Part shown: positions 1-59,197 of the stretch, piece by piece
How positions within the stretch are numbered: position 1 is the stretch's first letter
How the letters are laid out: each line of letters starts with the position of its first letter
Assembly: GCA_001600495.1 (NCBI GenBank)
Contig: BCKE01000090.1
Span: 9,355 to 68,551, forward strand
Length of the DNA stretch: 59,197 nt
From: Pilasporangium apinafurcum
Lineage: Eukaryota; Oomycota; Peronosporomycetes; Pythiales; Pythiaceae
Reading direction: 5' to 3'
The notes under the pieces: generated by a model
Database searches by the model: none
What the model was told of the DNA's origin: nothing
Seen by the model: only the letters and a program-made list of their open reading frames with translations
Position numbers and translations under genes: made by a program

Positions 1-101
1 ACACATTTTCGTAGAGCACGAATAGCGGATTTTTTGGATTTTGGCCAACCTAAGAATTAGGCTGTTTTTGGCTCCCTTGACTTGCGGATTGCTTGTTAAT
101 A
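1..101. repeat. Left copy of 101-bp terminal inverted repeat
   Basis: Bases 1-101 are the exact reverse complement of 59097-59197. The match ends at base 102 (t here, a on the other side). Inside lies a short imperfect palindrome, CCTAA-gaa-TTAGG (49-61). The repeat touches the first base of the window. It may be one arm of a dispersed repeat, a real element terminus, or a contig-end overlap. Confidence 0.95.
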
Positions 102-113
102 TATCTTTAAAAC

Positions 114-125
114 GGGGAATAAAGG
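114..125 (+). repeat. GGGGAATAAAGG motif copy near left end
   Basis: The fourth exact copy of the 12-mer. It lies 12 bp inside the left terminal repeat and 46 bp before the TDRD3-like ATG, oriented toward that gene. Confidence 0.6.
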
Positions 126-171
126 GTAAACGCATTTAGACCCTTATAGAATAAAAGAAAGGATAGTCCTA

Positions 172-1785
172 ATGATTAAGCAGCAGCAGCTACAGGAGCA
201 AGGGTTCCATCTGAACGACAAGTTCTTTAGTGAACATGGGGATGCTAACGTGGACCATCTGTACGAGATCGCACTCAACAGTGATCTGCGTCATATTGGC
301 GCGCCATCGCTACCTGACAATGTTAGCTCCACCGCCACACATAGTGTCCCCGGTGTTCACGTGCTGCAACTGCTCTCGGTGCACAACATCGCGCAGCCGT
401 CTGCGCGGCAGAACACACCCGGTCTCTACCCACAGGTACTGCAACTACGACTCACGGATGGCATCCAGCGAGTCACGGCTATTGAAGTGGCTACAGTACC
501 ACAGCTCAGTGTGGTGTTGGCGCCAGGCACGAAGCTCTGCGTGCGCGACTGCCGCGTGAGGAACGGAAAGCTGCTGCTCTCAGACGTCAATTGCAACGTG
601 CTAGGCGGTCGAGTGCATGAACTCTTCACGTCCTGGAAGGCTAATAAGGTGCGTTGGAGTTTAATTGTGTCGTACACATGCGTTTCACAAGTGTATATTC
701 ATGAAAATTGAATGGTCATCCAATACAACACAACAGGATCTAAAAGAAAAGAAACGCGTCGCTGGAGCAGATAAAGCGGATCCACCACCACCATTTACGG
801 ACTTTGTGGCACCGGCTTCGCGCCAGGTAGAGCACACGCATTCTACATTTGAAGATTTTTGTAATTTTGGAGGATCTCACATAATCTATGTTGGAATGAG
901 TAGAAACTTACCAAGAAGCAGTTTAAGGACGACAAGGCAGCCAAATCCACACAGGCGAGCGTTACAGTTCCACCATCGAGTGAAAAGAACCAAAAAGCCA
1001 CTGCAAAGAAGTCGAAGCTAAGTGAGAAAAAAGAGAAACCAGCAAAGTCACGCAAGGAAAAGGAGCAAAAGGAGCAAAAGGAACAAAAGAAGCAACCGGT
1101 AGCTTCTCAGCAAAAACGAAAGGAAAAGCATGCCGAAGACGGAAAAAGCAAAAGCAACAAAGCGTCCATAACAAGTCTGCCATTGAATATCGATTCGAAA
1201 GAGTTTGTGCCCGCGCTTCTTCGATCGCCGCCGCTACCACCACCTCCACCTGCAACAGTAGCGGGAGTCACACAACGGGCGTTGATAGACGAAAAGCAAC
1301 AGAAAAAGAAGCAGAGGGACAATAGCAAGCCAACACCTTCCAAGCGTGAGAAGCAGGAGCCACATAGTGATGAACGGAAGGCGGCAAAGAAAGAAAATTT
1401 CAGTGGACAACGCAAGTTTAAGAACGATCTGCAGCCGGCCAATCAGCGCTCAACCATGAATGATGGCAAGTCCGCGGGGAAGAGAGATACAACAGCAGGA
1501 GAGATAGCTGCAAACAAATTGGATCGTAACCTCAAGAACGGAGGGAAAATTGCTGGGACGGTTGGACAAAAAATGTATGCAAAAAAGCAACAGTCCGTGA
1601 CAGACATCTCCAACACCAACACAGGGGAGCATAACCCTGAGGACAGAGCAGTAGCTGCAGCACAATCCATGGTATCAAAATCTGCCAATAAAGAAGGGAA
1701 AAGAGGCACACGTGGCAGCCGTAATGATGGCAACAAGAAAGAAGGACCATCGACAACAAAGCACAACGTGAAACTTCAGGGATAA
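172..1785 (+). CDS. TDRD3/RMI1-type OB-fold protein
   Basis: Predicted three exons, 172-648, 737-826 and 916-1785, giving about 478 residues in one frame with GT-AG introns. Residues ~50-158 resemble the N-terminal DUF1767/OB-fold of TDRD3 and RMI1: a LQLRLTDG strand, then LAPGTKL, then GKLLLSD and VLGGRVHEL ending near a conserved W. As in TDRD3, a proline-rich PPPPFTDF segment follows directly. The remaining ~290 residues are very rich in Lys, Glu, Gln and Ser and look disordered and nucleic-acid binding. In animals such proteins form the TOP3-RMI or TOP3B-TDRD3 topoisomerase complexes; that role here is inferred from the fold. No Tudor or UBA domain was recognised in the tail. The exon-3 acceptor could also lie three bases downstream. 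Confidence 0.72.
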
Positions 1786-1850
1786 TAATGTCTTAGGAAA
1801 GAAATGGCGGGTATCTTTTGCTTGCCGTTTTCCTTTCTTTCAATTTATGT

Positions 1851-2333
1851 TCATGTGATAGTCTCACCCACCAACTTCGCCGCTTCCTGCAGCGCTCGAA
1901 GTTTATCCCGTTGCTCTGCGTCCAATAACGTCTTCGCTTCCTTCGAGAGCTCCTCACCAAACTGTGAAAAAATAGATTTCGTTCAGTCATTCTCTGTCCA
2001 TCTTTATACAGTAGCAGTAACAATCGAGAGCAACGTACTCTATCTTGCTTTTTACTCATCACGGTCGCGTACTGTGTCCACTCGTGGAGAAACGGCTGTA
2101 CAAACTTGGGCGCCGCGCCCTTGTGCCGCTTGAATTCATCGCTGCCAACCACCAACCATGCACCATACGCAACTCCACAGTCAACTCACCTCTACTTCAA
2201 CCTTATAGACGTAATTCGCAACCACGTACCGTACGTAGTTGTCTCCGAGAATGCGCATGTGCGGCTCCAGTTTCTTCCGATGGAGCGTCAGAATGCGTCG
2301 GTAGAGCTGCAACACTTTCGTCCGCTCCGCCAT
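1851..2333 (-). CDS. SDHAF3: Succinate dehydrogenase assembly factor 3 (LYR protein)
   Basis: Three exons on the minus strand (2333-2230, 2141-2039, 1961-1851) splice in frame to 105 residues. The N-terminus carries the LYR motif (QLYRRILTLHRKL-like, residues ~8-20). It is followed by LGDNYVRDEFKRHK, which is recreated only across the first intron and matches the ACN9/SDHAF3 core, and by FLHEWTQYA. The family acts in the mitochondrial matrix, protecting and maturing the iron-sulphur subunit SDHB of complex II. Length (~105-125 aa) is normal for the family. The gene converges on the TDRD3-like gene with 65 bp between stop codons and is divergent from the RGS-DENN gene (182 bp between ATGs). 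Confidence 0.88.
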
Positions 2334-2515
2334 GTCAGCTAAAGTTGATATTCTGTTGCTTGTGCAGAAAAAAATGACACAGCGCTCATTTTCTTCCAAT
2401 TAAAATACACAAAAATTGTTTATAGCACATAATTTTAGCCAATAAAATACGTAATAGCAGCCAAAATAACGAACAAGCCAAGGAACTCAGATCTCCCATC
2501 CTGCAAATCCTCAGC

Positions 2516-5500
2516 ATGCGCGGCATCGGGTTCAGCGGGAAAAACGTGAGTCTGGATGCGTGGCTCTTTGGGGAGGAGCATGCCCAGCAGCCTTCGCAGC
2601 AGCCTCACCAGCTGCAGCATCGGCGTCCACCATCATCTTCCTCCTCTACGGAGACCCGATCGATCGTGGGGAACCGTTCACAGTCACTGCCGGCAAACCA
2701 CCTCTCGCATCGCGCACACCCATCGAAAACTGCCACTCCCACTGCTTCCCCATCGCGACTTCCGGCAGTACCGTCACGTACTACAGCCGCCCCAACGAAA
2801 GCCCCTCCCGCCGACCTTTCCGGCCCATTTCCAGTGAGCGCCAAGTTGCGCAAGCTGTTTCGTCCAAACCGCCTGCAGTGGAACAAATCGCGACTGACGA
2901 ATCGGTCGACGGATGATAAGCGACGGCAGCTCCTAGGCATTCCATCGTCATCATTCCAACGGTTGCAGGGCCATGTACCTTTTACCCTGAAGGAGATCGT
3001 GAAAGACCCGAAGAAACTGCCTTATTTGTTGCAGTGGCTCTCCACAGACGATACAGCCCAGACGAACTACCATCAAGTACTGCTCTTTTTGCTCGAGATT
3101 GAGCAGCTACAACTTGTGGCAGAGGAGAAACGCAGAGACCAGGCACGCAAAATCTGGTACAAATACATTGACAATGACTCCGAGTTCCAGATCTCCACGA
3201 CGCTCGAACTCACGACCGAATTGCAGCAACTCGTGCTCGACAGCATCGATTGCCAGGAACGGACACTGGATGCATTCTTCCCGATCCAGAAATTAGCCTA
3301 CATGCGTCTCACGCGAGAGGAGATGCCGCGATTCCTCAAGAGTAGCGAGTATTTGCAGATGCTCATTGACACCGAACATGATACAGAATCGGTCCCTATG
3401 GAACGAATACTCGAGGTGAGATTATGTGCTTCTCAGTCTCATTCAGCAATGATAATGTTCACTTAACGAGTGTATGTATTCTACTAGCAACCTCGAGCAG
3501 CGCACTATTTTCTTCTGTTTTTGATGCAAAGTCGCCAGCATTTCGAATTGTACTTTTGGCTCCATGTCGAGTATGTGCTGAAACCACTGCTTGAGAGTGA
3601 AAACTATCAATTGTTCTGGCGATTAGCGCGCGTATTGGTGCACAAAGCACAGAATGACTCGCAAGCCCTCACACTGGCGACCAAAAATGACTTGGAGCGT
3701 ATGGTAGAAAGTAGACGCTTGGATGAAAAAAATGTCCCTCCGCAGCCTGCTGTCAAAGCATTACTTAGCAAAGCCCAACAGGAAATCTTCGTTATGCTGC
3801 GCTCCTCCTGGTTTGATCGGTTTATGAAGAGTAATCTCTACAAAGTGGCATTGAATGACCCATTGATTCATCTCGACCGTGAAGAATCAAAGGAAGACTC
3901 GCCACCAAAGCTGCTGTCTCGATCCTTTACTGGTCTCGAATATGCATCCCGTCAAGCGAATGATGAAGAGAGTACGCAAACAACTGAAATTGATGGGGAA
4001 GACAAAGGATTAATCCCAAATGCGAACGGAAGTGGACACAGCAAAAATATCCCCGAAGGCTCAAAGGAAGACGGCGACGAGAGCGAAGATGACAGCGATG
4101 AGTCGAGTTCGAGTGAGAGCGAGGAAGCCGAATTTTCTGGAATGGTCCTGAATTTGGAAAGCATCATTCGGGTCACAAAACTACCCGATGGGCTTCAGGT
4201 GCATTATCGTCCTCATTATGAAGCAGCTGCAGCCAATATCCGAGATAGCAGCAAAGACGAGTACTATCTGGATACAATTTTGACCTTTGCCACATTTGTT
4301 GAAAAGCATGATGGCGCTGAAACGAAAGCAAACCTGATGCTCATGCCTGTAATAAATCACGGCAAGGAAAGCTCCAAATCATTCGATGAGATAACGCGAC
4401 GTGTGAAGGCATTTCTCGTTCCCGACGGGCGCATCATCATTAAACGAACGCGTGGAGGCTCGAAACGGCCAAAAGACATTTTGTTCCCATTCCAACAAAG
4501 TGGTCGTGATGGATTTTTGTTTGGATCTGTCTATTTGACCTATGAGGTCGTACGCGTTGGCACTGATAACGAAGAAATGTTTGTGGCAAAGGGAGTCTGC
4601 GTGCTCTCGCATCAACCACTTGTCAACTCGCTACGCAATATATTGGAGCAGCATGTATTAAATGCGAAGGAACCAGCCGATGTGTTCGCTCACGATCGTT
4701 TAACTGCACTCTTTAATGTCGACTTGGGGCCTAAGAAGGATCGTTCGAGTAGCATGCATGGTGAGCATGCACTACAGCTCATCCGAAAGCATTCAAGTGT
4801 GACGAGTCTCCCACTCAGTGCGCTAGGGACGCGGGTAGATGTGTCGATGAAACCTCTACTGCAGCACTTTGGCAGTGCGTTAGTATTACAGATCCTTGCC
4901 AGTGCTCTCCTTGAATGCAGCATTGTCGTCGTCTCGAGCCAATACACTTTGCTCACTGTGTGCACAGAGGCTATTCGCAGTCTCCTTCGTCCGTTTTCGT
5001 GGTGTCACGTGTACGCTCCGGTGCTGCCAAAACCTTTGCTCTCGTATCTTCAGTGTCCGACACCAATCTTGGTTGGCGTTCATAGCGAGTATGCCTTACG
5101 ATCCGAATTACCAACATCTAGCTTTTGCCTCGTAGCAGATATGGATCGACAGGTAGTTGAATTTGTCGGCAATCAGTCTGTATCGTGGCGAAGGATGGGA
5201 CTCGAAGACGATCGACCAGATCGACTATTTCTTCCTCGATCATTTGAAGTCGCAAAACGAGAGCTGGACAAATTGCTTATGCCTAACACTCTTTGGTACG
5301 ATGCTGTTGGTGGAGGTGAGAAAAACTCTACACCCCGAGGAGAGGGAGAAAGGGAGTATTCGGATGACCAAGTGCGTCTGATCTGCTACGAAGCATTCAT
5401 CGAACTTCTCAGTGGCCATACCAACGCTTGTTTAGTCGTTGGAGACACGAAGGAATCAGTCGTGATCTTTGATGAGACACAGTTCCTGTCTACCCAAGCG

Positions 5501-5647
5501 CCAGAAGACTTGCCGTTTTTCAAAGCACTGATGCGTTCGCAATGTTTTTCGGAAATAATTAGCGCGCACCGAATAAACATGAATTTGAAGGAAATTGATG
5601 ACAATGTGGAGGGCATAGCTATGGAGTTGAACGAAGGAATCATATGA
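2516..5647 (+). CDS. RGS-RGS-DENN multidomain protein
   Basis: Two exons (2516-3415, 3488-5647) give about 1019 residues. A low-complexity Ser/Pro/Gln N-terminus is followed by an RGS-like helical bundle at ~155-300 (FTLKEIV, QVLLFLLEIEQ, ARKIWYKYI). A second RGS-like bundle at ~300-410 (HFELYFWLHVEYVL, LFWRLARVL, SSWFDRFMKSNLY) begins right after the intron. An acidic Ser/Glu/Asp linker (~505-520) leads into a tripartite DENN module. Its core shows VCVLSHQPL, the LLECSIVVVSS segment and PFSWCHVYAPVLPKPLL with PTPILVG, typical of cDENN. DENN modules are Rab guanine-nucleotide exchange factors and RGS domains accelerate G-alpha GTPases, so the protein could link heterotrimeric G-protein signalling to Rab activation; that link is inference. 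Confidence 0.8.
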
Positions 5648-5920
5648 GCTAACAGTGATGTATACACAACAACAACGTACATACAACTGTTAAAGTTACC
5701 ACATATGAGTTTATGTTGTCTCAATCCGCCATATCAGAATGCGTTTTTTATGTAGGTGACGGATTTCCTGCTTTTTCAATCGCCATAGCGTCGGTACCAC
5801 AAGCACGTTTAACCGAATTGATCGCAGCACCTTCTTCGCTGTTCAAGTCTTGATCGACGAAAACTTGAGACAATTCGATGCTCCCACTTTTTTCGATCTC
5901 TTTAACATCATTGGGGGCAA

Positions 5921-8900
5921 TTAACCTTTGGAACTGGGTTGAGGGGTTTCCAATGAAGAATCCAGCATTTCAGTGTCTTCAGCATCATCGTATCGTTCAA
6001 CTCGAGTAACTTCCTGACTTTGTAACACTTGAATGTCATCGGGCCTTGTCGACCGATCACCAATTGCTAATTGTTCTTCGCCTGATGGCAAGCTGCAAGT
6101 TTCTTCATTGTTCGTGCTTGGCATAGAGATACTTGATTTTGGAGAGACTGTGCTTGAGAGCTGTGTCGTATCGGCCAGTTCTGCCAAAAGCGCCTCTGTT
6201 TGTTGCCTCAAACTAAGTTCTCCATTCGACTCGATACTTTCAGACTCGAGATGATCCGCCATTACCTTTGCTTTTTTCATGTTAATACTATGGATGCCAG
6301 TAGAGCTTGTATCATCTTCAATACCAAGGGTAGGCTTTGTGCTTGTTGAGATATCCACAGAAGCCATTGATGGCTTCTCAAACAAAATATCGTCCTCGCT
6401 TTCTGAAGATGCATCACTCACATCGGTCACACGCCTCAATCGTTTTCGCGGGCGAGCGGATACTTGAGTGGTCGATATCTCTTCAGTAGTTTCATCTTGT
6501 CTTAGTCCACTTGAATTCATGTAGTCTTCATCTTCACCATCAACATTCTTGTTTTGCTCCTTAGCAGAAGCTTCGTCATCCGAAGAATCATAATTCTTAT
6601 TATGCAACTTTAAAAACTTCACACGACGCTCAATTTGTTCTGGAGTTCGATCTCGATCCTGAAACATATCTTCGTACGAAATAACTTCGTAAGCGGATGG
6701 GAGATGTCGATATTTCATGTAAACCTTTTGCAGGTATCGATCTTCCACTTTACTCCAGTTCTTCGCTCGATCAGTTGCAGCTCTCGATTTTTTCGGTTTT
6801 TCTGGTGCTTTAGAAGCCACGACAGGCTGTGTGCTGTTCGAAGTTCTGCCAACATCAAACGTTACCTCTTCATCTTGGAAATCTCTCGCGCCATAGCCTT
6901 GAGCTTTGTCGGCCACAATGAGAGAGGATGTTTGAAAGTCTGATGGACCAAGTGTAAACTGAAATTCTTGCTCGCCTTCTAGTTCTTCTGCATCCATCGC
7001 AATTTTTTGCTGCCTTGCCTTATTAATTTGGGTGATCCTCTGTTCACGGCTGAGCGCAACAGCTTCGGCTCGGGATTTACTTATTGACTCGATTGGTTCG
7101 TAATTTCTTTGCAATAGCAAACACGACTTTGCAGCATATGTTTGTCGGAATAGAGCCTCGACTAGCAGTAAATGGTTTTTCTCCGCCAAAGTGAAAAATT
7201 CGCGGACGACTCCATGGATAAAATTCAAAAAACTTTTGAATTCAGGTAGACGTTGTATATGTGTATCTTGAAGCATCCGGTTGAATAACAAGAGTACATG
7301 GATATTGAATAGAAGAGGTTGCATCGTCCATTCTTCATCTTGATGGATCTTGAAATGCTTCGTTCGGTAAAAGAACGAGTGGATATAGTGGTTGACTTTT
7401 GCACTATTGTTGCGGTAGTTGGACAACAAAACACAGTACATCTTGATCGTGTCAGTCGATAGCATACTCAGGAAATACTTCCGAGAATCAAAAGCCGACT
7501 CCTTTCGTTGCATTTCCAATAGCAACTGTGCCTGACGCTCTGATTCTTCTTCATCTGTAGATCCATCATTGGAATCATCGTCCATATTTTCGTCCCCATC
7601 CCTGGCTTTCTTTTTCTTCTTTCTACAGAAACATGTAATAGGAATAATAGTAAAAGATAAAAGTTAGAGAACAACAACAGGATGGGTATTTTTTTGTCCA
7701 CGTACTTCTCCATGAATGCTTTTCTTCGAGACAAAACTTTGATATTTCCTTGGGCGTCCAAAACTTTAAACACAAGCTGTCGAAACGATGGTGTTAAGAG
7801 AAAGTAGAAGAAGTGTATGTAACAACGAAGCACTCACATGAGTAAGGGTGACAACATCCACCAGATAATCAGTGGAAAATATCCCTGGACTCCACGTTTT
7901 TAATAGGACGGGAAGACGATCAAGAAAGTCTCGCTCATAGAAAATTTTATGCTGGAGCGAGTCTGCGATTCTCTGGAACCGGGGATCTTCACTCGTTGCC
8001 AATTCGGAAAGATACGCCATCATTTCTGCGAGCAGTTTGACTGATATTGTCATACCATGGTAGTTCTTGATGCTAGCGTAATTTTCAATTGATTGTAGGA
8101 CGAAGTTGAAGGAAAACATATCCAATGTGGATAGCAGAGCTTTTTCATCATAAATAGGTTTCTCAGGTAGCGACGGAGGTGGTGTTTCAAAATCCATATC
8201 ACGTTGTAGTCGCGCCTTCAGTCGTTCGTATTCCTTCATATCATGACGATATTGAGACTTAAGTGCTTGGAGCTTCAGGCGATGATACATCGTTAAAAAC
8301 CACACGAGATGGAAATACTGCAAACGATCTGTAGAAACTAGTTTGCTGCTTCCGCGTCGAAATTCATTCTTTAATGAATTGGTGAGCTGGAAGTAGGATT
8401 TTGATAGAATCGAATCGCAAATTTCCACTAAAACATTCATTGTGGACCTGAATATGTCATGTACCATAACAAAGCAGAGTTAGTCCAAGAAGGAACTGTG
8501 CTGAATTAAATGTACAACTTACTCGTCCGATTCCGTCACTTTCGCCTTGGATCCGAACACCTCACTAATGTCCGTCATTGGTGCTCCTCGCTGCTTTGCG
8601 CCACGTCTACGAGCTATTGGTTTCTTTGCTGCCTGTGGAACCTGATCGTCTCCAGTCTTGGAGAAGTTCGTCATGAGTGTTGTTCTCCCCGTGGGACCAA
8701 CCATTGTCATCACACCTCCAAAGTTTGAATGACGATGAGATGCGCCTTGGCGAAACTTTTTTTCACTGTTGAGTTGATCAAGTAAACTGTTATCGGTCAG
8801 GTTTCGATTACTTTGGGTCGTGGAACCACCAGTCGTTCGGCTACCGTTCGTATCTCCTGCCGACGCGTTTCCTGTTGCCTGTAGCCCACTCATTTTCGCC

Positions 8901-9899
8901 ATACGTTGCTTCAAAAACGCAACCAGTGACTTCGGATGCGAGCAGCCAAGAGTGAGATCCATCATCTCCATGATCAGCAAATTCCACTCACGATTTTCTG
9001 CCGAGTCAATATCCTGGGCGAAAAGCAAGATCATTTCGTACACATTTTCTTCATGTAAGATGCAGATCAAATCTTCCTGGAGATGACTCAAATATGCTGT
9101 AGTCGATGTTAAAAATCGTGGGTCTTCGTTGGGAATTACTAACAGGTTACGAATGAGTGTGAGCACCAGTTCCATGTTCAGATAGTCCTGAGGTGTTCTG
9201 GCCGAACCCTTGCGCGAGAGTGGATCAATTAGAATCGTCATCAAGATGGGGATAATTCCATGACGAAGAAACTCGTGCTTGTACTCGCGAAGATACTTGA
9301 ATTGCAGAGCAATATTGGTCGAATCCTTCGTGGGTTTCATGGTGAGCATCACTAGTACCTTCAATATCGAAAAGACTAGAGACCTACAAAGTGGATGTAT
9401 CATCCAAAATTGTCAGATATCCTCGTTATAAAACGATTATCGATCCGTCTTCTTACCAATCGTGCTGATGGTTGACCAGCAACGGGAGTAGTTTTTTCTG
9501 CAAGATCTTCCACTTGCCCAATTGTTTCGCGACGAGTTTATGCTTCGCGTGGTCTCTACGAATGGCACGCTGCAGATCGTGGATCCACTCTTCACAATCC
9601 TCTCCGCGCATCAGCACTGGTGCCTCACCCTCGTTCTGCACGCGTAAGATGCCGAGATTGGAGCACACGAGCAGCAACTCGTTCATCATGGCGTCGTCGA
9701 GCTTTTGGGTAGCGTCATCCCCATGTTCTTCATCAGAAGATCCACTAAAGTCTTCTAGCTCCGCACTGTTCAATTTATGTGTCGCTACGCCATTAGCATT
9801 GACGTCGTGCTGCTCACTTTCTTCCTCCGCAGCCACAGCAGACGCGTACGTCGGTGCCATTTCTTTCATGCTGCCGTGGGTGTTGACCACCCGCGCCAT
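5921..9899 (-). CDS. TIMELESS: Timeless/Tof1/Swi1 replication fork protection protein
   Basis: Five exons (9899-9457, 9383-8523, 8447-7838, 7776-7706, 7622-5921) join in frame to 1228 residues. The N-terminal half has the TIMELESS domain: LLLVCSNLGIL, an acidic DCEEWIHDLQRAIRRD segment, KWKILQKKLLPLL, FSILKVLVMLT and LIRNLLVIP. A middle region matches the armadillo-like continuation. Near residues 945-1010 a Myb/SANT-like stretch (NWSKVEDRYLQ ... RTPEQIERRVKFLKLH) corresponds to the TIMELESS C-terminal domain. The C-terminal ~200 residues are acidic and Ser-rich. The family, with its Tipin/Csm3 partner, couples helicase and polymerase and mediates checkpoint signalling at stalled forks in the nucleus. 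The gene is head-to-head with the PDZ gene, so a shared promoter is likely. Confidence 0.9.
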
Positions 9900-10038
9900 T
9901 TTTGTAAGTTACCCGCCAAAAGAAAAACATCATTGTCAATTCATTTGCAATTTGAATTGATCAAAAATACAATTATGAATTGAATTGAACATTTATCAGC
10001 TCATCTTTGCAGCTCCATACGATAAAAACAGCAGCGAC
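9900..10038. promoter_or_regulatory. Shared divergent promoter, Timeless / PDZ gene
   Basis: Only about 139 bp separate the start codons of the Timeless homologue (minus) and the PDZ protein (plus, ATG at 10039). If the upstream in-frame start at 9985 is used instead, the gap shrinks to 85 bp. The stretch is AT-rich and has no ORF of its own. The bidirectional role is inferred from geometry. Confidence 0.55.
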
Positions 10039-10774
10039 ATGGAGGCACCAACGCCGTATGGCTACGATGCGAATTCGTTATATGCACCAATGCCAGCGCC
10101 AGTGATGGCACAAGAAGAGAAAGCTACGAATCTATTGGCTGCCTGTGAGTCATGCTTTGTGGTTGTGCGCGTCAACCCTTTCGATATGTCGTTTCGCCGG
10201 ATCATGGATCGCAACTGTCCACGCTGTGGCGGTACGCTGACACTCCCACAAGAAGTAATGGAGCTGCTCATTTTATACGGTCACTTTGTCCCCGAGAAGG
10301 TCGCGACGACGATCCTACTGAGTACGGTGATGGTGCATCCGACACTGCGTGCTGATGTCGTCGCAGCCATGATGAACGAATTGTTGATCCCACTGCAGGG
10401 TGATTATGTGTACGATGTTGCTGTGCCGAAGCGCAGAGATGGCCTGGGGATGTCGCTACGGATGAATAGTATGTGATAATTGGTCTTACTTCTGTGGTGC
10501 CACTTTGAATCTTTTGCTAATTTATTTTTCTTCTTTGTTACTTCTGGATATAACAGAAGGCGACTTGGTCGTGGGCGGATTCATTGACTTTGAAGATAAC
10601 ACGGAAAGTCCGTCTGTAGCTGCTCGCATCATCTCCGTCGGGGATGTTCTGGTCGCGATCAATAAGAAGTCCATCACATCATCGTCGTTTGAGAAGAACA
10701 TCCGGATGCTCTCGCTCGCTGCCTCTCCAGTGTATCTGACGTTCCGACGTAGTCGTCCCGTGACGTTGTTGTAA
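10039..10774 (+). CDS. Small PDZ-domain protein with N-terminal Cys4 motif
   Basis: Two exons (10039-10468, 10557-10774) give 215 residues; an upstream in-frame start at 9985 would add 18. A possible zinc-binding CxxC ... CxxC pair (CESC, then NCPRC about 30 residues later) lies near residues 35-70. The C-terminal ~90 residues form a PDZ-like fold. A GLGMSL carboxylate-binding-loop analogue precedes the intron, and GGFIDFED, IISVGDVLVAINKKSI and VYLTFRR follow it. PDZ domains bind C-terminal peptides of partners. No enzyme domain is present and I do not recognise an orthologue, so the function is unknown. Confidence 0.72.
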
Positions 10775-10881
10775 TCGGAACGTGGAGGAGATGCACAAAG
10801 CAGCTCTGATTGCAGTAACAATATGGTTAATTGATTATTATTCTAGTCTAAAGTGTATCAAAGTATGTGTAGAATGTAACG

Positions 10882-13433
10882 CTAGGCGGCAGCACAGCAT
10901 TTCCCTGCTTTTAACAGTCCGTTCGTAGTCACTACTCCGGTGAATGCTCCTTGGTCGCACACGAAGCAGTGGTCGCAGCGCAGCATCGTAAAAATCATAT
11001 GTAGATCGTCTAGCGGTGTGGCGCTGGAGATTGTCATGGCCATGGGTCGGATGATACAAATCTTCTCCTCCGTGATCTTGATGGTCCGGCTCAGGAGCTC
11101 CTGCTTGCGATCGGACCATCCTTCACTCATCAAACGTAGCATCTTGTCGTCGTCCATAAGGAAGGGAAGCATAGGTCCACCTTCGCCAATATCTCCATAT
11201 TGATTGGGGATAGTTATCGAAAGCTGATTGTACGTTTGGTTCACCGAAGCCTTGCCATTGAGTCCGCAATATTGAGCTCCTGAAAAGTTGTCAATCAACG
11301 TCCCCCATGAAAAACCAGATGGATTAGACTTGACGGGTTCCCCAAGATCAATCTCCACTCCATCCACGTTATGCAATTCATAGTAGTGTCGAATGAATGC
11401 CTTGATATGAGAGGAACTGACGACACCTAGTAATATCATCGTCGCATCGTTTTGGACCACAGGGATATCCTGGTCGGGCAAGCGTTGAATTGCTAAGAGA
11501 AGCTTCGCTATAGTCGTTCTCTTTGTCACATAAACTAAGTGAGTCTCCACGATATCACCCGCTGAAAGTGTAGTGTCAAAGTCTAGCAATGGCAGATACG
11601 GCAGACCGCTGACGACCAGCAGAGTGTCATAGACGGACTTCTCGTTGAACAAATTGGACACACCAATCGACGCCAGCGTGGCAAGAAAGATCGGGATCAT
11701 TAACTCCATTGTCCCTGTGATTTCAAGTGTGATGACGGCTGCGGAGACTGTCCGTGTCGCAGCCCCAGCGAAGGCTGCAGCTCCTGCTAATGCGTACGTG
11801 CCGCGAATGATACTTGGGAGTAGTGCATGTAAAGATTCGCCGAAGAAACGACCAAACGCTGCACCAGCAATGAATGTGGGCAGCCACACGCCTGTAGGGA
11901 TCCGAAGCGTGATACAGAATGGGATCAGCAGGATGTAGACGCCACATAGTACAATTAGCGCGTAGAATCGCGAGATCACTTGCCAGGAAGAAGGAAGATC
12001 CGTCTCCGTGAACAGAGTGGAGAGATCGTTCAGTGATGTCTCACGCGTAAATACTCCTGGGAAATATGTCAGCGTTGCGGTCAACACTGCGACTACTAGT
12101 GGATCAATCCATACCACAACAATCTGTTTCCACGTTTTTTGGGACAACTTGAAAGCAAATCGTCTCTCAGAAATGATGCGCAGAAGCCAGACCATTGCTG
12201 TTGACATGAGCCCAATCAATGCACCGAGGACGATATACAGCGGAAACTCCCACAGTTCGTAAGGATTAGTAGGGAAAGACGTCGCCAAAATAGATCCATT
12301 GCGTTGTTTTGACGTGCTGTCAGCCAGGTCAAGCGTCACTTTCACCATTAGTGCCCCTGAGATAGAGCTAATAAACGCCTTCATATAGTTGGACATGAGG
12401 TAGTAGGTTGATGTCACCTCCATCGAGAAGAGGACGCCGCCAATGGGGGAATAAAAAGTAGACGACACACCTACTGCGCACGCAGCGGCCAGGAGTTGCA
12501 GACGCGCATTTAGTCGATCTGCAAAGTTGGCATAAGCTGGTGATTGCAGTAGGTGATGCGCGATGTTAGACATGATGTGCACGTAGGCACCTTCCGTGCC
12601 CACGATAAGCCCCGAGCCCACAGCGCATACTAGTCCACCAATCTTGGCCAAGAGTGTGGGAAGACCAAAGTATCCAGGCAGATACATCTGTGGATCAATG
12701 CCCGTCAAGATGGACTTCATCTGCGAGACACCAGAGCCTGGAAGCCAAACAACGACATTTAGTAAAGGCATTGAGGTCTAATTTCAACAGGTATCAAGTA
12801 GTTACCAGCCGCCACAGGAGAGAGTCGCGTGATCAACAAACCAAGTTGCGAGAATATGACAGTGTGTGCTGTCCAGATAAGTGCTGCAATTGGCACCGAA
12901 GAAGTGTATCCAATCAAGTCAGTACGGAGTGCGCGAATGAGCTCACCAAGTCTACAAATAAAAGCAAACCATCAAAACCACAAACTAAATGTGAGATCCG
13001 TAGTAAACGTGATTATTAAGTAATACCTTCGCATCCCATAGCCGAGCGGACCGCCAATGACACCCAACAAAATCAAAAAGCTCAGCGCCTTGAGCTGCCT
13101 ATGATAGTAGTTTCGTCGGTTTTTTACTTTGTTTCGTATGTCTCCAAAGATTGAGCCCGTAGACCTCGAGCGGATGGAGATAGCGTGGCGACGAAAAGCT
13201 TCGAGGAAATCCGAGTCAACATCGCTAATCTTAGGGCTGCTGGCGATCTGAACGTATGTGTCATCATTGGTGAAGGGGTTGCCATCTTGTTCATCGTATG
13301 AGAGTGCACGCTGCTGAAACTCGTGGAGACTGCCAATACGACCGAGGCGACGCTTGTGCGCTGGCAGCAGCTCGTCCTGGCGCTCTGCCTCCGTGAGCGG
13401 CATCGTTTGACTATCGATCGTGCTCTGGTCCAC
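10882..13433 (-). CDS. CLC-family chloride channel or chloride/proton exchanger
   Basis: Exons 13433-13027, 12951-12806 and 12737-10882 join in frame to 802 residues. A cytosolic N-tail with Ser/Arg clusters precedes a CLC membrane core. Its three signature segments are present but altered. AAGSGVSQMK replaces the usual GSGIPE. GTEGA replaces GKEGP, although the gating glutamate is kept. RIPTGVWLP replaces GxFxP. The C-terminal ~230 residues form two CBS repeats (for example VETHLVYVTKRTTIAKLLLAI and IFTMLRCDHCFVCD), which in eukaryotic CLCs bind nucleotides and regulate gating. The intron boundary falls inside the first signature, so reading from the ATG-like codon at 12771 would miss it. 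Channel versus exchanger cannot be decided from the sequence. A PDZ gene lies convergent 108 bp away. Confidence 0.88.
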
Positions 13434-15959
13434 CCGTCCAATGGAAAATCAGAAAGTGAATATCAAAATGTGCTGCTTTCGTTTCCTTCTTCGTCTCTTC
13501 GTCGGCTGATTATGACGCCTGTTAAGTCGACAATCCTACAATTCCGACCATAGTAAGTCAACCGCTAGATCTGTGGCCATGTCACATAGCCCATATCTGA
13601 AAATAGTATCCAGATCATCCAGAAGCGGCATTAGCACCAAAATATATGAGGTGGAAGGATCTGAAGCTCGTCTAGAAATCCTCCTGAGTGATGGCATCCA
13701 CAAGGTGATTAGAATTTTGCTGGACCTCAGCTCGCCATCACCCGCTACTGGTCAGTTTACTTCCATTCTGATTGTGTTTGAAACTCAAATAAATGACGAC
13801 GAAACAACCCACCTATGACTACAGCGCAGCAATTCTACTAACACGTAAAGGCGCGTCGAGATTTCAGTACACACAATCGGCGCAATCTTCGTTGCATTGA
13901 AACGACTGGAAAAACGTGTGCAATAGCGCTGATGGATAGAGATGGAGGAGAAACATCTGCTGCTAGAACACACCAACTCAAGATGGTCCGATTGTTTTAT
14001 TTGCCAACCTGACCCCAACAATGCTGGATTGATGGGATGCAAGTCGCTAGAAGGCCAAGAAACGTCATCCACCAGCCATTGGACTAAGATTGGTTCAGTG
14101 TGATTTTAGATCGTAGAACCATTTTTCATCTCCACAGTTGTTGTGACGAAAGGCAACATCAGCTGCAAGTACGATATTCTACGGCCGTGCTATCTAGCTT
14201 CGTCTACGAATACTCCCCACTAAGGCTTAAAATGTCAGTCTGAAAGTACGGATCGCGTTAAGTGAGACAGCACCAAATCGAATCCACAGTGAATACCCAA
14301 ACGCATAACCCATTATGCGATATATTGCGAAAACATGCCGCACATGAACGAACATCGGAGCAATCACGTATAATGTTACTCATTACCCTTTGTCCAGGGT
14401 CATTGAAGTTGACTTAATCGGAAGGGCATCATCACATGTATCGATTTAGAGAGCCATTGGCAACTATGACATCAACCAAAGCCATATCATCAGCGACTGA
14501 TCTAAATGACGATCTCTGTGCGCTCATCCTCCTCCGGAAGATCTGGATACAGTAAAAATGATCGCGAATGCTATTGTCTATTCCTTATAATCGTGATCAT
14601 CATCTAAAAGTACGGCTTTGGTCGCTACGAGTCTGATACACAATGTGGTTCAGTTGCTTGGAACAACGTTACATGGTATACGGAACGGTGTTATGTCGAC
14701 TAAATTCAGAAGGATGAATTTTTCAATCGTCGCCCAAGATGTGTTCTTACTGGCGCGAACAACGCGAATCCTTCACAGGTGTGGGTATACAAAAAAGTGT
14801 AAAGCTACCCTTAGATTTGGTAACATCAGAATGAGCATTTATACAAGGTTTACACTCAGACAGATATCTGGTTCTACTTAACATAATGATCTTTGTGATT
14901 ATCTACGACGCCACAATCATAAGTCGCTTGGATGTGGATACTCGTGGAAAATACTTGATATAATAGATCACCAATGTCATTCTTTTCAAATGAGGACTCT
15001 ATATCGCAGCGTATCAGAAGTGGGCCTTTCGGGCTTTGGTATTCGAGCTGCATTCGATTCTGTCAATAAGCTAGGAACATTGGAGATGCAAAACACATGC
15101 AGACTCTCTAAGACTAAGTGCGAGACGAAAGCGTCGTGGTCACAACTACTTAGAACGGTGTAGATACGTCAGTATTCACCCTTAAAAATACTGGAGATCT
15201 CTACCCGACCGATATCGCCGCTTCGTTTGGAAGATTCGTAAAACAATCATTGCTTTCGGTACCGAGCAATTCAACATATGCGCACCGGTTACGCGAGTTA
15301 TGCAGTAGTAACTCTGGTTGCTCAGACAACGATGAAAGCAATCCATTATTCATTACTGCATCAGAGGTAGTACGAGAGTCGAAGAGATAGAGGAGCACTA
15401 GTGACGCAAAATAGATATTGTTGGAGACGAGTCGCCAACTTAAGCCGCCACAATACTCTAATTGCATGATCATCTGTGGTACCCATTGATGGTCTATACC
15501 AAAGACTTATGGGGAACCATGAGCCTCAAAGTTTATCGCATATCAGAAGCAAATGTTTGTGCTAGTTGATTCCTGGGTGGGTTTCGTTTTCATGTTCATA
15601 CACAGATACAATCTGTTTGCAACATAGGAGAAGAGAGAAAGCAACTGCAAAAGCATGGGTACTATGTCTAGAAATGTTTCTTAGCGGATGTATTACAGAT
15701 GGGAAGATCAGGCGATCACCATCTGCTGCTTCCGCGGGTGTATTCAATGGAGACTGAGACACGGGACAGATACGGAGTATGCATGATCCAATAATGGCTT
15801 CCAAAAATGAAGGCCAAGGGGTAGGTGTTTTTACTTGTTATACCGGTATTCCCTAGTCGAACCCTGGAGCCATTGCGTGGGCGTTTCGGTTGATGAAGAG
15901 CTCATTTGGATATTTGCGGCACATCCTTCAAGCACCAGTGCACGAAACACACAAACCTC
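13434..15959. other. Gene-poor interval with decayed retroelement fragments
   Basis: This 2.5-kb stretch has no intact gene. Short conceptual peptides resemble pieces of Ty1/Copia elements. Near 14480-14530 there is a gag-like DDLCALILLR. Near 14640-14680 a segment resembles the VLRYLKGT-type motif (QLLGTTLHGIRNG). Near 14895-14960 YDAT...SRLDVDTRGKYL resembles the Copia RNase H entry YADADWAGD.DTR. All are interrupted by stops and frameshifts. At 13573-13818 an 81-codon ORF has LEILLSDGIHKV, weakly like an RPA-type OB strand. These assignments rest on short motif resemblance only. Confidence 0.4.
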
Positions 15960-17953
15960 ATGCTGCGTCACTTGCTTCGACCGATCCACTCTTCTCCCTC
16001 GACCGCTCTGCGTCACATAAAATGCAGTGGAAATCGAGCTGCGCTCTCCACCACTGCACCATCCTTTGCGGAAGAGTACGACTACGTTATCGTCGGTGGA
16101 GGCTCCGCAGGCTGTGTACTTGCCAATCGCTTGAGTGCAGACCCAAATAACAAAGTACTCGTGGTGGAAACTGGACCCAGTGATATCGGTCGATGGGATT
16201 CCTGGACTATTCGCATGCCTGCTGGTCTAACAGAGAACTTGGCACACGATCGATACAACTGGGCATACATGACGGAGCCACAGAAGAACTTAGATAACCG
16301 CCGGCTACCCTGGCCACGCGGCCGGGTGCTCGGTGGATCGTCGTCCTTGAATGCGATGGTATACATTCGTGGTCATGCATATGACTACGACGACTGGGAA
16401 TCCAGTGGAGCGACTGGATGGAGCTATGCTGACTGTCTGCCGTACTTTCGCAAAGCTCAGACCCATGAGCTGGGACCGGATGAATATCGAGGTGGCGATG
16501 GTCCGCTGCATGTAACGAGAGGCTCGCAGAAGGACCAAATTCTCTTCAAGAAGTTTATTGACGCAGGCGTACAAGCAGGCTACCCGTTCACTGATGACAT
16601 GAATGGGTACCAGCAGGAAGGCTTTGGGTGGATGGATATGACTATCCACAAAGGGTGCCGCTGGAGCGCTTCAGCAGCGTATCTCCATCCTGTGGCTGAT
16701 CGAAAGAATTTAACCATCAAAACCGAAACGATGGTAAACAAAGTGCTGTTTGAAGGCAAGAAAGCTGTCGGCATTGAGACTGAAAGTAATAAATCGAAGA
16801 CGGCTACCAAGATTCGTGCTGCTAAAGAGGTATGAGAGATCGAATCGTCAAGATTATATAGTTAATCATTCCTATTTAACCTGCAATGACTTTCATATAG
16901 GTTATTCTCTCGGGCGGTGCGATCAACTCTCCTCAGTTGCTGATGCTTTCTGGCGTGGGTGATGCAAACCACTTGAAGGAAGTTGGTGTTCCGCTTGTTC
17001 ATCACTTGCCAGCTGTGGGACAGAACATGGAAGATCACTTAGATCTTTACGTCGTATACAAGTGCAAGAAGCCAATTACGCTTCACAATGCAAGCTGGTA
17101 AGTCGCAACATTGTTGATACCGATTTGATTTCATCTTCAAAAAGTGACTCTATTTGTATTACGCAGGAAATACCCGCACAACATGATTCGGATTGGTCTC
17201 GAATGGTTTCTTCGCCAAACTGGTGAAGGTGCATCAGCTCATCTGGAGTCCGGTGGGTTTATTCGAAGGTAAAGAAACTCTTTTCATATTATGCATTTCT
17301 AAAGGCTCCTAGTTGTTAACTAAACGTACATTTGCTCTAGTGCACCTGGTAAACGTCATCCAGACATCCAATACCATTTCTTACCGGGCTCCTTGACCGG
17401 TCAACTCACTCCAGGTCCGTTTCATGCGATGCAAGCACATTGCTCTCCAATGCGCGCCACTAGTCGTGGCTATCTCAAGCTTCGCAGCGCGAATCCGAGA
17501 GATTATCCAATCATCCAACCCAACTACTTGGATACTGAACAAGATAAGGTTGACATCCGAAACGGCGTGCGCTTGACACGAGAGATCTTTGAGCAACAAG
17601 CATTCGATGAACTCCGCGGTGACGCGGTATCTCCAGTGCAGGACGTGCAAACGGACGCGGAAATCGATGCGTGGGTGCGACAGCACACGGAAAGCGCCTA
17701 TCATCCGTCGTGCACGAACCGCATGGGTGTAGATGAGAACACAGTCGTCGATCCACAGACACGAGTGCATGGACTGGAGAATCTCCGTGTAGTCGACGCC
17801 TCCATTATGCCCAACATCATCAGTGGGAACCTGAATGCTCCAACCATCATGATTGCGGAAAAAGCTGCCGACATCATCTTAGGCAAGTCTCCACTTCCAA
17901 AGTCAAATGCTCCCGTGTATCAGGCGAAGAACTGGGAAACGGCTCAGAGATAA
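15960..17953 (+). CDS. GMC oxidoreductase, choline dehydrogenase-like, probably mitochondrial
   Basis: Exons 15960-16829, 16901-17097, 17167-17268 and 17341-17953 join in frame to 593 residues. I chose the ATG at 15960 because it gives a short Arg/Ser-rich, acid-free leader ([12 protein letters not shown]) suited to mitochondrial import; an in-frame ATG at 15906 also exists. The FAD Rossmann motif is [21 protein letters not shown] signature 1 is [19 protein letters not shown] and signature 2 is [16 protein letters not shown], the latter just after intron 1. Near the C-terminus [11 protein letters not shown] supplies the catalytic His and SGNLNAPT the Asn. The family oxidises alcohols; choline to betaine aldehyde is the closest characterised reaction, but the substrate is inferred. 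Confidence 0.88.
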
Positions 17954-18079
17954 ACAAGTAATACAACCGTAGACGTGATCATTATAGCAGCTTGGTGTTA
18001 AGCGCAATCAGAACGATATTACCAACCATCTAATGCGTGTACTGTTGTAGTAATTTTGACATTACATAAATGTTGTACT

Positions 18080-19750
18080 TTAGTCGTCCTTAACGATTGG
18101 AGCCTTCTTTCGTTGACGAACTTTGCGACCACCATCGTCGCTTTCGACTGCTTTTTCTTCCACTTTATCGTCGTCTTCATCGCCACTGTCATCCTTCTCG
18201 ACAGCGGGTGGGCTTGCTTTGCCGCAGCAAACGAAGAAAGCCACCAGAGTCGTGAGAATAGACACTGCGATAACAGAACCAAATCCCACCACAGGATTCG
18301 CTTGCAGATAATCCGCGAAATAATACAACGTCTGCTCCAGAGAACTGAAAAACCCGCCTTCGCTGTCTCCTCGGTCTGCTTCGTCCTTCTTTTCTTTCTT
18401 CTTTTCCGCTTCATGTTTCGGAAGCCATGTGAGCTCTGCAAACTCCTGTGCCTTCTTCAAATCGTATCCGATCCAGAAGTTGTCAAACGTGATTTTTTCC
18501 GACATCGTCCACACTTCGACCGCCAAGGCGCCAATGGGATCCATTCGCGCTGGATGAGAATCGTCAAAGTATTCTGGATTGGGGATCTTTCGCGGCGCCC
18601 ACTCACCCTTGTATTTCGGATTCGGAATGAGTGGCGCATGCCATTTGCCTTTGTAGGCAGGGTTCGCTTTTGTTGGCTGCTTCCATTCACCGCAACCAGA
18701 AACCTTTTCGCATTTGGGATTGGGGATCTGAGGAGGAATGAATTCTCCATCGTCTTCGTCATCCCAGTCTTCAGGCTTCACAACAGATGGATCGTCGATG
18801 GTGGCTGGTTCGGTATCCAGCCAGTCATCCGGCTTTACCGCATCCAAGTCAGGAATACGCGCTGGCGCATCTTCATCCCAGTCGTCAGGTTTGACTGCTG
18901 ATGGGTCCCGAATCTTCGGTTCGTCCTCCCAGTCTTCAGGTTTCTTATCCTCTAAATCGTCAATCTCCTTTTCAGGTAGTACTGGAGGGTTGAAATTCTC
19001 AAATAAACTGCCTTTGTTGACTGATTCTTGGTCGATAAACATCTCGTAGGTGTTGTCATCGCGCACGACCAATGTGTAAATGTGGGTTATGCGGTCCGAT
19101 TTGATTTTTGGCGTGTCCAACATGTGCTTTTCTTGGTATTCTCCAGTAACGGGGTTCTTGTGCTGGAAAATGAAGTGCACTTTGTCGTTAGACCCGCATT
19201 TATCAGGACCAAACATGATTACAAATGGGGTGTCGTCCTTAAAATCTTTGAAGTCCAACGAATCATTCGCTCTAAGAAGCTTTACATAGGCGCCACCACA
19301 CGTCAGACCCTTTTGAAGTTTAACTTCATACTGAATTACCATTTCTTTCTTGTCTGGAGAACCGTCTAATTGCAGCGGGTTATCTAACTTTACAGCCAAG
19401 CCATAGTGTTTGGCTGGCGCATCCAGCACAAGGCCCTTTTCAGGTGTCACACGACCGGTATGTACCGTGTATTCATCCAGCATAACCTCCTGGGATGCAT
19501 ATTTCTCGTGGGTACTCTTGAACCAGCGTGTGTCATCAAAGAGCTCCACTTCCTCAAATGTCTCCACAAAGAGTCCATCTTTCGCCAGCTCCGTCACTTT
19601 GTCGCGATGCAATTGCTCTTCCTCGGCGTTGCTCACTGCCGTCGCATCGTCCACAGTGTTCGCTGATGCGTCCTCTGCTGCAGCCGATTGTAGCAGTAGT
19701 ACCGATGCCGCCAGCGCTGAGAGTCGCAGCACACGCGTCTTAGTCTTCAT
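18080..19750 (-). CDS. CANX: Calnexin, ER lectin chaperone
   Basis: A single uninterrupted ORF of 556 residues begins with a signal peptide (Ala/Leu-rich, residues 1-~25, ending SAAAED). The lectin domain has GGAYVKLL and a MFGPDKCG segment. The proline-rich P-domain arm carries repeats of the KPxDWxDE type (four copies, ~285-350) and then GxWxxPxIPNPxY repeats (three to four copies). One membrane helix (GFGSVIAVSILTTLVAFFVCC) precedes an acidic cytosolic tail ending in basic RKVRQRKK...KDD. Calnexin retains monoglucosylated glycoproteins in the ER for folding. Length and order match the family. It is divergent from proteasome beta-4, with about 275 bp between start codons. Confidence 0.95.
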   Translation of the reverse strand: MKTKTRVLRLSALAASVLLLQSAAAEDASANTVDDATAVSNAEEEQLHRDKVTELAKDGLFVETFEEVELFDDTRWFKSTHEKYASQEVMLDEYTVHTGRVTPEKGLVLDAPAKHYGLAVKLDNPLQLDGSPDKKEMVIQYEVKLQKGLTCGGAYVKLLRANDSLDFKDFKDDTPFVIMFGPDKCGSNDKVHFIFQHKNPVTGEYQEKHMLDTPKIKSDRITHIYTLVVRDDNTYEMFIDQESVNKGSLFENFNPPVLPEKEIDDLEDKKPEDWEDEPKIRDPSAVKPDDWDEDAPARIPDLDAVKPDDWLDTEPATIDDPSVVKPEDWDDEDDGEFIPPQIPNPKCEKVSGCGEWKQPTKANPAYKGKWHAPLIPNPKYKGEWAPRKIPNPEYFDDSHPARMDPIGALAVEVWTMSEKITFDNFWIGYDLKKAQEFAELTWLPKHEAEKKKEKKDEADRGDSEGGFFSSLEQTLYYFADYLQANPVVGFGSVIAVSILTTLVAFFVCCGKASPPAVEKDDSGDEDDDKVEEKAVESDDGGRKVRQRKKAPIVKDD

Positions 19751-20025
19751 CCTCTCCCTCCACTCGTTCCGTTGCTCTTTTTGAAATGACGGCCACTTGG
19801 CAACCCCTGATGCAATCCGAAGTTGAAGGTCACTTGATGTCCCTTGTTTAACTGGGATCGGGTTCTAGAATGTCCCTTGTAAATATTAGTTAGCGGAACT
19901 TAATTTAAGGGATAAATCCCATATGTTCCAATTAAACAATTATATTCGGGACGAAAGATCAAAACCCAAGATCGCAGGGGGAAGTGACGAAGAGAAGAAG
20001 CCAAGAGCAACATAGGACAACTAGC
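19751..20025. promoter_or_regulatory. Shared divergent promoter, calnexin / proteasome beta-4
   Basis: The 275 bp between the two start codons contain no ORF of note. An AT-rich block with AAGGGATAAATCCC-like imperfect dyad lies near 19900-19920. Placement between two protein-quality-control genes suggests joint regulation, but no factor site is recognised. Confidence 0.45.
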
Positions 20026-20721
20026 ATGGACACTCGACAGCGCACGCAATCGCCCATTGTCACGGGAACATCCGTGATCGCACTCAAGTATAAGGGTGGA
20101 GTGCTTATGGCGGCCGATACGCTTGGATCCTACGGGTCGTTAGCGCGTTTCACGGACCAACGCCGGATTATTTCGGTGCATAACTCGACACTTATTGGTG
20201 CAGGAGGTGATTTTAGCGACTTCCAGTTCATTCAGGACAAATTGGGGGAATTAGAGGTGTACGATTTTAACCAAGATGATGGATGCGACATGACTTCTCC
20301 CGAGATCTACCATTACCTTCAGCGGCTGATGTACCATCGCCGCAACAAATTCGATCCGCTCTGGAACACGATTGTGGTGGGAGGGGTTCATCCTGACACG
20401 AAGAAGCCGTTCCTGGGCCAAGTGAATATGATCGGCTTGGCATTCGAGGGTGACTATATCGCGACGGGTTTTGGTCACCATCTTGGCATGCCGTTGCTAC
20501 GATCGCACTGGCGCGAAGATCTCACGGAACAAGAAGCACGCCAACTCTTGGAGGACTGCATGCGCGTATGTTTCTACCGCGATTGCCGCACAATCAATCG
20601 CATTCAGTTCGCCAAAGCCAACGCACAAGGTACTGAAATTAACGAACCCGTCGCGATTGATACGAAGTGGGATTACTCGCTCTTTGTTAACACGAAATCG
20701 GAGTTTGGTGCGTCGTGGTAA
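20026..20721 (+). CDS. PSMB4: 20S proteasome beta-4 subunit (beta7 type)
   Basis: Intronless, 231 residues from the ATG at 20026 (a GTG-initiated extension upstream is unlikely). After a short propeptide the mature-type sequence reads TGTSVIALKYKGGVLMAADTLGSYGS, then NSTLIGAGGDFSDFQ, NPLWNT-like DPLWNTIVVGG and CMRVCFYRDCRTINR, all diagnostic of PSMB4/Pre4. This subunit is non-catalytic and helps close the two 20S halves. The length fits the family. It sits head-to-head with calnexin and is followed by about 270 bp before the convergent zinc-knuckle gene. Confidence 0.95.
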   Translation: MDTRQRTQSPIVTGTSVIALKYKGGVLMAADTLGSYGSLARFTDQRRIISVHNSTLIGAGGDFSDFQFIQDKLGELEVYDFNQDDGCDMTSPEIYHYLQRLMYHRRNKFDPLWNTIVVGGVHPDTKKPFLGQVNMIGLAFEGDYIATGFGHHLGMPLLRSHWREDLTEQEARQLLEDCMRVCFYRDCRTINRIQFAKANAQGTEINEPVAIDTKWDYSLFVNTKSEFGASW

Positions 20722-20994
20722 GTGATACGCGAGACTGCCGGACTGAATGGATCTACTCATGCTGGTTGTGCGAAACACTATGGTGTATATCGGGAGAAAA
20801 CACCCATGCTCTGAAGAGATATCAGGAGCCATAGTGGACGCCATGCAGGACAAAACAAGCAAAATTAAATAAAAATGGAAAACCAACGCCAACCCATAGC
20901 TTTTTGTTCGTGCGTGAGTATGTCTTAACAGTCCTGTGTCAGATGCTTCGCTTGCCTACATCTTCCACTGATACGGTAACATGCAACATAGTCT

Positions 20995-21588
20995 TTATTC
21001 TTTTCGTAGCTTTTTCGATCGACGCTTGCGCGATTCTCTATCGCTCGACGTATCGCTGGACGACGATGAATCCGAATCGGAAGAGTCGGAATCAGAGTCA
21101 CTGCTGCCGGACGATGAAGATGTAGATGATTCATCATCGCTACTATCAGTACCACTACTGCTTTCGCTACTGCTGTCGTCACTGCTATCACTACTGCTGT
21201 CACTACTGCTGCTTGTACTTGCTCGTCGTTTCCTCTTCTTCTTGGAAAGGCTTTTGGTCGATTTCTTTTTTTGCTTCTTAGTGTCGAGTACAGGTGTATC
21301 ATTCTTCAATTCTGGGGGTTTCTCTTGATTAAATGGCTGTCGGAGCTTCGGATTGTTCAGCTGCTGCGTGCGGGAGGCGCGTTTCAGATATAGCGCATCG
21401 TTCTTGCACTCGTAGGTCCAGTGGCCGCGTTGCAGACACTTTTGACATTGAGCAGCGGCTGCTGAAGCAGAAGAGCCCAGGCCACGTCGATGCACACGCA
21501 CCTGATCAGTACTGGTGAGATACATGTTGCGCTTTGCCTCCTTTCGCTGCGCCCATTTTCCCTCCACTGCGCCGTCCTTATCGCCCAT
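20995..21588 (-). CDS. ZCCHC10: ZCCHC10-like zinc knuckle protein with Ser/Asp tail
   Basis: One exon, 197 residues. A single CCHC knuckle (CQKCLQRGHWTYEC, residues ~48-61) is followed by NDALYLKRASRTQQL, the combination seen in ZCCHC10 proteins. A Lys-rich stretch leads into a long Ser/Asp/Glu-rich tail and a basic Arg/Lys end, giving a charged disordered region reminiscent of splicing-associated proteins. The family is nuclear and RNA-related but poorly characterised. The repetitive TCX codons of the tail create long spurious ORFs on the opposite strand. Confidence 0.82.
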   Translation of the reverse strand: MGDKDGAVEGKWAQRKEAKRNMYLTSTDQVRVHRRGLGSSASAAAAQCQKCLQRGHWTYECKNDALYLKRASRTQQLNNPKLRQPFNQEKPPELKNDTPVLDTKKQKKKSTKSLSKKKRKRRASTSSSSDSSSDSSDDSSSESSSGTDSSDDESSTSSSSGSSDSDSDSSDSDSSSSSDTSSDRESRKRRSKKLRKE

Positions 21589-21699
21589 TTGCTTTGAGTG
21601 TATCTCTGGAACTGAAATTGGCCAAAGAATTGGTTGTTGTGAATTTCATCCAATCATATCATTATATAAAGCTGAAGAGTCAATTTTATTGGCCATTAT

Positions 21700-23633
21700 T
21701 TAGTATTTCCGAGTGGAACGGGTCGGCTCAAGTGAAACACATCGACGTTGAATGCGCCCAAGTCGCTGCTGCTTTACGTACGGAGTCGTGAGCGGCGGCG
21801 TCGTGGCTTCCGGCATAGCGGCGATGTACCCAGTGGGTTGTGAACCAATGACCGCGGTGATATAGTTGACAGCTGATTTCTCTACTTCTTCCTGCGTGTG
21901 CTCCGGCGCGGCTTCCATGGCTCTCACGGCGCGTATAGACATGTCGTCCCAGTTGATGCGCGCAATGGACGTAGCATAGACCGAGAGCTTAAAGAGTTCC
22001 ATGCATAGGACGCCGATCCAAAGTGCAGGGAACCCAAAGTCCAATGTCAGTCCTGCCAGAGAACAAGGAGATGATGATAAGAAAGAAGTGGCTGTAACAA
22101 TCAGCGGACATTCCTACCTCCAACGTAGGCGACAGGAAGATTGATGCACCACGTAGCGATGGTGCTCGTCCAAAAGATGATTTTGACTTGACTGGACAGA
22201 GGTAAGATACAACAGATTCATCATCAGTATTAATACGCAGTCAGCATCACTAGCGGGCAATATAAACGCACCCCATGCCCGTCAACACGCCAGAGCAGAG
22301 CATTTCAAACGACTCAAACACGTAGGCACAGATAAAGATGGGTAGTACACGCTTGCATGTGTATAAGAGGTCACGGTCGTTGGTGTAAATGGCAACGATT
22401 TCGTAGTCAAAGCAAGCCGTGACGGCTGCCAACAGGCCAACGACGACTGCTGTACAGGCAAAGCCCAATGTAGCAATCTTCTGTGCGCGCTGCGGCTGAC
22501 CGGCGCCGAGATAGTTAGCTACCCGCACCTGTGTGGCGCACCCATATCCCCAGAACAACGCCCAGAGCAGGCCCCATAGCCCGGAAATGACCGCATTCGC
22601 TGCGATTATATCAGCACCCAGTTTCGCGGCCACTAACGAAACGAGTGCATTCGCGAGGTTAGACACAAAGCTGTTCCCAGCGATTGGACCTGCGATGATG
22701 AGAAATGCCTTGAAGCGACAGAGTGTGAGCGCCTTCCAGTTCCAGCCCTTCCAGGCGCGTTGATGGTATTTCTTGTACAGGAATCCGTACATGAACAGCG
22801 CGCATGGCTGGAACCACGAGGCGAGCACAGTGGACAGCGGCGATCCGATAAATCCGAGGCCTTGCCATGATCCGATGCCGTAGATGAAGATCGAATTCCC
22901 GGCGATGGCGACAAAAATAGATGTAAAGCCGACGATCGTCGTGGGGATGAGGATACCCATAGCTTGGAAATACTGTCTGTTGTCAATGCAACACTGCAGA
23001 TATGAGCATTCAGATGTCACAATCGTCTGTGGCGAGACTGTGTAATTACCTCAAGCAGGCGTAAAGAAGCGATGGAAGAATGGCAAAGGACAGCACACGT
23101 GCAAACTTTGCGGCTAATTCAATGACGACTTGATCGTCCGTAGAATATTCCAGGACATATTGGATACACCAGTACCAGACGAATACTGGAATCGAGAGAA
23201 CTGTAGTGAGAAGAAGTCCAAACTGTAACCATATTCCAGTGAGTTCACGATTGCCCGCACCCCAGGATTGACCACAGAGCTACATCATCCGAACAAAGAA
23301 CGCGTTTTGTAGAATGGAGGACGAGTATCCAGGACGAACAAATGTTCATACCGTGATCAACGCGGATGCTGATGCCCACACAGCCATCAACGGTGCACTC
23401 GTCCACACTTGTGATAATGAAGCGGCAGCGAGTTCTTTGACTCCCAGATGGCCGAGGAAAATGGAGTCGATAGATGTCAGGGCAATTCTGGCGACGGACG
23501 CCATGCTCACCTGAATAGCCATGGTGGAAAGGTCACGAAATTCATGCCACGTCGACAAATGAGTAGAGTCGAACTGTGATTTTGGTAGCAGCGGCTTCTT
23601 CTCCATCGCAGCTTTCCCGATGAAGGCGGGCAA
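21700..23633 (-). CDS. MATE-family multidrug/metabolite efflux transporter
   Basis: Five exons (23633-23352, 23279-23050, 22976-22272, 22191-22118, 22052-21700) join in frame to 547 residues. Features include an N-terminal SIDSIFLGHLGVKELAAASL helix of MATE type, LCGQSWGAGNRELTG just after intron 1 (the family's CGQAxGA motif), a second repeat containing NYLGAGQPQRAQKIA, and GVLTGMGQ rebuilt across intron 3. About twelve hydrophobic helices are visible. MATE proteins export cationic drugs, organic acids or secondary metabolites using H+ or Na+ gradients. Substrate is unknown. The C-tail is cytosolic and ends RSTRKY. Confidence 0.92.
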
Positions 23634-24400
23634 AAAGAAAAAGTAAAGTACAGACTAGGCACTATGGCTGCTAGATATTATCTATGATCTTTCAAGCAGT
23701 TTCGGCTTCTTAATGGCGATTACCAGAATATGGCCTAACCGTGTGGACACGTTTGAAAAGTCGGTTGACCCCCCCCCACTGTCCACGGATACTTTTCCTA
23801 AATTCTATTCTTCCCGTCGTAACTCTGGTGGCCTTGGAAATCCATGTAGGAGACACATAACGAGTGTAAGAATGTTTTTCGACGCATCCACATCTCACTC
23901 CCACATGATTCTGCACTCATTGTTGTTGCAACGGAGAACCTGACGGGAGCTCTGGCTCATCGAGTTGGTGTACATGCTCAATGCACAACTTGTTCTTGTG
24001 AAGCAACTGGTGGGCTATGATGGGATGGTTAAGTGTATTTACACTGCACGCCACCATCCACGAGCCTTTTTTACTTGCTTATTTACCATATCTCACTCAA
24101 ATCTACAAGATCTGACAAGTCTAAGATGCATATACACATGGGAATTTGCAATTCTTTGTCAATCAAAAATCACCGCGAGACATCATATGTGTATGAATGT
24201 TACTGCTAGTATGCAGTCTGAGTGCAATTAGTCGCTACTCGACTCGGATAATCCCCCTCCGCATTTACGTCCCTATGAAGACTATACACGAATGCCCAGT
24301 ATCCCAATCGACAACATCGCTCCTGTCCTTCACGATATTATCTTCAGCATCATCACATGGAGGTAGTGGATTACCTAGAGCATGATGTGAAGACTTTATC
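23634..24400. other. Gene-free interval upstream of IS607-like remnant
   Basis: No gene is supported. The stretch contains only short interrupted frames, a run of nine C (around 23769-23777), and AT-rich sequence. It may include further decayed repeat sequence, but I could not assign a family. Confidence 0.5.
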
Positions 24401-24454
24401 TGAACCTCATAATGCGGATTTAAAGGCCAGAGTCAGACTAGGTAACTCCGACAT

Positions 24455-24473
24455 CTGGACTCGATGAGTCCAG
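24455..24473 (-). ncRNA. Conserved 3' hairpin of IS607-like remnant (candidate guide-RNA part)
   Basis: Perfect 8-bp arms CTGGACTC and GAGTCCAG with a three-base loop on the minus strand, at the same position relative to RuvC-III as 56559-56579. Pairing is kept although the surrounding coding frame has decayed. Confidence 0.4.
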
Positions 24474-25117
24474 GAGAATAGGTGTTCATTCTTGAAAAAG
24501 ATGTTTCTAGCAGCGTTGACATCTCTGTCAGTGAGGACACTCCAAGACTTTCTGATACCAAACATCTCGCTGAGAAGTTGTTTCTGTTCCTTCGTTGGAT
24601 ACAGCCTCACTTTCAAAATGCTGTCTGGATTTAGTTTATCTATCTTACATCATTTGATCCTTTCCGAGTCTTCTAAGTATTCCTGCCTTCCTTCCTTCCA
24701 TTTCTTCTCACAGCGAAGAGGTTAACATGAGACGAGAGGTCTTCTTGGCGTTCTCTTGCTTTCATGTCTTCATTCTTGTCTTGATGAAGTTGTTGGTCGA
24801 CGTGAACCACGATTTGGATGCTATGCTCTTTACATATTTGTGCGAGGAGTTGATACTCAAATCGGTCTTGGACGATAACCGCAATCCTCGAGATCTACTT
24901 TTTACGTACCATTTCTACCTATCTGAACAGTCCTGACTTGCTGTCCTTGAGATCGGAATCAATATCGATCTCCTCGGGCATGCACTGTCATCGACTTGCA
25001 TCCTTTCTTGAAAAGAAGGATAGTGGAGAAAAGATCTCATTGAGGAGAATTGAAAACAAGTTTCTATCGATAGGGAGAAAAAACACGTCAAAGTATATCC
25101 CACCGGTGGGAGAAATG

Positions 25118-25129
25118 GGGGAATAAAGG
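25118..25129 (+). repeat. GGGGAATAAAGG motif copy
   Basis: One of four exact copies of this 12-mer in the window (others at 114-125, 53449-53460 minus, 55832-55843). Here it is preceded by one extra G. It lies 120 bp before the ATG of the CBS-domain gene and near the upstream edge of the IS607 remnant. Confidence 0.6.
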
Positions 25130-25249
25130 CTAACTACTGGGCGTGAAAGTTGATTGAAGTCGAGGTTGGAATGAGTTTGCTCATAATCGTACCTTATTGA
25201 CTTATACAACATTGATTGTGAAACGTCCCGGTGCCTGAACCGCCATGTG

Positions 25250-27438
25250 ATGGAAACTCAAGAGCAACATTGGATGGAGAGTCACATGGCCATTGTCATG
25301 GGAGCTGCATTAGCGTCACATGGGCTAGGTGGGTTTCACCATCGTCAATTTCTGATTGAATATGTTAAGCACTCGAGAAGGACAATAGAGGAGTGTGCGC
25401 AGATCTTTCGTGGATCATGGAGCAGTCAAGATGAACCAGGTGAGAGAGTAAAACAGCCATCCACTGCCGTCAGATACCCTCGCCACCTTTGCTTGCAAGA
25501 CTTTGACGAAGTATTCGGCTTGCTGATGGCTGATCCGGAGCCACATTTCGAGTTCTTTCGAGAACCCGGAGCCACGACCGTCTGTGCTCATCAAGTTTTC
25601 TGTGCCGTGGCACTGTTGATGAAATCAGACCTCCATGCCAAAATTGATTTCTTGCTTCATTTATACGCTGACAACAATGGCCAATTTACATCTAACACGA
25701 AGAGACTACTTATCAAAGACTTTCTTGCAACGCTTTCACGTGTCTTCTTACTGGAAGAATCAATTTCCAACAGCATCGTTGTTCTACTAGAGGTATATTG
25801 AGTAGTTGTATGGCATCTTTTGGAGTCTGTATCGTGGCTACACACAGAACTGACTAGAAACCACATATAGAAATCGTTTTGGAATGAAGACGAGGGAAGT
25901 CTAACATCGACACGGGAACTTTACGATGTTTGCTTCACAAATGCCCGTATTAGTCGGTATCTTCACGACATTGAAGCACTTGTGGAAGGTATACTATCTG
26001 TTGAATAATGTCTTCGATCATTCGGCAAAGATTTATCAGTGTAATGCTCTTTTTCGTGAAAGATCTTCGGACAGTTCGTTCCCCACACTCTAGGCAGTGT
26101 ATTCATCAAGCCCGTGAGACCAGTTGTGATCGCTTACCACGAACAATGTCCACGCTCTCAATTACTCGCGAGTCGATACTTTGGAGTATGAGAGTACGTA
26201 ACTGCATGGAAATGACTGTCCTTTATAGACTGGTGGCATACACTGATCCAGCGATTCCACACAGGCACGGGATTATACCTATTACTGGCAGCAAACACAG
26301 TTAGAAATGCATGTAGATGCACGATGTGCTCATGCGCTTAGTGAGCTCGCCAGAATGCAAACTTCAACCCTTGTCGTCTTTGACTCCAAGATTACTGACG
26401 ATGAAAAGCGTAGTTACTGCGGTCTCCTTGCAGCTGACGATTTCCTTCGGTAATCAACAACTATGTGACGTATTACTTTGGTTGTTTAGATTTCTGATGT
26501 TGTATATGCGCCAGTTTTTTCCTGCAATTTATCCCTCCTGACATTTTGATTGAGCATAACGACCGCGCTCGTATGAAGCTCGAGAAGTGCATTCGAAGAT
26601 TCGGGGAAGCCACGCTGGGGGATTTGATCCACTTTTGCACCAAAGACCATAAATTCCAGTGCATCGCCGACGATGAACCATTTTTCAATATTGTGCTTTA
26701 CTTTGCGTGTGGGGCTGCTGGTCTTGCGGTCCTGCGGGACGGTACTGACTCACTCGAACTGCTTCTCGGCACTCTCACTGTCTTTGACATACTCGAATGG
26801 ATCGATGAGGACGCGACGTTGTTGAGTACGTGCTCATTCATGTTAAGCATTGGTCACTTCTGTGTGACTCATGACGCTGTGTTTATTGCTGCGATAGATG
26901 GAAAGCAATCGTACGTCGTTTCAGCATTTCCAGAATTTTTCTATTCTCCAGCCACGCTTGACGAATCTGCGACATCCGTTTGTGAAGCATTATCGGTGAT
27001 GACTGAAAGAAAACTGAGTGGTATTCGTGTGTTGACACATGCCAATGGCAATGCCAAAGTGCTTAGGTACGCGGAATGGACTGGGAACGTTATTTTTGCC
27101 ATCTGAAATTGACTGTGTCTTTGACTGTTATTTCTTCAAATTCTAGTGCTTTTCCCACTTTGTTTGCCTCAACGTACGATGTTGTTAGCAATCGAAGAGA
27201 AGTCACAGTATCGACTTGTCCTTTGCTTTTCTCGTTGGGCGAGATTTCACATTTGCTACAAGAATGCTGTATCGTTTCTGTGGATTCTTCTATCGCGCAT
27301 GTAATTCAGAAAATGGTAGAGAAGAGAACGAATCGCGTGTACATTCACAGGGATGATGGGCGTTGCGTGGGTGCAGTCCGAGCGACTGATATATTTCTGC
27401 TATTGCTGCGGGAACAACACTGTTTGTACCAAAGCTGA
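25250..27438 (+). CDS. CBS-domain protein with N-terminal EF-hand-like helical region
   Basis: Six exons (25250-25792, 25871-25988, 26094-26185, 26265-26449, 26515-27066, 27147-27438) splice in frame to 593 residues. The N-terminal ~200 residues contain a helical KIDFLLHLYADNNGQFTSN segment resembling a degenerate EF-hand (D-N-N-G-Q-F). The rest holds CBS-type units. One has HALSELARMQTSTLVVFD...CGLLAADDFL, and another has CEALSVMTERKLSGIRVL. The last is the clearest: CCIVSVDSSIAHVIQKMVEKRTNRVYIHRDDGRCVGAVRATDIFLLLL. The layout resembles the four-CBS AMPK-gamma/SNF4 arrangement, which senses adenine nucleotides. Orthology to SNF4 is not established, and the EF-hand is unlikely to bind calcium well. 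Confidence 0.75.
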
Positions 27439-27515
27439 ACAAAACACGGGATATAAATGCACGTCAATTTTGCTTTTCGATTTTTTCGCGATATTCGAGT
27501 CTATTTGACAATCAA

Positions 27516-29219
27516 TCATTCTATGCGGACAATGAAATTGTTTCTGCGGCCAATTCGAAGCAGAACCACTTTGGCGTCAATTAGCATGTTGGCATCGAGC
27601 ACCAGTGACTCCAAGTCAACGCGTATGTCGTTGACGTAGACACCTCCGCCTTTGATCAAGCGACGAGCCTCAGCTAAAAAAAAGACAGGATTAGAACACC
27701 AACATTACCAACACAAACGCAAACTATGGAACGCACCTTTCGATTTGCAGGCTCCTATTTGAACAGCAAGATCCACTAGCGGACGATTAATGACATCAGT
27801 AGGAGCTAACACGGCCTGCGGTGCGTCACCAGCTTTCAGCAGCACTTGCTCTGCAGTCAGATGCTCTGACTTCTTGCCAAACAACAACTCGGTGGTTTCT
27901 AACGCTGTCCTCAGCCCGTCTCTACCGTGGAGTGCCTCTGTCATAGTTGCTGCCAAGAACTTTTGCGCTGCTCGCTCCTCCGGCTTCTTCTTGTGCTCTT
28001 CTACCAAGTCTCGAATTTCATTTATACTAATGAATGTAAAGCTCTTAAGCAGTTGCTCCACGTCACGATCGTCTGCGCGGAGGAAGTATTGGTAGAGATC
28101 AAACTAATTCGTCAAACAAAATATCAAGTAAATAAATGAATGATTGTGGGTGATATAAAACCGGTTAAAGCTTTACCTATCATATTACTTACCACTGATG
28201 TCTTCTTTGCATCTAGCCAAATGGCATTTCCTGCCGACTTGCCGTATTTCTCGCCCGTTGCTGTCGTCAACAGCGTGAGCGTGGCTCCGTAAACGTCCTA
28301 ACACAGCGAGTTAGTTAGTGATAAAGTGTTACATTGCCATCAGACCCTTGGTTCTGCCTTCATACTTTGCCCGTAGTTTTGCGAACGAGTTCACATCCGG
28401 ACGCGATATTTCCCCATTGATCACTGCCTCCGATCTGCACCATACAGCCGTATTGACGGTGGAGATGCAAGAAATCATACGCCTTCAAAAGAATTACAAA
28501 GGAATAGGAGGCTACGTCAGTTCAAGAAGCATATTCAGGCTTCAAAGCCATTCTTTTCGAGTGGTCAACGAACCTGAAACAACTGATACGAGAACTCGAG
28601 GAAGCTGATACCTTGTTCTGATTCCAATCGTTTCTTTACGCTATCTCTTGCGAGCATTGCATTGACACGGAAGTGTCTGCCACCAAAGTGAAATGTAGAA
28701 AGCTTAAATAAGTGGTAACCTACCAGGATTCCAGCACAAATGACAGACCTACCTGCCAATGTCGCGCATCCAATCCACGGCGGAGATCTTGGTGTGCCAC
28801 TCTGCGTTGTTGCAGACGATAGCGCCTGTTCGTGGGCAGTCAAAGTCCAGTATAGGCGAGAGGCCTTTGATGATCTGCTGCGCGTTCTTCTGCACCGTCT
28901 CGTCCGACAACAGCACGCGCTCTTCCGATTTACCACTCGGATCGCCAATCATCCCCGTAGCACCACCCACTAGTAGAATAGGGCGCATACCTGCCTTCTG
29001 GAAATGGCGCAGCGCAATGCCTTGCAGCAGGTTACCAAGGTGAAGCGAATCCGCTGTTGGATCAAAGCCACAGTACACGGATGGCGCAGGAGCTGAGGCG
29101 GCCATAGCTGCAGTGGATGCATAGCCCGATAACAGTGTATCCAGCGCTCGTCCGGCGTCCTGGTGTGTCAGTGCCGCCATCATCCCGCGCGAGCGCAGCG
29201 CCTCCAGTGCGCGGCTCAT
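27516..29219 (-). CDS. YARS2: Tyrosyl-tRNA synthetase, bacterial/mitochondrial type
   Basis: Six exons (29219-28753, 28676-28574, 28482-28366, 28297-28193, 28103-27737, 27673-27516) join in frame to 438 residues. Class I features are [16 protein letters not shown] (HIGH-type), [23 protein letters not shown] and [14 protein letters not shown] (KMSKS-type KFGKS). An S4-like RNA-binding tail ([15 protein letters not shown]) ends the protein and is encoded by the last exon. It charges tRNA-Tyr, most likely in mitochondria, because this is the bacterial-type enzyme. A presequence is plausible in the Arg/Ala-rich first 30 residues. Confidence 0.93.
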
Positions 29220-29318
29220 TGTCTACTCTCAATTTGTGGTCTTTGTGGCGATGGTTGTCAAAATTAAGAAAGTAACCTTCGTGTAACCTACTTGTATTTA
29301 TCGTAACTCAGTGTAACC

Positions 29319-30072
29319 CTAGAGGACTCGTCTAACTTCGAGCGTACGGTGGAGGAAGGCGATCTGCCAGAAGGAGACGCCGAAGAGCACAAGCGCCTCC
29401 ACCCACGCCCACCATACGATACGGCTGTGTGTGCTGCTGATTACTACACACACATATGATAACATTATAGACGATTGTTTCTACCAATAATAAACAGGTG
29501 ATAAGAAGAAAACGAACCGTCGTTGTGGTACTGCTTGATCGCCTTCATGTACGCTTGGGTATCCTTGACAGTGTCGAGACTCACGGACAGCTCATAGACC
29601 AAATCCTCCAGCTCCTGGACTTGTTCTGTTGTATGGAATCAACCGCATTAGTCAAAATATATTAGTAAAGACATATAATAAGCAATCACGCACTGATTTT
29701 GGTTGCATCGGCATTTGAGAGCACTTCATGGGTTGGGTCATCGGCGTGGAAGGAAAAGCCGATGACGACATCTCCCAGGGATGACAGAACGCTCTGAAAG
29801 CAAACAGTATGGAGTCCTGCTTCGCCAATCGCGCCTATGTACCGACCGGAGCCGCCTTTGTGACTGTAGATGACCTGCTCCTTCCCGTCCGTTAGCTGTG
29901 TCTCCAGCGCTTCAGCCACACCGCGCAAGATCTCGTAGTTGAGGGAGATGCCGTGTTTGTAGTTGCCTGCATCCACGGAGAAGCACTCAGTGGAGCCCGC
30001 CGGCACTACCACGTGGATAGCACGTGTGAAGGTGAAAAAAACGCTGGAGAGTATGAGGAGCAACAGCTGCAT
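29319..30072 (-). CDS. p24/TMED (emp24-GOLD) cargo receptor
   Basis: Three exons (30072-29694, 29625-29518, 29443-29319) give 203 residues. A signal peptide (MQLLLLILSSVFFTFTRA) precedes a GOLD domain with ECFSVDAG, the GRYIGAIGEAGLHTVCF strand and GFSFHAD. Exon 2 encodes a coiled coil (VQELEDLVYELSVSLDTVKD). Exon 3 encodes a membrane helix (VWWAWVEALVLFGVSFWQI) and a short tail ending LEVRRVL. The F-L-x-R-T-L-E-V-R-R tail contains the aromatic/basic pattern used for COP coat binding. p24 proteins select cargo in early secretory COPI/COPII vesicles. The exon-3 acceptor was chosen because it alone keeps the frame. Confidence 0.88.
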
Positions 30073-30197
30073 TTGCTTTCAGACTTCTTCAGGAATAAAA
30101 TGATGCTACCAATATGCAGATAATCTATGTGGGCCACACCACAAATAAGCTTTTCAGATCTGCTGACCAGAATTGAGCAATAGTTCAACGCTGAACA

Positions 30198-30712
30198 ATG
30201 CAAGAAGTGCGGCGACAGTTAGATCGGCTCTTCGCTGTACACGCGGTGGTTGCGATTCTCTCGGGCATCTTCTGCTTCTTTGCACCACATACGCTACTCT
30301 CCCCCATTCTTGGGAACGCCAATAACACGCATTTTGCGCATGAATTCATTCGTCTCTACGGTATGAAGTTGTCTCATTTGCTATGATGTGCGCTGAAATT
30401 TGCCTAATACTCCTAAACACTTGCTGTACAACAGGAGCACTGACCCTGGCACAAGGGTGGCTGGTTTATCGCACGCGTCTCGTGAGCGATGCGCTCATCC
30501 GACGGACGTTCTGTCAGGCATACTGCATTTGTTTTTCGCTGCAGGCGCTGGCGCTTGTGCGTGCGCAACTGACAGTACCAGAAAATCATTCGATTTTGCA
30601 CTGGATCAACATACTGTTACTTGGGGGATTGGGTGGTGCCTATGGCTATTTCCTCTTCTTCAAGACCATCAAGGCTTTTGAGCTGCCTGGTGGAGACAAG
30701 GCGCTATTGTAA
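30198..30712 (+). CDS. Small four-helix membrane protein, unknown function
   Basis: Two exons (30198-30360, 30435-30712) give 146 residues. Four hydrophobic segments are visible: AVVAILSGIFCFFAPHTLL, an ALTLAQGWLVY helix, AYCICFSLQALALV and ILLLGGLGGAYGYFLFF. No catalytic or targeting motif is recognised and I cannot assign a family. It is divergent from the p24 gene (125 bp between ATGs), which suggests a shared promoter. Confidence 0.65.
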
Positions 30713-30805
30713 GATGTATGACCAGTGTAAATGGATAAGCTCTGGCGTCGATCAGTGGCCATGTATACAGTTGGATTTACGCAGCTTATCTTCACAAGCA
30801 GAAGC

Positions 30806-32661
30806 TTAGATCTCACTTCGATTGGATTTTTTGTCAATACTCGGAATGCCTGTGGGAAGATTAGGCTGTTCACTCTTTTCTTCGCTCTCCATGCTCAAAT
30901 CAATAACATTGCTTCCAGCTACTCTCTTCTCTTCTGCAACCACCACATGTGACGAGCCTGAGATGGCATGACCATTGGCTGGTTGCACGAGTACAGGTGT
31001 GATTTTCCGCTTTTTTCGCACCTGCAACACGGTAACTGCTTGTGGTGCTGTTGCTATTATGCCGGCGTTAGAAGTACCTTCCGTTTTCTTTGCTTGTTGA
31101 AAGGCACGAACAAGCGATGGCGTTGTGCTCGATTTCTTCTTCACGACTGGAGTTTTAGGTGAGGGAGCAACTGCTTGCTCATCAGTTGTCGATTGGGTTT
31201 TCTGCTTCTTCCGTGTAGGCTTGGGCGTTGTGAGCATTCGCTTTATTTGTGCTTCATTCATCGCGATTTGATCTGAAAAAAAAAGAAAAACAACGTTAGA
31301 ACTGAACAAGACAACGAAGAGGCTGCTATAAACCAGTGCACATTACTTTGTCGTGTGAGCGCTATGCCGAAGAATCCCTCTTCAAACTGAACGAACGAGA
31401 GATATCCGTCAATCGACGAAATGCTGAGCACTAGTCCATCCGCTGACCAACTGACATCTGTGAGATCGGCATAATGGAGATTTTTCAGCGTGCAAATCGG
31501 ATGACTTTGCTGTGTATCGTAAATAACAACAGTATTGAGCGTGATTACAGCGAAGATAGATCGATACGGCGTCTGGAAAAAGTTGCAAGGTGTCTCCCCT
31601 TCGTTTCTTCTTAGTTCATAGAGAATGGGACTGCAACGGATAGCAAGTGATGCTTTTTCCTGCCCTGGCAAGTGGAGCGTTGGCTGACTGAAGTTTCCTC
31701 TTGAAAAGGCGTACACAGTATTTACAGGTGACGCAGACTCAGTTGCCCGAAAGATTCCTGTGGGTACCAACAAGTATTTCCCATCGGGTGTCCATGTAAG
31801 ACGGCGAGCAAAGGCGGGGCAGGTGTCGTCCAGAAACATTCGATGCGTTGGAGGGGCGCGTGCTGGTTCTTCTCCACCACCGCTAACTGCTGCATCACTC
31901 CCTTCCTGTTTTTTTTGTGGCATGTCAATGGTAGTAGTAGGTTTCTCTTGTGGAAATTCGCGTGTCTTGATTGTTTGGATGCATGTTGATCGTCGGCTCT
32001 GCTTCTTGCTGCTCTGTCGGCTAATGCTGTCGTAGCCGTTCAGTGCGTATACTCTGCATGTGCGGTCGTTGCCTTCAGTGACGAGAAATTCGTTTAGTGG
32101 ATCCCACGCACACCCCTGCACGTATTGCGTGTGGTCCTTCCGCCGCTCCGCCACATCTCCTTTCTCCACGTTCCAAATGGCGGAGCAATTGTCCACAGAC
32201 GTGGAGCAAAGGAAGACAGAGTCTGGTGACCATGAGAGGTCCGTGATATCACCCTTGTGGCCGTATGGAAGGATGGTGCGCGTGACGTCACTGAGCGACA
32301 CAATCTTGTCCCACCCCCAATCGTCGCCCGCGGTCTTGGGTTTCGTCCAGATGATGATAGACATGTCGTCACTCGCAGATGCGAGATAGACGCCATTAGG
32401 CGAGAAGCGTACACAGTTGACGCTGCGATCATGGCCAGAAAGACTGAAGATAAAATCCAGACCGCCGTTGTCCTGCAAATCCTTGGTCACTCGCCACAAT
32501 TTCACGTCCTTATCAGCGCCACCAGTGGCAAGGATGGTGGGTGCAGAGTTATCTGAAGACTGCTGCTGTTGATGTAGGAAATCGATGGAAAGCACGGCCT
32601 CATTCAGTCCCGTGGGGCCGCAGTGCCAGCGGATCTCAGGCGTCGTTACCTTCAGTGCCAT
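30806..32661 (-). CDS. CHAF1B: Chromatin assembly factor 1 subunit B (p60/Cac2), WD40
   Basis: Two exons (32661-31347, 31272-30806) give 593 residues from the second in-frame Met (MALKVTTPEIRWH), which aligns with the family start. WD repeats include GHDRSVNCVRFSPNG...DDMSIIIW, GHKGDITDLSWSPDS...DNCSAIW and YVQGCAWDPLNEFLVT. The B-like motif region (RMFLDDTCPAFARRLTWTPDG) and IFAVITLNTVVIYDTQQSHP are characteristic of CAF1B. The C-tail is Lys/Ser/Thr-rich and disordered. CAF-1 deposits H3-H4 behind replication forks with PCNA. It is divergent from the sphingolipid-synthase gene, with 453 bp between ATGs, of which ~370 bp hold nothing recognisable. Confidence 0.92.
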
Positions 32662-33114
32662 CGTGTTGCTCGCTCCAAGTCTGATGATGATACAGAACGC
32701 TTTTGTAGCTCTTCCCGCCAAAATCGCGATACTGTTTCAATCCTTTTAAGTACGAAATACATCTGATTCGAAAATAAGAGAACGAATAGCATGCGTCCGA
32801 TCGAGAGAAGAATGCCGTTGAGCAGCAGTTATTGAATCCAGAAGAGTTTCGAGATTAAGAAGCTGCATGTGCTATTGCATGCCTGTAATTCATCTGCCTG
32901 CCCATAATTTCAGAACCAAATCGATGGGAGCGTGGTGGTTGGAAGTAGAATAACCATAAGCATTCCGTAATTCTGGCTTCAAAACCCAAACTACGATAAT
33001 GAAAAAACCGAAATTAGTTTATTTTCGGTACAATCTGCCAATCTCTCTTTTCCGTTGGGACATGTGTATATTTGGCAACTTGCGCTCCTCGAGCAGCTAA
33101 CTCACTTGACGAGC

Positions 33115-34646
33115 ATGGAAAGCTGGACGGACTACTTCACGTCACACTTCTACGCCATCAAAATGCGACCTGTATCGGCCTTCGATCCCTCCGGGTTCAT
33201 GATTGTCGTCTCAGCACTGCTGCTGCTCGTAGGCATTGTCTCCGCCACCACGCGAGAGCTCATTTCCAGTCATGGCATGCTGTTGCGCTCGCGAGTGGAA
33301 CGGAATCTGCAGGAAATGTCGGACTACGTTACAGATCAGCGAAGCAAAGTGGGAGAAAACTTACTGTACGTCAAAGGACGAGCTATTGCCCACTCTGGAC
33401 GGCAGGGGTTCATTGCTGAGATGGTCAGCTTCGCCTATCTCTCCCGACTCGCTTTCTCACTCACGGTCTTTGCGTTGGCGTCGTATCTGAATGCACTGGC
33501 AGCAGTTATCGCTGGGTAAGTAGAAGGCTGTTTGGTAGATTGATTGTACTGAGATGCATTGGATAACTGAAAACAGATGATAAATTAATTGCAGATGGCG
33601 TACGCCAAACGTCGTGATCCTGGACCTCGCGAATCAGGAAACGGGTGAGAAGACGCTGCCGGACCTTGGCCACGATCTCTTCAAGTATGTCATGACCAAG
33701 ATCTACGGTCCTACAGCCACCATCGAGTGGTTTGACCTCCCGGACGAGTTTCTTGCGGCCGTCGGTGTCGTTGTGACTGTGTTGCTTATCCTCCATCCTC
33801 GTGTAAGTCCAATGCATTTCTGTCATTGCTTGTCGTGCTTACAGATAGTTAACAACTATGGTACTGCTGTGTATATGCAGCGACTGCTCATTTTACGTCG
33901 CTTTTGTGCGATCTTTGCATGCATCAATCTAATGCGCGCCTGCTGCGTCGCTGTCACATCACTCCCGGACGCCAGTGCCAACTGCATCTCCCAGTTCGGC
34001 TCCGAGCGCGGTCACTACAAGACGTTACCAGTTTTTCCAAAGTAAGTCGATCGCTCTGCAAGTGCATCCGTCTTTAATAGCTTTGCTCTTTATGCTGACG
34101 CTGTCTGTGTGTATAGAGCGTTCGATCGCGCATGGAAGGTGCTGACTCGACCGTCACATCACATCACGTGCGGTGATATGGTCTTCAGTGGCCACACAGT
34201 CTTCTTCATGCTTTGTTGTATGCTCGTCAAAACGGTTTGGATCACTGACTTCTTTTGACCCCGCTTGGTGTGGAAGATGGTGACTGATTTTTTCAATGTG
34301 CGGTTTGTGTGTTTGCTTGATCATATAGTATTGCGTTAAGGAAGAACTCAATACGCCGTTTACGCGCCGCTACTCGTATGTGCTCTGGATTGTGCGCTAC
34401 TACGTGTATACGGGCTCAGCGCTCGGTATTTTTGCGATCATCGGTACGCGTTTACACTATACGCTGGACGTGCTCATTGCCATCTACATCACTATGCAGG
34501 TCTGGTCGACCTATCACTGGCTCTGCAGCAACCCCGCAAAAAGTTTTCCCGTGCTGCGCTGGCTTGAGCACGAAGGTGTGCACATCATCGATCGAGATGC
34601 CTACCGATTGGCACGACGGTCCGGCAGCTTAGAGAAAATCGAGTGA
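33115..34646 (+). CDS. Sphingomyelin-synthase-like (PAP2-type) phosphotransferase
   Basis: Five exons (33115-33515, 33595-~33802, 33881-34041, 34117-34234, 34329-34646) give about 401 residues. Several membrane helices are visible. The sphingomyelin synthase D3 motif CGDMVFSGHTVFF is in exon 4, and D4 HYTLDVLIAIYIT is in exon 5. Together they supply the conserved His-His-Asp triad. Upstream PDASANC... and FGSERGHYKTLP also fit. The family transfers a phospho-head group to ceramide at Golgi or plasma membrane; whether the product is sphingomyelin, ceramide phosphoethanolamine or inositol phosphorylceramide cannot be read. The end of exon 2 is set by frame, with one or two bases of uncertainty. 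Confidence 0.85.
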
Positions 34647-34728
34647 CAGAGATAAAACTTTCAGTAGGAGATCAGAAGAAGAACAGCATGCAGATGGTCA
34701 ATACTACAAAAGTTATGACATTTGGGTG

Positions 34729-35795
34729 CTACTTCATTTTCTTTTCATCATCTTTTGTTGTCTGTTGTTGCGCCATTTCTCGGTGAAACTTACCTTCGAG
34801 ATGCTCCTTCATCGCTGGCCACTGGCTGTTGAGCGCGGCAAACATGACTGTGTCCCGGTTGCACTTCTTGACGATCATGTGCTTCCGAACCACTCCTTCG
34901 AATACAAAACCCAAGGAATGTGCAGCACGCCGCGCACGGACGTTATGGCCGTCGCAACGCCACTCAACGCGGCGGTAGCCAACATCGAAGAGATGCGTGA
35001 GTAGCAGCAGTATCGTCTCGCTGAGCCTAGCGCAGCCCTGGAACGCTGGCGTAAGCCACAGATCGTCCAGCCGAACCCGCAGATGTTGAGGCGAGTGAGC
35101 CGCTAACGTTAGCATCCCAATAGGGAGGCCGCTATCAGAATCTGTCTACAGATATGAAATGCTCATTAAATCGACAAGTAAGAGCAAAAAGCTACATATA
35201 AGCATACCACCACGAAATGTCGCGCATCCTTTCGTTCGTTATTGTAATAATGCGCTTGAAAGGCGTTAAGCTGCTCAAACGGTCCGTGTGCCAAGTATTT
35301 CCAAATCATTTCGTCTGCATCGTAGGTGAGTTCACGGTAGATACCAGACCTAGCTCCATCATACAATCAATGTAAAGGAAAAGGAAAAAGCGATGTCGAG
35401 GTGCAATAACATTCCTACCTAGGTTGTCCATTGGAAATAGAAAAGAGTGCCTTAGCGTCTTCATTGGTGAGATTTCGGATACAGACAACTACACCTCGCA
35501 GTGGCGTCGTCAATGGTTCCGGTTTGAGTGGCAACTGCTCTGCCTTCTGTAGGAGATGGTCGTAGAGCAGCGGTTTTTGTTCTCCTAGCATATCTGGCAG
35601 ACCCACAGCCTCCTGTTTCATACGGTCGAATGACCCGCCGTGCTGAAGTAATAGGAAAACAGCGACAAGTGTCCCCACGAAGACGGTGCCACCCGCGGCG
35701 ATCCCAATGAGCACGACCGTCGAGATCATCGGCGCTTTTGGATACTTTGAATGAAATGCCATTCCACATGCTTTTAGTGATTTTCTACCAATCAA
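34729..35795 (-). CDS. Membrane-anchored GNAT (RimJ/RimL-type) acetyltransferase
   Basis: Three exons (35795-35419, 35349-35208, 35145-34729) give 311 residues; starting at the internal Met (35762) gives 300. An N-terminal hydrophobic helix (STVVLIGIAAGGTVFVGTLVAVFLLL) would anchor it. The catalytic part matches RimL-type GNATs: VRLDDLWLTPAFQGCARLSETILLLLTHLFD, followed by EWRCDGHNVRARRAAHSLGFVFEGVVRKHMIVK. It probably acetylates a small molecule or N-terminal amine; substrate unknown. It is head-to-head with COX19. Confidence 0.82.
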
Positions 35796-35846
35796 ATTTT
35801 TTGATTTGTGACATTATTGATTGACACGCCAAGCGAGGAGGTAAAG
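35796..35846. promoter_or_regulatory. 51-bp divergent intergenic space, GNAT / COX19
   Basis: Only 51 bp separate the first ATG of the GNAT gene from the COX19 ATG (84 bp if the GNAT internal Met is used). Both 5' UTRs and promoter elements must overlap each other or the neighbouring coding sequence. Confidence 0.55.
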
Positions 35847-36408
35847 ATGAACGCGGTGGGAGCTCCATCGCAATCGAAACGACCGCCAGAAAAAGGCTCG
35901 TTCCCGTTGGACCACTATGGCGAATGCAAACCCTTCATGAAGGTTTATCTCTGTGCAATGTGTGATCTACTCTGCAATAAATTGCAATTGTCATAACTAA
36001 AGACGTCCCCATTGGCGAATCAACAGACGTTTCTCGAGTGCATGAAGGAGCACAAGGGCAATCACATTGACTGCAAACATCTCTCGAAGGCCTATCTCAA
36101 GTGTCGAATGGAAAAGTATGTTGAATGGCAATTGTAAACATCGTATATTCATTCATCATTCTTATGTGGATGTAACTTGGTGCAGAGGGCTGATGCAGGA
36201 GGAAGAGCTCGAGAGGCTTGGTTTCCATGAAGGAGGCATGAAGAAGCAGCGCGCCGCGTCATACGAAGGCAAAAAAGAAGGTGGGACTATCGCTGCTTAG
36301 CGCTCATTTCGTTAAATAGGTGTTGATGTTTGTTATGCTGACATTCATCCAGGTGAAGGCTTTGTGGCGGGACTGGGTGTGAAGCAAGCACGATACAAAG
36401 ATAAATAA
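35847..36408 (+). CDS. COX19: COX19 cytochrome c oxidase assembly factor
   Basis: Four short exons (35847-35942, 36027-36115, 36186-36280, 36353-36408) join in frame to 111 residues. The twin Cx9C (CHCH) fold is clear: C(x9)C in GECKPFMKTFLEC, split by intron 1, and DCKHLSKAYLKC. GSFPLDHYGEC upstream and GLMQEEELERLGF downstream are the COX19 signatures. The protein sits in the mitochondrial intermembrane space, is oxidised by Mia40, and supports copper delivery to complex IV. The length is normal for the family. Confidence 0.94.
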
Positions 36409-36465
36409 AGACAATGCCAGCGGCTGTAGTAACAAGTAAACCTTGACATCATCAATATCCAAGAC

Positions 36466-38955
36466 TCAGTGTCCTCCCGTCTCGAGGCGGAAGAGCTTCA
36501 TCTTGAGCGCACTGATCTCACTTGCGGCCTGTCGAGCGTTGGTCTCCAACTGTTCCTCCAATACTCTAACACGCACAGCCAATAGCGATTCCTCATTCTC
36601 TTGCTCCCCATTCTGATTTGCTCTCCCAGTTGCAGCAGTGCCATTTGTCGTCGTAGACGGGAGGTGCTTTACCTGTGTCTCCGATGCATCTTGATGGACT
36701 GAGTGCATAGCAACAGTCTGTTCAAACTGCCGAATCACGTGCTCCTGCATACGGACAGCTTTCTAAGGAGACATGCGCAGCAGAAACCAAGTCAGTTCAT
36801 GTAGATCAAGGCAATTTTGTTGAACTATCCACTTGCCTTCAGCACCGCCACCTCCTGCTTCTCACGTTGTAATCGCTGTACCTGCGCTGCCTGAATTAGA
36901 TGTGCTTGCTCCAGCTCCGTATATCGCTTCTACAACAGACCCTTTCGTGAGTCAAGCCATAATGCTATGATTCAAATTAACGATCAGCATAGACTTACCT
37001 CCAGCTCGCGATAGTGCGCGAGCGATTGCATCGCTTCATCCAACTGCTTCTTCGTCAGCTGGTTCTGTTGGTCCAGTTCCTTGTATTTCATGACCAGCAG
37101 CATAAAGCGTTGAGCTGTTTGACTGTCTAAGTGTGCGCCTGGTTGATGATGATACGGCTGAGTTAACTCTTCCAGCTGCTTCTGTTCTCGTTGTTCCATT
37201 GCCACCAATTGGCTTGTCCGCTGTTGCAGTTGCTCATCTTTATGCCGCAGTTCTCTCTGTTTGTAATGGACATAACCGACGTGTCAGCTATCACAATGAC
37301 ATCATGTTCATCATTTTTCTAGATGAAATCTCACGCGTAGGGTGACAAGCTCAAGTCCACACGCCTTAATGGCTGCTAGACGTGCGTCCAACTCGCCCTG
37401 GAGCTACATGTGAAAGCATAACGAAGCTTATCTTTAATCCCAAGTTAAGATCAGACAAAGAGACTTGACTCGAAGTACATACACGCTGAATCTGTTCCCT
37501 CTGCGCCACAGATTCCTGTTGTAGATGTGCGAGTTGGTCTGTGAGTACCTGGTCAATAGCGGATTTACCTGCATTGTGATCGGTGTTCAATGACGGCAAG
37601 CCATTTATCAGTGGTGGTTTTCTATCCTCGGAGATGCTGTTACTTCTGACCATTGCAGCCAAGACGCTACTAATGCCTCCCTCATCGCAAAAGGACGAGA
37701 CTGGATGACGATTCAAGCCACGGAAGAGTGCGCCCATCCACTCGAGCGACTCTTTCTGACATTTCCAGCGGTTGGTGCAGACTACGCGACGTGCGTCGCT
37801 CAGAAATCGCTCCCACGCTGCGGGATTCCACCATCGCAGTGAGAGATGAAACTGTCCAATCATTTGATTTTTATCGTTCCTCAAAACGTAGATTGCAATA
37901 GGCGGGTCCACTGTGAAGTTACTGCCATTCTTCTCCATTACCGATGGTTTTAGCATCAACCGCCCTCGACCAATCTGCTTGTGTGGCTGATCGCCTGCGC
38001 TGTAGACTATTACATCGATCTCTTTATCAGCAGCACCGCCATCTACGAAGTCAAAGACGAATGGAAACTGCCACCAAACGCTCAAACACCCATCCGAGCC
38101 TGGGCTTCTTCTTGCGGACGGACTGAGACAGGAAAGTAGTTGAGATGATGATGGCTGCGCTGAGATCACAATGCCGTCAGTGACCAATTCAAACTCTTCT
38201 TCCAGTGTTTCACGTTCCAGTAATACTGCTGTTGATGACAACGCGTCTGAAGATTGCAGCAAAACGGCGAGGGATGACCATTCATCCTCTCCATCCGTCT
38301 TTGATACGTTCGTGAATGTAAAGGATTGAAGCAGCACTTCCACTCGCTCATATGTGGGGTGCGCAAACGTTGAGTAGCTTGATTTCTGTACAGAAATGTA
38401 GATACATGGGAGAGGAGTAAGAGCGCTGTCTCCTCTTCTTCGTTCTTCTGCTTCTTGGAAGCTGATCGCAAAACGCCTCTGCTGTGTGAACGGCCATTTG
38501 AGAGGTAGAATTGCTTTTCCCAACAAAAAATCCTCCTGCTGACTCACTCCACGTTCCACCAGCTCTAGTTTTAGTGTGAATGGAATAGGCTGTGCCATCA
38601 TTCCATGCTCGACAAGTGGTCGCCCCTCTTGTGCTGGTAGCGTCAATGTGAGCAGCTCGTTCCAGTCGGGAGACGTGCTGTCTTCCACCACGCGAGTTGC
38701 TGCGAAGGGCGAGTACGTCCGCGTGTAGGGCAGCGGACGGTCGTTGTCTCCGTGGAGCAGTACCGCATGGACGCACTCGACGCTGCCAGCGAATATGGGG
38801 AAGTTCTCTACTGTGAGCACCACGAACGTTCTTAATTTGCTGTCGGCACTGACACGGCGAAGTCTGTCCAAATGACGGCCAAAGTGCACGTGAACAGCCA
38901 GTAACCGCACGCTGCGCGTGTCTGAGGTCGTGAAGGGACTACGGAGTTGACACAT
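36466..38955 (-). CDS. C2-like domain and coiled-coil protein
   Basis: Five exons (38955-37483, 37403-37335, 37256-36999, 36929-36837, 36762-36466) keep one frame and give 729 residues. Intron 4 begins GC (GCAAGT) instead of GT. The N-terminal ~400 residues contain two or three C2-like beta-sandwich segments (for example DSTSPDWNELLTLTLP, and GQFHLSLRWWNP). No full calcium-binding Asp set is obvious. From ~465 on it is coiled coil rich in Gln/Glu/Leu (QLAHLQQESVAQREQIQR, LEELTQPYHH, LVMKYKELDQQNQLTKKQLDEA), ending ISALKMKLFRLETGGH. This architecture suits a scaffold at membranes, cilia or centrosomes, but I do not recognise an orthologue. It is divergent from the anoctamin gene (256 bp between ATGs). 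Confidence 0.72.
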
Positions 38956-39211
38956 GAACAATCAATACGCGTTATGCACGAAAGCACCGAAGTGAGTAGT
39001 GGCATAGACGTTTTTACCGCATGTAGTGGACATCTGCGGCATCTGAAGGTGAGCGATCTCGTGGCGATTCGCATCGTAGTGGCTGGAAAGACATGCATGC
39101 CGCCGAAATGTCAAAAAACTTTACGAATGACACGAAAGGTCGCGATCTTTCGTCTGATCATAGCCATGGCGACCTGTTTCTATCCAGAGATCACTGCAAG
39201 TGCGTGCAAGC

Positions 39212-42200
39212 ATGAGCGCCTACGATTCCATCGACGTGGCCATTACCAGTCCCGTGGCGTCTCCACGCGCAAATACGAAGGACAATGAGTACTATTACAC
39301 CATCGCGTTCCCGAACCTTCTTCACTCATCATCATCACACACAGGTGCCGATCGCCGCATCAGCTATTCTGACGCTGTGGTGCTGTTGCGTTCTGTTACA
39401 TCTGGTGGCAAAGAGCGTGAGAAGCGTGCGGTGCAGGAGCTTCGTCGTGCATGGATGGAGAAGTTTCGCTCGGCCGCACCGCTGGGAGAAGACACTGTGC
39501 CCTATATCTATTTCCAGGAACTGCTACGGGAACTAATCGTCCAGCGGTTCGACGCCATTCCAGGACTCTACTTACATGCATCAACAACAGCGGATCAGTC
39601 GCTGCTGCTACTGAGCTTCCGACCATCGAAAACACTACTGAGTGCCATGGCTGACAGGCTGCGCATACCAGTAGTCGCCATGCCGGAGCTGGATCCTGGC
39701 GAAAGCTATTGGAGCGCCGACCCTGTACGCAGTCGCTTTGAATCCACGCAATGGTCCAAGCCCGACGTGCAGGAGGAGCTTTATCGTCTTTTCCTTGTCG
39801 GTAAGATCTCATGCGACGACGCGCAAGTGTTTGAGACCGAAGGTGATAAAGAGGACGCCGCGATGTGGTCTAGACGCATCAACGCGCTGAAGCGCTTCGC
39901 CGATCCTGAAGTGGCACAGATCGTCCAGGAGACAAGCAAAAATTCTCTTTTACCTGTTTATTTGCCTTACTCAAGCCGTCCATCGCTGCAGTACCTCTAC
40001 CGGCAGATCGAGGCACCTCTGGGATCTTTTGCTAGCATCACGCCATTTCGGGTGGTGGACAATATCCGTCTGACGAAGGCGATCGTCGACGCTGAATTCG
40101 ACTGCGACGCGCTAACGGAACAGCAGATCCTTAGTCGCCACCTCTGTACGCACACGCACCACACGGACGCCGTAGACACCTCCATTGACGTCCTGAGGGT
40201 GCAGTGGGGAAGTCTGCTGAGCCCTTGGCGACTCTATCGACAGCGACTGATGAGACTCCCGCAGCTATTTTACTACCAGCCTGTTCTCCATATCCGCAAC
40301 TACTTTGGTGAAGAACTCGCGCTCTGTAAGTCAACTGTTGAGTTGATTTTTTTGCTCAGACGCTGAATTAACTTATTGGGCTGTGTGATCAGATTTTGCG
40401 TTCACGTCGTCCTATGCCCTAGCGTTGCAGTGGCTCTGCGGTGGGGCAATCATACTCACATTTCTCTCATTACTATCATCATCATCATCCTTTCATGCCT
40501 ACAGCCGTGTGACATTTTGTCTGCTCAATTGTGCTTTTATCAGCGCCTTCATTCGCAAGTGGGAGCTAAAAGAGCGACAATTGGCAATCGAATGGGGCGT
40601 CACGAACCTCAAGACGCAACTTCAGCCGCGACCGCAATTTCGCGGCCAACTGGAGTGCAGTGTCATCAGTCACCGCCTTGAACCACATTATTCGCCGTAT
40701 ATGCGGCTGTTAAAGCGTATGGCATCCAATGTGCTTCTTCTAGTGCTCAGTCTGGCTATCCTTACTGGGTACTATCTGCTCGTTACGTCGCGGGTATTTG
40801 AATATCTCACCTCCAACTCTTCTGTAAGCATGCAAATGCGAAATGTGGCGCTCGCTCTTTTAACCAAGTGCATCGGCACGCCGTTGGCTCAACTGAGTAA
40901 GCATCTGAATGACTGGGAAAACTACAAGACGCAAGTAGACTATGACACGAATCTGACGCTTAAATGTGGGGACTTGCATTGTTGCTTTACATGCAGTCAT
41001 TGAGCAACTAATGTTGTCGCTGTCTTCCTACCTGTATAGATATACTGCTACAGACAGCGAATTCCTTCGGTATCCTTTGGTACATGACCTTCCTCCGGCC
41101 GCTGCTCAGCACTGACGATTGCAATAAGCATCTCACGCATCTCTCCTGTCGCGACCAGGCGCGTGGGTTGCTTGTTGTGATGTTGGTATTGGATCTCTGT
41201 ATCGCTGTTTGGGAACTACGTTCGCCGCTCTTCGGGTTGATTGCTGGGGCATATGACTGGAGCAAATTAAGGCGAAGATGGAGGAGGAACGTGTTCTTCA
41301 GTGGTAAGGACGAGTCGGATGGCAAACGCCTCCTTCTCAGCGACAAGCAGCGCTCCCGGCAACATCACTCACCATTACAGGAAAAAGAAGATGACGATAA
41401 AGGAGAAAGCATGGAGGCGGAGCTGTGTCTTGACGAATACGAGGGTGTGATGTTCGACTACGCGCAAGTAGTCATCAACTTTGGCTTCATTACGTGGTTC
41501 GCAGCACTGCTGCCGCTGTCTTGTCTCGTCGGGTGGGGTGTAGCAGTGCTGCAGATTCGGATCGACGCCTATAAACTCTGCCACAAGACACAGCGACCGT
41601 TTCCGCATCAAAAGAACTCGATCGGAAGCTGGCTGGTCTACCTCCACTTCCTCAGCCTCGGTAGCGTACTACACAATGCTGCGTTTGCCGCGATGGTCTG
41701 GATGGAAGAGCTCTCGTCTTCCACACAAATCCGCCTCGTCCACGACCTGCTGCGGTTGGACGTGACGCGCGAAACCCAAGCCTACTCACTCCTGCAAGTG
41801 GAAACACAGACGCTTGTGCTGTTCGCGGCGTTTGGCCTCGTCTGGTCACTCATGAGCGTCCCAGATCAGACCGACCGTGCCACAGCTCGACGTTTGATGC
41901 ATGCGCAGCAGAAACAGGAGTTTCTCGAGCAGAAATACCTCAAAGGACTCGATAAACTGCCACGATCCGTGAAGGATACACTACCACCCGGTCGCGTGTT
42001 TCTCAACGGCGTCTCACGATACATCATCACCGGGAATCGGGCCGAGCAAGACGCCGGGGAGGAAATCGAGGAGGAGCTAAGAGAGCTGCGGTGGCTCACA
42101 ATGGACCAGGAGAAGCGCATTTCGGCGTTACGGGCGACGCAGGCTCCCGTGGGCGTGTTACACGTGGATGTACTTGGAATCAACATCCTCCCAGCGACGA

Positions 42201-42799
42201 ACACACTCACGAAGACCACAGACTCGTTCTTGCAGCTGAGTGTTGAATCAAATGTTCCCCCAACAACAACAGCGGCTGCTAAGACGCTCAACAAACCCAC
42301 CAACACGACTGTCATCAAGAAGAATCGATCACCACAATGGAATGAGCAGTTTGAGTTCCAGCTGAAATCACTTGATGATGTGATGACGATCGTCATCTAT
42401 GAGTGGGAGGTGCTAGGCAAGAAACGACGCATCGGCCGCACAAGTCTTCCGATCTCTGACGTCGTAGCGCGAACAAACTCGACAGAAGCCGCGGAAGATG
42501 GTGCATCTCTCCAATTCAGATCGTCTGTTGAGAATGCGCTTGGTCCTGCAAGTCCTTTGTCTCCGTCTTCTTCTTCCACCCGAAGGCGCATGGCGAGCTA
42601 TGACATCCCCATTGACATTCCAGAGAATCTCTTGGTCGCGATGCATGCGGATATCGCCAAGCACGGTTCACCACGCATCTCCATTCGCTGTGGCGTCGAG
42701 CTACAAGAGCTAGGCGCGTTGCTCTTCCAACAGCGACAACTTGTGGCTCAAATGGAAACCCTACGGGAAAAAGAGAAGGAGTTTTTCCAATGGTTGTAG
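39212..42799 (+). CDS. Anoctamin (TMEM16) with C-terminal C2 domain
   Basis: Three exons (39212-40325, 40393-40965, 41040-42799) give 1148 residues. A long cytosolic N-domain ends IRNYFGEELALYFAF, the anoctamin entry to the first membrane helix, recreated across intron 1. IRKWELKERQLAIEWG and LNDWENYKTQVDYDTNLTLKY (the anoctamin linker preceding TM3), then FGILWYMTFLRPLL and YAQVVINFGFITWFAALLPLSCLVG, are ANO10-like hallmarks. Residues ~934-1040 form a C2 domain: HVDVLGINILPAT, KKNRSPQWNEQFEFQL, IGRTSLPISDV. Anoctamins are calcium-activated channels or lipid scramblases; scrambling or tethering is the likelier role for the ANO10 branch. A C2 domain on an anoctamin C-terminus is not an arrangement I know. 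Confidence 0.85.
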
Positions 42800-42910
42800 A
42801 TTGAAAAAATAACTTAAGCTACCTGTGCGAGTAGGAGACCCGCGTCGTCATCTAAAGAAGTGGCTCTGTCTAGCATGTTCCTATCTATTTTCATTCCTTC
42901 ACAATGTTCA

Positions 42911-44116
42911 TTAGGACTCGCGTACCCAGCAGAAAGCGGGCGAGAGTTCGCGCTGACCACCGCTGGAGCTACTCGAGTTGAGCGATCGCTGGTCATGCGG
43001 CAGCTCCAGCTTCGCAACCGATATGCGCGCGTTAGGTAGTGCAAACTTGGAGGCGTGTGCGTTGTTGTTGGGGAGGTAGCGGCGACTGTTCTGACCCGAC
43101 AGCGTCGCAATGTCCGGTCCATCGTCGTCTACCACGGCGTCATCTACTGCAACAGAGTGCGACGTAAAATGGTTCTTCTGTCGTGGCCGCGTAATACGGC
43201 GCATGAGGTAGAGCATGCAGATGGTCGGAAAGATGGTTGGGATGAGATTATTAATCACCACGAAGGTCGTAAACTGGATCGCCACACCGCTCTCAGACAG
43301 CAGCTGCGAACTCACACGCAGCAAATCGGAGAAAACGACAACGCAGACCGTGAGCAGCAGCTGACTGAGCGATTTTTCGACACTGCCGGCGGGAACCATC
43401 CCCTTCGCGAGCAGCAGCCGGCGGCGCAGACGCATACCCTGGTATGTGAGGAGCGCGCCACAGAGCAGCACGACGACGATGACGGCATACGTCATTGCGT
43501 CTCGCACGAAGCTGCGGGAGAAATCGTATTCTCCGAAGACATCATCCGGGTACTGCGTGACGACAAAAGGCACACTGATAGCCCAGAGCACTAGCAACCC
43601 CAGGAGTACCAGCACAGCCCTGGTGAGACGGCGTGTCTCGTATGACTGGCCAGCGGAGACGACTTCGGACCAGCAGATGGCGATGTAGTACTTGCAGGTA
43701 GACTGAAGCAGCACGGCGTAGATACGCATTGGGTATGTGACCTCCCAGCGCTCACTCTCAGGCCAGAAAATCCAACCAACAGGATCTGGGATGTTGAGTA
43801 GGATGGAAGTGAAGAGCACGATGTGAAAGATTTTCTTTCGCAGGCTGCTACCGTGTTTGAAATGTACGTAGGTCATCCATAGAATCACCATCGACAGCGC
43901 CGTATAAAGCACGAGCGACAACCAGCCGCTCACGCACAGTGTGGTGAGCTGTTCGGTCGTGTAGCGATGTGGATCACTTTCATTCGTTGTTGTGTATATG
44001 GCTGTGGCGACACGAGTGTTATTTCCGCTTAATTCATTTATATTGGGCGGCACTACCGCGGCATTTGCGGCTGAGGAGCTGGTTTCATGCAGCAGGCGAC
44101 GCATCGAGAGCGGCAT
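42911..44116 (-). CDS. Seven-helix membrane protein (GPCR-like)
   Basis: One exon, 401 residues. An N-terminal extracellular-type region with N-x-T/S sites (NNTR, NESD) precedes about seven hydrophobic helices (WLSLVLYTALSMVILWMTYV, IFHIVLFTSILLNI, YYIAICWSEVVSA, AVLVLLGLLVLWAISVPFVV, AMTYAVIVVVLLCGALLTYQG, QLLLTVCVVVFSDLL, IPTIFPTICMLYLM). A long Ser/Asp/Asn-rich cytosolic tail follows. The pattern resembles THH1/TOM1-type or orphan GPCR-like proteins, but no diagnostic DRY or NPxxY motif is seen. Family assignment remains open. Confidence 0.65.
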   Translation of the reverse strand: MPLSMRRLLHETSSSAANAAVVPPNINELSGNNTRVATAIYTTTNESDPHRYTTEQLTTLCVSGWLSLVLYTALSMVILWMTYVHFKHGSSLRKKIFHIVLFTSILLNIPDPVGWIFWPESERWEVTYPMRIYAVLLQSTCKYYIAICWSEVVSAGQSYETRRLTRAVLVLLGLLVLWAISVPFVVTQYPDDVFGEYDFSRSFVRDAMTYAVIVVVLLCGALLTYQGMRLRRRLLLAKGMVPAGSVEKSLSQLLLTVCVVVFSDLLRVSSQLLSESGVAIQFTTFVVINNLIPTIFPTICMLYLMRRITRPRQKNHFTSHSVAVDDAVVDDDGPDIATLSGQNSRRYLPNNNAHASKFALPNARISVAKLELPHDQRSLNSSSSSGGQRELSPAFCWVRES

Positions 44117-44399
44117 CTTCCGCCGTCGCTTCTTCCTCCTGCTGATCTCGTTGTGTGTTGGTGGACTATCTATCCAGTGTCCCCACGGGCGGAGGATTGG
44201 AAAGGGGTAGGTTAAAAAAAAAGCAAACCCCTAACCTTTACTGCACCTCCTTTATTTTGTGATGTGGCTGGTTTTTTTCTCTTGGATTTTGTATACTGAG
44301 CTCATGTGTAAAAAAAGGACATCAAAACAGCTGGTGACGAACGAGAGTAGCACTGACGATCCCCTTTTCCTGCTCTTTCAGACTCTGATTTAACAACAC

Positions 44400-44455
44400 A
44401 AGCGGATCCGCTTATCAAAGAAGCGGATACGCCGCGTTTCCAAGCGGATCCACCT
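44400..44455. promoter_or_regulatory. Three AAGCGGAT boxes at exact 21-bp spacing
   Basis: AAGCGGAT starts at 44400, 44421 and 44442, so successive copies are 21 bp apart (two DNA turns) on the same face. The first is a perfect 14-bp palindrome, AAGCGGATCCGCTT. The array lies in the 414-bp space between the divergent seven-helix gene and the ABCC transporter, 75-130 bp before the ABCC ATG. It is consistent with cooperative binding by a dimeric factor. Confidence 0.6.
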
Positions 44456-44530
44456 TGACGGCCCGTCCTGTGGCCAATTTTCTCTCTGTATACTTATCAT
44501 CCGTTTCGGAAAAGAACCCATTGGACCGAG

Positions 44531-47500
44531 ATGGCGACCCGATGGGAAAAGCACCCGCTGCTGCATCAATTCCCACCACCATCGGGGATTCCGCTCTTCC
44601 ACCCACTCCATCATTCGTCAATACTTTCCAAGATCTTCATTTCATGGATTGATCCACTATTATTGCTTGGAAACCGACGTCAACTCCAGCAGAGCGACGT
44701 CTGGGATCTTCCACTTGCCAATCAGTGCGAACCGGCTGCCAACTTGCTGCACCGCAATTGGATCGCATCCGGCTCCCTCCTTTCTGCATTCGTGCGCTCT
44801 TATGGCGCTCGCTATGGCTCGCTCGGTGTGCTACTGGCAGCTGCATATGGCTGTGATTTGCTTGGTCCCTATGTGCTCTTTCGTGTAGTGGATCTCGTCT
44901 CACTGCAGGGCCTACTAGACGTCCAGCAACTGCTGTTCTGGCTCGCATTGCTGCTTTTCACACGCGTGCTCAAGGCGCTACTTTTCGCGTTTGTCTACGC
45001 CGAATCGCAAATTATCGCAATGCGCTTCTCCTCGGCATTAAAGAGCATCGTCTTTCAGAAGGCGTTGCGTCTGAGTCCCGAAGCTAAGACGCTCAAGAGT
45101 ACGGGCGATATCGTCAACATCTACACTACGGACGTGCAGAATATCCTCCGTGCCGCTTACTTTTTCCACGAGATGTGGGTGCTGCCGATCGAAATCGCCG
45201 TCGCGCTCTACTTGCTCTACGCCATCGTCGGCTATGCCACGTTCGCCGGGCTCGGTGTCATTCTGCTCGTACTGCTCGTCAACCACGCGCTCGCTCGCGC
45301 GCAGGCCGGAAATTTTGCGGCCGTCATGCGCTGCAAGGACACGCGTATGAAGGTGACCAATGAACTCTTTTCGGCCATCCAGATTGTCAAGCTCAACGCC
45401 TGGGAGAACAAATTTGGTGAAAAAGTTCGACTTGCGCGCGCAGACGAACTCGCAGTCGTCTGGCGATACATGTTGAATGGTGCATTTAACATCTTCGCGC
45501 TCTGGGGTGCGCCAGTCTTCGTGTCCACTGTCACATTTGCTGTGTACGCGCTGGTGATGCATCAGCCGCTTACAGCCGCCAAGGTCTTCACGGCCCTGGC
45601 GTTTTTCCGCGTCATTCAGGAGCCCATGCGGTCGCTCCCCCGCATTATCACGGGGCTCATCCAGGCTAAAATTTCGGTGAATCGACTTGTGGAGTTTATG
45701 GATCAAGGTGAAGTAGATCCATACGCGGTAGCTGGTCGCGAGACGCTCGACCTCGTCGCCAAGTACGAGCCACAGAACATCGTGATTGCCGTGGAGAACG
45801 GCACATTCGCGTGGGATTCACAGAGCGCGCCACTCTTCCGGAATCTACATCTGAGCGTGACTAAAGGTGAGTTTGTTGTCATTCATGGCAAAGTCGGCAG
45901 TGGCAAATCATCTTTTTGCTCGGTGCTACTGGGTGACATGCTGAAACGCAGTGGCTACGTGTACGTCGGCGGCTCAGTCGCATATTGCTCGCAGCAGCAT
46001 TGGATCCAGAACCTTACAATCCGCGAAAACATTCTCTTTGGTCTGCCATTCGACCAACGAAAGTACCAGAAAGTCATTGAAGCATGCGGCCTCGTTAAGG
46101 ATATTGAGCAGTTTCCCGTGCGCGACAAGACTGAGATTGGGCAAAGAGGACTCAATCTTTCTGGTGGACAGAAGGCGCGCATCAGTTTGGCGCGTGCGTG
46201 CTACGCTGACGCTGACATTTACATTCTGGATTCGCCGCTTGCCGCGGTAGATGCTATCGTGCAGAACGAGATCTTCAACAAGTGTCTGCTCGGACTCTTG
46301 AAACACAAAACCCGCATTCTCGTCACACACAACCCCGAGATTATCGCATCCAAATATGTGGACGTCGCCATTCGTCTCATCGATGGCGTCATGACGCACT
46401 CCAAAAACGTTGACAAACAAATCCTTAGCAATCCGCTTGTCTCGCCGCTAATTGGGAGCAGCAGATTCCCTGGGTACTGGTATCCATCTGCGCCTCCAAC
46501 GCAAGCGCGAAGAAGTCCCATGTCCACCTATGATCCTTACCCGGCAGAGCACATCGGTTTGTCTCCATTGAGTGGTCGACCCGTGGAGAACTTTGAGAGC
46601 GATGGGCGGTTGGTGCAGGAAGAAGATCGACATGAGGGCCGTGTTTCGGCGCGTGTCTTCATGGCCTATTTTCGAGCAATTGGAGGATTAAGCGTTGTTG
46701 TGTTCCTCATAGGTGTGCAATGTGTGTGGCAACTGTTTCAGATTCTGAGTGATTTCTGGTTGTCTCACTGGACTAGCGAGAGTGATGAAGTGCAGGAGGC
46801 GCACGTGTCTAAGAATCTGCTCATCTATGCTGGCCTGGCGATCTCAGGAAGTTTAATGGTACTTGTTCGCACAATCACCGTCTCGTTGGCTGGCATCCGT
46901 GGCGCAAAGGCACTCTTCGACGGCATGACTGCTGCGCTGCTACGCGCGCCGATGGCTTTCTTTGACGCCAATCCAGTCGGCCGCATCCTCAATCGCTACG
47001 GTGACGACGTCTCGAGCGTGGACTTCCGCCTCCCTTTTGACTACGGCTCGCTGCTCGCGATGCTCTTCGCGAATGGCTGCACTCTTGTTACAGCAGCTAT
47101 CGTCACGAGATTCTTTGGGCTGCTGGTTATTCCGGTCGTTTATCTATACGTCAAAGTCGGTGCTTATTACCTCAGTCCGGCGCGGGAACTCCAGCGTCTC
47201 CAGAAAACATCACAGTCACCCGTGCTCACCCACGTGGCGGAAGCAGTCGATGGCACAAACATCATCCGCGCATTCGGCACCGAGCAGGTGCATCGTTTCA
47301 TCGGCCAGAATTTCCTCAAGATCGACATCAATAACCGCAACCTGCATGCATCCGTCTACACTGGGCAGTGGTTCGCGCTGCGCATCCAGCTGCTCGGTAG
47401 TGTCATCGTCGTGATTATCGTCGGCGCGCTCGTGGCGTTGCGCAACACACTAAGTCCTGGAATGATCGGTCTCGCGTTCAACTACGCACTGGCGGTCGAC

Positions 47501-48391
47501 AGTGGCTTGGAGTCGCTCATCCAGGCATGGTCATCGTTGGAGACAGGCATGGTGGCGCCGGAGCGGCTGAAGGAGTACATGGACATTCCACCAGAGGCGC
47601 CCCATGAGATACCGGCAACAGAGCCCGCACTCGCGTGGCCAGAAAAAGGAGAAGTCATCTTTGAAAACGTGTCATTCCGGTACAAGAAGGGCGGCGACCT
47701 GGTGCTGCGTAATATCTCGTTCCAATTGGCACCGGCAGAGAAGATCGGCATTGTGGGCCGCACAGGTGCGGGAAAATCGAGTCTCACGATGGCGCTTTTC
47801 CGCATCAACGAAATTACGGCGGGACGAATCCTCATCGATGGCGTAGACACGGCAACGCTGGGGCTCCATACGTTGCGCGGTCGGCTCTCGATCATTACGC
47901 AGGCGCCTGTGCTGTTCAAGGGCACTGTGCGTGGGTACTTGGACCCGTTCGAGGAGTTCACAGACGAGAACCTTTGGCTGTCGCTACGCAAAGTCGATCT
48001 CTCGGCTAAGATCGCCTCCATGGACGGCATGCTCGTGGCGACGCTGGAGGAAAATGGTGAGAACTTTTCAGTGGGTGAACGGCAGATGCTCTGCATGGCG
48101 AGAGCGCTGCTGCGTGAGTCAAATGTGGTAGTGATGGACGAGGCGACCGCTGCGATCGACCACGATACGGACATGAAGCTGCAGCAGGTCATCCGTGAGG
48201 AGTTCCGCAAGTCCACGGTGCTCACGATCGCCCATCGCCTTGACACAGTGCTCGACTCGGACCGCATTCTCGTGCTGGACGGAGGCGAAGTGGTGCAGTT
48301 TGCCGCGCCGAAGAAGCTTCTCTCGGAGGGTCGTGGCCATCTGTATGAACTGGCGAAGGAAGGAGGATATCTGGACCGCCTCACTGATTAG
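44531..48391 (+). CDS. ABCC-type (MRP) ABC transporter
   Basis: A single 1286-codon ORF without introns. Two membrane domains and two nucleotide-binding domains alternate, with no extra N-terminal TMD0. NBD1 has Walker A GKVGSGKSS, signature LSGGQKARISLARA and Walker B end IYILDSPLAAVD, where the usual ABCC second Asp is Ser. NBD2 has GRTGAGKSS, signature SVGERQMLCMARAL and VVVMDEATAAID with catalytic Glu kept. This asymmetry matches the one-active-site scheme of ABCC proteins. Substrates are typically glutathione or glucuronide conjugates and xenobiotics. The three phased boxes upstream may regulate it. Confidence 0.95.
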   Translation: MATRWEKHPLLHQFPPPSGIPLFHPLHHSSILSKIFISWIDPLLLLGNRRQLQQSDVWDLPLANQCEPAANLLHRNWIASGSLLSAFVRSYGARYGSLGVLLAAAYGCDLLGPYVLFRVVDLVSLQGLLDVQQLLFWLALLLFTRVLKALLFAFVYAESQIIAMRFSSALKSIVFQKALRLSPEAKTLKSTGDIVNIYTTDVQNILRAAYFFHEMWVLPIEIAVALYLLYAIVGYATFAGLGVILLVLLVNHALARAQAGNFAAVMRCKDTRMKVTNELFSAIQIVKLNAWENKFGEKVRLARADELAVVWRYMLNGAFNIFALWGAPVFVSTVTFAVYALVMHQPLTAAKVFTALAFFRVIQEPMRSLPRIITGLIQAKISVNRLVEFMDQGEVDPYAVAGRETLDLVAKYEPQNIVIAVENGTFAWDSQSAPLFRNLHLSVTKGEFVVIHGKVGSGKSSFCSVLLGDMLKRSGYVYVGGSVAYCSQQHWIQNLTIRENILFGLPFDQRKYQKVIEACGLVKDIEQFPVRDKTEIGQRGLNLSGGQKARISLARACYADADIYILDSPLAAVDAIVQNEIFNKCLLGLLKHKTRILVTHNPEIIASKYVDVAIRLIDGVMTHSKNVDKQILSNPLVSPLIGSSRFPGYWYPSAPPTQARRSPMSTYDPYPAEHIGLSPLSGRPVENFESDGRLVQEEDRHEGRVSARVFMAYFRAIGGLSVVVFLIGVQCVWQLFQILSDFWLSHWTSESDEVQEAHVSKNLLIYAGLAISGSLMVLVRTITVSLAGIRGAKALFDGMTAALLRAPMAFFDANPVGRILNRYGDDVSSVDFRLPFDYGSLLAMLFANGCTLVTAAIVTRFFGLLVIPVVYLYVKVGAYYLSPARELQRLQKTSQSPVLTHVAEAVDGTNIIRAFGTEQVHRFIGQNFLKIDINNRNLHASVYTGQWFALRIQLLGSVIVVIIVGALVALRNTLSPGMIGLAFNYALAVDSGLESLIQAWSSLETGMVAPERLKEYMDIPPEAPHEIPATEPALAWPEKGEVIFENVSFRYKKGGDLVLRNISFQLAPAEKIGIVGRTGAGKSSLTMALFRINEITAGRILIDGVDTATLGLHTLRGRLSIITQAPVLFKGTVRGYLDPFEEFTDENLWLSLRKVDLSAKIASMDGMLVATLEENGENFSVGERQMLCMARALLRESNVVVMDEATAAIDHDTDMKLQQVIREEFRKSTVLTIAHRLDTVLDSDRILVLDGGEVVQFAAPKKLLSEGRGHLYELAKEGGYLDRLTD

Positions 48392-48549
48392 CAATTGCGT
48401 AGTAGGAATTGTTTCATTCGTTAATAATGATCAAAATACTGAATTCGGACTGCATAACCCACTCACTTACCAACGCCTAGCCTGTCCATTACAAAATCTA
48501 TTTCAGATATACCCTGCGTCTGACGGTAACAAGACACATCTCGATCAGA

Positions 48550-49615
48550 ATGGGAAATCGACCAACGTCGCCACTTTCAGCTTCGACTAACAGCAACACC
48601 AGCGCAGTAGTGACGAAGCCACTTGCTTCGGCGCCAGTCGCGTCAACAGCAACGCCAATATCTCCACGACCGCAGGTGCAGCCAGTAATCAATGCGGTGG
48701 CAGAGCAATCTCCAGACCAATTTCCTCTGGATCAAAGTATACAAATTGTGGAAGAGGATGGAGACGACAGAGAGGAGAAAGAAGAAAAACAGAACGCAAT
48801 TGCGTTCTTCGAAAACTTCGAAGACGATGATCCCTATGTGCTCTACACGAAGGCGCTGCTGCTCAAGAATGCGCACAAGTACACGGAAGCGAGGTCTGTC
48901 AAATGAATGCTGGAATATTCCTCCGCTAGGTAGATCGCAAAAAAAATTGATGCCAGTCATTTTGTTTCTTTCCATCAGTCATATCTTACGAAAGTTAACC
49001 AAGCATGAAGGGCTTGCCATAGAAGCACATTATCATCTGGCGCAGTGTCTGGTGGCACTAGACCCTTGGCTCCAAACCCACCTAGCAGAAGCGCTTCACT
49101 GCCTTGAGACAGTGGTAATTGCAACTACAGCGATGGCTAGTATAGATTCCTTTCAGTCCATCATGAAGAGCCAAAGCCAAGTGCGTTGCTGTTTGCCGGA
49201 TAGATTTTACGAACATAGACTAGAAAGGGTGACTGACTGTGTTGGTAAATATGCTCACAAATAGGAACTGCTGGTGCATCTACTCGTCGCCACGCGGCAA
49301 TTCGATCGTGCGCTGGCGATAGCACAGTCGCTGGTGATACATGCAGATATTATAGGATGCTGAGACCAAAAGCTAATTATTCTCTATGTTGCATGCTTCA
49401 TGTAGAAGTTTTCTCCCTCATCCATCTTGGCCTTTCAGCGCGCCTTCTGTCTCTATGTCCAAGGAGACGTGGACACAGCTTCACAGGAGCTTCAACTGTG
49501 CTTAATAGCTTCAGAGCATCCAGACGAAGCCGAAGAAACTTTACCAATGCCGCTGCTGCAGTTGTTGCATGTAGACGCTCAGGCGCTCATTGATCAATGG
49601 AAAGAAATCTCCTAA
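48550..49615 (+). CDS. TPR-like helical repeat protein
   Basis: Predicted four exons: 48550-~48897, ~49006-49179, ~49265-49332 and ~49441-49615, with junctions approximate. Peptides in order are: a disordered Ser/Pro/Thr N-terminus; an acidic stretch; FFENFEDDDPYVLYTKALLLKNAHKYTEA; EGLAIEAHYHLAQCLVALDP with HLAEALHCLETVV; ELLVHLLVATRQFDRALAIAQSL; and RAFCLYVQGDVDTASQELQLCLIAS. The A/G/Y-spaced helix pairs are typical of TPRs and suggest a protein-binding scaffold. No diagnostic family motif is present. The intron-1 donor looks weak (GTCAAA was needed to hold frame). Confidence 0.6.
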
Positions 49616-50127
49616 TAGAAATTTACATGACAAACGCAGAGTGTTGTTTTACAGCAACAACAGTAGGTGGGCAGCAGGAGTGCGACAAACGAGACACCTC
49701 TGCCGATGGGCATCATGCGCTTCTCAGCCTCCAAAGTCGCGGTGGTCGTAAGGCTGCACGACCACATCCAACTAGCAATCTACATGAAGATGCTGCAGGT
49801 CTCACAGGATGATTCATGAAGTATCTGCACGATGATCAGACGGCCATCTACGTCTCTTGGATCTCGTTCATTTGCTATTAGTTCAACGCCAGTTCCACTA
49901 CGAGTAATGGCAACGAGGCAAGAGATCTTTGGACGGCTGTCGTCATGCCGCAGTTGTATTGGTATGTAGCTATAACTCCAAGCTGCGGCAGAACAATCTC
50001 GTATAGCTAGTATTTCTCAATGGATCTGACAAGGAATAGCTCGAGATGGTGCCTCGGGAGTGTGATTTTCTATAATAAAACAACGTCATGACTTCTATCC
50101 TTACTATTGAGCATTGACCGATGTCTA
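49616..50127. other. Interval with coding-like fragments but no supported gene
   Basis: About 500 bp follow the TPR gene. Open pieces such as MGIMRFSASKVAVVVRLHDH (near 49705-49765) and NEARDLWTAVVMPQLYW (near 49917-49967) look protein-like but do not join in a supported frame. They could be extra exons of the TPR gene or remnants. Confidence 0.35.
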
Positions 50128-50856
50128 CTACTGGACTTGGCAATGGCACGGCACAAAGGCATCGCGCTGCCGCTTCTTCAGCTCGTTTGCTCGATCTTCG
50201 GCCTCGATTGCGTCCGCCATCGCCGTGCGTGCTTCTTCCTCAGCGCCTCCCGCCTCGGGGATCGTCACACGTAATATTTTATCGCAGAATGAAAGTTCAA
50301 AATCCGATACCTGAATATTGGCTGCAGAGGCGGAGACACGGTATACCGTTTTGAGCACGTTGTCGCCACTCTGTGCCGAGACGAGAAAGCCGCCGTTCAG
50401 TTTATGCTTCCGCACAAACCCGTCGTGTTTGTCGTTCGAGATAACCCGGTGGCTGATATAATCAATCTTATTGCCCACCAAGTAGAGGCTCATAGGTTTA
50501 TTACCGAGTTCTCTGGATGCAGAGCTATACGTCCTGGCCACGTTGAGCCAGTCTTCGACATCAGCGAAGGACTGCGCGTCGGTCACATCGTAGCAGAGCA
50601 AAGCTACGTGAACGCCAAAGAGGTACTTGCCGAGCATCTTGCTGTTGATGGTCTGGCCGCCAATGTCCCAGACCTGTAGCATCAGCCCTTGGTCTCGTGG
50701 AAACTCGAGCTTCTTCTCGTAGAAATCCAATCCGATGGTCTGTTTGTATACGCGAGTAAAGCCATCGTCGACGAAACGAGCGATGAGGCTCGACTTTCCG
50801 ACGGACCCATTGCCAAGTAGAATGAGTTTGATCGCTGGGTCGCCTCGGCGCTGCAT
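50128..50856 (-). CDS. RAB28: RAB28 small GTPase
   Basis: A single exon of 242 residues. G-box motifs are GNGSVGKSSL (G1), a YKQTIGLDFY switch I, WDIGGQT (G3, with the GGQ of RAB28 instead of AGQ), GNKID (G4) and SAQSGD (G5). RAB28 is a divergent Rab associated with ciliary/BBSome traffic. The C-terminus is CHCQVQ, whose last four residues form a CaaX box (CQVQ). This matches the known farnesylated CaaX end of RAB28 instead of the usual double-Cys Rab end. Oomycete zoospores have flagella, so a ciliary role fits. Confidence 0.92.
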   Translation of the reverse strand: MQRRGDPAIKLILLGNGSVGKSSLIARFVDDGFTRVYKQTIGLDFYEKKLEFPRDQGLMLQVWDIGGQTINSKMLGKYLFGVHVALLCYDVTDAQSFADVEDWLNVARTYSSASRELGNKPMSLYLVGNKIDYISHRVISNDKHDGFVRKHKLNGGFLVSAQSGDNVLKTVYRVSASAANIQVSDFELSFCDKILRVTIPEAGGAEEEARTAMADAIEAEDRANELKKRQRDAFVPCHCQVQ

Positions 50857-51543
50857 TCGACGGATGATCTTACGTGTAGTGGCTTTGATCTAAGAGGCTA
50901 GCAGGTGATGTGAAGGTATTAATAGCCAGCATGCAATAACCGGGCTCGCTTGTCAAAGCACTATACAGTGTAGTGAATGTTTCAGCATCTGCCACAAATA
51001 GAGATCATTTTCAACAGAAGATTGCAAACATGATCTACCACAGAAAGCGTTTTAAATGGAAAAGTGCATTTCTATGAAATTATGAATCATCCGCATTATC
51101 ATTTACTTTTGTAGAGACGCGAAGATAAATCGGAAACACATTAAAATGAGTTTGTTGGAGAACAGCAAAGATGTCCTTCAAGCGGTGCGCACGTTTTCAG
51201 AAGTGACTACCATCAATCATATCATATCAGTAATACACACAAATCTAAGCTGATAACTCGAACAAACCGAAAGAGGAAAGACATTGTGCATTGGTTCTTA
51301 AAATGTCCCGAATCTGTTGATTACCATCTCACCTCCACTTACTCGTCCGTTCATTGCAACGGCACAAGCCGAAATCGCCCTGGGTTCACCATACTCCTCT
51401 CCGACATGGTCAGCAGCGCTTCGCTCGGTCCCTCAATTTGGATGTGATAGGAAAGCCATCATCGCATCATATAGTAATCAATCCAAGGTGAAACAACAAC
51501 GTATGTCGTGGCCGTATTGTCACTTCGACCCGTTAGCAACATC
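50857..51543. other. Gene-free interval between RAB28 and UPF3
   Basis: About 690 bp of AT-rich sequence with no ORF resembling a protein, no tRNA-like fold and no obvious repeat. It contains the RAB28 promoter and the UPF3 3' end region. Confidence 0.5.
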
Positions 51544-53289
51544 TCATCCTTTAAAGAGAGAACCTTGAGATGGCTGTTCCTTTGGTGCGTAGACTTTCTT
51601 GTTCTGTCCATAGTTGCATATCCAAATCGTGTCAGAAACTTCTTGAAGCTACTACATGCGCTAAAAACTTACCCGGTCGCCTTTGCCAGTTGCATCCTTT
51701 TTCCTGCGGTTCAAGTCTTTGCGGGAGCGATTCTTCGACTCTCCATGATCTCCTTCGTTCAATTCTGCTGCTTTCCCACCATTCAGTGCGCGGTCATTGC
51801 CTCCACGTGGCTTCCCACGCGCACGCCCACCAGATGAAGCTCCTTTCTTGCCTTTCTTGTCAGTCGGTTGGGAAGCTTTCTCAGGTGTATTTGCCTCCAC
51901 AACAGGTTCAGCGGTAGTAGCGAACGAAGAAAACTTTGGCGCCATTATGCGAACCATCCCTGGTTGCAGTTGTTCAGTACTCGCAGCCTCTGTCTTTGAC
52001 GGTGTATTTTTGGCTCGTGATCCGCGTGATTTAGTAGGTTCTAGTGTAACCAGAAGCGCCGACATGGTTTGTCTAGGAATCAATAAGATCATGTCAGAGT
52101 TTTGCTAGCTTACCTTGGCTGCTGGTTGCGTCGGCTGTCTTTTGTCGGTCATTGGATTTAGATTTGGTTTTCTCTTTGCCAGTTTTCTGTCCAACAACGT
52201 AATTAATCACTGGTGAGTTTTCTTATTGATGTGGAGGCACTTACCTCTTTCTTCCTCGACTGACGGCGCGCAGAACTGCCTTTTTCGAACGTTTTGTTGC
52301 CAACTTTCCCCTGTTGGACATAAGTTTAAATGAATATCATTTGAGTGCAAACCAGTTCATAAGATACCTGAAATAGAAACTCAACGACACACACCTTTCC
52401 TTTGTCGCGACTATGCGCCTTCTTCTCATTGAGGTACTTCACTAATGTCGCAATGGGCTTTTCCACTGTTTCTCCTTCCACAGAATCCGCCACTGCTTCA
52501 GCACTGGGGAGTTTCTAACAAGCGCAACAGTAGAAGCACGAATGAATACAGAACTTCCACAGAGATAAGAGCAGTCAACTCTGCACCCACTTCTTTCGGC
52601 TTCGCCAGCTCTTCCAGAAACGCAAGATACTCAGGATCACGGTCGATGGTGCCCATTTTCGCATCCTTCCTAGTTTTTTCACGCGGAATCTTCTGGTAGA
52701 GCGCGAATTCCACCTCCAGTGGCTGCTGCCCGTCTGTGAGGACAATGTGTCAAACCAATTGACATCTTTGAGTCATATATGTGATATTAAATCTTTGCTG
52801 CTTACCATTGCTATCGTCAAACGTCCGCCCATTCAAACCCGCAATAAGCGTTTTGGCCAGCTCTGGATCCTTCTTAAAATCCAAATACATGCGCGCCATT
52901 GTTGGTTGCCTATTGTTGCCGCGTACTTTGCCAGGGACAAAACGCCAAGCGAATTCCTTGCCGACGCCATGTTTCTCTAGCAGCGACCAGACGCCGTCCT
53001 CCGTCGCGGAGTACGGAATATGACGCACCACCACCTTTCGCATCACTGTGTTCACGGCGCGCGTGGGACGCGTGGCATTGCCGCTGGTGGACGCAGTGCG
53101 TGTGCTGCTGGTGGGTCCAGTAACTTTGCGCTTCGATTTGTCGTTCTTTGCAGTTTCTCCACTGACAAAGGACGGTGCATTGGCTGATGATGAAGCTGTT
53201 GGGGCTGATCCACGTCCGCCACCACGTCCACCGCGTCCTCGACCTTTGCCGCCACCGCGGCGATTCGTGCCGCTCTCGCTCTTCCGCAT
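51544..53289 (-). CDS. UPF3: UPF3 nonsense-mediated mRNA decay factor
   Basis: Multi-exon. Exons 53289-52806, 52733-52561, 52514-52395, 52310-52245 and 52186-52114 join in frame, followed by a downstream block (52065-51674) and a last small exon ending at 51544. An Arg/Gly-rich N-terminus precedes the Smg4/UPF3 RNP domain: KVVVRHIPYSATEDGVWSLL, WRFVPGKVR, ARMYLDFKKDPEL, FALYQKIPREKTRKD. The tail is Lys/Ser/Gly-rich and ends KVYAPKEQPS, a position where UPF3 binds exon-junction complexes. The family bridges the EJC to UPF2-UPF1. The junction between 52114 and 52065 does not join in frame with consensus sites, so the model there is uncertain. Confidence 0.85.
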
Positions 53290-53877
53290 TTCACTAATTC
53301 GGCACAGAGGGTTGGTTTATTGACAATGCTGGAGAATGTCCCCCAAGGAGCGGAGAACATTAGCCAACATTGAGGAACCGTTGGTCAACGCTATTGTCCC
53401 GAATTTTGTCCCGTTTTTATACAATCGTACAAGACCACACACGTTAATCCTTTATTCCCCACTTGTACAACGCGTTGTAGAATGATGTGGAGAGTAAAGA
53501 TTAAAACTAAGATTGCCTTGAGAGTAGACTTTAGGATTCATTGGATGGAGAGACTCCTTGGTGGATCTTGCTGCGTGCGCAATCATCTTGAAAGGCCATG
53601 TTGACGATCAATCGCGTTTCCAGAAAAATTAAATTATACACCTTGGGTGAGGAAAAAAGGTTAAGATATATGGAGTTAGAAAAATCAACTCTTGAATGAA
53701 TCGTTTCCGGCTTCTCAATAGCGAAGCGTATTGAATTCAAGTATTTACCACCTCACGTCCTAAGTAGCCATCCATTGAGTGTTGCTTCAACACCATTTAC
53801 CAAGATAGAAAGAACTGTAGCTTTGAGAAACAGCAAACCAACTACGAGGCGTCCTTGTTTTTGAACGTTGTGATAAA
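53290..53877. other. Upstream interval between UPF3 and the Fanzor1 pseudogene
   Basis: About 590 bp with no gene. It contains the minus-strand GGGGAATAAAGG copy at 53449-53460, pointing at the UPF3 start 159 bp away and also forming the left arm of an inverted pair around the Fanzor1 gene. The rest is AT-rich. Confidence 0.5.
53449..53460 (-). repeat. GGGGAATAAAGG copy, left arm around Fanzor1
   Basis: Reads CCTTTATTCCCC on the plus strand. It is inverted relative to 55832-55843, and the two bracket the Fanzor1 pseudogene with outer limits 53449-55843. The shared match extends to about 13 bp. Flanking bases do not show a clean target duplication. Confidence 0.55.
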
Positions 53878-55822
53878 ATGCCATTAACAAGCGACGGTAT
53901 TGAAGAGAAGACCGCTAAAAAGCGGAGAGCTCGCCCGGATTTTGCGGAACGGAAAGTTCGACAAAAGCAAAGCGTATACACCACTGTGAAGACTGAGTGG
54001 CGAAAGTTTTGCAAAGACAAAAGAATAGTAAAAAAGATTGATGAGGCTGTGCGACTTTGTTCAAGAATAGCATGTGAGGCATCCATGCTGGCGTCTGTTC
54101 ATGTTCTGCGATTATTGGAAGCTGGCGAAGAACTCCCTTCATTGGATAGTAACTTTTTCAAGTGATGCTCATCTGCAATAGCCAACTTGAGCAACAACAG
54201 AGAGGTCGCCAATCCTGAATTGGAAACCAGTCGGAATATTTACATGACCCAGCACCCTTCAGTTTATGAACCGACAGAGAAGAAAGCCTATATGAGTCAG
54301 ATATTGGTTATGATCACTCAGCACGCAAGGCAGAATTTTCAAGTCAGCAACCAATTGACGTTCTACTCCCGATTGTATAAATGGATGCGCCTGCAGATAC
54401 GTCTTCACAACAGTGACTATTTTGAAAAGCATCAAGGCAAGATAATCAAGAGTGCTGTTTCACTGCTGGTCCGTGCAAGCACCCGAACTCAGCATAGCTT
54501 ATCCAACCTGATGTCCGCGTACTCCAAGTTCAAGAAATATCCCATCCCTACTGAAGAGATTGTTTGGATGCAGGAGTTATCGGATAGAGTGAGAAACGAG
54601 ATCGGACCGCTGCCACTCGACTTGAACAAATCACCGGAACGTCACATACCTTTTCTCGGCACAATGTTGAAAGACATACAAGCTTGTGTGGATGATGGAA
54701 TGAAGGGTTGCCGAGTCTGGTCTCTGCTTCCACAGAAACAGTTCAAACCCATTTTCATCAAGATCAACACCACCGTCCTGAAGGAACTTGCTAAGGCTTT
54801 GAATGACCCTGTTGAGCTTTACGCCGACAAAGCTGAGTTATGGCGCACGTACTTCAATATAGGCCTTGTAACCAAAGGTCAGCGAAAGGAGTTTGAGCAC
54901 TTCACCTCGACCGATGGTATGTCAGTTAGTGTGATAATCTCCCGTCCAAAGCTTCCCATGAGAGAGAAAAAAGACATTTTCTCTTGAGGACCGAATCATC
55001 AATTTGGGCCCGAGAAGAAAGAAGATCTTCACTGCTGTTGTCTACAAAGAAGAAAGCATGGTTACGCTGCAAAAACTGAAAGGAGAGAACGTGAAACATG
55101 AAGTCATCCACTGGTCGAAGGGTCGTTTCTACAGAGAGTGCGGCTACCACAGACGAACAAAGTTGACGAAAGAGTAGATTGATGCTCAGCCTGACATCAA
55201 AACCTTCAATGAAAACGTTCCTTCGGCAAAAGTTGTGAACCTTGCCTCCTATTTGAAACGGATGAGATTTTGTCTCGTGTATTTGGATCGTCTTCTTGGC
55301 TTCTATTTATCAAAGAAGATGAAGAGGCTACGATGGTCGACCTACATTCGTCGATAACAGACGTACGAGAAGGTAGCCAAGAACCTTACAGGTGGCGATA
55401 AATGAACCGTTATCGCGTATGGAGATGCAAGTTTCACAAGCTCAGCTAAAGGCAACATTGCTGTTCCCACAACGACCCTACGGAAGCAAATTGGCTCCAG
55501 GTGTCGTGCTGCTGATGTGGACGAGTTCAAGACGAGCAAGCTGTGTTGTGCTTGTCACAAGAAGATGAAGGGGTTCATCCTTGACGGGAAAATTATCGGT
55601 GACGGTCTTTATGGTGTGCGACACTGCAAAAATAGTGAATGCCATCGCACATTGTGGGACCGTGAAATCAACGCCGCAATCAACATTTTGAGACTATTCA
55701 TCGACCAAGTGAAGAAAAAGTGGAGACTCAAGGCGTTCACGAGGAAAGAGAATGAATTGGTACTCGAAATCAAAAACCGAGGCGATAAACGACCTCACTG
55801 CTATGATTCCGGAAACGGATGA
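53878..55822 (+). pseudogene. Fanzor1 (eukaryotic TnpB homologue), inactivated
   Basis: A Fanzor1-like reading runs the whole span but is broken. There is an in-frame TGA at 54163, a +1 frame change near 54970-54983, then TAG at 55175, TAA at 55355 and TGA at 55403. Recognisable parts: RIACEASMLASVHVLRLLE near the start; a RuvC-I region INLGPRRKKIFTAVV, where the catalytic Asp is Gly; a YGDASF...KGNIAVP block; the relocated Fanzor Glu in DVDEFKTSKLC; and a zinc ribbon CCACHKKM ... CKNSECHRTLWDREINAAINIL with the RuvC-III Asp intact. Active Fanzors are RNA-guided DNA nucleases linked to transposons. The stop codon lies 9 bp from the right GGGGAATAAAGG motif. Confidence 0.85.
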
Positions 55823-55831
55823 GTGTAATCT

Positions 55832-55843
55832 GGGGAATAAAGG
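55832..55843 (+). repeat. GGGGAATAAAGG copy, right arm around Fanzor1
   Basis: Starts 9 bp after the Fanzor1 stop codon and is the inverse of 53449-53460. In TnpB/Fanzor elements the guide RNA overlaps the 3' end of the gene and the right terminus, so this is where the RNA would end if this is the true terminus. Confidence 0.5.
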
Positions 55844-55859
55844 TTATATCCATCCTGAA

Positions 55860-56629
55860 ACCATTAGAGGGTGGGATCTTTAAGGGTCGATTAATGGGCA
55901 CAGAACGCGGCTGTATGATCTTGAATCAATTGTCTGCATCCCAATGTTGAAAGAATTCAAACAGATAGACTCCATTCGAACGTACGCAATCGATCCCGGA
56001 GTCTGTAGTTTTATAATTTTGTACAGCTCCTATAGCATGACGTTAAGCGTGGATGACACCAAACACGCAATGTTCAACCGTTGTCTGTTGACCAATCGCC
56101 TCAAGTCTCGACTGTCTCAAGAAAAGTCCAAGCGAAAATGTCATCACATGAGAAAGAGAGTTTACAGAATCTTTCAGTGAATGAAAGCGATGATGTCAGA
56201 CACGCATCACAAAGTCTCCAAGTGGCTGTCGGACAACTACCACGAAGTCCTTCTTCCATCCTTTGGGACCTCGAAGCTGACGTCCAAGTAAAAAGGATTT
56301 CAAGCAAGGTATCAAGATCAATGCTCACGTTGTCTCACTACAAGTTCAAGATGCTACTCAAGTACAAGATGGAAAGGGCTGGAGGACGCATGATCGAATG
56401 TGAGGAAAATTATACAGCAAAGACTTGTTCTCACTGTGAGAGAATCAACCATGCAATGAAGCACCAGAAAGTCTTTCAGTGCCCTCACTACAAGTTCGTC
56501 TTTGACAGAGATGTCAAGGCTGTTAGAAACATCTTTCTCAAGAATGAGCACCTACTTTCCTGGACTTATCGAGTCCAGGTGTCAGAGATGAGTATTCTGC
56601 AGTTGTCTAGTCTTAGCTTTTGCTGTTGA
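55860..56629 (+). pseudogene. TnpB/Fanzor2-like fragment, 5'-truncated and frameshifted
   Basis: A second, different TnpB-type sequence begins mid-gene. RuvC-I is present (RTYAIDPGVCSFI, 55977-56018). The linker HMRKRVYRIFQ is followed by TGA (56178), then MSDTHHKVSKWLSDNYHEVLLPSFGTSKL, where the catalytic RuvC-II Glu is Gly. After a frame change come SRSMLTLSHYKFKMLLKYK, ENYTAKTCSHC and DRDVKAVRNIFLKNEHL (RuvC-III Asp). The second zinc-ribbon pair is CPHY, lacking one Cys. The closest relative in the window is the IS607-linked copy at 24.4 kb. No tnpA was found beside it. It directly abuts the Fanzor1 unit. Confidence 0.8.
56559..56579 (+). ncRNA. Conserved 3' hairpin of TnpB/Fanzor2 fragment (candidate guide-RNA part)
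   Basis: Arms CCTGGACT and AGTCCAGG enclose a five-base loop, and the neighbouring T-G pair can extend the stem. The related element at 24455-24473 keeps arms CTGGACTC/GAGTCCAG. Both sit just after the DRD...KNEHL codons, where TnpB-family guide RNAs overlap the gene end. The RNA role is inference. Confidence 0.4.
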
Positions 56630-56707
56630 CTCGGACCCAAAAGAAAAAACAGGAACTCCTCCCTGAGTTACTTTCGTATCTCATATGATATCATGAGGTT
56701 ACAATAT

Positions 56708-58963
56708 TTACAGCGAAACTGCACTAGTTCCAGAGCTCGACCCACTCGCACAAAGGAAGATCATATCTGCCATCAGCTTCCCCGTCGCGTCGTCCTTCTG
56801 GTTCTCTTCCCACACTGCTGCCGGAATCGAATGTTGCAAAGCAGAACCAGTGGACACGATCGCTCCAAGCCAAATGCGAGCCAAAGGGGCTAGGAAAGGG
56901 TACCGTTCGCGGTTGGTTTGCCACCACTGGAATGGACATGAAATGCGTGTTTTACGCAGCTGATGCTCATTGAAGTACATCGATACTTCGTTGGAGACGT
57001 AGAGCCTCGTTTGGGCAATTTCTGTCTCTCGTGATAGAGAATCGGACGAACTTCCTTCCTCATCTTCATCGTACAGCAGTCGATGCATTAACCCATGACC
57101 AGACGCTCGACCCACTCCATACATGATATCGCTGTCAAATTCAGTCCCCAGACTGCCGAGTGCGTCTGTTGATGAGGGCATTTGGCTGATATACAAGTCC
57201 ATCGCTCGTTCAATAAGTGTCAACTTGCAGACGACGCGCTCTTCCTCTGTCATATGCCGCATTCTGCCGTAACGCGGGTCTAACACTGAGCACCACAGGA
57301 GCTCCTGACATAGAGAATCGTATCGAAGTGCGAACTCGTTCAATATCGCAGTTCGTATAGAGTGTAAGTGCGAATTAGTCTCTGCGCTATTGTAGTCCAG
57401 TGTCGTCTCATAGCGTACGGATAGCTCGTTAAAGATATCTGCACGCTTAAGTTGTTGCTGCACCATCGCCAAACACGGGAGAATGAACGGCAACGAGCAA
57501 AATTTTTCATTCGACAAGACCCCTTTCACTTCATAAAACGGTCGTATCAGCAGCACCAATGCTTCTGCCATAAACCAGATCCCTGTGGATGGCTTAATTC
57601 TTTCTGTAATGTTAGGAAACTCCTTGTGACCATCAGGCGTTGATGCATAATCGAGAAAAGTATCAACAGAAGACTGCCACGGCACCGTTCGAGACAAAAA
57701 CTCGTACATATCTACCCATGATCGTGGGTTACTGTCGAAAATAGGAAACTTGAGATTTTCCCCACTACTCGCAGTGTGTAGCTGCTGTAGCTTCTCTCGA
57801 GTATTTTGATCATTGCAGAGAGCATGCACAAGACTCCATAGCTGGGTAATGATGCTGCTTATCAGAGAAGGAGTAGATTGTGGCAACTGCCCATCGCTTT
57901 GTTCGCCTTCGGCGTGAATAATTGGGCTAATCGATTCCTTCTTGCTGTTGAAATCACCAAAAGATTTGGATAAGACTTGTTCCAGCGTAGTTGAGACGTC
58001 GTGGAAAATCCTTAGCTCCAGATTTTCAGCTGCTTGTTCGACTCTTTCGTCTGGAGCGATCAAAAGTAAAGATAGCTGTTGTTTGTGAAGCCCCCACTCA
58101 CGTAAAAAGAATTGAAGTTTCTCGCCGACTAGCTCTTCATTGGATTGACTAGTTAGTGGAATCACATCCAGCGTCCATGTGGTCACCACAAACTCTTCAT
58201 TCAGAAAACGACATGACAGCGCCATGAATGCCGCTGTTGTTTCTTGTCCTGGAGAGTGCCAGAGATTAGCTGTGAGAGCGAAGTGACCGACTTCTTTCTT
58301 CACACGCTGCTTTATGTCGAACTTCATGGTCTCCGCCATTACTTCCAGCCCATGCTTCAGGGCTTCGTGATTCGGCACCACAAATGACGATGGTTGACTG
58401 GCGCAAAGGTAGTCAACGAAATCCAGAAATCCTGCGTCTCCTACAATTGAAAGTGGCCGCATGTGACGACAGAGCCACTTCATTAACAATTCATTTCCAT
58501 TGCGCTGTTCAATGCTTCCAAAGCTGCCCACGCGTGGTCTTTTCACTCCATTACCGTGGACTTTCGTCACCTGTTGCTGCTGGTGATGATTATCATCGGG
58601 TGACAGTTGAATTTGATCGGACGGTCGCTTGTGCCCCTTGCGCTGTGTCTTTTTGTGGGGTAAGGCCATCGTTCTCTTACTGTTACTCTCTGCCTGCGAA
58701 GACTGGTGGCGCGCTAACTCCTTCTTGTGGAACCGCTCCATGTGTCGACGGACGGAATTGCTTGAGCCTTTCTTGAAGCGGAACATCTTGTTGCACTTGA
58801 GACAAAATGCATCGGAAGCGTCTTGACTGAGCCAGTGGGTCTGATCCTCCGGTGGTGTCTCCCCTGCGGGTGCAACTAGCTTGATAAACTGCCAGTATTC
58901 GGATTTGCGGATGCGCGGGCAGTCGTAGAGTAGCAGGTCTCCATGCGCCACAGCGTTGCTCAT
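56708..58963 (-). CDS. BED zinc finger, hAT-transposase-derived protein
   Basis: An intact 751-codon single exon. A BED finger lies at ~54-80 (CLKCNKMFRFKKGSSNSVRRHMERFH). The hAT RNase H-like region follows, but key positions differ. HFALTANLWHS has Asn where hAT enzymes have the first catalytic Asp (TTDxWTS). The expected TDNxxN segment is LLIAPDERVEQAAENL. PRSWVDMYEFLSR replaces TRWNSTYxML. VLDPRYGRM is conserved. The C-terminal dimerisation block is kept in part (PFQWWQTNRERYPFLAPLARIWL), but the following SxxERxFS is replaced. An uninterrupted frame with catalytic loss suggests a domesticated, DNA-binding gene. It starts about 135 bp from the right inverted repeat and is transcribed inward. 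Confidence 0.82.
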   Translation of the reverse strand: MSNAVAHGDLLLYDCPRIRKSEYWQFIKLVAPAGETPPEDQTHWLSQDASDAFCLKCNKMFRFKKGSSNSVRRHMERFHKKELARHQSSQAESNSKRTMALPHKKTQRKGHKRPSDQIQLSPDDNHHQQQQVTKVHGNGVKRPRVGSFGSIEQRNGNELLMKWLCRHMRPLSIVGDAGFLDFVDYLCASQPSSFVVPNHEALKHGLEVMAETMKFDIKQRVKKEVGHFALTANLWHSPGQETTAAFMALSCRFLNEEFVVTTWTLDVIPLTSQSNEELVGEKLQFFLREWGLHKQQLSLLLIAPDERVEQAAENLELRIFHDVSTTLEQVLSKSFGDFNSKKESISPIIHAEGEQSDGQLPQSTPSLISSIITQLWSLVHALCNDQNTREKLQQLHTASSGENLKFPIFDSNPRSWVDMYEFLSRTVPWQSSVDTFLDYASTPDGHKEFPNITERIKPSTGIWFMAEALVLLIRPFYEVKGVLSNEKFCSLPFILPCLAMVQQQLKRADIFNELSVRYETTLDYNSAETNSHLHSIRTAILNEFALRYDSLCQELLWCSVLDPRYGRMRHMTEEERVVCKLTLIERAMDLYISQMPSSTDALGSLGTEFDSDIMYGVGRASGHGLMHRLLYDEDEEGSSSDSLSRETEIAQTRLYVSNEVSMYFNEHQLRKTRISCPFQWWQTNRERYPFLAPLARIWLGAIVSTGSALQHSIPAAVWEENQKDDATGKLMADMIFLCASGSSSGTSAVSL

Positions 58964-59096
58964 GGTGCCAGCAAGACGGACAGAAAGAAGGAGGTAAAGT
59001 AGTTAACAACCGCTAACAGCCACTAACCGCCCCTCACATTCAGAGGGCTCTCTATTGAGGATATATAAGGTATACTAGGTCAAGAAGGCTTCATTT

Positions 59097-59197
59097 TATT
59101 AACAAGCAATCCGCAAGTCAAGGGAGCCAAAAACAGCCTAATTCTTAGGTTGGCCAAAATCCAAAAAATCCGCTATTCGTGCTCTACGAAAATGTGT
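59097..59197. repeat. Right copy of 101-bp terminal inverted repeat
   Basis: Perfect reverse complement of bases 1-101, running to the last base of the window. No target-site duplication can be checked because no sequence lies outside. The two arms face inward toward the TDRD3-like gene on the left and the hAT-like gene on the right. Confidence 0.95.

Follow-up and report, generated by a model that had tools for sequence, protein, structure and literature searches.

A dead Fanzor1 element beside a dead IS607-type Fanzor2 element in Pilasporangium apinafurcum, and a Fanzor2 clade that looks caught between IS607 and the Fanzor1 carrier family

A Fanzor2 clade of the Pilasporangium apinafurcum genome, here called F2*, carries beside TTAN the 5' terminus of a Fanzor1 element family (F1), CCTTTATTCCCC. 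It is distinct from the Fanzor2 lineage found in the window, i.e. the whole stretch of 59,197 nucleotides analyzed here, where a dead Fanzor1 element is directly followed by a dead IS607-type TnpA+Fanzor2 element (Table 1). F2* looks like a Fanzor2 caught between IS607 and the carrier family of Fanzor1. Taken as a whole, the best explanation, namely insertion of an F1 copy into a Fanzor2 element, a single capture that gave rise to F2*, and one trans-acting transposase for F1 and F2*, is in our judgment fairly probable. The chance is slightly better than even that the IS607-type Fanzor2, its daughter clade that abandoned TnpA for TTAN/CCTTTATTCCCC ends and the same-ended Fanzor1 of this one genome represent stages of the proposed route by which an IS607 Fanzor2 becomes a Fanzor of eukaryotic DNA transposons. 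This bears on how Fanzors left IS607 and spread through unrelated eukaryotic transposons. Published intermediates, in which transposons of the DNA type carry Fanzor2 in an alga and in molluscs, represent single stages (PMC10711439); here, order and direction of capture are testable because the IS607-type Fanzor2, the intermediate and the same-ended Fanzor1 share one genome.

Table 1. Features of the two adjoining elements and of a second Fanzor2 derivative in the window
Feature	Position	Strand	Basis or remark
F1, Fanzor1 element, decayed copy	53449..55843	+	13-bp inverted pair at both ends; genome copies
F1 left-end palindrome with flanking TTAAT	53444..53504	+	DNA folding; same palindrome in other copies
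F1 right terminal repeat	55831..55843	+	remainder of right-end palindrome absent in window copy
TTAT, right flank of F1	55844..55847	+	sequence; left flank is TTAAT
Fanzor1 coding remnant	53878..55822	+	in-frame stops and a frame change
Fanzor1 RuvC-I region, GPR replacing DPG	54998..55030	+	
Fanzor1 relocated RuvC Glu and first zinc Cys pair	55514..55555	+	DVDEFKTSK
Fanzor1 RuvC-III region, WDRE	55652..55678	+	
MerR-type HTH head of IS607 TnpA, remnant	55845..55931	+	translation; by-eye comparison with P0120
Fanzor2 remnant, RuvC-I to zinc ribbon	55946..56629	+	fused to TnpA remnant through internal deletion
Fanzor2 RuvC-I, DPG intact	55986..56012	+	
Canonical RuvC-II Glu place in Fanzor2	56253..56279	+	G in window, variable among relatives
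Fanzor2 relocated RuvC Glu and first zinc Cys pair	56396..56437	+	ECEENYTAKTC
Fanzor2 RuvC-III, FDRD	56501..56524	+	
Fanzor2 element 3' end (...GAGGT)	56690..56699	+	copies stop resembling each other about here
Second Fanzor2 derivative, F2* clade	24446..25129	-	5' end TTAG-CCTTTATTCCCC; internally deleted; 3' end not found

Assigned by profile, positions 53449-55843 are a decayed Fanzor1 element. The closest matches of the Fanzor1 profile (10 rows) among solved structures were SpuFz1 (7e-12) and GtFz1 (3.8e-08), the next one, the 'Transposase' chain 9j09, reaching merely 0.13. The Fanzor2 profile (26 rows) matched mimivirus L79, which we take to be a Fanzor2, over nearly its full length (1.2e-57; the closest among solved structures), and ISDra2 TnpB at 2.2e-22. 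The placement of L79 is consistent with the ISvMimi elements (PMC3627910). Since the two fragments fall to different families, with profiles that align mutually over 59 zinc-ribbon columns only, the initial annotation was right in placing two nuclease lineages back to back. Both fragments are also real and broken, as it had stated: each matches Pfam TNB (PF07282; 55406-55819 at 8.3e-07 and 56057-56626 at 1.6e-17) and is interrupted by stops and frame changes.

The start given there, 53449, is the first base of the terminal repeat, and a perfect 13-bp inverted pair (53449-53461 versus 55831-55843) bounds the element. With up to 3 mismatches allowed, the window contains the 17-base end pattern six times where 0.30 occurrences are expected, and none of 100 shuffles reached 6. 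The left-end palindrome, present in other genome copies of F1 as well, folds as DNA at -8.7 kcal/mol (z -4.43; 0 of 200 shuffles as good). The flanks of the window copy are mismatched, since TTAAT lies on the left and TTAT on the right. Positions 53300-56800 gave nothing at gathering score in Rfam, phage records held no DNA match to 53444-54600, and the six matches of the end pattern in viral contigs are three near-identical pairs that look like chance phage DNA.

DPG and a Glu shortly before the zinc Cys are found in relatives and in most genome Fanzor1 copies in view. The window copy keeps the relocated Glu, as had been noted, and the change of the RuvC-I Asp to Gly was likewise borne out, this D being kept in 8/8 covering relatives in view (P0123, P0124, P0126, P0001, L072, L041, L042, L071; DLG in L041, DSG in P0001). 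At the RuvC-III position the change in WDRE is real (D in 8/9 other genome Fanzor1 copies in view, G in L074), but we do not call it disabling because the database relative P0126 and the solved GtFz1 have N there.

Compared with its relatives, the second fragment is a remnant of an IS607-type TnpA (MerR-HTH) joined to a remnant of a Fanzor2, spanning 55844 to about 56699 with an internal deletion. The TnpA head at 55845-55931 had been missed; its counterpart in L063 matches MerR at 3.2e-04, under the Pfam cut-off. The resolvase part of TnpA, deleted from the window copy, was found in relatives only (2.1e-06 in L002), and each of the three resolvase matches of the genome is situated just upstream of a Fanzor2 copy, two of these matches containing stops. 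A MerR-headed serine recombinase with Fanzor2 is the arrangement of ISvMimi_1 (PMC3627910) and of Phytophthora infestans P0120; the window fragment is of this kind, differing by its internal deletion, whereas the F2* clade has left that type. The 3' end of the window lineage, GAGG(T), is followed by unlike flanks in 8 other copies viewed.

The 'canonical RuvC order' that had been read in this fragment did not hold, since it has DPG plus a relocated Glu (ECEENYTAKTC), seven residues ahead of the first zinc Cys, a combination described as the Fanzor fingerprint (PMC10711439). This Glu (E434) is invariant in the 26-sequence alignment. At the canonical place, some 50 residues ahead of the zinc motif, the window has G and relatives in view have G, A, K, Q or H, with E seen once (L022) among the genome copies and database relatives viewed, so that the supposed RuvC-II E to G change cannot be read as a loss. 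A prokaryotic TnpB with canonical Glu was rejected on the same residues.

That one element landed in another, as the initial annotation suggested, is plausible: left of the junction the Fanzor2 relatives continue and the window sequence does not. Most likely, a Fanzor1 copy inserted at TTAT into the TnpA gene of a Fanzor2 copy, whose left part would later have disappeared through a deletion or through Fanzor1 copies recombining with each other. Its other suggestion, a repeated insertion target, found no support. When the window's Fanzor2 part was searched against flanks of up to 1.5 kb at 29 other fetched Fanzor1 loci, four matched (L039, L049, L050, L059), none of them closer than 411 bases to the Fanzor1 end; in L039 a Fanzor2 5' piece was seen as well, at a distance of about 216 bases. 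A hotspot is not needed to explain the contact.

Across the genome, 40 F1 places were scored including the window copy, the other 39 at 86-92%, and their termini are palindromic, TTAN-CCTTTATTCCCC...GGGGAATAAAGG-TTAN. Left ends of F1 and 5' ends of F2* agree over the first 13-16 bases directly after TTAN. Matches to the F2* 5' pattern numbered 20 and those to the 3' pattern 64, compared with 0 for the reversed controls; 19/20 begin with TTA and 53/64 end with it, where the patterns themselves include TTA and up to 3 mismatches were allowed. F2* is without the 3' end of the window lineage, and its ends form an imperfect inverted pair only (CC.TTATT).

The 4-mers of both flanks were read for 27 F1 copies or derivatives. 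TTA is present at both flanks in 18 of them, 14 of which also share the fourth base (permutation p 0.0047); against this, TTA is missing on one side in 9/27 and the fourth base disagrees in 4/18. In F2*, the flanking 4-mers agree in 5/7 copies with both ends, L007 being counted on the assumption of a changed last element base. No empty sites were seen for F1 or F2* insertions. Together, these flanks give moderate support to a 4-bp target duplication of TTAN.

Twenty single 13-mer ends were read, a small part of 683 matches: 13 belong to F1 and 5 to F2*, whereas 2 (L090, L097) could not be assigned, matching the F1 end for 27-29 bases only before unrelated DNA. No third element type with these ends was recognised among the 20, and 10 further places were all F1 pieces; a third type may still exist among the remaining matches.

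In a tree of 19 copies (329 columns), a branch supported at 96/93 has the eight F2* copies on the same side, the sister of F2* being weakly placed. At the TnpA active site, RVLS replaces the motif RVSS in L002 and L003, the only two F2* copies that include this stretch; the serine persists in L022, L061, L063 and the near-identical L064 and L065. A single origin of F2* from IS607-type Fanzor2, the kind represented in the window, with gain of the shared ends and surrender of TnpA, is supported by the tree together with the altered 3' end and the replacement of Ser by Leu. In Fanzor2* of Chloropicon primus and of molluscs, to which F2* may be similar, the Fanzor2 element has terminal repeats and a target duplication replacing IS607 (PMC10711439); in F2*, however, TnpA is still recognisable, IS607-type relatives sit in the same genome, and the ends also carry Fanzor1.

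That both kinds of element share an end sequence and a target site suggests one transposase moving both. Most likely, this putative cut-and-paste enzyme would target TTAN and act in trans. None was recognised in the copies read, where F1 holds a nuclease only and F2* a decayed TnpA, and no transposase with these shared ends was found. If a single transposase serves two nuclease clades, nuclease exchange on a fixed end pair becomes directly testable.

The mover could instead be a host transposase of the piggyBac type acting on the CCTTTATT ends, which we regard as unlikely. piggyBac duplicates TTAA, which fits the 4-bp, TTAA-dominated flanks, and the genome has three PF13843 places, one inside a 546-aa open frame, but among the matches listed there is no exact CCTTTATTCCCCA less than 40 kb from the places C5 and C12. 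Somewhat less probable still, two abundant dead repeats might have met by chance and share a terminal piece exchanged by recombination, with no common transposase. Contacts are expected because both families are abundant (first-look candidates, 303 for F1 and 745 for Fanzor2), and the common block is just 13-16 bp; yet in both families it is placed precisely where the element begins, following TTAN, and F2* has multiplied with these ends (the 20 and 64 matches above), so something must recognise them. Movement of F1 and F2* in trans by a serine recombinase of IS607 type, supplied by intact TnpA copies, is very improbable: the descent of F2* and the TnpA remnants speak for it, but the both-side fourth-base agreement is not expected from a 2-bp crossover, no intact TnpA was seen among the three resolvase matches (two with internal stops), and L002 and L003 no longer have the catalytic Ser. 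Moreover, IS607-type elements have been described without terminal inverted repeats or target duplications (PMC3627910).

Among known systems, F1 is close to the insect-virus elements SFav-1, HVav-1, PUgv-1, HAgv-1 and HAmn-1, as far as their published description goes: these too are Fanzor1 and have terminal inverted repeats of 13 bp and 4-bp TTAN duplications, and no transposase is known for them (PMC3627910). F1 differs in being an oomycete family of high copy number with palindromic ends and in having its 5' end in common with Fanzor2 elements. The transposase of TTAN-type Fanzor1 elements can now be sought through its ends.

By analogy with published Fanzors, the right-end hairpin may be a guide-RNA scaffold with the right flank as guide, TTAN may be the target-adjacent motif, and re-cutting of the emptied site by the nuclease might lead to repair that brings the element back. 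Over 18 of 21 right ends (L033, L044 and L057 left out), 13 hairpin cells were changed on both sides versus 7.5 in shuffles (4/500), and the covariation score was reached in 1/500 shuffles; both-side-changed pairs (217/500) and further pair types (124/500) were not above shuffles. According to PMC10432273, the target motif is TTAAN for GtFz1 and CATA for SpuFz1, and Spizellomyces punctatus has many inverted-repeat Fanzor1 loci and gene-less end pairs ('ghost' elements), whereas the F1 derivatives here keep gene parts.

A deletion subfamily of Fanzor1 without RuvC-I was considered as a functional nuclease-dead mini-Fanzor1 (a repressor candidate); this was rejected and the subfamily treated as a non-autonomous derivative. 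Forty DNA places were scored, and 29 rows reach from residue 1 to at least 319 of 333, 8 of them stop-free including the query's own place. Neutral simulation left 1-6% of runs stop-free, a figure that overstates the expected stops because the whole divergence was placed on one branch. Uncorrected dN/dS was 0.33-0.62 (six pairs of four fetched copies), with a median of 0.53 in full-length copies (435 pairs), and transitions dominate the differences. These are even across codon positions after the deletion point (66:68:68), and before it some constraint is visible (122:80:148), so the first part of the subfamily may be under weak constraint.

The window carries a Fanzor1 element (family F1) next to the remnant of an IS607-type Fanzor2, and the initial annotation's reading of two adjoining nuclease lineages was borne out by their separate profile matches. 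The Fanzor1 profile, built from four database relatives, four genome copies and the two window pieces, found SpuFz1 (7e-12) and GtFz1 (3.8e-08) as its best solved structures, the Fanzor2 profile (26 sequences) matched mimivirus L79 at 1.2e-57, and the two profiles are alignable with each other over 59 zinc-ribbon columns only. The Fanzor1 coding remnant contains stops and one frame change; the alignment confirmed its relocated Glu and the Gly in place of Asp at RuvC-I. At the RuvC-III place it reads WDRE, against Asp in 8 of the 9 other genome copies in view. Since GtFz1 and the database relative P0126 carry Asn at this place, we do not call the change disabling.

Features of the window discussed in the text
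Feature	Position	Strand	Remark
Shortened F2* derivative	24446-25129	minus	TTAG directly before CCTTTATTCCCC at 5' end
UPF3-like coding piece	52750-53316	minus	Smg4_UPF3, 1.2e-11; Fanzor1 just upstream
F1 element	53449-55843		outermost repeats a perfect 13-bp inverted pair
MerR-like head of IS607 TnpA	55845-55931		from translation
764-codon open frame	56708-59002	minus	hAT dimerisation and BED-finger matches, both under Pfam cut-offs; starts beside Fanzor2 3' end

The second remnant starts at 55844. Its TnpA head runs on, across an internal deletion, as Fanzor2 from RuvC-I onward, and the same TnpA is fused to a Fanzor2 head in the database protein P0120 (source name Phytophthora infestans), which lies above the IS607 transposase cut-off (115.8 vs 110). 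Both DPG and the relocated Glu are present, so that the canonical RuvC order once ascribed to this fragment falls, and the Glu supposedly lost by an E to G change at RuvC-II is no feature of the family. Named relatives of the genome's Fanzor2 come from Globisporangium and Phytophthora, which marks the genome as oomycete-like.

The host genome (36.5 Mb, 136 contigs) was searched for F1, and 40 of 303 candidate places were scored, the window's own included; the 39 others match at 86-92%, mostly over about 2.4 kb. F1 has palindromic ends, each framed by CCTTTATTCCCC and GGGGAATAAAGG, with TTAN in the flanks; the right palindrome of the window copy is mostly gone. The 13-mer CCTTTATTCCCCA has 683 genome matches at no more than one mismatch (reversed control, 18). 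Flanking 4-mers, readable on both sides in 27 of 38 copies and derivatives, are identical in 14 of the 27, and TTA is missing on one side in 9; among the 18 pairs with TTA on both sides the fourth base is equal in 14 (permutation p 0.0047). At the right end (18 of the 21 ends found were used), pairing was kept through two-sided changes in 13 cells vs 7.5 in shuffles (4/500 as high), and the covariation score was 0.141 vs 0.116 (1/500), with slid controls at or below 0.055; two other hairpin measures on the same 18 ends gave no excess over shuffles.

Among 30 fetched F1 copies the longest open stretch is 549 codons, and 29 have 1-7 stops in the compared part, the 30th being the reference itself. 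In a protein search of the genome, the query's own place was the only one of the 79 candidates scored (of 447) to be stop-free over at least 500 residues. The same scored candidates include about two dozen RuvC-only matches starting at query residues 224-256 (e.g., C23:151213-152157 and C10:699912-700847), with a frame length often near 476; those on contigs C46 and C80 are fuller copies broken by a frame change. A deletion subfamily without RuvC-I (loci L069, L070, L073 and L074; at least 40 DNA places scored) keeps the frame open across the deletion in some copies. At L090 (C6) and L097 (C8), the match of a 13-mer end to an F1 end covers 27-29 bases, with unrelated DNA beyond; these are truncated copies or another element type.

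Two kinds of Fanzor2 are told apart here. The window's kind stops near 56699 in GAGG(T), beyond which the sequences differ between copies. The other, a clade that we call F2*, begins with TTAN directly before CCTTTATTCCCC and ends with AATAACGG directly before TTAN. These patterns occur 20 (5') and 64 (3') times in the genome, reversed controls giving 0, and 53 of the 64 3' matches have exact TTA ends. Both ends were read in seven copies (for L003 the 5' end was taken from L099, with 605 unread bases between): flanking 4-mers are equal in L003, L004, L006 and L009, unequal in L013 and L025, and equal in L007 only when the last element base is counted as changed. In L065, a copy of the window's kind, roughly the outermost 60 bases of the F2* 5' end are missing. 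In a 19-copy tree, the eight copies with F2* 3' ends fall on one side of a branch (support 96/93), L022 being nearest to them, weakly placed. L003 holds a 504-codon frame spanning HTH, RuvC and zinc ribbon; an open nuclease frame therefore does occur among F2* copies. The three resolvase matches in the genome (15 candidates scored) each lie just upstream of a Fanzor2 copy; the active-site motif is RVLS in both F2* copies holding it (L002, L003), and the Ser is retained in L022, L061, L063 and the near-identical L064 and L065. MITE-like derivatives of about 510 bp, with the F2* 5' and 3' patterns at their two ends, lie at C16:354535-355040, C18:322862-323377 and C40:71333-71841.

F1 and F2* have 13-16 bases of the 5' terminus in common, placed exactly at the element boundary, and both are flanked by TTAN. 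Earlier work describes insect-virus Fanzor1 elements that have 13-bp repeats and duplicate TTAN, and to which no transposase could be assigned (Bao and Jurka, PMC3627910), and reports that an alga and molluscs carry Fanzor2 in DNA transposons and that no Fanzor1 was seen in IS607 elements (Yoon et al., PMC10711439). The simplest account is that a candidate TTAN-targeting transposase would mobilise F1 and F2* in trans, F2* having been derived once by capture of a resident IS607-type Fanzor2. A transposase for these ends was not found in the genome; three piggyBac-type places are present, and among the matches listed the exact end 13-mer is absent within 40 kb of two of the three. Among the Fanzor papers listed, titles and abstract openings contain no earlier announcement of the shared ends.

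To the left of the junction in the window, Fanzor2 relatives extend for 29 to more than 600 bases in pairwise alignments with L004; there the window holds instead the upstream region of the UPF3-like gene, which has no match in the 67 other loci compared. The flanks of the window F1 are unequal (TTAAT vs TTAT). Insertion of Fanzor1 into Fanzor2, whose left part was then lost, explains this arrangement; two Fanzor1 copies recombining with each other would leave the same picture.

A third TnpB-like lineage was observed at L005 (1480-3195, minus strand, contig C135) and L001 (contig C7), where the open frame is given as 691 aa. It has DPG in RuvC-I, A523 at the relocated-Glu place and, near the canonical position, a Glu (EKFESQG), a combination that differs from the Fanzor fingerprint; relatives of about 640 aa are common in metagenomes.
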